The notes under the pieces: model-generated
Databases searched by the model: none
What the model was told of the DNA's origin: nothing
The model's input: the letters and a program-made list of their open reading frames with translations, nothing else
NCBI GenBank assembly: GCA_007136095.1
Contig: SLHP01000132.1
Location: 1 to 39,852 of the forward strand
Length of the DNA stretch: 39,852 nt
Direction: 5' to 3'
DNA from: Nitriliruptoraceae bacterium
GTDB taxonomy: Bacteria > Actinomycetota > Nitriliruptoria > Nitriliruptorales > Nitriliruptoraceae
Program-made: the position numbers and the translations under genes
In this document: piece by piece, positions 1 to 39,852 of the stretch
Layout: each line of letters begins with the position of its first letter
Numbering within the stretch: the first letter of the stretch is position 1

Positions 1-197
1 CACCGGCACCGTCCGTTCCATAAAGGTTGATGGCCGACGGTATCCGCGCCGCGAGCATGAGTTCGATCGCAGCTCGAGACCGAGGCCACATCTGGAGGTG
101 ACGAGCGTGATGTTCTCCACAGGGGCCGAACCGTTGACGCAACTGCAGCAATGGCGACAAGTTACCTTGCCCTCGCCTCCGGCACGGGATACCTTCC

Positions 198-431
198 GTG
201 GACATCGACGCTCCGATCGTGCTGCATAGCGCAGCCAGGCACGGCATCGCCGAAGCCGATGCGTTGCATGCCTGGGCGTTCGCGATCGACGTCTACGACC
301 TCGGCGGAGGCATGGTCATGTACATCGGTCCCGACCGCGCCGGAAACCTGACCGAGATCGGCGTCGTGGACTGGCATGACGATGTGGCCATCGTGCATGC
401 GATGCGCGCTCGACCGAGGTTCCTGAGGTGA
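198..431 (+). CDS. Small toxin-like protein of a putative toxin-antitoxin pair
   Basis: This encodes a 77-residue protein of unknown function. It starts at GTG 198 and ends 4 bases before the ATG of the next gene. The sequence has a His-Gly segment near the N-terminus (SAARHGIAEADALHAW), a central strand pair with MYIGPDRAGN, and an ending VHAMRARPRFL. Short actinobacterial proteins with this IGPD / VVD / IHAMRAR layout are commonly found directly before a small helix-turn-helix protein, as here. That recollection of context, plus the tight spacing, is why I suggest the toxin half of a type II module. No catalytic residue can be assigned and no Shine-Dalgarno sequence is obvious before the GTG. 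It could equally be an ordinary small conserved protein. Confidence 0.55.
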   Translation: MDIDAPIVLHSAARHGIAEADALHAWAFAIDVYDLGGGMVMYIGPDRAGNLTEIGVVDWHDDVAIVHAMRARPRFLR

Positions 432-435
432 TGTG

Positions 436-705
436 ATGCCGCGATCGATCGATGACCTGATCTCCCAGGCCGCCGAACTCGCCGATGAGTTCGAGCGCTA
501 CGAGCCGCGCGAAGCCGACCGAGTCGAGCCGGCCCTGCTCGCGCTTCGACGTGCCGTCTATCGCCGTGCGCTCGTCGAGCAGGAGATCTTGGAGCAGGTC
601 CGGCGCGCCCGCGAGGCAGGATGGTCGTGGACCAAGGTCGGAGAGCAGCTCGGCACGAGCGGCGAAGCCGCGCGTCAGCGCTACAGCGACCGGGTCGACG
701 CCTGA
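436..705 (+). CDS. Small helix-turn-helix protein, putative antitoxin
   Basis: The product is an 89-residue protein. Its N-terminal half (residues about 3-60) is a charged helical segment rich in Glu and Arg. Its C-terminal third reads as a helix-turn-helix (residues about 61-85, containing GWSWTKVGEQLGTSGEAARQ), like the DNA-binding end of sigma-70 region 4 or small transcription regulators. ATG 436 is chosen over GTG 433 because GAGGTG at 425-430 sits 5 nt upstream of the ATG and only 2 nt from the GTG. The preceding gene stops at 431, so the two are co-transcribed and probably translationally coupled. Antitoxins usually carry the DNA-binding domain and repress their own operon. That role is inferred. 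Confidence 0.6.
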   Translation: MPRSIDDLISQAAELADEFERYEPREADRVEPALLALRRAVYRRALVEQEILEQVRRAREAGWSWTKVGEQLGTSGEAARQRYSDRVDA

Positions 706-792
706 CCGATGCCTGGATGCACTGATGGGCTTGGTGATCGACTCCCTCACTGCCGTGCGAACAGCACCCCCGCTACTGCACGCCGGCTGACG

Positions 793-1466
793 TCAGGGAG
801 CCGCCATCGCATTCCGGACGGTCGCAACGAAAGCCGCGTGGAGGCGGTCGTCGCCGGTGACCTCCGGGTGGAAGCTGGTCGCCAGCAACGGTCCCTGGCG
901 GACCACGACGGGGTAGCCGTCGACCTCGGCCAGGACCTCGACGTCGTCCGCCAGCACCTGCTCGACACGCGGCGCACGGATGAAGGCGACGTCCAGCGGG
1001 CCCCCGTCGATCCCGGCCACCTCGATCCGGGTGTCGAAGGAGTCCAGTTGCCGGCCGAAGGCGTTGCGGCGGGTCCGCACGTGCAGACCGCCGATCACCG
1101 GCTGCTCGACGTCCTGATCCAACTCGTCGGACAACAGGATCATCCCGGCACAGGTCCCGAACGTCGGCATGCCGGCCGCGACCCGGGCGCGCAGTGGTTC
1201 CAGCACCTCGAAGCGGGTGAGCAGCTTGCCGATCGTGGTCGACTCACCGCCGGGCACGATCAGCCCGTCGACACCATCGAGGTCGGTCGCGGTGCGGACC
1301 TGCGCCGCGTTGGCGCCACAACGGCGCAGCGCGCGGAGATGCTCGAGCACATCGCCCTGCAGGGCGAGGACCCCGATCGTGGGTGCCTCGTCCGACCACT
1401 CGGGATCGGGAAGCCGGCCCGTCAGCCGCTCCCCCGGCGTCCACCGAGGTGCAACGAAACGGCCAC

Positions 1467-1470
<4 letters not shown>
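793..1470 (-). CDS. pdxT: Pyridoxal 5'-phosphate synthase glutaminase subunit PdxT
   Basis: This is the glutaminase of the ribose-5-phosphate-dependent PLP synthase. It hydrolyses glutamine and passes ammonia to PdxS. The 225-residue sequence has the class I-type triad: Cys107 in FGTCAGM, then His201 and Glu203 in SFHPEV. It also has the GGES loop near residue 74 and the conserved [10 protein letters not shown] strand. That strand starts only at residue 31, so about 30 residues precede the usual N-terminus of the family. GTG 1470 is nevertheless favoured because it overlaps the pdxS stop as GTGA, and no later ATG or GTG occurs before the conserved strand. It is the last gene of the minus-strand run. 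The convergent small HTH gene ends at 705. Confidence 0.95.
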
Positions 1471-2378
<908 letters not shown>

Positions 2379-2416
2379 CGTGGACTCCGAACGTTCGTGG
2401 TTCCAGAAGCTTGGGG

Positions 2417-2466
2417 AGGCAGGTCGCCCGGTTGGTCGAGACAGCCAGGAACGGGCGCTCCTGCCT
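2417..2466 (-). terminator. Hairpin between the DUF3048 gene and pdxS
   Basis: A 7-bp arm (2417-2423 with 2460-2466) and a 6-bp arm (2425-2430, CGCCCG, with 2452-2457, CGGGCG) are separated by a one- or two-base internal loop and close a 21-nt loop. It begins about 53 nt after the stop of the minus-strand DUF3048 gene and lies about 40 nt before the pdxS GTG. It may terminate the upstream transcript or be a 5' leader structure of pdxST. There is no U-tract, as is common in high-GC actinobacteria, so termination is an inference. Confidence 0.4.
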
Positions 2467-2519
2467 GCTCAGCGTACTGCCTCACCGTCCGAGGATGAAC
2501 GCGTGTCGGAGCGACCCGA

Positions 2520-3656
2520 TCACCCGATCTGCGGGGGCATATCGGACGCCGACGGCAGGTGGAGCCAGGTCGGCCCGGGCTTGAACGGGAACGGTTCGCC
2601 GTCCTCGGTGAGCAGTTCGATGTCGGCATCGGCCGACGGCTTGCGCCAGGTCGCCTCGTAGCGGTTGCCGTCGCGCAGCACGATGGCACGTGCGCCATCG
2701 GTCACCACGTCGGTCTCCGGGCACCGCGCCCCGTAGCAGTTGGGTTCCCCGAGGTAGTGGCGGGTCGCGAGCACCACGACGTTGGCCGCACCGATCGTGT
2801 CGGGTCCGGTCACCACGAACGGCGCACCGTTCTGAAAGCGGCGGTAGACGCCCTCGTCGGCGTCGTACTCCCAGCCGGTCCGGTAGCTACTGGACAGCCG
2901 GATGTCGATCTGGCCACCGGGGTCCGCACACGCATCGTCCTGGTCCGGCGGGCACGCGACCTCGCCGTTCGGCGGCTCTTGGTCGAACACCCACCCGACG
3001 TCCTCGACCGGCTCCGCATCACGGCCGATGGCCGCGTCCAGTGCCTGCGGCAGCCGGTTGTAGAGGTTGTGCGGTGCCCGACGCTCACCCAGGCGGTAGA
3101 AGCCCGGCCCGCCCTCCGCGATGCGGATCGCTGACGTGTTGGCCAACAGATTCTGGACCTCGGGCCGCGCCCCGGAGTAGACGAACCCCGAACGGCCATA
3201 GCTGGCAACCAACTGGGCATCGACGGGACGCGCCGAGCGGGTCGGCCCCACGTCGTCGGGGATCTCCGTCTGGTAGAGCGCCATGAAGCGGGTCACTCCG
3301 GCTTCAACGACCTCCTCGATGACCACGTCCGCGGCCTCCAGACCCGACTGCGGCCGCGACTGGGGCGAGTTCTCGATCTTGACGATCATGATCGGCCGCT
3401 CGAGGACCTCCTCATCGACCTGCTCGCCCGTCAGGACCGCCGCCGGGCCGGGCTCCGGCTCCGGCTCGGGCTCCGGCTCCGGCTCAGGCTCCGGCTCGGG
3501 CTCCGGTTCGGGCTCCGGCTCCGGTTCGGGCTCCGGCTCCTCGACGGCGGTGGTCTCCTCCGGCTCGTCCGAGGAGCATGCCACCAGTCCGAGCGCTCCG
3601 ATCACCAGTACCACCAGCACCACCAGCAACCATCGCATCCGACCCACCATGGTCAT
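2520..3656 (-). CDS. DUF3048-family lipoprotein with (Glu-Pro) stalk
   Basis: This is an exported lipoprotein of 378 residues. The N-terminus (MRWLLVVLVVLVIGALGLVAC) is a signal peptide ending in the lipobox LVAC, so Cys27 should be lipidated. A low-complexity stalk of alternating Glu-Pro follows (residues about 39-68). The rest resembles DUF3048/YerB proteins, with conserved blocks such as PIMIVKIENSPQSRPQSGL, TRFMALYQ, GPTRSARPVD and APHNLY. The function of the family is not established; it is extracytoplasmic. Three in-frame ATGs lie within seven codons. GGAG upstream is 2-3 nt from the first (3656) and 8 nt from the second (3650), so 3650 is equally possible. It sits between pimA and pdxS on the same strand, but long gaps suggest its own promoter. 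Confidence 0.85.
   Translation of the reverse strand: MTMVGRMRWLLVVLVVLVIGALGLVACSSDEPEETTAVEEPEPEPEPEPEPEPEPEPEPEPEPEPEPEPGPAAVLTGEQVDEEVLERPIMIVKIENSPQSRPQSGLEAADVVIEEVVEAGVTRFMALYQTEIPDDVGPTRSARPVDAQLVASYGRSGFVYSGARPEVQNLLANTSAIRIAEGGPGFYRLGERRAPHNLYNRLPQALDAAIGRDAEPVEDVGWVFDQEPPNGEVACPPDQDDACADPGGQIDIRLSSSYRTGWEYDADEGVYRRFQNGAPFVVTGPDTIGAANVVVLATRHYLGEPNCYGARCPETDVVTDGARAIVLRDGNRYEATWRKPSADADIELLTEDGEPFPFKPGPTWLHLPSASDMPPQIG
3451..3540 (-). repeat. Fifteen tandem hexamers encoding Glu-Pro
   Basis: Fifteen copies of a GG(C/T)TC(C/G/A) hexamer are read on the minus strand as GAGCCG-type codons and give (Glu-Pro)15. Third positions vary between units, so selection acts on the peptide rather than on exact DNA copies, although slippage could change the unit number. 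The array forms the spacer between the lipidated Cys and the DUF3048 domain. Confidence 0.9.
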
Positions 3657-3699
3657 CGCTCCGCTCTCTGCAGATCACATCGGGACACGGTCGGGCGAG

Positions 3700-3705
3700 A
3701 GGATA
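3700..3705 (-). promoter_or_regulatory. Possible -10 element for the DUF3048 lipoprotein gene
   Basis: TATCCT on the minus strand lies 43 nt upstream of the first ATG of the lipoprotein gene and fits the actinobacterial TANNNT -10 pattern. No convincing -35 is seen, so this is a weak prediction. Confidence 0.3.
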
Positions 3706-3760
3706 CGGCCACCGGACACCGGGGTCGTGCAAGCGCACCCAGGTCCGGTGGCGAGGGGTG

Positions 3761-4837
3761 TCACCCCCGCGCAACCGCGTCGAGGTAGCACGCCCGGACC
3801 TCGTCAGCGACGACCGGCCAGTCGTAGCGGGACACGGTGCGCCGGCCTTCCACCGCGGCGGCGTGGCGCAACGCCGGGTTGTCGATCATCACACCGATCG
3901 CCTCCGCCAACGGTGCGGGTTCACCCGGTGGAACCAGACGGCCCTGCCGCCCGTCGGTCATGACACTGCGGTAGCCGGGGATATCGGACGCGACCACCGC
4001 TCGCCCGGCCGCCATCGCCTCCAACAGCACGATCCCGAACGATTCTCCACCGACCGCTGGCGACACGAACAGGTCGCAGGCGGCGAACACGCCGGGCAGA
4101 TCCTCGTTGCCGAGCCGGCCGAGGAACACGACATCCGCCCGCAGGCGTGCCGGTAGCAGCGACTGGCAGTGCTCCCGCTCGCTGCCCTCCCCCACGACCA
4201 GCAGCCGGAGGTCCGGGTGCCGACTCTTGAGCAGGGTGAACGCCCGGACCAGGTTCACCAGTCCCTTGCGGGGCTCCAGGCGACCGACGAACAGCAGGGT
4301 CGGCCGGGACGGATCGGCGACGTTGGGGAGCGGTTCCGCGTCGGCGAACCGGGCCACCTCGACGCCGTTGGGGACGATGGTGAACCGGCCACGCGGCACA
4401 CCGAGCGCATCCGCGTGGTAGGCGGCTGCGGCCTCGCTGACAGCCAGCATGCCGGACAGGCCGGCAACGACCCGCCGCCCGATCGGCCGCGCGATCCGGT
4501 AGAGCCGACGTCGATCCGACCACGCGTGGAACGTCGCGACGACCGGCGCGACGTCGGACGTCGCGGCGGCCAGACCGATCCACGGCACGAGCGGTTCGTG
4601 GACGTGGATGACATCCGGCACCGCAGCCTCAAGCTGTTCCCGCAGGCGTCGGCCCGCCGTCGGACCGAGGCCGATCGGCGCCACCGAACCGTTGAACGGC
4701 ACCTTGACGGCACGGCCCGGACCCAGGACCTCGACGTCATCGCCGCCGGCCCGCAGGGTCGCCGCCAACTGGTCGACGTGGGCCTGGACACCGCCCGGGA
4801 TCTGCAGGTCGTAGGGCGAGACGAGCGCGACCTTCAT
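3761..4837 (-). CDS. pimA: Phosphatidylinositol alpha-mannosyltransferase PimA (GT4)
   Basis: PimA transfers the first mannose from GDP-mannose to phosphatidylinositol at the inner face of the membrane. The 358-residue protein has the GT4 GT-B signature: VSPYDLQIPGGVQAHV at the N-terminus (nucleotide/acceptor loop), VIHVHEPLVP with the catalytic-region His, FVGRLEPRKG at the start of the donor-binding domain, and GGESFGIVLLEAMAAG carrying the conserved Glu pair. ATG 4837 is chosen over GTG 4840 because GGAG is 5 nt from the ATG and only 2 nt from the GTG. The ATG shares one base with the stop of the acyltransferase gene (TGATG). Linkage to pgsA and the acyltransferase strongly supports PimA over other GT4 enzymes. 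Confidence 0.9.
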   Translation of the reverse strand: MKVALVSPYDLQIPGGVQAHVDQLAATLRAGGDDVEVLGPGRAVKVPFNGSVAPIGLGPTAGRRLREQLEAAVPDVIHVHEPLVPWIGLAAATSDVAPVVATFHAWSDRRRLYRIARPIGRRVVAGLSGMLAVSEAAAAYHADALGVPRGRFTIVPNGVEVARFADAEPLPNVADPSRPTLLFVGRLEPRKGLVNLVRAFTLLKSRHPDLRLLVVGEGSEREHCQSLLPARLRADVVFLGRLGNEDLPGVFAACDLFVSPAVGGESFGIVLLEAMAAGRAVVASDIPGYRSVMTDGRQGRLVPPGEPAPLAEAIGVMIDNPALRHAAAVEGRRTVSRYDWPVVADEVRACYLDAVARG

Positions 4838-5856
4838 CACTGCTCCTGGTCCGGGGCCGTGGCACGCCGGTCTGCGCGCGCGAGTTCCCGCCAGTCCTCA
4901 CCCCGACGCCAGGCATGGACGACCGGGTGGTCTGGCTCCCGATCCCGCAGCCAGTTGCGCACGAACACGTGCCACTGCTCGGGGAACCGACGGATCAGGC
5001 GTTCGAGCTCGGTGGCGATCCGCTGCGTACCGTCGTACACCGACAGCTCCGCCACCTCGATCGGTGCGTACACGACGCCGTAGAACCCGTCCCCCTGGGT
5101 CATGAACGCCCCGATCGACACGTCGCGCCCCGTGCGCCGCGCGAGCACGGCCGTGCCCGGCGGCAGCCGGCAGGGCTCGCCGAAGAACTCGACGATCGGG
5201 CCCTTGCGGGTCAGATCACGGTCCGCGAGCAGGGTGGCGAGCTGGCCCTGTTCGGTGATCCGCGCCTCGAGCTGCTCGAGCATGTTGCCACCCCGGACCA
5301 GCGGGATCACGTCGATGCCCGCCTGCTGGCGCAGGCGCACGAACCGTTCGAACAGCGGCCGGGGCTCGACGACCTCGGCGACGACCACCATGCCCCAGTT
5401 GCGTTGCGCGGTGAAGAACGCGCCGACGTCCCAGGAACCGAGGTGCCCGGTGGCGAACAGGCCACCTCTGCCGCTGTCGCGGACCGCGTCGATGTGGTGC
5501 AACCCCTCGGCCGGCGTGTCACGGACGATCGCCGCGCCATCCATCGTGTGCAGACGGAAGCTGTCCAGCCAGTAGCGCGCATACGAGACGTAGGCGGCCC
5601 GGACCAGATCCCGCAGGTCAGCCGGTGAGGCGTCCGGCACGACCCGTCGCAGGTTGCGTCGCACCTGGTCACGCTGCCGTGGGTTCGCAGCCGTGAACCA
5701 CGCCCGTCCGATGCGCTCAGGCAGGTGGCGGGCAACCCGGTCGGGGGTACGCGCGGCACCTTCCCACACGGCCAGGTAGCCCCAGTAGCTGAGGCGTTGC
5801 GACCAGGTCGCCGGCGGTGGTGGCGGCAGCGCATCCAGCGACGCCTCCGACTTCAC
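4837..5856 (-). CDS. PatA-like phosphatidylinositol mannoside acyltransferase (HtrB/LpxL fold)
   Basis: This is a lysophospholipid-type acyltransferase of 339 residues, expected to transfer an acyl chain from acyl-CoA to PIM at the cytoplasmic membrane. The family HX4(D/E) motif is visible as GHLGSWD (residues about 137-143), followed by the LVRGGNMLEQL and LLADRDLTRKGPIVEFFGEP segments typical of LpxL/HtrB/PatA proteins. A Pro-rich N-terminus (PPPPPATW) precedes an amphipathic helix. Start GTG 5856 overlaps the pgsA stop (GTGA), and its own stop overlaps the pimA start. The order pgsA-acyltransferase-pimA is the mycobacterial PIM operon order, which is the main reason for choosing PatA over a lipid A-type enzyme. 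Confidence 0.88.
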   Translation of the reverse strand: MKSEASLDALPPPPPATWSQRLSYWGYLAVWEGAARTPDRVARHLPERIGRAWFTAANPRQRDQVRRNLRRVVPDASPADLRDLVRAAYVSYARYWLDSFRLHTMDGAAIVRDTPAEGLHHIDAVRDSGRGGLFATGHLGSWDVGAFFTAQRNWGMVVVAEVVEPRPLFERFVRLRQQAGIDVIPLVRGGNMLEQLEARITEQGQLATLLADRDLTRKGPIVEFFGEPCRLPPGTAVLARRTGRDVSIGAFMTQGDGFYGVVYAPIEVAELSVYDGTQRIATELERLIRRFPEQWHVFVRNWLRDREPDHPVVHAWRRGEDWRELARADRRATAPDQEQ

Positions 5857-6629
5857 GACGAGGCACCCGTCGACCCGGCACCCGTCGACCCGACACCCGT
5901 CGACCCAGAGCCCGACGGCTCAGCGTCCTGGTGCTGCCGCTGCGCCTCCTGGTAGTTCTGTTCGCCGTAGAACCCACGCGCAGCCCGCTTGAACGCCCGG
6001 CTCCACGCATGGTCCTGCAGGGTCAGCGCGACCAGTTCCTCGGGGAGGTCCCGGGCGATCTGACACCACACGTGGTGGACCCGCTGGATCACGGTCACCG
6101 CGCCTCCGACCGCCAACAACCACAGGACCGGCTCCAGCAACCACCGGTGGAAGATGAGGCCGAACATCAACAGCACGGCCCGCTCGGCGCGTTCCATGAT
6201 CCCGACCGAACAGTCCAGGTCGATCGCCTCGGCCTTGGCACGGACGTAGCTGGTGACCTGGGCGGCCACGAGCGCGACGAGGATCAGGATGAACAGCCGT
6301 GGCTCGTCACGCAGCCACCACGCCATCCCCCCGAGGATCAGCCCGTCGGACACCCGGTCGGTCACCGAGTCGTAGAAGCTGCCGAACGGGGTGGCTCGCC
6401 CCGACGCCCGGGCGACGGCCCCGTCGAAGGTGTCCATCAGCCCGCCGGCGACCAGGATCCATCCGCCGACGACGGGACGGCCCGTGGCGACGATGGCGGT
6501 GGCGGCAGCGGTCAGTACCAGGCCGAGCGTCGTGATCGCGTTCGGGGTGATCCCCGTGCGTGACAGTCCGCGACCGATCGGCGCGGTGACGGCGTCACCG
6601 TACGCAGGGAACTTCGACCGGAACGTCAC
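5853..6629 (-). CDS. pgsA: CDP-alcohol phosphatidyltransferase, probable phosphatidylinositol(-phosphate) synthase
   Basis: This integral membrane enzyme joins a CDP-diacylglycerol lipid to an alcohol. In this operon the alcohol is probably inositol 1-phosphate, giving the precursor of PIM. The CDP-alcohol signature is complete: MDTFDGAVARASGRATPFG continuing to FYDSVTDR (D-x2-D-G-x2-A-R-x8-G-x3-D-x3-D, residues about 65-87). At least four hydrophobic segments follow. The 258 residues end in a Gly-Ser-Thr repeat tail (residues about 241-258) encoded by a 15-bp tandem repeat, which is not part of the enzyme fold. GTG 6629 has GAGG five bases upstream. About 128 bp separate it from the HIT gene, while the acyltransferase overlaps its stop by 4 nt. 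Confidence 0.9.
   Translation of the reverse strand: MTFRSKFPAYGDAVTAPIGRGLSRTGITPNAITTLGLVLTAAATAIVATGRPVVGGWILVAGGLMDTFDGAVARASGRATPFGSFYDSVTDRVSDGLILGGMAWWLRDEPRLFILILVALVAAQVTSYVRAKAEAIDLDCSVGIMERAERAVLLMFGLIFHRWLLEPVLWLLAVGGAVTVIQRVHHVWCQIARDLPEELVALTLQDHAWSRAFKRAARGFYGEQNYQEAQRQHQDAEPSGSGSTGVGSTGAGSTGASS
5863..5907 (-). repeat. Three 15-bp tandem repeats at the end of pgsA
   Basis: Units at 5863-5877 and 5878-5892 are identical (GCACCCGTCGACCCG on the plus strand). The third, 5893-5907, differs at its first and last bases. Read on the minus strand they give repeated Gly-Ser-Thr-Gly-(Val/Ala). The array ends 7 nt before the GTG start of the acyltransferase gene, so it also forms the DNA just upstream of that start. 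Confidence 0.9.
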
Positions 6630-6757
6630 CGCTACCTCGAGGTCATCGGGGGGTCTGGATCATCGACCGGAACGGACATGCGCGACCCCCGAGCAGGGCT
6701 TCCACGCTACCAACGTGGCCGGTGGGAAGGTACGACCGGACGGCCCAGGGCCCAGGG

Positions 6758-7321
6758 TCAGGCGAACCCCGGTGCCATCACGTCGTAGACCTCCTCCAAC
6801 GCCTGGGGCAGGACGCGTGACGCCCCCACCGCGCTGATGAAGTTGGTGTCGCCGATCCAGCGGGGCACGGCGTGGAGATGGACGTGTTCGGCGATCCCCG
6901 CACCGCCGGCCGCACCGAGGTTCATCCCGAGGTTGACGCCCTGGGCGTGGACGCGCTCCTTGAGCACCCTGACGGCCCGGCGACCGAACGCCCACATCTC
7001 GGCCGCGATCGGCTCATCCAGATCCTCGAGGTCGGCGACGTGGTCGTAGGGCACGACCATCAGGTGGCCGGGGTTGTACGGATAGGCGTTGAAGATCACG
7101 AACGTGTGCTCGCCGCGGGCGACGATGAGCGATCCGCGGTCCCGTTCCGGTCCGCGGGCGGGGATCACGCAGAACGGGCAGCCATCGATCGGGTCGTCGC
7201 CGACGAGGTAGCCGTACCGCCACGGCGCCCACAACCGCTGCAGCCCGTCGACCGCCATCCCGGGTTGGTCGGACCGCGCGTCACGGCCGACCTCGCCGAC
7301 ATGTTCCTCGTCGCCCATCAT
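6758..7321 (-). CDS. HIT-domain protein, Ap4A phosphorylase/hydrolase type
   Basis: This histidine-triad nucleotide-binding protein has 187 residues. The catalytic triad motif is EHVHLHAVPRW (residues about 144-154). Upstream are LWAPWRYGYL and the zinc-type pair CPFC (residues about 48-51), both typical of the actinobacterial HIT/Ap4A phosphorylase group that sits next to thrS and pgsA. It probably acts on dinucleoside polyphosphates such as Ap4A, which threonyl-tRNA synthetase can produce; the link is attractive but inferred. It starts 3 nt after the thrS stop. Two adjacent ATGs (7321, 7318) are both possible. The first 28 residues are a variable acidic leader. Confidence 0.88.
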   Translation of the reverse strand: MMGDEEHVGEVGRDARSDQPGMAVDGLQRLWAPWRYGYLVGDDPIDGCPFCVIPARGPERDRGSLIVARGEHTFVIFNAYPYNPGHLMVVPYDHVADLEDLDEPIAAEMWAFGRRAVRVLKERVHAQGVNLGMNLGAAGGAGIAEHVHLHAVPRWIGDTNFISAVGASRVLPQALEEVYDVMAPGFA

Positions 7322-7324
7322 CGA

Positions 7325-9373
7325 TCACCCGGGCGCGTTGGCACGGCGCTCGGCGATCTCGGCCACCACCTCGGTGACGAAGTCGTCGAGCGGCACGTCC
7401 TTGCGCTGCTTGTCGGTGCCGTACCGGCGGATCGAAACGGTGCCCGATTCGGCTTCGCTGCCACCCACCACGAGGGTGAAGGGCACCTTCGAGGTCTGCG
7501 CGTCGCGGACCTTGGCGCCGAGCGTGCCGTCGGAGACATCCACCTCGACGCGGACCTCCCGGGCCCGCAGCGCGTCCGCCACCGACGTCGCGTAACCGTC
7601 GAACTCCGCCGCGACCGGCACGACCCGCACCTGCTGGGGCGCCAGCCAGGTCGGGAACGCGCCGTTGAACGACTCGACCATGACCGAGAAGAACCGTTCG
7701 ATCGAGCCGAACAGCGCCCGGTGGACCATGTAGGGCCGGTGCTTGGCGCCGTCCTGGCCGATGTAGCTGACGTCGAACCGCTCGGGCAGGTTGAAGTCGA
7801 TCTGCACGGTGGTCAACTGCCACTCCCGGCCGATCGCGTCGCGGGCGTGGATGTCGATCTTCGGACCGTAGAAGGCCCCCTCCCCCGGATCGGTCTCGTA
7901 GGGCAGCCCGGTGCGCTCGACGGCCTGGATCAGCGCCTGCTCGGCGGCGTCCCACCCCTCGTCGTTGCCGGGCAGCGACTTCTCCGGACGGGTGGAGATG
8001 GCCACGCGCGACGGCTCGCCGAGCCCGAAGGCCTCGTAGAGGTCCCGCGCGAACTGCACGCAGTCGTAGACCTCGTCGACGACCTGATCGTCCCGACAGA
8101 AGATGTGGCTGTCGTCCTGGGTGAAGCCGCGGGCCCGCAGCATCCCGTTGACCACCCCGGAGCGCTCGTAGCGGTAGACGGTGCCGAGCTCGGAGATCCG
8201 GATCGGCATCTCCCGGTACGACCGGGTGCGCGAGGTGAACGCGAGGATGTGGAACGGGCAGTTCATGGGCTTGAGCCGGTAGGCGGCCCCGCGTCGGTTC
8301 GCGTGCTCGCTGCTGCTGCGCTCGCCATCGTCGAGGTCCATCCCCGGGTACATCAGCTCTGCGTAGTTCTCCAGGTGTCCGGAGATCTGCCACAGATCCT
8401 CTTTGGCGATGTGGGGGGTGTAGACGGGCTGGTAGCCGCGCTTGAGGGTCTCGGCCCGGATCCAGTCCTCCATCTGCTGCCGCACGATCGCGCCGTTGGG
8501 CAGGAAGATCGACAGCCCCGGGCCGAGCTCGTCGGGGTGATGGGTCAGCTCGAGCTCACGACCGAGCTTGCGATGGTCGCGCTTGCGGGCCTCCGCCAGC
8601 ATCTCGAGATGGGAGGTCAGCGCCTTCTTGGACTCCCACGCGGTGCCGTAGATGCGCTGGAGCATCGGCTGGTCCTCGCGGCCGCGCCAGTACGCACCGG
8701 CGCTCCGCAGCAGCTTGAACGCAGGGATCCGCTCGGTGGATGGCACGTGCGGACCGCGGCACAGGTCCGACCACGCCACCTCGCCGTCCGGACGCACGTT
8801 GCGGTAGACGGTGAAGGTCGGGGCGCCCGCTGCGCCATCCTCGCCGTCAGCGGCGACGTCGACGGCGCTGACGATCTTGCCCTCGTCGACCAGCGAGATG
8901 ATCTCCAGCTTGTAGGGCTGCTCCGCGAACTCCGCCAGCGCGTCCTCACGCGCGACCTCTTCGCGCACGTAGGCCTGGCGCTGCTTCGCGAGCTCGTGCA
9001 TCCGCGCTTCGATCGCGTCCAGGTCCTCCGGGGTGAACGGGCGTGCCACCTCGAAGTCGTAGTAGAAGCCGTCCTCGATCGGAGGGCCGATCGCCCACTT
9101 GGCGCCGGGGAACAGGTCGGTGACGGCCTGCGCCATCAGGTGGGCGGTCGAGTGGCGCAGGACCGCGCGGCCCTGGTCGGTGTCGGCGTACAGACCCGCG
9201 ACCTCGGCGCCGTCGGGCACCGGGCGGTCGAGGTCCCATTCGGCGCCGTCGACCAACGCTGCGACGATCTGGCCACGGATCGCATCGAGCGCCTTCAGGG
9301 CCTGGATGGCGGTCGCGCCGGCGTCCAGGTCGACCTGGGTCTCGCCATGGCGGACGGTGATGGTTGCACTCAC
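7325..9373 (-). CDS. thrS: Threonyl-tRNA synthetase
   Basis: This is a class II synthetase that charges tRNA-Thr in the cytoplasm. The 682 residues contain, in order, a TGS domain (residues 1-60), the editing-domain motif HSTAHLMAQAV with a second-site segment RGPHVPST, and the catalytic core with KPMNCPFHI (zinc-binding Cys), motif 2 around YRYERSGVVNGMLRARGFTQ, and motif 3 near VHRALFGSIERF. An anticodon-binding domain closes the protein. Length and motif order are normal. Start GTG 9373 has GGAG 8 nt upstream. A possible -10 (TAGGCT) lies about 55 nt before the start. It heads the minus-strand run with the HIT gene 3 nt downstream. Confidence 0.97.
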   Translation of the reverse strand: MSATITVRHGETQVDLDAGATAIQALKALDAIRGQIVAALVDGAEWDLDRPVPDGAEVAGLYADTDQGRAVLRHSTAHLMAQAVTDLFPGAKWAIGPPIEDGFYYDFEVARPFTPEDLDAIEARMHELAKQRQAYVREEVAREDALAEFAEQPYKLEIISLVDEGKIVSAVDVAADGEDGAAGAPTFTVYRNVRPDGEVAWSDLCRGPHVPSTERIPAFKLLRSAGAYWRGREDQPMLQRIYGTAWESKKALTSHLEMLAEARKRDHRKLGRELELTHHPDELGPGLSIFLPNGAIVRQQMEDWIRAETLKRGYQPVYTPHIAKEDLWQISGHLENYAELMYPGMDLDDGERSSSEHANRRGAAYRLKPMNCPFHILAFTSRTRSYREMPIRISELGTVYRYERSGVVNGMLRARGFTQDDSHIFCRDDQVVDEVYDCVQFARDLYEAFGLGEPSRVAISTRPEKSLPGNDEGWDAAEQALIQAVERTGLPYETDPGEGAFYGPKIDIHARDAIGREWQLTTVQIDFNLPERFDVSYIGQDGAKHRPYMVHRALFGSIERFFSVMVESFNGAFPTWLAPQQVRVVPVAAEFDGYATSVADALRAREVRVEVDVSDGTLGAKVRDAQTSKVPFTLVVGGSEAESGTVSIRRYGTDKQRKDVPLDDFVTEVVAEIAERRANAPG

Positions 9374-9426
9374 GGGGTTCGCTCCTGCCCGCGCATCGAG
9401 GCACGGGCGCTCGGGCTTGAAGGTCG

Positions 9427-9432
9427 AGCCTA
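9427..9432 (-). promoter_or_regulatory. Possible thrS -10 element in a 314-bp divergent intergenic region
   Basis: TAGGCT on the minus strand lies 53 nt upstream of the thrS GTG. On the plus strand TACCCT near 9650 could serve the divergent two-TM protein gene. The region 9374-9687 otherwise shows no gene that I can support. A CCACCGCGG string near 9537 only superficially resembles a T-box. Confidence 0.3.
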
Positions 9433-9687
9433 GTGACGCCCGACCGGTGGCAGCGTGCGCCGGGCAGCGGCCTGATCAGGCCCTACAGATGCCGCCCGAC
9501 GCGGAGCGTTCGCGTCATCGCCCGCACGCGCGGCCCCGCGGTGGGAACCGCGACGGTCGGGTGCTGCTCGATGGACGCCATAGGCCAAGCTTGCCAGACC
9601 GCTCCCACCGGCGGCAACCACGTCGGCGGCGACCACCGCGCAGAGCCCCCTACCCTCCCCTCGCCCCGAGCAGGATCCGGACACCCG

Positions 9688-10110
9688 ATGGTCGACCCCC
9701 GAGCCCGTCGCGGGCTCCCCGAACGGTGGCTGCTGCCACCCGCACCCCGGGACGACCCAGCTGCCTCGAGGTGGCACGATCTGCCCTTCGAGGACAAGCG
9801 CAGCCTGGCCCGCGTCGGACCGGACGACGTTCCCTCCCTCGACGGGGACGCGCGCACCATCGTCACCGAACTGGCCCGTGTCCGGCTGGCGACCCGGTGG
9901 CGGCTGCTGGCCGCCGCGCCGGTGTTCGGGTGGCTGGTACTGATGGCGGTGTGGGGGTTCGGTCAGAGCTCCTACCCGGAGTCGGCCACACTGTGGTTCC
10001 AGGCCGGACTCGCCCTTGGAGCACTGACCTGGTTCGCCGCCGCGATCGCGGCGATCAACCGGCTGCGTCGGACCCGTGCGGTGCTGGCCGCCTGTACGAC
10101 GTCCGACTGA
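9688..10110 (+). CDS. Two-transmembrane-segment protein of unknown function
   Basis: I do not recognise this 140-residue protein. The first about 75 residues are soluble and rich in Pro, Arg and Asp, including LPFEDKRSLARVGPDDVPSL. Two hydrophobic helices follow (residues about 76-95, WRLLAAAPVFGWLVLMAVWG, and about 103-125, containing LWFQAGLALGALTWFAAAIA) and then a short basic end, RLRRTRAVLAACTTSD. With both termini probably cytoplasmic it would be a small membrane anchor or accessory protein. ATG 9688 is chosen as the only start giving coding-like sequence; AGGA lies rather far upstream (about 13 nt). It stands alone, divergent from thrS and 118 nt before the next plus-strand gene. Confidence 0.65.
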   Translation: MVDPRARRGLPERWLLPPAPRDDPAASRWHDLPFEDKRSLARVGPDDVPSLDGDARTIVTELARVRLATRWRLLAAAPVFGWLVLMAVWGFGQSSYPESATLWFQAGLALGALTWFAAAIAAINRLRRTRAVLAACTTSD

Positions 10111-10228
10111 CCGTGCCGGACGACCCTGTCGAGCGGCTGGGCGCGTCGCTACGTTCGACGACGATGCGATGCGATCGCCCCTCGGTCCCCGCGTCACTCC
10201 CGCACCTCCCCACCCTGAAGGACCGTCC

Positions 10229-11371
10229 ATGGGCCTGTCCCACATCCTCGCCGCTGCTGCCGGTGCCGGTGCCGCTGTCGTTGCGGACCGCGCGCGGAAG
10301 TCACCCGTCACCCGCACCGCAACGATGACCGGGTCGACCCTGGCCGCTCCCAGCGCCGCCGCGTGGATCACCGATTTCCTGAACGCGGCGTACTACGCGA
10401 AGGATCGCGCGGACCGCGACCTCGACGAGCTGCGCCTGGCGTTCACGATCGTGACCACCTACTGGGACCAGAGGGACACCCGCAGGCTGGGTGCCACGGA
10501 CGTGTTCCAGTTCCACAAGGCCTTCGGGACCGCCCGGTTGCGTGGGACCGGCGGCAAGACCGGCACCCTCTCACGCGAAGCGCTCCTGGAAGGCGGCGCC
10601 AAGCTGTTCGGACCCTGGTTCCCCGAGGCCGCGACCGACTGGGACCGGCTGGGGTGGGGCATCGCCTTCCCGACGGTCGAGGCCAAAGCGGCTCACGACC
10701 CGGAACGTCGCCTCGCCCAGGCCCGACTGGGGCCACTGACCCCACCGAGGCGCGCCGAACAGCAACAGATCTGGCACACCTACCCACCGGTCAGGATGCC
10801 GGATGTCGCGGCCACCGTCGGGGGCATCCTGGCGGTCGAACACTGGCCCGACTACGCCAGTGAACTGGGACGCTTCACCCCCCTGCGCCAGGGCGGTCTG
10901 GACGGACAGACCTTCGAGATCGAGGTCGTCGGGTTCCCGAGCCCGCGGACGCCGGTCTTCATCCGGGGCTACGTGACGATCCACGACCTGGTCACCGCTG
11001 ATGACCCGCTGGCGCTCAACGACTGGGTGTCAACGGTGCGCAGCGGCTTCTCGGACCGCCCGAACGAACCCTCACCGATCCCCGACGACGCGGAGGTGCA
11101 CGCGGGTTTCGACCTGGTGTGTCACGAGGGCCACTTCATGGGTGACGCGAAGAACCGACTCGTGCTGTACTCGATCGACGGGACCACCTACCTCCGGGCC
11201 GCGGGGACCTGGGACCCGATGACCTGGCACCTCGCCGAGATGTACGACCGGGTCGGTCGATGGTCGCAACACGCCTTCTGGGGCATGGAGGCGCCCGAGC
11301 AGTCGATGCTGCACCAGATCGCCCTGCAGGTCCAACGACGGCTGGCCGCAGCCCAGGAGCTGTCGTCGTGA
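10229..11371 (+). CDS. Uncharacterised protein coupled to an FAD oxidoreductase
   Basis: This encodes a 380-residue protein whose family I do not recognise. The N-terminus (LSHILAAAAGAGAAVVADRARK) could be a weak signal or membrane-associated helix. The body looks globular, with many Trp, Tyr and His residues in blocks such as FTIVTTYWDQRDTRRLGATD, FPEAATDWDRLGWGIAFPT and WDPMTWHLAEMYDRVGRWSQ. ATG 10229 has AAGGA about 6 nt upstream, and a TACGTT -10-like hexamer lies near 10151. Its stop overlaps the GTG of the FAD enzyme by 4 nt, so the two are made together and probably act together. Whether it binds a lipid, quinone or the same substrate cannot be said. Confidence 0.8.
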   Translation: MGLSHILAAAAGAGAAVVADRARKSPVTRTATMTGSTLAAPSAAAWITDFLNAAYYAKDRADRDLDELRLAFTIVTTYWDQRDTRRLGATDVFQFHKAFGTARLRGTGGKTGTLSREALLEGGAKLFGPWFPEAATDWDRLGWGIAFPTVEAKAAHDPERRLAQARLGPLTPPRRAEQQQIWHTYPPVRMPDVAATVGGILAVEHWPDYASELGRFTPLRQGGLDGQTFEIEVVGFPSPRTPVFIRGYVTIHDLVTADDPLALNDWVSTVRSGFSDRPNEPSPIPDDAEVHAGFDLVCHEGHFMGDAKNRLVLYSIDGTTYLRAAGTWDPMTWHLAEMYDRVGRWSQHAFWGMEAPEQSMLHQIALQVQRRLAAAQELSS

Positions 11372-12900
11372 CCCCGGCCCAACGGGTCGATGCGCTGGTC
11401 ATCGGATCAGGCCCCAACGGGCTGGCCGCGGCGATCCGCCTGGCGCGCGCGGGCCGGGACGTGGTCGTCCTCGAAGCGCAACCACAGCTCGGTGGCGCCG
11501 TCATCAGCCAGGAACTGACGCAACCCGGGTTCGTTGCCGACACCTTCAGTGCGGTCTATCCGGCCGCAGCGGCCTCGCCGGTCTTCGCCAGGATGCCGCT
11601 CGCGGACCACGGTCTGGACTGGGTCCACCCCGAGGTCGCGATGGCCCACCCGATGCCGGACGGACGGGCCGGGGCGCTCTACCGCGAACTCGACCGGACC
11701 GTCGCCAACCTCGACGACCTGCATCCCGGCGACGGCCGGGCGTGGGAGCGGTTCGCCGCCCCCTACCTCGACAACTTCGAGGCACTCCGGGCCACCGTGC
11801 TGGGCGGCTTCCCACCCGTGGTGGGCGGTGCCCGGCTGGTGGCGGCCATGGGCCTGCAGGGAACGTTGGAGTTCGCCCGCCTGTTGCTGACCTCCGCCGA
11901 CCAGTTGGCCGACGACCTGTTCGAGGGTGCGCATGCCCGCGCCTGGCTGTTCGGTTCCGTGCTGCACGGCGACATCCCGGCCGAGGAGTCCGGCTCCGCC
12001 ATCGCCGGCGGTTACCTGCAACTGCTCGGCCACGCGGCCGGCTGGCCGAGCCCGCGAGGTGGCGCAGGCGCACTGACCGGCGCGCTGGCGAGCTACCTCG
12101 GATCGTTGGGCGGATCGGTCCAGGTCGGCCAGCGCGTCCAGCGGATCGTGGTGGCACGTGGCCGCGTCGCGGGTGTGGTCACCGAGGATGGCGAGCGGTT
12201 CCGCGCGCCGACGGTGATCGCCACCACCTCCCCACACGCACTGCTGCGGCTCGTCGGTGATGCCATGCCAGCCGACTACGTCCGCCGGCTCCAGCGGTTC
12301 CGGTACGGCCCACGCACCGTCAAGGTCGATTGGGCGCTGGACGGACCGACCCCGTGGACCGCGCCGGAAGCTCGGCAGGCCGGCACGGTCCACGTCGGTG
12401 GCGAAGCCGACGCGGTCACCGCACAGACCACGGCTGTCCGGCGGGGCGAGATCCCAGAACGACCGTTCCTGCTGTTCGGCCAGCAGAGCATCGCCGACCC
12501 CTCCCGGGCACCGGCTGGCAAGCACACCGCGTGGGCCTACACCCGCGTCCCCGGTGCCGTTGCCGGCCCCGATGCGGTCATGGCCCACGTCGAACGGATG
12601 ACCGACCAGATCGAACGCTTCGCACCCGGCTTCCGCGACCTGGTGCTCTCCCGCCACGTGCAGGGACCGGACACGCTCCAGGCCCAGAACGCCAACCTCG
12701 TCGGGGGCGACGTCGGGGGCGGCACCTATCGACTCGACCAGACGGTGTTCCGCCCGTTGCCGTCCCTGCTGCCGTACGCCACCCCGATCGACGGGTTGTG
12801 GATCGGCAGTTCCTCCGCGTTCCCGGGAGGCGCGGTCCACGGGGTCCCCGGCTGGACCGCGGCGTCCTACGCCCTGGCACGGTCGCGTCTGCCGTTGTAG
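11368..12900 (+). CDS. FAD-dependent oxidoreductase, phytoene desaturase/PYROXD2-like
   Basis: A 510-residue flavoprotein of the amine oxidase/phytoene dehydrogenase superfamily. The N-terminal dinucleotide-binding motif is VIGSGPNGLAAAIRLARAG with the following acidic strand end VVVLEAQPQLGGA. The C-terminal FAD-contact motif is WIGSSSAFPGGAVHGVPGWT. The middle resembles the PYROXD2-like branch rather than true carotenoid desaturases, and no carotenoid genes are nearby. The substrate is unknown. Start GTG 11368 lies in a GTGA overlap with the upstream gene. Earlier in-frame codons reach further back but would overlap that gene heavily. Confidence 0.88.
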   Translation: MTPAQRVDALVIGSGPNGLAAAIRLARAGRDVVVLEAQPQLGGAVISQELTQPGFVADTFSAVYPAAAASPVFARMPLADHGLDWVHPEVAMAHPMPDGRAGALYRELDRTVANLDDLHPGDGRAWERFAAPYLDNFEALRATVLGGFPPVVGGARLVAAMGLQGTLEFARLLLTSADQLADDLFEGAHARAWLFGSVLHGDIPAEESGSAIAGGYLQLLGHAAGWPSPRGGAGALTGALASYLGSLGGSVQVGQRVQRIVVARGRVAGVVTEDGERFRAPTVIATTSPHALLRLVGDAMPADYVRRLQRFRYGPRTVKVDWALDGPTPWTAPEARQAGTVHVGGEADAVTAQTTAVRRGEIPERPFLLFGQQSIADPSRAPAGKHTAWAYTRVPGAVAGPDAVMAHVERMTDQIERFAPGFRDLVLSRHVQGPDTLQAQNANLVGGDVGGGTYRLDQTVFRPLPSLLPYATPIDGLWIGSSSAFPGGAVHGVPGWTAASYALARSRLPL

Positions 12901-12948
12901 GGAGTGGTCCCCGGTTCCCGGGGTCGCCGACCGGCCGCGACAGGTGAC

Positions 12949-12954
12949 TACCGT
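12949..12954 (+). promoter_or_regulatory. -10 element placed for a leaderless Nudix transcript
   Basis: TACCGT is followed after exactly 6 nt by GTG 12961. In actinobacteria a TANNNT box at this distance from a start codon is the usual mark of a leaderless mRNA. No strong -35 is visible. Confidence 0.4.
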
Positions 12955-12960
12955 GGCGGC

Positions 12961-13494
12961 GTGAAAGGGGGCGCCATGCCACGGACGGGTCACGTCGCCA
13001 GCATCCGACGGTCGGTCGGCAGCCAACGGCTCCTGCTGCCGTCGGCCACCGTCTGCGTCTTCGACGCAGAGGATCGTCTCCTGCTGGTGCACCACGCCGA
13101 GGGGGATCACTGGGCGCCACCCGGCGGCGCGGTCGAACCCGACGAATCGCCGGCTGACGCCGCGGTTCGCGAGTGCTTCGAGGAGACCGGTCTGCACGTT
13201 CGACCGCTCCAGATCCTGGGTGTCTACGGCGGGCAGCCGTGCGAGGTGACCTACGACAACGGTGACGTCGTGCAGTACGTGTTGACCCTGTTCCGCTGCG
13301 AGGTGATCGGTGGATCTCTGCGTCCTGACGGGCATGAGGCACTCGATGCCCGCTACGTGGCCGACGACGAGTGGCAGCACCTGACCGTCCCGCCGTGGGC
13401 CCGGCTCGCCCTGCCCCGTGCGTTCGACGACATCGCCGCCGACGAGCAGCGCGCAGCGTTCGTCGCACCGACCTGGCATCCGGATACCGGCTGA
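12961..13494 (+). CDS. Nudix hydrolase
   Basis: This is a 177-residue hydrolase of the Nudix family, which cleaves nucleoside diphosphates linked to another moiety. The Nudix box is complete: GGAVEPDESPADAAVREC continuing to FEETGL (G-x5-E-x7-R-E-x-x-E-E-x-G, residues about 55-77, with Cys where a hydrophobic residue is usual). It lies between LLLVHHAEGDHWAPP and a YVLTLFRCEV strand. Substrate specificity cannot be read from the sequence. Two starts are credible: GTG 12961, 6 nt behind a TACCGT box (leaderless), or ATG 12976, preceded by AAAGGGGG at 12964-12971. It stands between the FAD enzyme and ftsH on the same strand. Confidence 0.85.
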   Translation: MKGGAMPRTGHVASIRRSVGSQRLLLPSATVCVFDAEDRLLLVHHAEGDHWAPPGGAVEPDESPADAAVRECFEETGLHVRPLQILGVYGGQPCEVTYDNGDVVQYVLTLFRCEVIGGSLRPDGHEALDARYVADDEWQHLTVPPWARLALPRAFDDIAADEQRAAFVAPTWHPDTG

Positions 13495-13613
13495 CAGGTC
13501 ACCGACGGCAGCGCGACAGCCGGCTCCGGCTCCGCGGTCGCCGCCTTGATCCCCCAGCGTCCGGACGGGCCCGGGTGGCCGCTCGCCCGTACCCTGTCGG
13601 CAGCGCATGAGGA

Positions 13614-15560
13614 GTGGTTGCCCTGGCAGCATCGAACCCCGACGGAGAGCACCGCGACCCGAAGCGTTCGCGTCCGCACGGCCAGGACGTTGCTCGCCAG
13701 ATGCCGACCTGGGCGAGGTGGTGGGTGCTGCTCCTGGTGCTGAGCGGAGCCACGATGCTCACCGTGCTGTTCGGCGGGTTCGACGCCACGGTGCCGGAGG
13801 AGATCGGCTTCACGCGATTCGTGGAACTCGCCGAGGACGGTCAGGTCGAGCGGGTCACCATCGATCAGGACGGCCGGGTCACCGGCGAACTCGACGACGA
13901 GACACCCTTCGAGACGGTCGTGCCGACCGCGCTCGCCCAGGAGGATCTCCTCGACACCCTGCTGGAACAGAGCGTCGAGATCGAGGCACAACCTCCGACC
14001 GCGAACTGGGCCGCCGCGATCATCTCGATCCTGCCGATCCTGCTCATCATCGCGCTCGTGGTCTTCTTCATACGGCGGGCCGCCGGTGGTCAGATGTCCC
14101 AGATGCAGGGCATGGGCAAGAGCCAGGCGCAGATCATCGATACCGAGCGTCCCGACACGACCTTCGACGACGTCGCCGGCTACGACGAGATCCGCGAGGA
14201 GGTCCGCGAGATCGTCGACTACCTGCGGGATCCCGAGCGGTTCCGCAAGCTCGGCGCCCGTGGTCCAGGCGGTGTCCTGCTGCTCGGACCGGCCGGGACG
14301 GGCAAGACCCTGATGGCCCGCGCCATCGCCGGGGAAGCCGATGTGACCTTCCTCTCGGCGTCCGGATCCGAGTTCGTCGAGATGCTCGTCGGCGTGGGTG
14401 CGGCACGGGTGCGCGACCTGTTCGCGCAGGCCCGTGAGCACCAACCCGCCATCATCTTCATCGACGAGCTCGACTCGGTCGGCCGCAAACGCGGCGGCCA
14501 GAACACGATCGGTTCGAACAACGAGCAGGAACAGACCCTCAACCAACTGTTGAAGGAACTCGACGGCTTCGACCCCCGCGAGGGCATCGTGATCATCGCG
14601 GCGACGAACCGCGCCGAGATGCTCGACGACGCGCTGCTGCGACCGGGCCGGTTCGACCGCCAGGTCGAGGTCGGGCTCCCGACGCAGAAGGACCGCGTCG
14701 AGATCCTGAAGGTCCACGGCCGCGGGAAACCGATCAACGACGACGTCGACCTGCAGACCGTGGCCCGCGGGACCCCGGGATTCAGCGGGGCCCAGCTCGA
14801 GAACCTGGTGAACGAGGCCGCCATCAACTCCGTCCGAGCGGGAAGGGAGACGATCACGCGCGATGACTTCGATGCGGCACGCGACCGCATCATCATCGGC
14901 AAGCGCCAGAGTTCGGACCTGCTCCGGGAGGAGGAGAAGCACCGCGTCGCCGTCCACGAGACCGGCCACGCCCTGGTCGCGGCCGCATCCGAGTACGCGG
15001 ATCCGGTCTCGAAGGTGACCATCCTGCCGGCGCAACGGGCCCTCGGTACCACCGAACAGCTGCCCGTCGAGGAACGCCGCATCGCCGCCGAGGGCTACCT
15101 CTCCGACACCCTGGCCGTCCGGCTCGGCGGTCGGGTGGCCGAGCGCGTCGCGCTCGAGGAACTCTCCTCCGGTGCAGCCAACGACCTGGTGCAGGCAACG
15201 GATCTGGCGACGCGGATGGTCCGGGAGTTCGGCCTGTCTCCCAAGATCGGGCCGGTCGGTTACACCACGCAGGACGAACCCGGTGGCGTTCCGGGTCTCC
15301 ACGGACGTCCCTACGCGGACGGGACCCAGGCCGATATCGACGCCGAGGTGGCGCGACTCCTGCGCGAGGCGGAGGACCGCGCCGAACGCTGCATCATCGA
15401 GCGGCGGGAGGTGTTCGACCGCATCGTCGAACGTCTGCTCGACGTCGAGGTCGTCGACGGCGAGGAGATCTACGCCCTGCTCGACAAGCCCATGCCCGGG
15501 CGGGACGGGGCGGACCCGCCGGACGGCGAGCGGGACAGGAGTCGGACCGACGGGCGCTGA
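13614..15560 (+). CDS. ftsH: ATP-dependent zinc metalloprotease FtsH
   Basis: FtsH is a membrane-anchored hexameric AAA+ protease that degrades membrane and short-lived proteins. The 648 residues give two TM helices (about 35-55 and 132-153) flanking a periplasmic segment. The AAA domain has Walker A GPAGTGKT (225-232), Walker B IIFIDELD (280-287) and the second region of homology with LLRPGRFDR (341-349). The protease domain has HETGH (448-452) and Asp524 in SSGAANDLVQ as third zinc ligand. The pore loop reads FVEMLVG where FVEMFVG is commoner. The start is uncertain. GTG 13614 overlaps its own GAGGAG, a CTG at 13623 would be spaced better, and ATG 13701 would remove the cytoplasmic leader. 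The C-terminus is Asp/Arg-rich. Confidence 0.95.
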   Translation: MVALAASNPDGEHRDPKRSRPHGQDVARQMPTWARWWVLLLVLSGATMLTVLFGGFDATVPEEIGFTRFVELAEDGQVERVTIDQDGRVTGELDDETPFETVVPTALAQEDLLDTLLEQSVEIEAQPPTANWAAAIISILPILLIIALVVFFIRRAAGGQMSQMQGMGKSQAQIIDTERPDTTFDDVAGYDEIREEVREIVDYLRDPERFRKLGARGPGGVLLLGPAGTGKTLMARAIAGEADVTFLSASGSEFVEMLVGVGAARVRDLFAQAREHQPAIIFIDELDSVGRKRGGQNTIGSNNEQEQTLNQLLKELDGFDPREGIVIIAATNRAEMLDDALLRPGRFDRQVEVGLPTQKDRVEILKVHGRGKPINDDVDLQTVARGTPGFSGAQLENLVNEAAINSVRAGRETITRDDFDAARDRIIIGKRQSSDLLREEEKHRVAVHETGHALVAAASEYADPVSKVTILPAQRALGTTEQLPVEERRIAAEGYLSDTLAVRLGGRVAERVALEELSSGAANDLVQATDLATRMVREFGLSPKIGPVGYTTQDEPGGVPGLHGRPYADGTQADIDAEVARLLREAEDRAERCIIERREVFDRIVERLLDVEVVDGEEIYALLDKPMPGRDGADPPDGERDRSRTDGR

Positions 15561-15570
15561 CCGGCGGTGA

Positions 15571-15645
15571 TGGTGGGCACGGCTGGTATCGAACCAGCGA
15601 CCTCTGCCGTGTGAAGGCAGCGCTCTCCCACTGAGCTACGTGCCC
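15571..15645 (-). tRNA. tRNA-Val (anticodon CAC)
   Basis: A 75-nt cloverleaf on the minus strand. The acceptor stem pairs GGGCACG with CGTGCCC (7 bp), the discriminator base is A, and CCA is encoded in the gene (15571-15573). The anticodon arm is CTGCC-TTCACAC-GGCAG, giving anticodon CAC at 15611-15613 (decodes GTG). The T arm contains GGTTCGATACC and the D arm has the usual AGCTCAGTGGGAGAGC sequence. It lies 10 nt beyond the ftsH stop and convergent with it. Confidence 0.97.
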
Positions 15646-15726
15646 GGGAACTTCGGCAACGTAGCCGGGCGCGGGGACCGGGGCCAACCGTCCGCACGGT
15701 TTCCGGGGGGTGCGGACCGACCGGAA

Positions 15727-15759
15727 GGTGACGCAACGGTGACGGGATGCTGAACGGGA
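15727..15759 (+). promoter_or_regulatory. Candidate Pho box: three 11-nt direct repeats before nptA1
   Basis: Three consecutive 11-nt units are seen: GGTGACGCAAC (15727-15737), GGTGACGGGAT (15738-15748) and GCTGAACGGGA (15749-15759). In the reverse complement each carries G(T)TCA(C/G)C, which is the core and the 11-nt period of actinobacterial PhoP sites. The site ends 67 nt before the GTG of a Na/Pi cotransporter gene, with a possible -10 (TATGCG, 15785-15790) in between. Binding by a PhoP-type regulator is inferred. Confidence 0.5.
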
Positions 15760-15826
15760 GCTCACTTGGTGGCCAACGCACGGGTATGCGAAGCTGCCGC
15801 TCCCTTCCATCCCTGGAGTTGCCGGA

Positions 15827-16972
15827 GTGGCGTCCGAGCCCCGATCACCCCAGTCTGCCAGTGCCGTTCCACCTCCGGTGCGGGGCGTCATCGTCCTGCT
15901 CCTGTTGTACGTGTTCCTCGTCGGGGTCGCGTTGCTGGAGGTGGGCATCGCGGGGCTCGGCGAAGATTTCACGACCGGGCTGCTGGACCGGGTCGCCAAC
16001 CCGGTCGCCGGCCTGTTCGCCGGGCTGTTGTTCACGGTCCTGGTGCAGTCGTCGTCGGTCTCGACCTCGGCGATCGTGGGCCTCGTCGGTGCGGGGACCA
16101 TCCCGCTCGGGTTGGCCGTCCCCATGATCATGGGTGCCAACATCGGAACCACGGTGACCAACACCCTGGCGGCGCTGGGCAACATCCGTCGGCCGAACGA
16201 GTTCCGCGCCGGCTTCGCTGCCGCGACGTTGCACGACTACTTCAAGCTGATGTCCGTCGCGATCCTGCTGCCGCTGGAGCTCGCAACCAACTTCCTGACC
16301 AACACCTCCGTGTGGCTGACGGCACGGTTGCGCGGGACCGAGGTCAGCGAGGTGGGTTCGAGTCCGATCCGTACGGCGGTGAAGCTGCCCGTCGACGCCA
16401 TCGAGAACCTGGTCGCCCGACTGCCGCTGCCCACCATCCTTCTGGCCATCCTGCTCCTCGCACTTGGCCTCGGGGCCATCTTCTCGGCGCTCGGCCTGCT
16501 CACCAAGAACATGCGCCTGATGGTGGCTGGCGGCATCGAGCAGGCGATGAACCGCGTCATCGGCAAGGGTGGCGGAGCGGTGGGCATCCTCGTCGGGATC
16601 CTGGTCACCGTGGCCGTGCAGTCCTCGAGCATCACCACCGCGATGCTGGTGCCGATGGCGGCGGCCGGAGTGCTGACCCTGCGCAACGTCTATCCGATCA
16701 CGCTGGGCGCCAACGTCGGAACGACGATCACGGCGCTGCTGGCGTCCCTGGCGGTCCAACGGCCTGAGGGCCTGACGATCGCCCTGGTCCATACCTTGTT
16801 CAACCTGGTCGCGATCGCCATCATCTACCCCATCCCACTGATCCGCGACCTACCGCTGCGTGCCGCTCTCTGGACCGCGAACGTGGCCACCGAGCACCGC
16901 AGCCTGGTGCTCGGCTACGTGATCGGCCTGTTCATCGTGATCCCCGTGGTCGGGGTGTTCGTTCTCGGTTGA
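15827..16972 (+). CDS. Na+/phosphate cotransporter family protein, copy 1
   Basis: This 381-residue inner-membrane transporter of the NptA/PNaS (SLC34-like) family imports phosphate with sodium. The two inverted repeats each carry the family QSSS motif: VLVQSSSVSTSAIVG (residues 74-77 are QSSS) and VAVQSSSITTAMLVP (265-268). Each is followed by GANIGTTVTNTLAALG or GANVGTTITALLASLA. Eight to ten hydrophobic helices are visible. Many bacterial members carry a C-terminal PhoU-like domain. Here the protein ends after the transporter, and the PhoU domain is a separate gene 17 nt downstream. Start GTG 15827 has GGAG 8 nt upstream. The Pho-box-like repeats upstream suggest induction in low phosphate. 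It is roughly two-thirds identical by eye to the copy at 19833. Confidence 0.9.
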   Translation: MASEPRSPQSASAVPPPVRGVIVLLLLYVFLVGVALLEVGIAGLGEDFTTGLLDRVANPVAGLFAGLLFTVLVQSSSVSTSAIVGLVGAGTIPLGLAVPMIMGANIGTTVTNTLAALGNIRRPNEFRAGFAAATLHDYFKLMSVAILLPLELATNFLTNTSVWLTARLRGTEVSEVGSSPIRTAVKLPVDAIENLVARLPLPTILLAILLLALGLGAIFSALGLLTKNMRLMVAGGIEQAMNRVIGKGGGAVGILVGILVTVAVQSSSITTAMLVPMAAAGVLTLRNVYPITLGANVGTTITALLASLAVQRPEGLTIALVHTLFNLVAIAIIYPIPLIRDLPLRAALWTANVATEHRSLVLGYVIGLFIVIPVVGVFVLG

Positions 16973-16989
16973 CCGATAGGAGAAACGCC

Positions 16990-17655
16990 ATGGCGTTCGG
17001 GTTCAAACGCAGCACCTCCGGTGACGACCGGCTCGAGAGCATCGAGGCGATCATCCAGCGCATGTTCAACGATGACCGGGTCGTGTTCGACCTGGCGATG
17101 TCGATCCTGCTCGATGGCGTCGACTGGAAGAGCGTCCGGCGCGAGATCAAGGTCACCGACCAGCGGGTGAACGAGGGCGAACGGGAGGTCCGCCGCGACC
17201 TGGTGGTCCACGCCAGTGTGGTCGGCGCGATCGACACCCCCGCGATCCTCGTCTACATGTCCATCGTCAAGGACATCGAGCGCATCGGTGACTACGCCAA
17301 GAACCTCCGCGACCTGGGCCGTGACGGTGTGGATCTCTCCGACTTCCCCGCCTGGCACGAACTCCGCTCGGAGATCGACGGGTTGATCACCGAGACCGCC
17401 GAGACGTTCGCGGACCGCGACGAGGCCCGTGCCCGGCAACTGCTCGTGCGCGGTGATGAACTCCTCGACGAGTTCGACAAGACCGTGTCAAGCATCGTCC
17501 GCGGAGACGATGACCGGCCCAACGGCGTCGGACGCGCCCTGGCCGCCCGCTACCTCAAGCGCATCGTCGCCCACCTCACCAACGTGCTGTCCGCCATCGT
17601 GATGCCGCTCGAACGTCTGGACTACTTCGACGAGGACCCCGAGGACCGGGAATAG
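16990..17655 (+). CDS. PhoU-domain protein, copy 1
   Basis: A 221-residue all-helical protein with a PhoU-like repeat. The metal-binding pattern ExxxDxxxN is seen once in KDIERIGDYAKNL (Glu97, Asp101, Asn105). The C-terminal helix RYLKRIVAHLTNVLSAIVMP is the usual PhoU end. PhoU domains attached to Na/Pi cotransporters are thought to control transport or sense metal/phosphate state. ATG 16990 is preceded by AGGAGA with 7 nt spacing. A longer reading from 16969 would overlap the transporter gene and has no ribosome site. SulP starts 2 nt after its stop, so at least three genes form one operon. Confidence 0.88.
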   Translation: MAFGFKRSTSGDDRLESIEAIIQRMFNDDRVVFDLAMSILLDGVDWKSVRREIKVTDQRVNEGEREVRRDLVVHASVVGAIDTPAILVYMSIVKDIERIGDYAKNLRDLGRDGVDLSDFPAWHELRSEIDGLITETAETFADRDEARARQLLVRGDELLDEFDKTVSSIVRGDDDRPNGVGRALAARYLKRIVAHLTNVLSAIVMPLERLDYFDEDPEDRE

Positions 17656-17657
17656 GG

Positions 17658-19370
17658 ATGGAAGAACGGACGGTAGGGCGGCGACCGAGCCTGCCGATCC
17701 GTGAGTGGGGCCGCCAGTACCGTCGCGAGTGGCTGGGACGGGATCTGCTCGGTGGGGCCGTGGTCACCGCTCTGGCCATCCCGCAGGCGCTCGGCTACGC
17801 CGTGATCGCCGGGGTGCCGGTGCAGGTGGGGCTGTACGCCATCCCCGTCGCCCTCATCGCCTACGCGGTGTTCGGCTCGTCGCCGCACGTCAGCGTCGGT
17901 CCGGTCTCCACGGTGTCCGTGGTCTCCGGCTCCATCGTCGCCGTGCACGCCGGTGGTGACCCTGAACGGGCCGTCGAACTGACCGTCGCTCTGGCCCTGC
18001 TCTCCGGGGCGATCCTCATCGTGGCAGGCCTCCTGCAGACGGGGTGGGTGGCGGAGTTCCTCTCCAAGCCGATCGTGAGCGGCTTCGTGTTCGGGCTCTC
18101 GATCGTGATCATCGTCGGCGAGGTGCCACGGCTGCTCGGCCTGCCGCCCGTCGACGGCAGGGTGTTCATGCGGATGTTCGGCATCCTCACCTCGGTCTCG
18201 GCACTGGATGCCGACACCGCGCTCCTTGGCGTCGTGTGTCTGGCCGTGCTGTTCCTCGGTAGCGCCCTGACCCGGATGGTTCCCTGGGGACTGCTCGTGG
18301 TGGTGGCCGCACTCGTGCTCTCGAACACGCTCGGCCTGGCCGAACGCGGTGTCGCGGTCGTGGGCGCCGTCCCACGTGGACTCCCGGCACCGTCCCTACC
18401 TGCTCTGGCCCTCAGCGACCTCGGGATCCTGTTCATCCCGGCGATCGGCCTGGCGCTGGTCGGCCTCGCGGAGAGCCTCAGCGCCGCACGGCTGTTCGCC
18501 ACGCAGGGCGGATACCGGATCGACACGGACCAGGAGTTCGTCGCCACCGGGGTGGCCAACGTGGCCTCCGGGATCTTCGGGGGACTCGGGGTCGCTGGCA
18601 GCCTGTCGAAGACGGCGGCGGCCGTGCGCGCGGGCGGCGACAGCCAGGTCGTGAGCATCACGGCGGCGGCGCTGACACTCGGTGTGCTGGCCGTGTTCGC
18701 TCCGTCGCTCAGCGAACTCCCACGAGCGGTGCTGTCCGCGATCGTGATCCACGCCGTCTGGGGTCTGATGGACGTGCGCGCGCTGCGACGCTACGCACGG
18801 ATCCGGCGTAACGATCTGGTCGCGGCGACAGGTGCACTGCTGGGGGTGCTGCTGTTCGGCACGCTCAACGGCCTGTTGATCGCGATCGGACTGTCACTGC
18901 TGGGCCTGGTCTACCGTGCCAGCCGCGTCCAGGTCGAGGAGATCGGGCGCATCAAGGGCGAGAAGGCCGCCTGGGGTTCGATCAGCCGGCACCCGCAGCG
19001 GCGGAGCATCGACGGCCTCAAGATCCTGCGTCTGGATTCCCCCCTGTTCTGGGTGAACGCCGCCGCGGTCGAGCAACAGGTGATCACCGCGGTCGATGCC
19101 GCGCCCGGCATCCGCGCGGTCATCCTCGACCTCGAGGTCACCGACCAGCTCGACACCACGAGTACCGACATGCTCCACAACCTCATCGGCCGCCTGCGTC
19201 AGCGCGGTATCGACCTCTACCTGGTGCGGGTGATGTTCCGGGCCCGGGTGGTGCTCAAGCGTTCGGGGATCCGGGACGTGCTCGGCGACCAGCACATGTG
19301 GCGGACGATCTCCCAGGCCGTCAAGCGGGCGAGGAAGGATCACGGGTTGTCAGATCACGCCAGGGAGTGA
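17658..19370 (+). CDS. SulP-family anion permease with STAS domain
   Basis: This is a 570-residue secondary transporter of the SulP/SLC26 family, whose members carry sulfate, bicarbonate or dicarboxylates. The membrane part (about 15-420) opens with LGGAVVTALAIPQALGYAVI, the conserved first-helix signature. It also includes FGSSPHVSVGPVSTVSVVSG and GLGVAGSLSKTAAAVRAGG, where the family usually has a Ser/Thr-rich gate. The cytoplasmic STAS domain (about 450-560) contains IRAVILDLEVTDQLDTTSTD. The substrate cannot be fixed from sequence; its place in a phosphate operon leaves phosphate-, sulfate- or bicarbonate-coupled use open. ATG 17658 follows the phoU stop directly, with AGGG just before it. 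Confidence 0.92.
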   Translation: MEERTVGRRPSLPIREWGRQYRREWLGRDLLGGAVVTALAIPQALGYAVIAGVPVQVGLYAIPVALIAYAVFGSSPHVSVGPVSTVSVVSGSIVAVHAGGDPERAVELTVALALLSGAILIVAGLLQTGWVAEFLSKPIVSGFVFGLSIVIIVGEVPRLLGLPPVDGRVFMRMFGILTSVSALDADTALLGVVCLAVLFLGSALTRMVPWGLLVVVAALVLSNTLGLAERGVAVVGAVPRGLPAPSLPALALSDLGILFIPAIGLALVGLAESLSAARLFATQGGYRIDTDQEFVATGVANVASGIFGGLGVAGSLSKTAAAVRAGGDSQVVSITAAALTLGVLAVFAPSLSELPRAVLSAIVIHAVWGLMDVRALRRYARIRRNDLVAATGALLGVLLFGTLNGLLIAIGLSLLGLVYRASRVQVEEIGRIKGEKAAWGSISRHPQRRSIDGLKILRLDSPLFWVNAAAVEQQVITAVDAAPGIRAVILDLEVTDQLDTTSTDMLHNLIGRLRQRGIDLYLVRVMFRARVVLKRSGIRDVLGDQHMWRTISQAVKRARKDHGLSDHARE

Positions 19371-19405
19371 CTCGGTGGCGCAGCCGCTGGATCGGCCTGC
19401 GTGCA

Positions 19406-19417
19406 GGATCGCGATCC
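19406..19417. promoter_or_regulatory. 12-bp perfect palindrome upstream of the small-ORF transcript
   Basis: GGATCGCGATCC is a perfect 12-bp palindrome located 24 nt before the extreme Shine-Dalgarno sequence and 36 nt after the SulP stop. It could be an operator for a dimeric regulator, or chance in GC-rich sequence. No clear -10 hexamer is recognised between it and the small ORF. Confidence 0.3.
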
Positions 19418-19457
19418 GTGTGGCACAGTGCGCGCACCAGAGAGAGGAGGTGGTCCA

Positions 19458-19505
19458 TTGAGTAGCAACCATAGAATCGGGACCCTGGAGGTGCTCGGCC
19501 GCTAG
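19458..19505 (+). CDS. 15-residue peptide ORF with extended Shine-Dalgarno sequence
   Basis: TTG 19458 opens a 15-codon frame (MSSNHRIGTLEVLGR) ending at TAG 19503-19505. The upstream 16 nt, AGAGAGGAGGTGGTCC, match the full complement of a typical 16S 3' tail (AGAAAGGAGGTGATCC) at 14 positions, far more than normal genes in this window. GGAGG to TTG spacing is 7 nt. The peptide has no run of one amino acid and no Cys, so it does not look like a classical amino-acid attenuation leader or the Cys leader of sulfur genes. The stop codon lies in the loop of a 5-bp hairpin. Translation may matter more than the peptide itself. Confidence 0.45.
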   Translation: MSSNHRIGTLEVLGR

Positions 19506-19692
19506 GAGGCCGGACGCTGGAACGCTCCAGCGAATACCAGCCGAGTACCGCCCCTCGCATCGGTCGGGAAGTTGTCCCGCTCGACGCCCCGGGAGCCCCG
19601 CACGTCACTCGACCACAGCGTCGGGTCCGCGCGGCACCTGCCCCGGGAGCGGTGCCGGAGGTTCCATTCCAGCACAGCAACATCTGCACACC

Positions 19693-19725
19693 ACGAAGGG
19701 CGCGGCACGATGCCGCGCCCTTCGT
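19693..19725 (+). terminator. Strong terminator-like hairpin
   Basis: A perfect 15-bp stem (ACGAAGGGCGCGGCA pairing with TGCCGCGCCCTTCGT) encloses a 3-nt loop, CGA. It is the strongest inverted repeat I see in the window. It has no U-tract on either strand and is symmetrical, so it could work both ways. It lies 323 nt after SulP and 107 nt before the second Na/Pi cotransporter start, so it would separate the small-ORF RNA from that gene. Confidence 0.65.
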
Positions 19726-19832
19726 CGTGCGCGCTCGTCAGGCGCCCGCGGTGTCTTGCGGGTTGCCGTGGCGACCTGCGAGGCTGCCGGCGCTCGTTCG
19801 CCGTTCCTCCTCGGATCCGCAAGGGATCTCCT

Positions 19833-20987
19833 CTGAGCACATCGTCACGGACCGGCCGCGCTGGTCATCGCGACCTCCCGACCGCCGCGCGGGCAGCGCT
19901 GGTGGTCCTGCTGCTGTACGTCTTCCTGGTGGGTGTCGCACTGCTCGAAGCGGGGATCTCCGCCCTCGGTGCCGGGTTCCAGCAGGGACTGCTGGAACAG
20001 GTCGCGAACCCGATCTCCGGGTTGAGCGCAGGGATCCTCGTCACCGTGCTCGTCCAGTCCTCGTCGGTCTCCACGGCGGCCATCGTCGGTCTCGTCGGCG
20101 CCGGCACACTGACGCTGCCCGCAGCCATCCCGATGATCATGGGTGCGAACATCGGCACGACGGTCACCAACACCCTGGCGGCGCTCGGCAACATCCGACG
20201 GACCGAGGAGTTCCGGCGGGGCTTCGCCGGGGCGACGATGCACGACCTGTTCAACGTGTTGGCCGTCGCGATCCTCCTGCCGCTCGAGCTCGCGTTCGGC
20301 TGGCTCTCCCGCAGCGCCGTCTGGCTCACCGAGATCCTGCGCGAGACCGAGATCGACGCGGCCGCACCACCAGCGAGTCCGATCCGTCGCGCGGTCAGGT
20401 TCCCGGTCGAACAACTGGAACACATCATCGACCCGACGATCCTCGGGAGCCTCGTCGCCGGCGTGCTGTTACTGGCCATCGGACTCGGCCTGATCTTCCT
20501 GGCGCTCGGGTTCATCACCAGGAACATGCGGCTGCTGGTCGCGGGCGCCGTCGAGCGGACGATGAACCGGATCGTCGGCCGCGGCGGCGGATCGGTGGGG
20601 ATCCTGGTCGGCATCGCCGTGACGGTCGCGGTGCAGTCCTCGACCATCACCACCTCGATCCTGGTCCCTCTGGTCGCCGCCGGGATCCTCACGCTGCGGA
20701 ACGCCTACCCGATCACGCTCGGCGCCAACGTCGGGACCACGATCACCGCGTTGCTGGCCTCGTTGGCGGTGCTGCGCCCGGAGGGTCTGTCGATCGCGTT
20801 GGTCCACACGCTGTTCAACCTCACCGCCCTTGCGTTGCTCTACCCCATCCCCCAGGTCAGGGTCCTGCCGATCCGTGCCGCGGAATGGCTCGCTGACCAG
20901 GCCGTCAAGCGGCGATCGGTGATGGTCACCTACGTGTTGGGCCTGTTCCTCGTGGTGCCGCTGCTCGGCATCGTCCTGCTCGACTGA
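19833..20987 (+). CDS. Na+/phosphate cotransporter family protein, copy 2
   Basis: This is a paralogue of the transporter at 15827 with the same role. Motifs are VLVQSSSVSTAAIVG in repeat 1 and VAVQSSTITTSILVP in repeat 2, where the third Ser of QSSS has become Thr, plus the two GAN(I/V)GTT loops. Length is 384 residues from the proposed start. No ATG, GTG or TTG occurs close to the first helix; the nearest ATG (19710) would add 41 residues of shadow-like Arg-rich sequence. CTG 19833 has AAGGGA 6 nt upstream and gives an N-terminus within two residues of the paralogue's length. I therefore propose a CTG start. PhoU-like copy 2 follows after 16 nt. Confidence 0.87.
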   Translation: MSTSSRTGRAGHRDLPTAARAALVVLLLYVFLVGVALLEAGISALGAGFQQGLLEQVANPISGLSAGILVTVLVQSSSVSTAAIVGLVGAGTLTLPAAIPMIMGANIGTTVTNTLAALGNIRRTEEFRRGFAGATMHDLFNVLAVAILLPLELAFGWLSRSAVWLTEILRETEIDAAAPPASPIRRAVRFPVEQLEHIIDPTILGSLVAGVLLLAIGLGLIFLALGFITRNMRLLVAGAVERTMNRIVGRGGGSVGILVGIAVTVAVQSSTITTSILVPLVAAGILTLRNAYPITLGANVGTTITALLASLAVLRPEGLSIALVHTLFNLTALALLYPIPQVRVLPIRAAEWLADQAVKRRSVMVTYVLGLFLVVPLLGIVLLD

Positions 20988-21003
20988 TGACTAGGATCGA
21001 CCG

Positions 21004-21699
21004 ATGGTCTTCGGCCTCACCCGCAGGGACGACAGTGGACGCCTCGATCGCATCGAGGCGTCCTTCCAGCGCATGTTCATCGACGACCGGCACGCCTTCG
21101 ACATGGCGATGTCCGCACTGATCGGTGGCGCCAGTCCAGGGACGGTCGGTGACGACATCCGGGCCACCGACCGCCGGGTCAACGAGGCAGAGCGCGAGAT
21201 CCGCCGCGAACTCGTGGTCCATGCCGGTGTCCACGGTGGCTTCGACGCACCCCCCGTGCTGATCTACATGTCGATCGTGAAGGACGTCGAACGGATCGGC
21301 GACTACGCCAAGAACCTCTACGACATCGCCGCCGATGGCGTGGTCCTCGATCGCGGCGAGCTGATGACCGAGATGCTCGAGCTACGCGGGAACATCTCCA
21401 CCCTCATCAGCGACGTCGCGGAGGTCTTCGGGCAACGCGACACCGACCGTGCACGGGAGCTGTTCCAGTACGGGGACGGGCTACAGGACGATTTCGACCG
21501 ACGGGTCTCCGACCTGGTCACCGGACGGATCGGTGAGCCGTACGCGGTCGCCTACGCGCTGACCTACCGCTACCTCAAGCGCATCGTCGCGCACCTGATG
21601 AACGTGCTGTCCGCCGTCGTCATGCCCGTCGATCGGCTCGACTACTTCGACGAGGATCCTGAGGACCGCCTGGATCGTCGCGCCGACGGCGACACCTGA
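21004..21699 (+). CDS. PhoU-domain protein, copy 2
   Basis: A 231-residue paralogue of the protein at 16990, again directly downstream of a Na/Pi cotransporter. The metal motif is KDVERIGDYAKNL (Glu96, Asp100, Asn104). The C-terminal block RYLKRIVAHLMNVLSAVVMP and the acidic end RLDYFDEDPEDR are almost identical to copy 1, so the whole transporter-PhoU cassette was duplicated. ATG 21004 has AGGA about 8 nt upstream, and the transporter stop is 16 nt before it. The C-terminal RRADGDT tail is extra relative to copy 1 and is encoded by one member of a 12-bp direct repeat. Confidence 0.88.
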   Translation: MVFGLTRRDDSGRLDRIEASFQRMFIDDRHAFDMAMSALIGGASPGTVGDDIRATDRRVNEAEREIRRELVVHAGVHGGFDAPPVLIYMSIVKDVERIGDYAKNLYDIAADGVVLDRGELMTEMLELRGNISTLISDVAEVFGQRDTDRARELFQYGDGLQDDFDRRVSDLVTGRIGEPYAVAYALTYRYLKRIVAHLMNVLSAVVMPVDRLDYFDEDPEDRLDRRADGDT

Positions 21700-21721
21700 C
21701 GCGCCGCAACGGCGACACCTG
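21687..21721. repeat. 12-bp direct repeat across the phoU2 stop
   Basis: CGGCGACACCTG occurs at 21687-21698, spanning the last codons and into the stop of phoU2, and again at 21710-21721 in the intergenic space. The offset is 23 bp. The second copy reaches to within 2 nt of the stop codon of the convergent anti-sigma-like gene. Confidence 0.8.
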
Positions 21722-21722
21722 C

Positions 21723-22454
21723 TCAATCGACGACCGCATCGAGGTCACTGCTGGCCTGCTCGGGTCCCACCGGCGACGTTCCCGGTTGGCCGACCTCCAG
21801 CGTGATGATCACCTCGACGACGCCATCGAGATCGAGGACCCCGGCATAGGTCCCGCTGTCGAGCAGCTCCGCAGGGGCTGCGGCCACCAACTCGACCTCC
21901 CCGTCACCGTCGGTCACCCAGACCGCCGCCACATCATCGGCCACGACGTCGAGTCCCGCGAGGGTGAACGCCAACTGCTCGTCGGTCGCCACGAGGCGGC
22001 CGGACACACCTTCGGCGAACTCGGCATCCACCAGCACCCCGGCTGCCATGTCGCGCAGGGCCTCCGACTGGGAGCTCACCACGGACTCGTAGGCGCCGAT
22101 CGTCGTGCGCAGGTGCAGGTTCCAGAACGCGACGCCCGCAGCCAACAGCAGCACGAGGATCGTCGCGACGGTGACGTGACCGACGGTCAGCCGCCGGGTC
22201 GGTTCGGCCGGAGCATGCTCCGACTCGTCACGGCGGACCACCTCGGTCTGCAACCGGGCACGGGAGCGCTCGTCCCGCTCGATCTCACCGAGTTCGTCCG
22301 CGATCCCCCGGAGTTCATCCACCCGCGACCGGCAATCCCCGCACGTGGAGAGGTGGGAGCGGAACTCGGCGGCCGCCCGCCCCGACAGCCCTCCGAGGAC
22401 ATGGTCGAGCGCGAGTCCGTCGTACCGCGCGTGCGGGTCGTGGTGATCGCCCAT
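21723..22454 (-). CDS. Anti-sigma-factor-like membrane protein (zinc-finger type)
   Basis: A 243-residue single-pass membrane protein. The cytoplasmic N-terminus carries an HxxxCxxC motif in FRSHLSTCGDC (His34, Cys38, Cys41), the zinc anti-sigma signature. It is followed by a charged linker, one TM helix (residues about 92-111) and an extracytoplasmic domain (about 115-243) resembling the RskA-type C-terminal domain. Such proteins hold an ECF sigma factor until regulated proteolysis, yet no sigma factor gene is adjacent. Start ATG 22454 places the motif near the N-terminus as usual; the ribosome site is weak. It lies 45 nt downstream of an M23 peptidase gene on the same strand, hinting at envelope-stress control. 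Confidence 0.75.
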   Translation of the reverse strand: MGDHHDPHARYDGLALDHVLGGLSGRAAAEFRSHLSTCGDCRSRVDELRGIADELGEIERDERSRARLQTEVVRRDESEHAPAEPTRRLTVGHVTVATILVLLLAAGVAFWNLHLRTTIGAYESVVSSQSEALRDMAAGVLVDAEFAEGVSGRLVATDEQLAFTLAGLDVVADDVAAVWVTDGDGEVELVAAAPAELLDSGTYAGVLDLDGVVEVIITLEVGQPGTSPVGPEQASSDLDAVVD

Positions 22455-22499
22455 CAGGATCGCAGGGTACGCGCTCGCCCAGCGACCGGGCACGTCCGA

Positions 22500-23786
22500 T
22501 CAGCAGGGTGAGCCGGACAGGTACTGCCGCGGGTTGACCGCCCGGCCGTTGACGCGGAACTCCAGGTGCAGGTGTGGCCCCGTGGTGTTGCCGCTCATGC
22601 CGATCCGCCCCACGGTCTGCCCGCGCTGGACCGACTGACCACTGCCGACCGCGAAACTGCTCAGGTGGGCGTAGGCCGTGACCACCCCGTCCCCGTGGTC
22701 GATGAGCAACAGACGGCCGTACCCGCCCTGCCAGCCGGCCGAGATGACCCTCCCGGCCTTCGCCGCGCCGATCGCCGTACCGGTCGGCCCACCGAGGTCG
22801 ATCCCGCGGTGCATCCGACCCCACCGGGGGCCGTACTCAGAGGTCACCGGCGCACACAACGGCCACGAGTACCCGGCACTGGACGCGCTCGATGGTGCCG
22901 AGGCCTCACCCCCCGACGACGACCCACCGCCCGACGACCCACCGCCCGACGACCGCTGCTGCGCGGCCTCGGCAGCCGCCGCTTCGCGGGCCGCCGCCTC
23001 GCGGGCCGCCGCCTGCCGCGCACGTTCCTCCGCCTGGCGCTGCGCGATCAACGCTTCGATCTGCTCCTGCTCGGCCTCGAGGTCGTCCTGCTCCTCCTCG
23101 AGCAACGCGACCCGGTCCCGCGCGTTCGCCGCAGCCAGCGCCCGGCTCTCCCGCAGTTCCTGTGCTTCGGCCAGGATCGCTTCCTGTTCCTCGAGCAGAC
23201 GCTCCAGCCGTGCACGCTCGTCGTCCGCCCGTTGCTGTTCGGCCGCCACCGCGATCCCCGCGGTCTCCAACACCTCGAGGTCGACCTGATCGCCTTCGAG
23301 GATGATCCGCAGGTACGACGTGCGGGCCATCGCGTCCGCCGCGTCGCCACCGGTCAGCAACATGTCCCAGGCCTGTGTCGGGCCCATCTTGAACACGCGG
23401 GTCGCACGCTGGTTGAACGCATCGAGCAGCAGGTCACGCTCGTCCTCCACCTGCGCCAACCGCTGCTGGGTTCGTGCGACGACGTCCTGTTGGGCATCCA
23501 CCGCCGTCGCGACATCGTTCACGATCGCTTCGACCTCGGCCAGGAGCTCATCCGCGTCCTCGAGTTCCTCGTCGGCCTCCTCGACCGCGGCCTCGGCCTC
23601 CGAGATCTGCCCACCGATCGCTTCGAGAGCCCGACGTGCCTCGGCCAGACGTTCCTCGTCGGAAGACGCATCCGCCGCACCACCCAGCACCGCAACGAGG
23701 CACGCCGCGACGACCAGTGCCGCCAGCACCACGGCCCCGCGGGAACCGATGGAGCGCACCACCCAACTACGAGCCAGCGCCGTCAC
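22500..23786 (-). CDS. Secreted M23 peptidase with coiled coil (EnvC/NlpD-like)
   Basis: A 428-residue exported protein. The order is a signal-anchor segment (residues about 15-42, AVVLAALVVAACLVAVLGG), a long Glu/Ala/Arg-rich coiled coil (about 45-270), a Gly-Ser linker, and a C-terminal LytM/M23 domain. The zinc ligands are present: HRGID (His326, Asp330) and HLH in GPHLHLEFR (405-407), so the domain should be a peptidoglycan endopeptidase or an amidase activator. GTG 23786 is chosen because GGAGG lies 4 nt upstream; the neighbouring GTG 23789 is only 1 nt away from it. It is divergent from the vanW-like gene, with a 264-bp shared upstream region. Confidence 0.9.
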   Translation of the reverse strand: MTALARSWVVRSIGSRGAVVLAALVVAACLVAVLGGAADASSDEERLAEARRALEAIGGQISEAEAAVEEADEELEDADELLAEVEAIVNDVATAVDAQQDVVARTQQRLAQVEDERDLLLDAFNQRATRVFKMGPTQAWDMLLTGGDAADAMARTSYLRIILEGDQVDLEVLETAGIAVAAEQQRADDERARLERLLEEQEAILAEAQELRESRALAAANARDRVALLEEEQDDLEAEQEQIEALIAQRQAEERARQAAAREAAAREAAAAEAAQQRSSGGGSSGGGSSSGGEASAPSSASSAGYSWPLCAPVTSEYGPRWGRMHRGIDLGGPTGTAIGAAKAGRVISAGWQGGYGRLLLIDHGDGVVTAYAHLSSFAVGSGQSVQRGQTVGRIGMSGNTTGPHLHLEFRVNGRAVNPRQYLSGSPC

Positions 23787-24050
23787 CACACCTCCAGGGT
23801 CTGTGGAGTCGTTGAGCGGATCTCCGGGTAGCGCAGGGGCCATCGGCCGGGAGTGAGAGCCACAGCATCGGCCACAGCGCCGAGCCCGTTCGTGGCAACG
23901 GGACGCTACCAGCCCCGCCGCCGCCTGGGCCGTCCCGGTGCGCGTCGAACGGCCATGGGACAGCGTGCACCGACCCCGTTGCTACCCTCCGGAGTTCTCG
24001 CCGCAGCCCGCGCGTATGGCGCAACGGCGTGCAAGGGGGATCCCCAGACG

Positions 24051-25919
24051 ATGACGAAACGTCGTGCACTCATCTACACCGGCTATGGGCTGGGAGGGCT
24101 GCTGGCGCTCGCGCTCATCGGGCTGGCGGTACTCTGGGGCATCCAGGCCGGCCAGGTGCTGCCCAACACCACGGTCGCCGGCACCGACGTCTCCGGGATG
24201 AACGAAGACGAACTCCGGGATGCGATCGATCCGCTCGCGGAGGCCCGTCGCACCGACCCGGTGAGCTTCACCTTCCAGGACCGCACCATCGATGTCGCCC
24301 CTGAGGATGTCGGGTACACGATCGACGCGGATGCCACCGCCGCGGCCGCGTTGGCACGGGGGCGCCAGGGACTTCCCGGCGATATCGCCGAGCGGATCCG
24401 CAGCCTGCGAACCGTCCTCGACATCGCGTTGGCCGAGGACTACGACCCGGCAGAGGTCACCGCCTGGGTCGACGACCTGGCCGACGACCTCGACCGTGAG
24501 ATCACGCCCGGATCGGTCACGATCGATCCCGACAGCCTCGAGGTCGAGGTCGTCATGCCCACGGGTTTCGTCGAGGTCCGCCGGTCCGAGACCACGGAGG
24601 CGCTCATCGACGCGATGCTCGCACCCGGACCGGACGAGCTGGAGCTACCCGCCGACACCGAGCCACAACTGGTTCCCGACGCGGATGTCGAGGCCGTCGC
24701 CGCCCAGGTCGAACGCGCGATCGCCGGCAGTCTCACGATGAGTTCCGGCGACGAGACGCTCGAACTGAGCCCCACCGACGTGGCCACCATCATCGACGTC
24801 GTGGAGCGGCCGACCTCCACCGGTGCGACGCTGGAACTGGTGGTCACCGCCGACGCCCTGGCGAGCGTCGTCTCCGAGGAGGACGCCGCCCGCTTCGAAC
24901 AGCAGGCCCGCAACGCCCGCTACCTCGTGGATCGCGCACCGCCGGTCACCTTCGACACCCAGGGTTCGACCGCCTTCGAGCCGGTCAGCGCGGACGTCGA
25001 GGTGGAACCGGGGCGGAACGGGACCCGGTTCGATCCCGAGCTGGCCGCGGATCAGATCACCGAACTGCTGCGCGCCGGGGACCGCGGCGGCGACCTGCGC
25101 CTGGAGAAGATCGAGGCGGACTTCTCCACGCAGCGTGCGGAGGAACTGCGGCCGACACACCTGCTCGGCACGTTCACGACCTACCACCCCTCCGGCCAGG
25201 ATCGCGTGGTCAACATCCAGAAGCTCGCCGACGAGGTCGATCACGTCGTCACCCTGCCTGGTGAACGGTTCTCCATCAACGAGACCTCGGGGCGACGGAC
25301 CTGCGAACGTGGCTACAAGCCGGCCGGCACCATCGTCCGCGGCGAACTCACGGACACCTGCGGCGGTGGCACCTCCCAGTTCGGCACCACGACCTACAAC
25401 GCGGCCTTCTTCGCCGGCGTGCAGATCGACCAGTGGAAGGCCCACTCGTGGTACTTCTCGCGCTACCCGATGGGCCGTGAAGCAACGCTCAACTACCCCG
25501 AACTCGACGTGAAGTTCACCAACAACACCGACGGCGCGATCATCGTCAAGACCAGCTACACCCCGGGGTCGATCACGGTGTCGCTGTACGGCCAGCCGAT
25601 CGCATCCAGGGTCAGCGCATCGCACGGTTCCCCGACCAACCGCACCGAGCCCGATGAGGAACGACGGACCACCAACGAGTTGTTCGAGGGTCAGGAGCGG
25701 GTGGTACAGGCCGGCTTCGGTGGCTTCACGGTCCAGGTCGTCCGCACGATCGAGAAACTCGAGGGCGACACGGTGACCGAGACGATCCGCACCGTCTACG
25801 TCCCGCAGGACCGCATCGTCGAGGTCGGGACGCGGGCGCGCTCGGAACCCGAGCCCGAGCCCGACGACGACGAGGAAGAAGAAGAAGACGACGACGAGGA
25901 GGACGGCGACGAGGACTGA
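24051..25919 (+). CDS. VanW-domain membrane protein with peptidoglycan-binding repeats
   Basis: A 622-residue membrane-anchored protein. A TM helix (about 8-32) is followed by putative peptidoglycan-binding (PG_binding_4-like) modules, of which GTDVSGMNEDELRDAIDPLA is the clearest start. A VanW domain covers residues about 380-540 (LLGTFTTYHPSG, PGERFSINETSGRR, CGGGTSQFGTTTYNAAFFAG, YPELDVKFTNN). The last about 20 residues are almost all Asp and Glu. The family is associated with the cell wall; its biochemical role is not settled. ATG 24051 follows an AAGGGGGA box with rather long spacing. The acidic 3' end overlaps the convergent HIRAN gene by 124 bp. Confidence 0.88.
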   Translation: MTKRRALIYTGYGLGGLLALALIGLAVLWGIQAGQVLPNTTVAGTDVSGMNEDELRDAIDPLAEARRTDPVSFTFQDRTIDVAPEDVGYTIDADATAAAALARGRQGLPGDIAERIRSLRTVLDIALAEDYDPAEVTAWVDDLADDLDREITPGSVTIDPDSLEVEVVMPTGFVEVRRSETTEALIDAMLAPGPDELELPADTEPQLVPDADVEAVAAQVERAIAGSLTMSSGDETLELSPTDVATIIDVVERPTSTGATLELVVTADALASVVSEEDAARFEQQARNARYLVDRAPPVTFDTQGSTAFEPVSADVEVEPGRNGTRFDPELAADQITELLRAGDRGGDLRLEKIEADFSTQRAEELRPTHLLGTFTTYHPSGQDRVVNIQKLADEVDHVVTLPGERFSINETSGRRTCERGYKPAGTIVRGELTDTCGGGTSQFGTTTYNAAFFAGVQIDQWKAHSWYFSRYPMGREATLNYPELDVKFTNNTDGAIIVKTSYTPGSITVSLYGQPIASRVSASHGSPTNRTEPDEERRTTNELFEGQERVVQAGFGGFTVQVVRTIEKLEGDTVTETIRTVYVPQDRIVEVGTRARSEPEPEPDDDEEEEEDDDEEDGDED

Positions 25920-26350
25920 TCGGGACGCCGCACCACCCGGCGCGTCACGCCCGGCGGCCGTCCCCACAGTCCAGCCGGGCGCTGCACCTCGTCCGGTTCG
26001 TCGCGGGCCTGCACGACGACGACCGGCCGCAGCCAACGTCCGTCCGGTTCGGTGGTCCACCCCTCGATCTGGACCGCCAGGTCGGCTCCCTCGTCCAACC
26101 GCGGTGCGACGCGGACGGCCACCCCCCGGTCGAGATACCCGATCCGCCAGCGGCCGTGGTCGTCTGCGACCCAGACGCTGACGGCATACGGGTCGGCCGG
26201 GTTGCCCGGTTCCCGGAGCAACCGAGCGACCTGACCCGGCACCGGACCTGTCGTGCCGGGCGGTCGTGGCGCGAACGCGTGCCCTCGGACCGGCGTGCGG
26301 AACGTCCGCAGGTTCGTGGCGGGTGGGATGGCGGCGGGTGTGGTATCCAT
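25796..26350 (-). CDS. Stand-alone HIRAN-domain protein
   Basis: A 184-residue protein with a HIRAN-type domain (residues about 15-115): TPVRGHAFAPR, LLREPGNPADPYAVSVWVAD, RIGYLDRGVAVRVAPRL. HIRAN domains recognise DNA ends or single-stranded 3' ends, usually inside helicases such as HLTF; here the domain is almost alone. A basic linker precedes a C-terminal tail of nearly pure Ser, then Gly-Ser. That tail is exactly the antisense of the Asp/Glu tail of the convergent vanW-like gene. ATG 26350 is chosen because it opens the conserved part; the ribosome site is weak. It is divergent from the PNPOx-fold gene, with 62 nt between starts. Confidence 0.7.
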   Translation of the reverse strand: MDTTPAAIPPATNLRTFRTPVRGHAFAPRPPGTTGPVPGQVARLLREPGNPADPYAVSVWVADDHGRWRIGYLDRGVAVRVAPRLDEGADLAVQIEGWTTEPDGRWLRPVVVVQARDEPDEVQRPAGLWGRPPGVTRRVVRRPDQSSSPSSSSSSSSSSSSSSGSGSGSERARVPTSTMRSCGT

Positions 26351-26412
26351 GACATCATCATGCCCGGAGGGTGCGACATGTCCGCACGAACCGATCATCG
26401 AGGAAGCGCCGC

Positions 26413-26886
26413 GTGAAGCTCGTTGGAGGCCCGTGGGACCAGCCGCAGGTCGTTGGCTGGCTCCTGGGGGCCAGGATCCCCGTACGCCTGGCCGTGCTCG
26501 CACCGAGGGGGCCGCTCGTGGTGTCGTTGTGGTACCGCTACGACGACGGGGCACTGTGGTGCGCGACCAGGGCAGACGCCGATGTCGTGCAGCACATCAC
26601 GGCCGACCCGCGTGTCGGGATCGAGATCGGCCCGGACGTCCCGCCCTACCGCGGGGTCCGGGGCACCGGCCGGGCCACGGTGGTCCCCGAACACGGCCAG
26701 AGCATGCTGGATGCGCTGCTGGCCCGCTACCTGGATCCGGTCAACGATGACCTCGCTGCCCTGCTGGCCCGCAACGCCGACGACGAGGTCGCGATCCGCA
26801 TCGATCAGCTCCGGCTCTCGAGTTGGGACTTCAGCGCGCGCATGCACCCACAGGAGACCGGTCCGATCCTGCCCGAACCAGGCTGA
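26413..26886 (+). CDS. PNPOx-fold flavin/F420-type oxidoreductase family protein
   Basis: A 157-residue protein with the split beta-barrel pattern of the pyridoxamine 5'-phosphate oxidase-like superfamily. It has PRGPLVVSLWYRYDDGALWC near the N-terminus, RADADVVQHITADPRVGIEI and RGTGRATVV in the middle, and IDQLRLSSWDF near the end. These small proteins bind FMN, F420 or haem; which one cannot be told. GTG 26413 has GAGGAAG 7 nt upstream, so it is preferred to ATG 26371, which would read into the divergent promoter. It ends 29 nt before the convergent nuclease gene. Confidence 0.82.
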   Translation: MKLVGGPWDQPQVVGWLLGARIPVRLAVLAPRGPLVVSLWYRYDDGALWCATRADADVVQHITADPRVGIEIGPDVPPYRGVRGTGRATVVPEHGQSMLDALLARYLDPVNDDLAALLARNADDEVAIRIDQLRLSSWDFSARMHPQETGPILPEPG

Positions 26887-26915
26887 CGCCGCCGGTCCGA
26901 CCCGCGACCGACCGC

Positions 26916-27905
26916 TCAGCCGAGCTGATCCAGGGCGTGCTCCATCCGCGCTGCGGCCGCCACCTCGCAGTCGGGCTCCCGCTGGCACATGAAGCACCAG
27001 CTGCCACCCCGCAACTGGAGATCCTGCTCATCGCCCGGGTCGCGGAGACCCAGCCGGACCAACTGCCGGGCGCCGTCGATGACCCGTCGGGCGGTCGCCT
27101 CCAGGACCTCCGGGCGGTAGTCCTCGGCCTCATGGCGGCCCTCGGTGACGTAGTAGGTGGCCCACCGGAACGGGGGCCGTCCCCGGGACAGGGTCACGAG
27201 CAGCGCGTAGAAGCGCAGTTCGTGCCGGTCGTGTTCGGATCGGGGCCGGCCGGTCTTGAGGTCGACCACCAGGGTCCGGGCGCGGTCGTCCCGGTGGCGG
27301 CTGTCGATGAGCAGGTCCGGTCGTCCGAACAGCCGCACGTGTCCGTCCGCCAGCGAGATGCCGATCGCCTCCTCGGTGCGGATGCGTACCCGCTCCGGAG
27401 GCAACGGCGGCCACACCTCCCGGAAACCCTCCAGGAGATCGGTGAGTTCCGCGCGGAGCTGATGGGCATGATCGGGTGGCTGCTCGTTCATCCACGCGGA
27501 CAGCGACGCCGGATCACCGGGTCGGCGACTGGCCTCGGCCTGCCAGACCACCTCGACGACCTTCGCCGCCGGTTCGATCCGCCCAGCGTCGAGGTCGTGA
27601 GCGACCATCGCATGTCCGAGGATGCCCCGCACGCTGGCATGGGTGTGCTGGAAGGGTGCCGCGTCGAGTTGGAGCCCGTCACACACCAACCGGTCCAGTT
27701 TGGTCTTGGTGACGAGCACGTGACCCCCGCGTTGTGCGGTGGCGACCCGACCAAGGTCATCACCGATGGCCGCGAGGCCGGCATCGAGGTGCCCCCGCAA
27801 CTCGTCGGCGACCTGGGGATCGATCCTTGGGCGGGGCTCGCCCCACCCGAGCAGGTCGCTGGCCAGTCGCTGCCGCGCGGGGTTTTCGAGCGGCAGATCC
27901 ATCAT
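26916..27905 (-). CDS. RecB/Cas4-like PD-(D/E)XK nuclease with predicted Fe-S cysteines
   Basis: A 329-residue nuclease-fold protein. The RecB-family order is visible: Cys75 in RLVCDG, motif I His98 in GILGHAMV, Asp197 in GRPDLLID, Asp215 and Lys217 in VVDLKTGRP, a helix ELRFYALL in the place of QxxxY (with Glu/Arg in place of Gln), and a C-terminal C-x2-C-x5-C (Cys304, 307, 313). One Cys before motif I plus three at the end is the AddB/Cas4 iron-sulfur arrangement. It should therefore be a DNA exonuclease or endonuclease with a 4Fe-4S cluster. No helicase, Cas gene or AddA is nearby. The start lies 4 nt after the korB stop (ATG 27905 or 27902), with no strong ribosome site, suggesting translational coupling. 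Confidence 0.78.
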   Translation of the reverse strand: MMDLPLENPARQRLASDLLGWGEPRPRIDPQVADELRGHLDAGLAAIGDDLGRVATAQRGGHVLVTKTKLDRLVCDGLQLDAAPFQHTHASVRGILGHAMVAHDLDAGRIEPAAKVVEVVWQAEASRRPGDPASLSAWMNEQPPDHAHQLRAELTDLLEGFREVWPPLPPERVRIRTEEAIGISLADGHVRLFGRPDLLIDSRHRDDRARTLVVDLKTGRPRSEHDRHELRFYALLVTLSRGRPPFRWATYYVTEGRHEAEDYRPEVLEATARRVIDGARQLVRLGLRDPGDEQDLQLRGGSWCFMCQREPDCEVAAAARMEHALDQLG

Positions 27906-27909
27906 GCGG

Positions 27910-28929
27910 TCAGCTGACGACGTCCCAGACGTTGCCGGACCCGAGGAGTTGCTCGAGCGAGCCCTCCCCCTGGTCGACGCGTGCCTGTTCGACCTGGTCG
28001 CGTGAGACCTCGTCGTAGGCCGCACGATCCACATCCCGGAAGATCCCGATCGGGGTCGGGCCGGTCGGGTTGTGCGACAACCGGGCCAGTGCGAACGCGG
28101 TGGTCGGCTCGGGCTTGTTGGGGTCGTGGATCACCACCCGGTCACCCGCCTCCTCGGTCGGCACGATCTTCATCGAACCGTCTCCGCGCGCAACAACGGC
28201 GTTCTCGCCGTCGGGCCCGAAGGTGATCGGCTCACCGGCAGTCAGGCGGATCTGGTTGTGGTCCTTCTGATCCTTGTCCTTGATCGCCATGAACGCGCCG
28301 TCGTTGAACACGTTGCAGTTCTGGTAGATCTCGACGAATGCCGCCCCACGGTGGTTGTAGGCCGCTTCGAGGACCGAGGACAGGTGCTTGCGGTCCGTGT
28401 CGATGCTGCGGGCGACGAACGTGGCCTCGGCGCCGAGCGCCAGGCTCACCGGGTTCATCGGCCGGTCGATCGACCCCATCGGCGTCGACTTCTTGACTGA
28501 TCCCAACGGTGAGGTCGGCGAGTACTGGCCCTTGGTCAGCCCGTAGATCTCGTTGTTGAACAGCAGGATCTTGAGGTTGACGTTGCGCCGCAGCGCGTGG
28601 ATCAGGTGGTTGCCCCCGATCGACAACCCATCACCGTCACCGGTCACGACCCAGACGTCAAGGTCCGGCCGCGTGATCGCGAGCCCCGTCGCGACCGCGG
28701 GCGCACGACCGTGGATCGTGTGGAACCCGTAGGTGTCCATGTAGTACGGGAACCGTGACGAACACCCGATCCCAGAGATGAACGCGGTGGATTCCGGCCT
28801 CGCGCCGAGTTCGGGCAGCAGGGTCTGCACGGTCGCCAGGATCGCGTAGTCCCCACAACCCGGGCACCAGCGAACCTCACGGTCCGAGGTGAAGTCCTTC
28901 TTGGTCAGCTTGCTGTCGTTGGTGGTCAC
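27910..28929 (-). CDS. korB: 2-oxoglutarate:ferredoxin oxidoreductase beta subunit
   Basis: KorB is the thiamine diphosphate-binding subunit of the enzyme that converts 2-oxoglutarate and CoA to succinyl-CoA with reduction of ferredoxin. The 339 residues include WCPGCGDYAIL, GIGCSSRFPYYM, the TPP/Mg motif GDGDGLSIGGNHLIHA and FNNEIYGLTKGQYSPTS, all standard for KorB/PorB. GTG 28929 overlaps the korA stop (GTGA) and begins VTTNDSKLTKKDFTSDREV. A longer reading would run far into korA. Substrate choice between pyruvate and 2-oxoglutarate rests on the two-subunit layout and sequence likeness to actinobacterial KorB. Confidence 0.93.
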   Translation of the reverse strand: MTTNDSKLTKKDFTSDREVRWCPGCGDYAILATVQTLLPELGARPESTAFISGIGCSSRFPYYMDTYGFHTIHGRAPAVATGLAITRPDLDVWVVTGDGDGLSIGGNHLIHALRRNVNLKILLFNNEIYGLTKGQYSPTSPLGSVKKSTPMGSIDRPMNPVSLALGAEATFVARSIDTDRKHLSSVLEAAYNHRGAAFVEIYQNCNVFNDGAFMAIKDKDQKDHNQIRLTAGEPITFGPDGENAVVARGDGSMKIVPTEEAGDRVVIHDPNKPEPTTAFALARLSHNPTGPTPIGIFRDVDRAAYDEVSRDQVEQARVDQGEGSLEQLLGSGNVWDVVS

Positions 28930-30827
28930 GCCGACTCCCCCCATCCGAGGGTCTCGATGACATCGATCAGTTCGGTGGCCGAGAACGGCTGTCCGGTCAC
29001 GCGGTTGTAGGGCTTGATGTCGACCAGGGTCGCGGAGCGCAGCAACGTCACGAGCTGGCCCATGTTGTTCTCCGGCAGGATCACCGTCTCGTAGGAGCGC
29101 AGCAGGTCCGGAAGGTCCTGCGGCAGCGGCATCAGGTGCCGCACGTGCACCCGGGCGACGTTGCGACCCCGGGCCCGCAGGTCGTGACACGCAGCCCGGA
29201 TCGGACCTTCGGTCGAGCCCCAACCGACGACGAGCACATCCGCCTCACCGGACGGGTCGTCGACCTCGAGCGGCGGCAACCCCGCGGCGATCTTGTCCAT
29301 GCGCTCGTAGCGCAACTCGGCCATACGGTGGTGGTTGGCAGGGTCGTAGCTGATGTGACCGCTGCCATCCTCCTTCTCGATCCCGCCGATCCGGTGTTCG
29401 AGGCCGGCGGTACCGGGCAGCGCCCAGGGCCGCGCGAGCGTCTCCGGGTCACGCAGGTAGGGCAGGAAGTCGCCATCCGGGGTGTTGGGCTCCGTGGTGA
29501 AGCCGAAGTCCGCGGACAGATCGGGCAGATCGTCGACCTCGGGCAGCCGCCAGGGCTCGGCGGAGTTCGCGAGGTAGCCGTCCGACAGCAGCACCACCGG
29601 GGTGCGGTAGGTCAGCGCGATGCGAGCGGCTTCGATCGCGGCGTGGAAACAGTCAGCCGGTGAACTGGCCGCCACGATCGGGATCGGCGCTTCACCGTTG
29701 CGTCCGAACATGACCTGGAACAGATCGGACTGCTCCGTCTTGGTCGGCAGCCCGGTCGAGGGACCGCCACGTTGGACGTTGACGATCAGGCACGGCAGCT
29801 CGGTGATCATCGCCAGGCCCATCGCCTCGGCCTTGAGCGCGATACCCGGCCCCGACGATGCGGTCACGGCCAACGAGCCTCCGAAGGCCGCACCGATCAC
29901 CGAGCCGATGGCGGCGATCTCGTCCTCAGCCTGGAAGGTGTTGACGTTGAACCGCTTGAGCTGGGCGAGCTCGTGCAGGATGTCGGAAGCCGGCGTGATC
30001 GGGTACGAGCCGCAGAACAGCGGCAGCTTGGACCGCACGCTGGCGGCCACGAGGCCGTACGACAGCGCCTGGTTGCCGGTGATGTTGCGGTAACGGCCCG
30101 GGGGGAGCTTGGCGGCCTTGACCTCGTAGGTGAAGACGAACGCCTCGGTGGTCTCGCCGAAGTTCCAGCCGGCACGCAGCGCGGCGACGTTGGCGTCCGC
30201 GACCTCGGGCTTCTTGGCGAACTTGGACTCGAGCCAGGACTCGGTCTCCTCGATCGGGCGGGAGAACATCCACGACACGAGCCCGAGCGCGAGCATGTTC
30301 TTGCAGCGCTCGGCTTCCTTCTTGTTGAGCTCGCCCCGCTCGATGTGGCCCTCAAGCGCCCGCAACGTCAGCGTCGTGAGGTCGACCTCGTGGAGCTGGT
30401 AGTCAGTGAGGCTGCCGTCCTCACGTGGATCCTCGTCGTAGCCGGCCTTGGTGAGGTTCCGACCCGAGAAGGCATCGGTGTTGATGATCAGCGTGCCCCC
30501 GGACTTCAGCGCACCGAGGTGCTTCTGCAGGGCCGCCGGGTTCATCGCCACCAGCACGTCAGGTGCGTCACCCGGTGTGTGGATGTCCTGGTCGGAGAAG
30601 TGCAGCTGGAACGAGCTCACCCCGGCGAGCGTGCCGGCGGGTGCGCGGATCTCGGCCGGGAAGTCCGGCAGGGTCGCGAGGTCGTTACCGGCGATGGCCG
30701 TCTGGTTGGTGAACTGATCACCGGCGAGCTGCATCCCGTCGCCGGAGTCTCCCGCGAAACGCACCACGGCGTTGGAGAGCTGGACGTGGGTCCGTTCGGC
30801 TACATCCGTGCCGACGTCGCTGGCCAT
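28926..30827 (-). CDS. korA: 2-oxoglutarate:ferredoxin oxidoreductase alpha subunit (gamma-alpha fusion)
   Basis: The partner of KorB, 633 residues. An N-terminal gamma-type domain (about 15-200) begins NAVVRFAGDSGDGMQLAGDQ. The alpha-type domains begin near GNQALSYGLVAASV and include CGSYPITPASDILHEL, FQAEDEIAAIGSVIGAAFGG and RGGPSTGLPTKTEQSDL. This fused form is standard in actinobacteria, which often use KorAB in the TCA cycle. ATG 30827 has AGAGG about 9 nt upstream. The stop overlaps korB by 4 nt. No ferredoxin gene lies in the window, so the electron acceptor comes from elsewhere. Confidence 0.95.
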   Translation of the reverse strand: MASDVGTDVAERTHVQLSNAVVRFAGDSGDGMQLAGDQFTNQTAIAGNDLATLPDFPAEIRAPAGTLAGVSSFQLHFSDQDIHTPGDAPDVLVAMNPAALQKHLGALKSGGTLIINTDAFSGRNLTKAGYDEDPREDGSLTDYQLHEVDLTTLTLRALEGHIERGELNKKEAERCKNMLALGLVSWMFSRPIEETESWLESKFAKKPEVADANVAALRAGWNFGETTEAFVFTYEVKAAKLPPGRYRNITGNQALSYGLVAASVRSKLPLFCGSYPITPASDILHELAQLKRFNVNTFQAEDEIAAIGSVIGAAFGGSLAVTASSGPGIALKAEAMGLAMITELPCLIVNVQRGGPSTGLPTKTEQSDLFQVMFGRNGEAPIPIVAASSPADCFHAAIEAARIALTYRTPVVLLSDGYLANSAEPWRLPEVDDLPDLSADFGFTTEPNTPDGDFLPYLRDPETLARPWALPGTAGLEHRIGGIEKEDGSGHISYDPANHHRMAELRYERMDKIAAGLPPLEVDDPSGEADVLVVGWGSTEGPIRAACHDLRARGRNVARVHVRHLMPLPQDLPDLLRSYETVILPENNMGQLVTLLRSATLVDIKPYNRVTGQPFSATELIDVIETLGWGESA

Positions 30828-30952
30828 ATGGTCGTCCTCTTCGAGTCACCGTGGAGCGCGCGATCGATCCCCCTGGTCCACGGTCCGTGCACGCCCGGCC
30901 CGCGGGGTGACGAACGTACCGCGTCCGCCGCCCAGAACCGACACCCGCGGAC

Positions 30953-32200
30953 CTAGCCGCAGACGTTGCGCAGCAGTCGGTACGGGTTGACCGCCGAGCC
31001 CCCACCAGGATGCAGCTCGAAGTGCACGTGGGGCGCGCTCGGGTGGGCGTTCCCCGTGGAGCCGTTCGTCCCGATCTGCTGGCCAGCACTCACCCGGGCG
31101 CCGTTGCCGACGGTGTGGGCGGTCAGGTGCATGTACCAGTAGTGGTCACCGTTGTTGCCACGCAGGATCCCCCACACCCCGGCGTTGGCACCGACCCGCT
31201 GGTGGTGCCAGGTGCCGTCGGTGATCGCCCGCACGGGGATGCCGTGCGGCCCCATGATGTCGGTACCCCGGTGCGCACGGCCGCCCGACCGCGCGAACCC
31301 CCAGCTGTCGATGAAGTGACGCGGCTGGTCGAGGGGGCAGGCCATGCCGCCACCACCCGTCGGGGCCGGCGCGGACTCGGTCGAGCTCGAGGTGTTCGAG
31401 TCGCCTCCGCCGGAGCCGCCACCGTTGCTGCTCGAGCTCTCCTGCGCGGCCTCTCGCTCCCGCGCGGCCTCTCGCTCCCGCGCGGCTCTGGCCTCCGCCT
31501 CACGGGCTTCGCGCGCCTCACGCTCACGGCGTTCCCGCTCCTCGCGTTCACGACGCTCGCGCTCGATGCGCGCAACCTCGGCACGTTCCTGCTCGGTCAG
31601 ATCCTGCTCGAGCTCCTGGAGGGACTGGAGGTCCGCGGTCAGTTCGTTACCGACCCGCTCGAAGTCCTCTTCCGCGACGCGCAGCTCCTCCACCCGTTCC
31701 TCGAGGAGCTCGGCGGCTGTCCGGGTCCGGACACGGGCCGCCGCCAGATCCTCCGTACGCACACGGTCGCCGTCCACCAGGCGCTGCACCGTGCTGGCCA
31801 TGGCCAGGGCGCTCGACGCATCTTCACCACTGAGCAGCACCGACATCGGGTCCATGGATGCACCGTGCTTGTAGGCCTCGCGCACCCGGAAGCTGACCAT
31901 CGCGTCCAGCTCACGCATGTTGCGCTCATGCCCGGCGACCTCACGTTCGAGGTCAGCGACCTCGTCCTCGAGCCCAGCGATCCGGCCGAGGAGTTCCTCG
32001 AGCTCCAACTGGTTGCTCTCGATGCGCTCCTGGACCTCGATCTGCCGTTCCTGCGCCTCAGAGAGCTGACCCCGGATCTCCTCGAGCTGCTCCTCGGCTG
32101 ACGCCGTGGTCGGCAGGGTCGCCAAGGTGGCGACGATCCCGATCAGGACGACCGCGATGAGCCACGGCCGTGACACGTGTGGATGCAGAGCGTGGAACAC
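30953..32200 (-). CDS. Secreted M23 peptidase with coiled coil, second copy
   Basis: A 415-residue exported protein of the same architecture as the one at 22500. It has a signal peptide (SRPWLIAVVLIGIVATLATL ending TTASA), a long Glu/Arg-rich coiled coil (about 35-270), a Ser/Gly linker and an M23 domain with HRGTD and the HVH of APHVHFELHPGG. A Cys two residues from the C-terminus and one near CPLDQP may pair. GTG 32200 is preferred because AAGG lies 6 nt upstream; GTG 32176 is a second option with no ribosome site. It lies between gltB and korA on the same strand with gaps on both sides, and a TAAGCT -10-like hexamer is 105 nt upstream. Confidence 0.88.
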   Translation of the reverse strand: MFHALHPHVSRPWLIAVVLIGIVATLATLPTTASAEEQLEEIRGQLSEAQERQIEVQERIESNQLELEELLGRIAGLEDEVADLEREVAGHERNMRELDAMVSFRVREAYKHGASMDPMSVLLSGEDASSALAMASTVQRLVDGDRVRTEDLAAARVRTRTAAELLEERVEELRVAEEDFERVGNELTADLQSLQELEQDLTEQERAEVARIERERREREERERREREAREAREAEARAAREREAAREREAAQESSSSNGGGSGGGDSNTSSSTESAPAPTGGGGMACPLDQPRHFIDSWGFARSGGRAHRGTDIMGPHGIPVRAITDGTWHHQRVGANAGVWGILRGNNGDHYWYMHLTAHTVGNGARVSAGQQIGTNGSTGNAHPSAPHVHFELHPGGGSAVNPYRLLRNVCG

Positions 32201-32305
32201 GAGGCACCTTGACAGGGGGTCGACATCGAGGGGTCGGGGTCGACCGAACGGGGTCCAGCGGGTCGCGACGGGCAGGGCGTGGGCCACCGCGACCGTCAGC
32301 GGCGG

Positions 32306-32311
32306 AGCTTA
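32306..32311 (-). promoter_or_regulatory. Possible -10 element for the second M23 gene
   Basis: TAAGCT on the minus strand would give a leader of about 100 nt before GTG 32200. Copies of GACGGTC lie on both sides of it, which could be a regulator site. No -35 consensus is clear. Confidence 0.3.
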
Positions 32312-32339
32312 CTGACCGTCGGCCGCGACGGTGCCCCTT

Positions 32340-32378
32340 CCATGGCCGTTCGGCCAGACTGCGCTCGAACGGCCGTGG
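32340..32378 (-). terminator. Hairpin just after gltB
   Basis: Arms 32340-32352 (CCATGGCCGTTCG) and 32366-32378 (CGAACGGCCGTGG) pair over 13 bp with one G-T wobble on the plus strand (C-A mismatch on the minus) and a 13-nt loop. The structure starts 8 nt after the gltB stop at 32387, the usual place for a terminator, and precedes the promoter of the M23 gene. No U-tract. Confidence 0.5.
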
Positions 32379-32386
32379 GGTTGCGG

Positions 32387-37066
<4,680 letters not shown>

Positions 37067-37180
37067 GGGCGAACTCCTCGACGGGAACCGGGTGGCACGA
37101 TGCGGCAGGACCGGCATCCGTGGGACCGTCGGGTCGTCACCGGGCGATCGAGCCCCGAACTTCAGGCCCCGGACGCACGA

Positions 37181-37211
37181 AACGGCGCTCCGCGGATGCG
37201 GAAGCGCCGTT
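37181..37211 (-). promoter_or_regulatory. 13-bp bulged hairpin at the 5' end of the gltB leader
   Basis: On the minus strand AACGGCGC pairs with GCGCCGTT (8 bp). After one bulged T, TCCGC pairs with GCGGA (5 bp) around a 4-nt loop, ATCC. The structure starts about 12 nt after the predicted gltB -10 and lies in a leader of about 150 nt. It may stabilise the mRNA or control gltB. It is upstream of both divergent genes, so it is not an end-of-gene terminator. Confidence 0.5.
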
Positions 37212-37222
37212 GCTTCTCGGAG

Positions 37223-37253
37223 AGCGTACCGCCCGGCTCCCTGCGCTGTCCAA
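37223..37253 (-). promoter_or_regulatory. gltB: Predicted gltB promoter
   Basis: On the minus strand TTGGACA (-35-like, 37253-37247) and TACGCT (-10, 37228-37223) are separated by 18-19 nt. This is the best two-box promoter I see in the window. It would give a leader of about 150 nt before GTG 37066. Confidence 0.45.
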
Positions 37254-37275
37254 CCTGCCCGGACCGTAGCCCGGG

Positions 37276-37281
37276 TAGGGT
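37276..37281 (+). promoter_or_regulatory. Possible -10 element for cobS
   Basis: TAGGGT lies 42 nt before the cobS ATG and fits TANNNT. There is no cobalamin riboswitch in the short leader (37282-37322), although B12 genes often have one. Confidence 0.35.
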
Positions 37282-37322
37282 CCGCGCCGCCGCCTGTCCA
37301 CACCGATCGGCCCGGAGCGCTG

Positions 37323-38123
37323 ATGGACGCCACGACCCCGCGCTCGGCACCCTGGCGGTGGCCCGCCGAGCCGATGCGCATCCTCGCGGTCGCTCTGCAG
37401 TTCCTGACCCGGCTCCCGGTCCCCCAGATCCCGGTGATCGACGGCGATCTGCGCCGGGCGACCGCCGCTTTCCCCCTCGTTGGGGTCCTCGTCGGCGGGA
37501 TCACCCTCGGCGTCTGGGCCGCCGTCGAGCCGCTCCTCGGTGCACCGGTCGCCGCCGTCGCCGCCGTGATCATGGCGGTCGCCGTCACCGGGGCGTTCCA
37601 CGAGGACGGCCTGGCCGACACGTTCGACGGGCTCTGGGGTGGCTGGGATCCCGACCGACGCATCGAGATCATGCGGGATTCCCGCATCGGCACCTACGGC
37701 GGCTGCGCGCTGGTGCTCTCGCTGCTGTTGCGGATCGCGTTGCTGGCACAGCTCGACCTCGGCGGCGCCGCCCGTGCCATCCTCGTCGGTCACGTGGTCG
37801 GCCGGGCTGCCGTCCTCGTACAGATCCGTTGGTTGGCGCCGGTCGCCGATCGCGGCTCCGGTGCACAGGTCGCCGAACCGGTCGGGCCGATCGGCTCAGC
37901 CTTCGCGCTGCTGACCACCCTCGTCGTGTGCATCGCCTGCCTGTGGCACTGGGCAGCCGTCCCGCTGGCTGTCGGCCTGGTCGGCGTCGCGGCGGTCCGC
38001 CGCGCGGCCCGTCGGCGGATCGGTGGGCTGACCGGTGACATCCTCGGCGCCACCCAACAGATCGTGCTGATCCTGACCACCGGTGCCGTCGTGGCACTCG
38101 ACCGATGGGGAGGAGCCTGGTGA
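37323..38123 (+). CDS. cobS: Adenosylcobinamide-GDP ribazoletransferase (cobalamin synthase) CobS
   Basis: CobS joins adenosylcobinamide-GDP to alpha-ribazole in the membrane, the last coupling step of cobalamin synthesis. The 266 residues show LQFLTRLPVPQIP near the N-terminus, FPLVGVLVGG, FHEDGLADTFDGLWGGWDPD with the acidic metal-binding motif, and MRDSRIGTYGGCALVLSLLL, all diagnostic. Five to seven hydrophobic helices are visible. ATG 37323 follows a TAGGGT box. It overlaps the phosphatase gene by 4 nt (GTGA), and the pair is divergent from gltB. No other cob gene is in the window. Confidence 0.95.
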   Translation: MDATTPRSAPWRWPAEPMRILAVALQFLTRLPVPQIPVIDGDLRRATAAFPLVGVLVGGITLGVWAAVEPLLGAPVAAVAAVIMAVAVTGAFHEDGLADTFDGLWGGWDPDRRIEIMRDSRIGTYGGCALVLSLLLRIALLAQLDLGGAARAILVGHVVGRAAVLVQIRWLAPVADRGSGAQVAEPVGPIGSAFALLTTLVVCIACLWHWAAVPLAVGLVGVAAVRRAARRRIGGLTGDILGATQQIVLILTTGAVVALDRWGGAW

Positions 38124-38719
38124 CACGCATCATCCTGATCCGACATGGAGCCGTCGACGCGGTCGGCACGGCCTACGGACAGCGGGTCGACCCCGCCCTG
38201 TCCGACCACGGCCGGGTCGAGGTGTCCCGGCTCCGCGAGCGCACCGAGCTCGACGGGTCGGCCATCGTGGTGCGCTCCCCGGCCCTGCGGACAAGCCAGT
38301 CGTCTGAACTGCTGGACCTCGTCCCCGACGAGGTCGATGCCCGCTGGGCCGAACGGGACCTCGGGGCCTGGGAGGGCCGCCTCTGGAAGGACGTGTGGAC
38401 CGACGTGCCCGAGGACGTACAGGTCGATCCAACGGCCTTCGCGGCCTTCACGCCACCGGACGGGGAGCCTCTGACCGATCTACGTTCCCGGGTCACCGAC
38501 GCACTCGAGGGACTCGGCCGTGAGCACAGCCGTGAGGACCCCGCTGACCACCCACCCGTCGTGGTCATCTGCCACGGCGGACCCATCCGCTGCGCCGTCG
38601 CACACGTGCTGGGCCTTGACGACGTGACGATGTTGCGACTCCGGGTGGCCACGGCCACCTCGACGTCGATGACACGCTGGCCGGATGGCAGTTGGACCCT
38701 CGAAGGCCTGGGTGCCTGA
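38120..38719 (+). CDS. cobC: Histidine phosphatase, probable alpha-ribazole phosphatase (CobC)
   Basis: A 199-residue phosphoglycerate-mutase-fold phosphatase that would remove phosphate from alpha-ribazole 5'-phosphate (or the cobalamin 5'-phosphate product of CobS). The catalytic His is in LIRHGAV (RHG). Supporting residues are SPALRTSQS (Arg), ERDLGAWEG (Glu) and the second His in CHGGPIR. GTG 38120 has GGAGGAG just upstream and overlaps the cobS stop, which is the main evidence for the CobC role among many histidine phosphatases. Confidence 0.82.
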   Translation: MTRIILIRHGAVDAVGTAYGQRVDPALSDHGRVEVSRLRERTELDGSAIVVRSPALRTSQSSELLDLVPDEVDARWAERDLGAWEGRLWKDVWTDVPEDVQVDPTAFAAFTPPDGEPLTDLRSRVTDALEGLGREHSREDPADHPPVVVICHGGPIRCAVAHVLGLDDVTMLRLRVATATSTSMTRWPDGSWTLEGLGA

Positions 38720-38817
38720 ACGCCGCCGGTAGGATGGCGACGTCGGCAGGGCAACGCCGTCGGTGGGCCGGCGTCTAGCATGGCCTGCAGATCCGCCCAC
38801 ACGCCCCGGAGCCCCGC

Positions 38818-39609
38818 ATGTCCGTCCTGCTCGAGCGCCTCGACGATGGCGTCGTCCTGCTCACCCTCGATGATCCACCCCGTATGAACGCGATGACGGC
38901 AGACATGGGTGATGCCTTGTCCGCCCGCTGTGACGAGTTGCGCGAGGACACCTCCGTACGTGTCGTCGTGGTCACGGGCGCTTCCCCAGCGTTCTCGGCG
39001 GGTGGCGATCTCGGGATGCTGGAGGATCTGGCACGGCGCACGCGCGACAGCGGGTTCGATGCCACGGACACGATGATCTCGTTCTACCGACGCTTCCTGA
39101 CGATCCGGGAGCTGCCGGTGCCGGTCATCGCCGCGATCAACGGCCATGCGATCGGTGCGGGCCTGTGCGTGGCGCTTGCCTGCGACCTACGGATCCTCGG
39201 TTCGGCGGCCAAGGTCGGACTGAACTTCTCGCAACTCGGACTCCACCCCGGTATGGCGGGGACCTGGCTCCTCCCCCGGATCGTCGGGCAGCAGCGAGCG
39301 GCAGAGTTGCTCTACACCGGCCGGATCATCACGGGCGAGGTCGCGACCGGGTACGGCCTGGCGCTGGAGCATGTCGCGAACGATGAGGTCCTTCCCCGCG
39401 CCCTCGAGCTGGCGTCGGAGATCGCCGCCGCGTCGCCCGTCGTGGTCCGTCAACTGCGCGAGACGCTCCGCAACACGGAGACCGATGACATCGAGGCGAC
39501 CCTCGAACGCGAGGGCGCCGCCCAGTCGATCAGTTACGGCACGCGGGACCTCGAGGAAGGGCTCGACGCTGCGAGGTCCCGGCGCCGTCCGGTGTTCCCC
39601 GGCCACTGA
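38818..39609 (+). CDS. Enoyl-CoA hydratase/isomerase-family protein lacking the usual glutamates
   Basis: A 263-residue crotonase-fold protein. The oxyanion-hole segments are present: SPAFSAGGDLGML (residues about 57-69) and INGHAIGAGLCVALACDLR. The two catalytic Glu residues of enoyl-CoA hydratase are replaced: GGG(C/N)E is GAGLCV here, and QPE before the LG turn is NFS. The LGLHPGMAGTWLLPRIVG block is typical of a branch lacking both. It may still act on acyl-CoA by another mechanism (isomerase, hydrolase or other), and the substrate is unknown. ATG 38818 has GGAG 6 nt upstream, and a TAGCAT -10-like box lies about 37 nt before it. It is transcribed separately from cobC. Confidence 0.85.
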   Translation: MSVLLERLDDGVVLLTLDDPPRMNAMTADMGDALSARCDELREDTSVRVVVVTGASPAFSAGGDLGMLEDLARRTRDSGFDATDTMISFYRRFLTIRELPVPVIAAINGHAIGAGLCVALACDLRILGSAAKVGLNFSQLGLHPGMAGTWLLPRIVGQQRAAELLYTGRIITGEVATGYGLALEHVANDEVLPRALELASEIAAASPVVVRQLRETLRNTETDDIEATLEREGAAQSISYGTRDLEEGLDAARSRRRPVFPGH

Positions 39610-39724
39610 GCTGCCTGCAGCTGCCCGTCGGTCTCGCCCGGTGGCGTCCTGCGTGGCCGGGGCAGTCGACGTGGGTGGGGTCGGTCACCTCGTCGTGCCG
39701 TCGTTCGGTGTTCCCGGCCACTGA
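39590..39724 (+). repeat. Duplicated 3' end of the crotonase gene plus G-rich repeats
   Basis: CGGTGTTCCCCGGCCACTGA at 39590-39609 (last codons and stop) recurs minus one C at 39706-39724. The preceding GCCGTC is also shared. Beyond this, GACGTGGGTGGGG-type strings occur near 39668 and 39736 and further G runs follow to 39811. No coding region in 39610-39852 can be supported. Confidence 0.6.
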
Positions 39725-39852
39725 CGGGCGCGTGTTGACGTGGGTGGGGGCCCGGCTGCTCGTGGCGGCCGGGCTATGCGGGGTGGAGTGTTCGTCGGTG
39801 GGGTGGGTCGCTGGTGGCGGTGCGGTTCCCACGTCGCACGGTCACGGTGCCG

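Follow-up and report, generated by a model that had tools for sequence, protein, structure and literature searches.

The PHO boxes of Streptomyces, as described in the literature, are 11-nt direct repeats with a GTTCACC-like core that accompany phosphate genes (PMC4415409, PMC7866108, PMC6754071). In Staphylococcus aureus, the PhoPR system controls the inorganic phosphate (Pi) importers, and NptA, which carries a PhoU domain, matters at alkaline pH (PMC13170248, PMC10746193); the glucose response described there is independent of PhoPR (PMC10746193). In the literature covered, judged by titles and abstract openings, we found no paper on PHO boxes before nptA genes in Actinobacteria. An earlier note on the DNA analyzed here had likened a triple 11-nt repeat before such a gene to a PhoP box, and our analyses agreed with that reading, except that the regulator is better termed RegX3/PhoP-type. 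The PhoP/RegX3 reading of the array, made by sequence comparison, is well supported, and the array is very likely an operator, if a putative one, of the genome's own response regulator of this type.

The window, by which we mean the whole stretch of 39,852 nt that was analyzed, comes from an uncultured actinobacterium and contains the Na/Pi cotransporter gene nptA1, whose closest named matches are Nitriliruptoraceae MAGs with 86–87% nptA1 identity (among the best 80 of 491 matches), and its closest named relatives belong to the class Nitriliruptoria. The sample names of the closest MAGs, CSSed and T1Sed, presumably denote soda-lake sediments. The family Nitriliruptoraceae is mentioned in the available text of soda-lake papers. 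The features around the array are as follows:

15571..15645, minus strand: tRNA-Val (CAC), divergent neighbor of nptA1
15658..15663, minus strand: TACGTT, the probable -10 element for tRNA-Val, at 63 nt from the array
15727..15733, minus strand: box 3, CGTCACC
15738..15744, minus strand: box 2, CGTCACC
15749..15755, minus strand: box 1, GTTCAGC, nearest to nptA1
15785..15791, plus strand: TATGCGA, putative nptA1 -10 region, not the standard TANNNT
15827..16972, plus strand: nptA1, Na/Pi cotransporter, GTG start (Pfam PF02690; NCBIfam NF037997 above cut-off)
16969..17655, plus strand: PhoU-domain gene directly behind nptA1, for which an alternative later ATG at 16990 is possible
17658..19370, plus strand: SulP-family permease, starting 2 nt past the PhoU gene (PF00916 and STAS; NCBIfam sulP just below cut-off)

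The array sits in the 181-bp gap between the tRNA-Val gene and nptA1 and lies 71 nt upstream of the nptA1 GTG, which places it in the predicted promoter region of a phosphate gene (PF02690). No sigma-70 consensus promoter was found within 15560–15900, and we infer that TNTGCGA is the -10 region of nptA1. The PhoU-domain gene (16969..17655) probably forms one operon with nptA1, and the SulP-family permease may possibly share their transcript. Downstream of the permease lie nptA2 and a second PhoU-like gene, the latter judged from sequence only; the nptA-phoU unit is duplicated at 15827–21699, with the permease between both copies.

On the plus strand, the array reads GGTGACG (15727–15733), GGTGACG (15738–15744), and GCTGAAC (15749–15755) at steps of exactly 11 and 11 nt; the three adjacent 11-nt units, read directly from the letters, are at the positions reported (15727–15759). 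On the minus strand it runs GTTCAGC-ATCC-CGTCACC-GTTG-CGTCACC, i.e., GTTCAGC-N4-CGTCACC-N4-CGTCACC, which confirmed the described reverse complement of one GTTCAGC and two GTCACC at 11-nt steps. It has at least two direct repeat units at 11-nt steps, as a PHO box does, and its units match the GTTCACC-like core at 6, 5, and 5 of 7 letters, two of the three being imperfect.

An exact pattern derived from the site matched once in the window and in none of 100 shuffles; since this pattern was copied from the array, it confirms only the reading of the letters. We also scanned the 3,056,072-base assembly (92% complete) with a literature-style pattern of KTCAYY at 11-nt steps, three units, with up to two mismatches. 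The array was the sole place with one mismatch in the 3.06 Mb, the backward control yielding none, and the 12 other rows, all with two mismatches, included the array itself in a shifted register (one), overlapping matches before a stress-protein gene (two), and an array before phoU (one). A simpler two-unit pattern matched at 50 places in the assembly versus 5 in its backward control, which differs in dinucleotide make-up, and we therefore gave weight to period controls instead. With a scoring matrix trained on the pstS promoters of 28 relatives, the genome's own pstS excluded, the array was the top triple in the window at a moderate 13.7 bits; the second-best triple (9.6 bits) overlaps it, and the best independent one reached 7.8 bits. 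Scored as a doublet, the array ranked only fifth in the window (10.4, versus 14.0 for the best, at 28129), and the wrong periods 12 and 15 gave window triples of 13.7 and 13.9 bits. The comparison of matrix score and background proposed in the earlier note thus favored the site as a triple, which ranked first both window-wide under the pstS-trained matrix and across the assembly with the core pattern; it did not rank first as a doublet, and wrong periods gave similar scores.

These results bear on whether the array is a chance repeat in GC-rich DNA. Scores equal to that of the array were reached by 10 of 40000 simulated 181-bp gaps with the consensus score and 17 of 40000 with the matrix, versus 3 of 100 and 12 of 100 simulated 40-kb windows, respectively; taken by itself, the sequence is therefore informative when the place is set in advance but does not decide the matter window-wide, and the significance of the array for the whole 40-kb window is borderline. 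The window-wide simulations and the similar matrix scores of wrong periods speak for chance, and against it stand the rarity within the gap itself, retention in the clade, and a contrast between cores and spacers. Chance is an extremely improbable explanation: although the sequence is insufficient to dismiss it at the scale of the window, the relatives largely rule it out.

Retention was assessed upstream of nptA in 30 genomes, our own included, at all of the 30 loci listed out of matches in 59 of 120 genomes. At period 11, eight of the 30 loci scored at least 16 and six at least 17, compared with 0–1 and none, respectively, at ten other periods between 7 and 17 and, with the core read backwards, at all periods. 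The best 80 of 491 named nptA loci gave a similar picture, with 9 reaching 16 and 5 reaching 17 at period 11 versus 0–3 and 0–1 at other periods. These 80 include near-copies; 102 distinct nptA upstreams remain, of which 12 carry a strong doublet at period 11 and 0–1 at other periods, the strong doublet being missing from most of these upstreams; a strong array is likewise missing from most of the distant ones. By position, there were 21 triples in the 30.6 kb before nptA versus 3 in the 498 kb around, overlapping registers counted, and 13 doublets versus 9, so that outside the 300-bp nptA upstreams the density of triples was lower by a factor of about 114 and that of doublets by a factor of about 23. 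The control periods 9, 10, 12, and 13 each gave 0–2 triples before nptA.

In a protein tree, six of seven well-placed members of the nptA1 clade carry the array on the same side, two of them weakly, so within this clade the array is kept with the gene. The two weak members (L025 and L026) were called array-bearing, despite a triple score of 15.5 against a cut of 16, because their matches are located at the offset of the window's array. The claim that the repeat persists in relatives that keep the gene was accordingly upheld in five of six close nptA1 relatives, these two below the cut included, and contradicted in G026, where the array is absent. G009, a long branch in the tree, lies outside the seven members counted. 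A label test on the tree, which compared reversed with forward arrays only and excluded 21 unlabelled rows, gave no significant result (an equally low value in 167 of 500 shuffles). Among the four closest orthologues, identity was 0.63 in the cores and 0.26 in the spacers, and all 12 units have a T at position 3. Three orthologues have one common offset from the start codon, so they could be aligned without a motif-based shift, although the offset itself comes from the motif scan; they gave 0.62 and 0.25, and their contrast was strongest in the phase expected, with the phase one base further equal to it. Across the four, conservation of the complete 33-nt array did not exceed that of the 29-nt gap that follows it (0.50 vs 0.48), the latter value being inflated by one close pair.

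Neither nptA2 nor nptA3 (contig C136) of this genome has an upstream triple scoring at least 15, and no triple of at least 15.5 was found in the seven rows of the nptA2 clade, where the best candidate was a weak minus-strand match of 15.0 in L036. The region before nptA2 (about 19420–19725 in the window) holds a conserved element of another kind, which recurs at L025–L029 and L211–L234, occurs once per genome in 24 of 35 family genomes, is absent from the 85 other genomes searched, and is frequently immediately upstream of an nptA gene; in G004, G005, G009, G016, and G018 it lies on a different contig from the best nptA match. It has a near-invariant ACCAGAG..GGAGGTGGTCC and then, behind a strong ribosome-binding sequence, a TTG-started reading frame of 14–15 codons (approximately LxSSHxxGTLEVxGR, stop TAG or TGA) that is in frame in 24 of 24 copies and occurs in two lengths. 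After the frame come stems and, at the end of the element, a GC-rich hairpin resembling a terminator, paired changes being seen in 13 of 42 pairs (counted without a shuffle control), and no Rfam family matched it at the gathering score, the weak matches being at chance level and to the hairpin only. The element may represent a leader or small RNA, as yet undescribed, that contains a mini-ORF.

The genome encodes a fitting regulator. The response regulator at G000:C200:12367-13050 (complement) has a receiver and a Trans_reg_C domain, finds its best solved relative in RegX3 (284 bits, with MtrA next at 198), and scores below the equivalog cut-offs of NCBIfam for PhoB and MtrA; on the same contig it adjoins a histidine kinase gene (PF00512) and PhoU-like genes, one of them Pfam-confirmed. 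The regulator is best called RegX3/PhoP-type and the pair SenX3/RegX3-like, and a PhoR/PhoP-type pair, which the earlier note had proposed to look for, is thereby located beside phoU genes. Of 36 genomes, the own one among them, 33 have a close relative of the regulator (E <= 1e-80). Before the Pfam-confirmed phoU gene on that contig is a four-unit array (GTTCACC/GTCCACC/GTTCACG/GTTCAGC), which is forward with a TANNNT at 20 nt, and the genome's own pstS, on contig C21, has upstream boxes that are both direct and inverted. Beside these direct repeats, the stretch at L021 1295–1312 (GTTCACCTCAAGGTGAAC) is an inverted repeat like the mycobacterial RegX3 site. A reversed PHO-box-like array was also seen before a universal stress protein gene (L009 2335–2374; G000:C138:26334-26373), with TAGCTT, a TANNNT match, 27 nt downstream and no such match on its opposite side.

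From these comparisons we infer that the RegX3-like regulator binds the nptA1 array. A spacing of 11 nt is widespread among OmpR-family sites, and GTCAC-N6-GTCAC in the array partly resembles the GlnR site. MtrA, GlnR, or another member of the family with similar repeats is nonetheless an improbable occupant, given that two orthologues (G034 and G031) carry GTTCACC-N4-GTTCACC, the same box as before the pstS genes of relatives.

What the earlier note had not seen is that the boxes, lying on the minus strand, are directed away from nptA1, and that the tRNA-Val gene is its divergent neighbor. The array hence does not share the orientation that prevails before pstS. The pstS set comprised 29 genomes, own included, one of 30 loci (L174) being excluded because its gene is cut by the contig end. 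The best triple (at least 14) was forward in 25 of the 29; at a score of at least 16.5 there were 11 forward and 4 reversed, and two of the four reversed distal arrays (G016 and G021) face a divergent regulator gene, judging from coordinates. Where a forward doublet lies within 210 bp of pstS (L146–L173), a TANNNT follows exactly 31 nt downstream in 21 of 23 cases, the others being at 32 and 42 nt, a distance that in sequence terms is a rigid promoter design. The nptA1 array stands at a near-equal distance (29 vs 31 nt) from its candidate -10, reversed and with TNTGCGA instead of TANNNT, no TANNNT being found downstream of the window's array. TNTGCGA lies 29 nt past the array in all four closest nptA1 orthologues, in one of which (L024) the distance of 29 nt results from placing the end of the array one unit beyond.

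Boxes pointing toward the tRNA-Val gene, the immediate neighbor in the window and in G003, might suggest that the array belongs to that gene. This is very improbable and is rejected on spacing: the array and the tRNA-Val -10 are 63 nt apart, no minus-side TANNNT at 31 nt is present in any of the six nptA1 loci, and the nptA1 side keeps its fixed 29 nt to TNTGCGA in four of four. Moreover, in three genomes (G023, G034, and G031), the tRNA gene is more than 500 nt from nptA1, with a conserved element between, and the array stays near nptA1. Because the far side lacks a TANNNT at 31 nt in all six loci, the array in the nptA1 clade most likely serves nptA1. In terms of predicted promoters, the new point is that the nptA1 boxes point away from the gene, pstS boxes being mostly forward, and that the neighboring tRNA promoter is unsuited.

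Of the 12 doublets upstream of nptA, 10 lay on the minus strand, as did 2 of the 14 at pstS (Fisher p = 0.0011). Minus-strand doublets upstream of nptA, counted at 14 loci, were followed by a TANNNT at 27–32 nt in five, at 38–39 nt in two, at 7 nt in one, and not at all in six. In four Acidimicrobiia loci (L106, L113, L124, and L131), a PstS-like gene (TIGR02136, below cut-off) is divergent to nptA with the boxes between, the third box being 31 nt from the pstS-side TANNNT in four of four and the nptA-side TANNNT 28–38 nt away; the divergent gene can explain the reversed boxes there. At L111, also Acidimicrobiia, a gene for a PhoU-histidine kinase fusion is divergent to nptA with boxes between, and L145, seen in the sequence and not part of the gene scan, looks like these divergent loci. 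We rejected minus-strand bias as a hallmark of nptA promoters, since part of it is confounded by divergent phosphate genes at the Acidimicrobiia loci; no cases other than the nptA1 clade of Nitriliruptoraceae and the stress-protein gene are free of this confounding.

Under the RegX3/PhoP-type reading, low phosphate would lead the partner kinase to phosphorylate the regulator, as is known for the family; regulator dimers would bind the 11-nt units head to tail, some 40–70 bp upstream of the predicted transcription start, and the bound regulator would increase the expression of both nptA1 and the PhoU-domain gene that follows. Activation rather than repression is probable in view of the array's position and, by analogy, of S. 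aureus PhoPR control of Pi importers. The reverse orientation of the array would also suit a regulator that represses nptA1 at low phosphate, fitting a low-affinity or export system, and Streptomyces PhoP is described as repressing genes too (PMC6283541). Repression is unlikely, however, given that the presumed core promoter is downstream of the array, separated from it by almost the same distance as at pstS, and that PhoPR controls Pi importer expression in S. aureus (PMC13170248). Speculatively, and with considerable doubt, since a TANNNT at 27–32 nt was found at only five of the 14 nptA loci, we suggest that the phosphate regulon of these actinobacteria has two promoter designs, with forward arrays 31 nt before the pstS -10 and reversed ones about 27–32 nt before the -10 at nptA and the stress-protein gene; the reversed nptA1 form could be a relic of an ancestral divergent pstS-nptA region, as in Acidimicrobiia, and the regulator would therefore work with either face toward RNA polymerase.

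The array would place a sodium-driven phosphate transporter within the phosphate-starvation regulon of Nitriliruptoraceae-like actinobacteria. The lineage-specific definition of the operator, with its fixed pstS spacing, would be usable for regulon prediction, and if reversed arrays truly activate, this would be relevant to the contacts that OmpR/PhoB-family regulators make with RNA polymerase.

Set against the described systems, the array looks like a switch of the expected type, its place at this transporter gene and its direction being less usual. It has in common with the Streptomyces PHO box the 11-nt direct repeats, the GTTCACC-like core, at least two units, and a phosphate gene, and it differs in its target, a Na/Pi cotransporter gene not named in the accessible parts of the PHO-box papers, in the CGTCACC cores of two of its three units, in boxes pointing away from the gene, and in its host class, Nitriliruptoria. 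In S. aureus, PhoPR likewise controls Pi importers and PhoU is tied to NptA, but that system belongs to another phylum and has PhoU fused to NptA, where the window has a separate gene. RegX3 of Mycobacterium, to which the genome's regulator is closest among solved proteins, has a site with the core GTGAAC that is described as an inverted repeat with a 5–7-nt spacer (PMC7525159), whereas the site in the window is direct only. The PolR site of Microlunatus phosphovorus (GTTCACnnnnnGTTCaC) has the same core and spacing as the window's array and likewise accompanies phosphate transporter genes (PMC6754071); PolS-PolR differs in its proposed response to oxygen and in its described targets, pit, pstS, ppk, and ppgk (PMC6754071).

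Follow-up and report, generated by a model that had tools for sequence, protein, structure and literature searches.

A remote homologue of the small RNA Ms_IGR-5 combines a near-perfect Shine-Dalgarno block with a short conserved reading frame

Main finding

The window (the whole stretch of 39,852 nucleotides analysed here) carries a short RNA locus between sulP and nptA2. A Shine-Dalgarno (SD) block, a TTG-started ORF, several hairpins and a terminator form a single conserved unit at this locus. Covariance-model matches identify this RNA as a remote homologue of Ms_IGR-5 (RF02471), lying outside that family by the Rfam threshold. For the reading that we favour, we judge the chances to be about even: a stand-alone sRNA gene of the Ms_IGR-5 type, whose switch between a ribosome-engaged and a folded form would act in trans, with ribosome engagement as its function.

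Extent and parts of the RNA

The features of the locus, in window coordinates, are as follows.

19421..19429, + strand: putative extended -10-like promoter element TGG-CACAGT; homologues are TGNTANNNT-like there
19436..19725, + strand: whole RNA, about 290 nt, from the inferred 5' end ACCAGAG to the end of the terminator stem; ends conserved in family and class
19441..19456, + strand: SD block, 14/16 to the 16S tail complement, 16/16 pairing with G-U
19458..19505, + strand: 15-codon ORF, TTG start and TAG stop; start position, frame and stop kept in 23 close homologues
19479..19484, + strand: pseudoknot 5' strand GGGACC, two ORF codons; its partner is the loop of a downstream hairpin
19488..19493, + strand: invariant GAGGTG within the ORF, ending 9 nt ahead of the stop; perhaps a second SD-like site
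19490..19499, + strand: helix P2 5' strand GGTGCTCGGC, partner 19540-19549; covariation
19515..19532, + strand: hairpin CGCTGGAACGCTCCAGCG within the P2 junction, from the fold; sequence variable, hairpin retained in most family members
19540..19549, + strand: helix P2 3' strand GCCGAGTACC, partner 19490-19499; covariation
19563..19585, + strand: hairpin with the pseudoknot 3' strand, GTCCC (19574-19578), in its loop
19649..19674, + strand: 3' block around GCGGTGCCGGAGGTTCCATTCCAGCA, conserved across most of the family
19693..19725, + strand: terminator-like hairpin, 15-bp stem and 3-nt loop; most homologues have a GC-rich stem in this position

The SD block AGAGAGGAGGTGGTCC is identical to AGAAAGGAGGTGATCC at 14 of 16 positions, as the sequence-only reading had stated. 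Both mismatches are A-to-G, so G-U pairing is still possible there. No other stretch of the window matches with three or fewer mismatches (expected number 0.13; 13 of 100 shuffles contain one). The anti-SD tail GGCTGGATCACCTCCTTTCT was taken from the 16S genes of two genomes of the window's family; a search of the draft assembly of the window's own genome did not find its 16S tail. The SD core AGGAGGTGGTCC is almost invariant in the family (no variation in alignments A1 and A3), as is CGGGACCCTGGAGGT. The spacing from GGAGG to TTG in the window RNA is 7.

The TGG-CACAGT element at 19421-19429 is a candidate promoter element; the aligned homologues have TGTGGCATAAT, CGCTACTCT and TGCTTCAAT there, 6-7 nt upstream of the conserved 5' end. 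At the other end the terminator-like stem, ACGAAGGGCGCGGCA/CGA/TGCCGCGCCCTTCGT, is the perfect 15-bp stem with a 3-nt loop that had been noticed before. The region 19430-19740 folds with -158.6 kcal/mol (z -5.9, 100 shuffles), and the fold without the complete terminator stem (19436-19722) has a z of -2.8. TCCAGC in the 3' block may pair over a long range with GCTGGA at 19516-19521, a complementarity spotted by eye.

Conservation and distribution

When 60 relatives were searched at the DNA level, about 25 genomes of the family matched this stretch (E-values from 1e-57 to 1e-10), each at one main place. A covariance model built from the window's family only (R1) matched 48 of the 66 genomes of the class at E<=0.1, likewise at one main place per genome, and its matches include families without DNA-level similarity. 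Given this conservation at both levels, the RNA feature is not a product of chance. The ORF, the SD block and the stems, whose retention in relatives the sequence-only reading had proposed as its check, are conserved in these genomes.

Scanning 84,980 species genomes for the pattern gave at least 120 stretches; of the 80 matches listed, most belong to Acidimicrobiia, Thermoleophilia and the class of the window itself. Viral contigs gave no exact pattern match. A second, sequence model (R2) matched 128 of 397 well-completed genomes of the phylum, including complete genomes carrying RF02471. Three weak R2 matches (L304, L312, L313) were chance-like, inside coding sequence, and were omitted, leaving 125 in use; L123 and L172 were also discarded as chance matches. 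The union of R2 and RF02471 matches covers 152 of the 397 genomes, in 40 families.

Four genomes of one genus of the window's family (g11: G013, G024, G028, G032), of 1.1-1.7 Mb, showed no copy of the RNA in the DNA and R1 searches. This absence would offer a natural test of whether the RNA is dispensable.

The open reading frame

The ORF of the window begins with TTG at 19458-19460, runs for 15 codons and ends with TAG at 19503-19505, its product being MSSNHRIGTLEVLGR. In-frame start codons across 157 distinct homologues are TTG (57), ATG (41), CTG (30) and GTG (11), followed by ACG (6), ATC (6), ATT (2), ATA (1) and none (3). These assignments follow a rule that takes the best codon type 4-13 nt from GGAGG, under which the rarest types are uncertain. 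So assigned, the start codons are mostly non-AUG. The stop lies exactly five codons past the GAG codon in 154 of the 157 homologues, and is TAG in 110, TGA in 35 and TAA in 12.

The variable part of the ORF in 154 homologues contains no stop in frame 0, whereas 16 and 65 of the 154 have a stop in the other two frames. In the family alignments the N-terminal codons vary, insertions preserve the frame and the position of the stop is fixed. The purifying selection on amino acids that would characterize a small protein was not seen at the variable codons of the 154 homologues: among their single-base codon differences the synonymous share equals the expectation, with no excess. In one divergent group, all ten members run through the shared GGAGGTG in a different frame, and the peptide becomes ..SGGGSS or the like. 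GAGGTR is present in 154 of 154 homologues, a count to be read knowing that the extraction pattern itself demanded GAGGTR. The end of GAGGTG is 9 nt from the stop, or 8 or 11 nt in the divergent group. Most of the phylum shares a peptide core, xT(L/V/R)EVxxR. There is no run of regulatory codons or of one amino acid in MSSNHRIGTLEVLGR, and the N-terminal codons vary across homologues.

The ORF is kept open and its stop fixed, yet there is no synonymous excess and one group has switched frame; it is thus the ORF that is retained and not the peptide. We infer that selection acts on the passage of a ribosome through the ORF rather than on its product. The earlier suggestion that ribosome binding matters more than the peptide is in line with these observations.

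Pseudoknot and helix P2

Two helices connect the ORF to the sequence downstream of it. In the pseudoknot, GNG-ACC in the ORF pairs with GGTCNC in the loop of a hairpin further downstream, with compensatory pairs GGG/GGTCCC, GTG/GGTCAC, GCG/GGTCGC, GAG/GGTCT and CGG-ATG/CATCCG. A homologue's own loop partner was found in 130 of 154 cases, whereas swapped partners gave 45.6 on average (maximum 62, 200 trials). In P2, GGTGNNN is paired to its complementary sequence; this helix shows all four Watson-Crick types at one pair and gave 103 own-partner matches versus a mean of 53 (maximum 69) for swapped partners. The counts for both helices take in related sequences, uncorrected for relatedness, so that independent events are fewer than the counts; the changes between families represent several separate events. 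Co-variation, which the sequence-only reading had named as a check on its hairpins, is present across homologues in the pseudoknot and P2. Because both helices are built from ORF nucleotides, a translating ribosome must open them. A previously considered helix between GGUCC of the SD block and GGGACC showed no covariation in the family and was replaced by the covarying downstream pseudoknot.

Relation to Ms_IGR-5

The RF02471 model has no match in the window, either at its gathering score (45 bits) or up to E=10, and none of 41 relatives reaches its cut-off. Among the 19 relatives with any match, the best RF02471 match, below threshold, falls at the R1 locus in 16. In the opposite direction, R1 detects mycobacterial RF02471 loci (L274, E=2.8e-7; L277, 2.7e-6). 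R2 and RF02471 agree on the place in 25 of the 25 shared genomes compared, and intermediates such as G249 and G288 score above the RF02471 cut-off at R2 loci. The same-place sub-threshold matches, the reciprocal matches and the intermediates all point to common ancestry; on the shared places and reciprocal model matches the window RNA is a remote homologue of Ms_IGR-5. The sequence-only reading could name no family; the model matches supply a name, with the window RNA as a distant variant that stays below the Rfam threshold. The only Rfam match in the window is a tRNA at 15574-15645, and the RNA region has no credible riboswitch or cis-regulatory match. We read families f29 and f23 as Mycobacteriaceae and Streptomyces from their gene neighbours and the Rfam match.

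The family name and proven transcripts of Ms_IGR-5 are already known. Ms_IGR-5 was found in Mycobacterium smegmatis by an sRNA screen and Northern blots (PMC3828370) and was located at ncMSMEG15794c (PMC10454040). The Streptomyces avermitilis homologue is an sRNA transcription unit defined by a mapped start site and transcript ends (PMC8780764); that of S. lividans, SLIV_16488, was seen by RNA-seq (PMC8079986). In M. abscessus and M. smegmatis the MS_IGR-5 homologues carry significant ribosome-footprint reads, though the authors caution that a structured RNA can yield Ribo-seq footprints of non-ribosomal origin (PMC4974804). In the open-licence literature, to which our coverage extended, we found no account of the ORF, of its non-AUG starts, of the pseudoknot or of the spread through the phylum, so that these could be known elsewhere.

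An ordinary regulatory sRNA, acting by base pairing or protein binding and contacting ribosomes only incidentally, for instance as protection from decay, would agree with the cataloguing of Ms_IGR-5 as an sRNA, with the strong structure and conserved 3' region, and with the frequency of Ribo-seq footprints on sRNAs. We consider it rather unlikely, as it leaves unexplained both the open ORF with its fixed stop and the invariance of the SD block.

Gene neighbourhood

In the window's family the RNA lies just upstream of nptA-phoU, on the same strand and within a few hundred nt, in 16 of 18 informative relatives. Two family members have it between divergent and convergent genes, where no co-directional gene follows. 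In Thermoleophilia it comes after gyrA, and the next gene is convergent in most listed loci. Families f3-f5 have a GCV_T-domain (ygfZ-like) gene divergent from the RNA at 23 of 23 loci, with zwf, gnd, DsrE-like or other genes downstream of the RNA. Several mycobacteria have it between an aminotransferase gene, adjoining the ygfZ-like one, and a convergent THAP4/nitrobindin-like gene. For each of the gyrA, zwf, gnd, DsrE, GCV_T and THAP4-like neighbours, the identity was confirmed in one or two cases. This is the neighbourhood of a free-standing gene.

A leader-peptide attenuator of nptA2-phoU2, working through the terminator at 19693-19725, would fit the position of the RNA in the family and the correct order of ORF, alternative pairings and terminator. 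A leader of nptA2 had indeed been the second option of the sequence-only reading. We regard attenuation as improbable: the neighbours in other families and classes are variable or convergent (most Thermoleophilia loci, several mycobacteria, unrelated genes in f3-f5), so that no fixed same-strand gene follows the RNA, two members of the family itself lack one, and the ORF has no run of codons for a single amino acid. Since the RNA stands alone in most classes, it is not primarily an nptA2 leader, and on synteny across families and classes we reject this as its main role. The independent RNA that had been preferred over a leader, some 290 nt long by the limits given here, is supported by this stand-alone position and by the published sRNA transcripts of the homologue. 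Its place before nptA-phoU in the family would still allow the RNA a local role in cis.

Some further features of these neighbourhoods may be recorded. Two nptA-phoU pairs flank sulP in the window (15827-17655 and 19833-21699), an arrangement also found in the close relative L032; most of the other family members inspected have just one pair, with the RNA ahead of it. For nptA2 there is no in-frame ATG, GTG or TTG from 19713 to the conserved first helix, except for one GTG that lies in the helix itself; translation could begin at ATG 19710, which falls within the terminator hairpin, or at CTG 19833, after AAGGGA. At four loci of f3 and f5 (L103, L104, L118, L122) the RNA is upstream of gnd/zwf, genes of the pentose phosphate pathway. 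In the divergent group f18 (L287, L288) a tRNA gene follows closely on the same strand.

Proposed mode of action

The stand-alone, ribosome-engaged RNA that we favour is supported by the homology, the stand-alone gene, the open ORF with its fixed stop, the absence of selection on amino acids at the variable codons, and the covariation of the pseudoknot and P2. It might work as follows. The transcript would begin a few bases upstream of the SD block. A 30S subunit would dock at this block and initiate, probably slowly, on the ORF of 10-15 codons; a near-maximal SD joined to a mostly weak start codon would be expected to dock the 30S firmly and let it start slowly. When the ORF is unread, its middle codons would be locked by the pseudoknot with the downstream loop and by P2, both of which a traversing ribosome would open. 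GAGGUG near the end of the ORF could pair with a terminating ribosome and may hold it at the stop codon. Ribosome supply or initiation efficiency would then set the proportion of ribosome-engaged and folded forms, through one of which the RNA would act in trans. We infer the slow start, the holding of the ribosome at the stop codon, the switch between forms and whatever effect follows from it. The footprints on Ms_IGR-5 homologues (PMC4974804) agree with ribosome engagement, and other causes are possible according to their authors.

We advance more tentatively, as a possibility that we think doubtful on the whole, the wider claim that Actinomycetota retain a dedicated ribosome-engaging RNA of which translation itself is the function, the extreme SD and weak start metering initiation, GAGGUG holding the ribosome at the stop and ribosome supply setting the fold, with a part for neither the peptide nor classical antisense pairing. 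That the 10-15-residue peptide is the product, as a small signalling or regulatory peptide, is very improbable despite the conserved ORF and stop and the peptide core, because the conserved residues coincide with nucleotides held by the pseudoknot, P2 or GAGGTG, the variable codons show no synonymous excess, and the divergent group reads another frame.

An sRNA known so far by name alone, in mycobacteria and Streptomyces, extends over much of Actinomycetota, a phylum with major pathogens and antibiotic producers, and has a conserved ORF, non-AUG starts and a pseudoknot within that ORF. The question moves from which mRNA the sRNA pairs with to what the passage of a ribosome does, for which direct tests are possible in laboratory strains of M. 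smegmatis or Streptomyces.

Comparison with known systems

The window RNA resembles Ms_IGR-5, whose Rfam title says only sRNA, in its SD block, ORF position and stop geometry, in having P2 and the pseudoknot in register, in reciprocal covariance-model matches and in being usually single copy. The ygfZ-like gene near Ms_IGR-5 in mycobacteria is likewise near the RNA in f3-f5. It differs from Ms_IGR-5 in scoring below the cut-off, in its TTG start, its peptide and its 3' domain, and in preceding nptA-phoU. With leader-peptide attenuators it shares a short ORF, alternative pairings disturbed by the ribosome and an intrinsic terminator; unlike them, it has no fixed downstream gene and no regulatory codon run, and it is probably a stand-alone transcript. 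Dual-function sRNAs, such as the SgrS-like and RNAIII-like ones, also encode a small protein. The window RNA is like them a structured RNA with a short ORF, which in those sRNAs is translated; in contrast to them, it retains the ORF and not its amino acids, so that the peptide is unlikely to be a second function.
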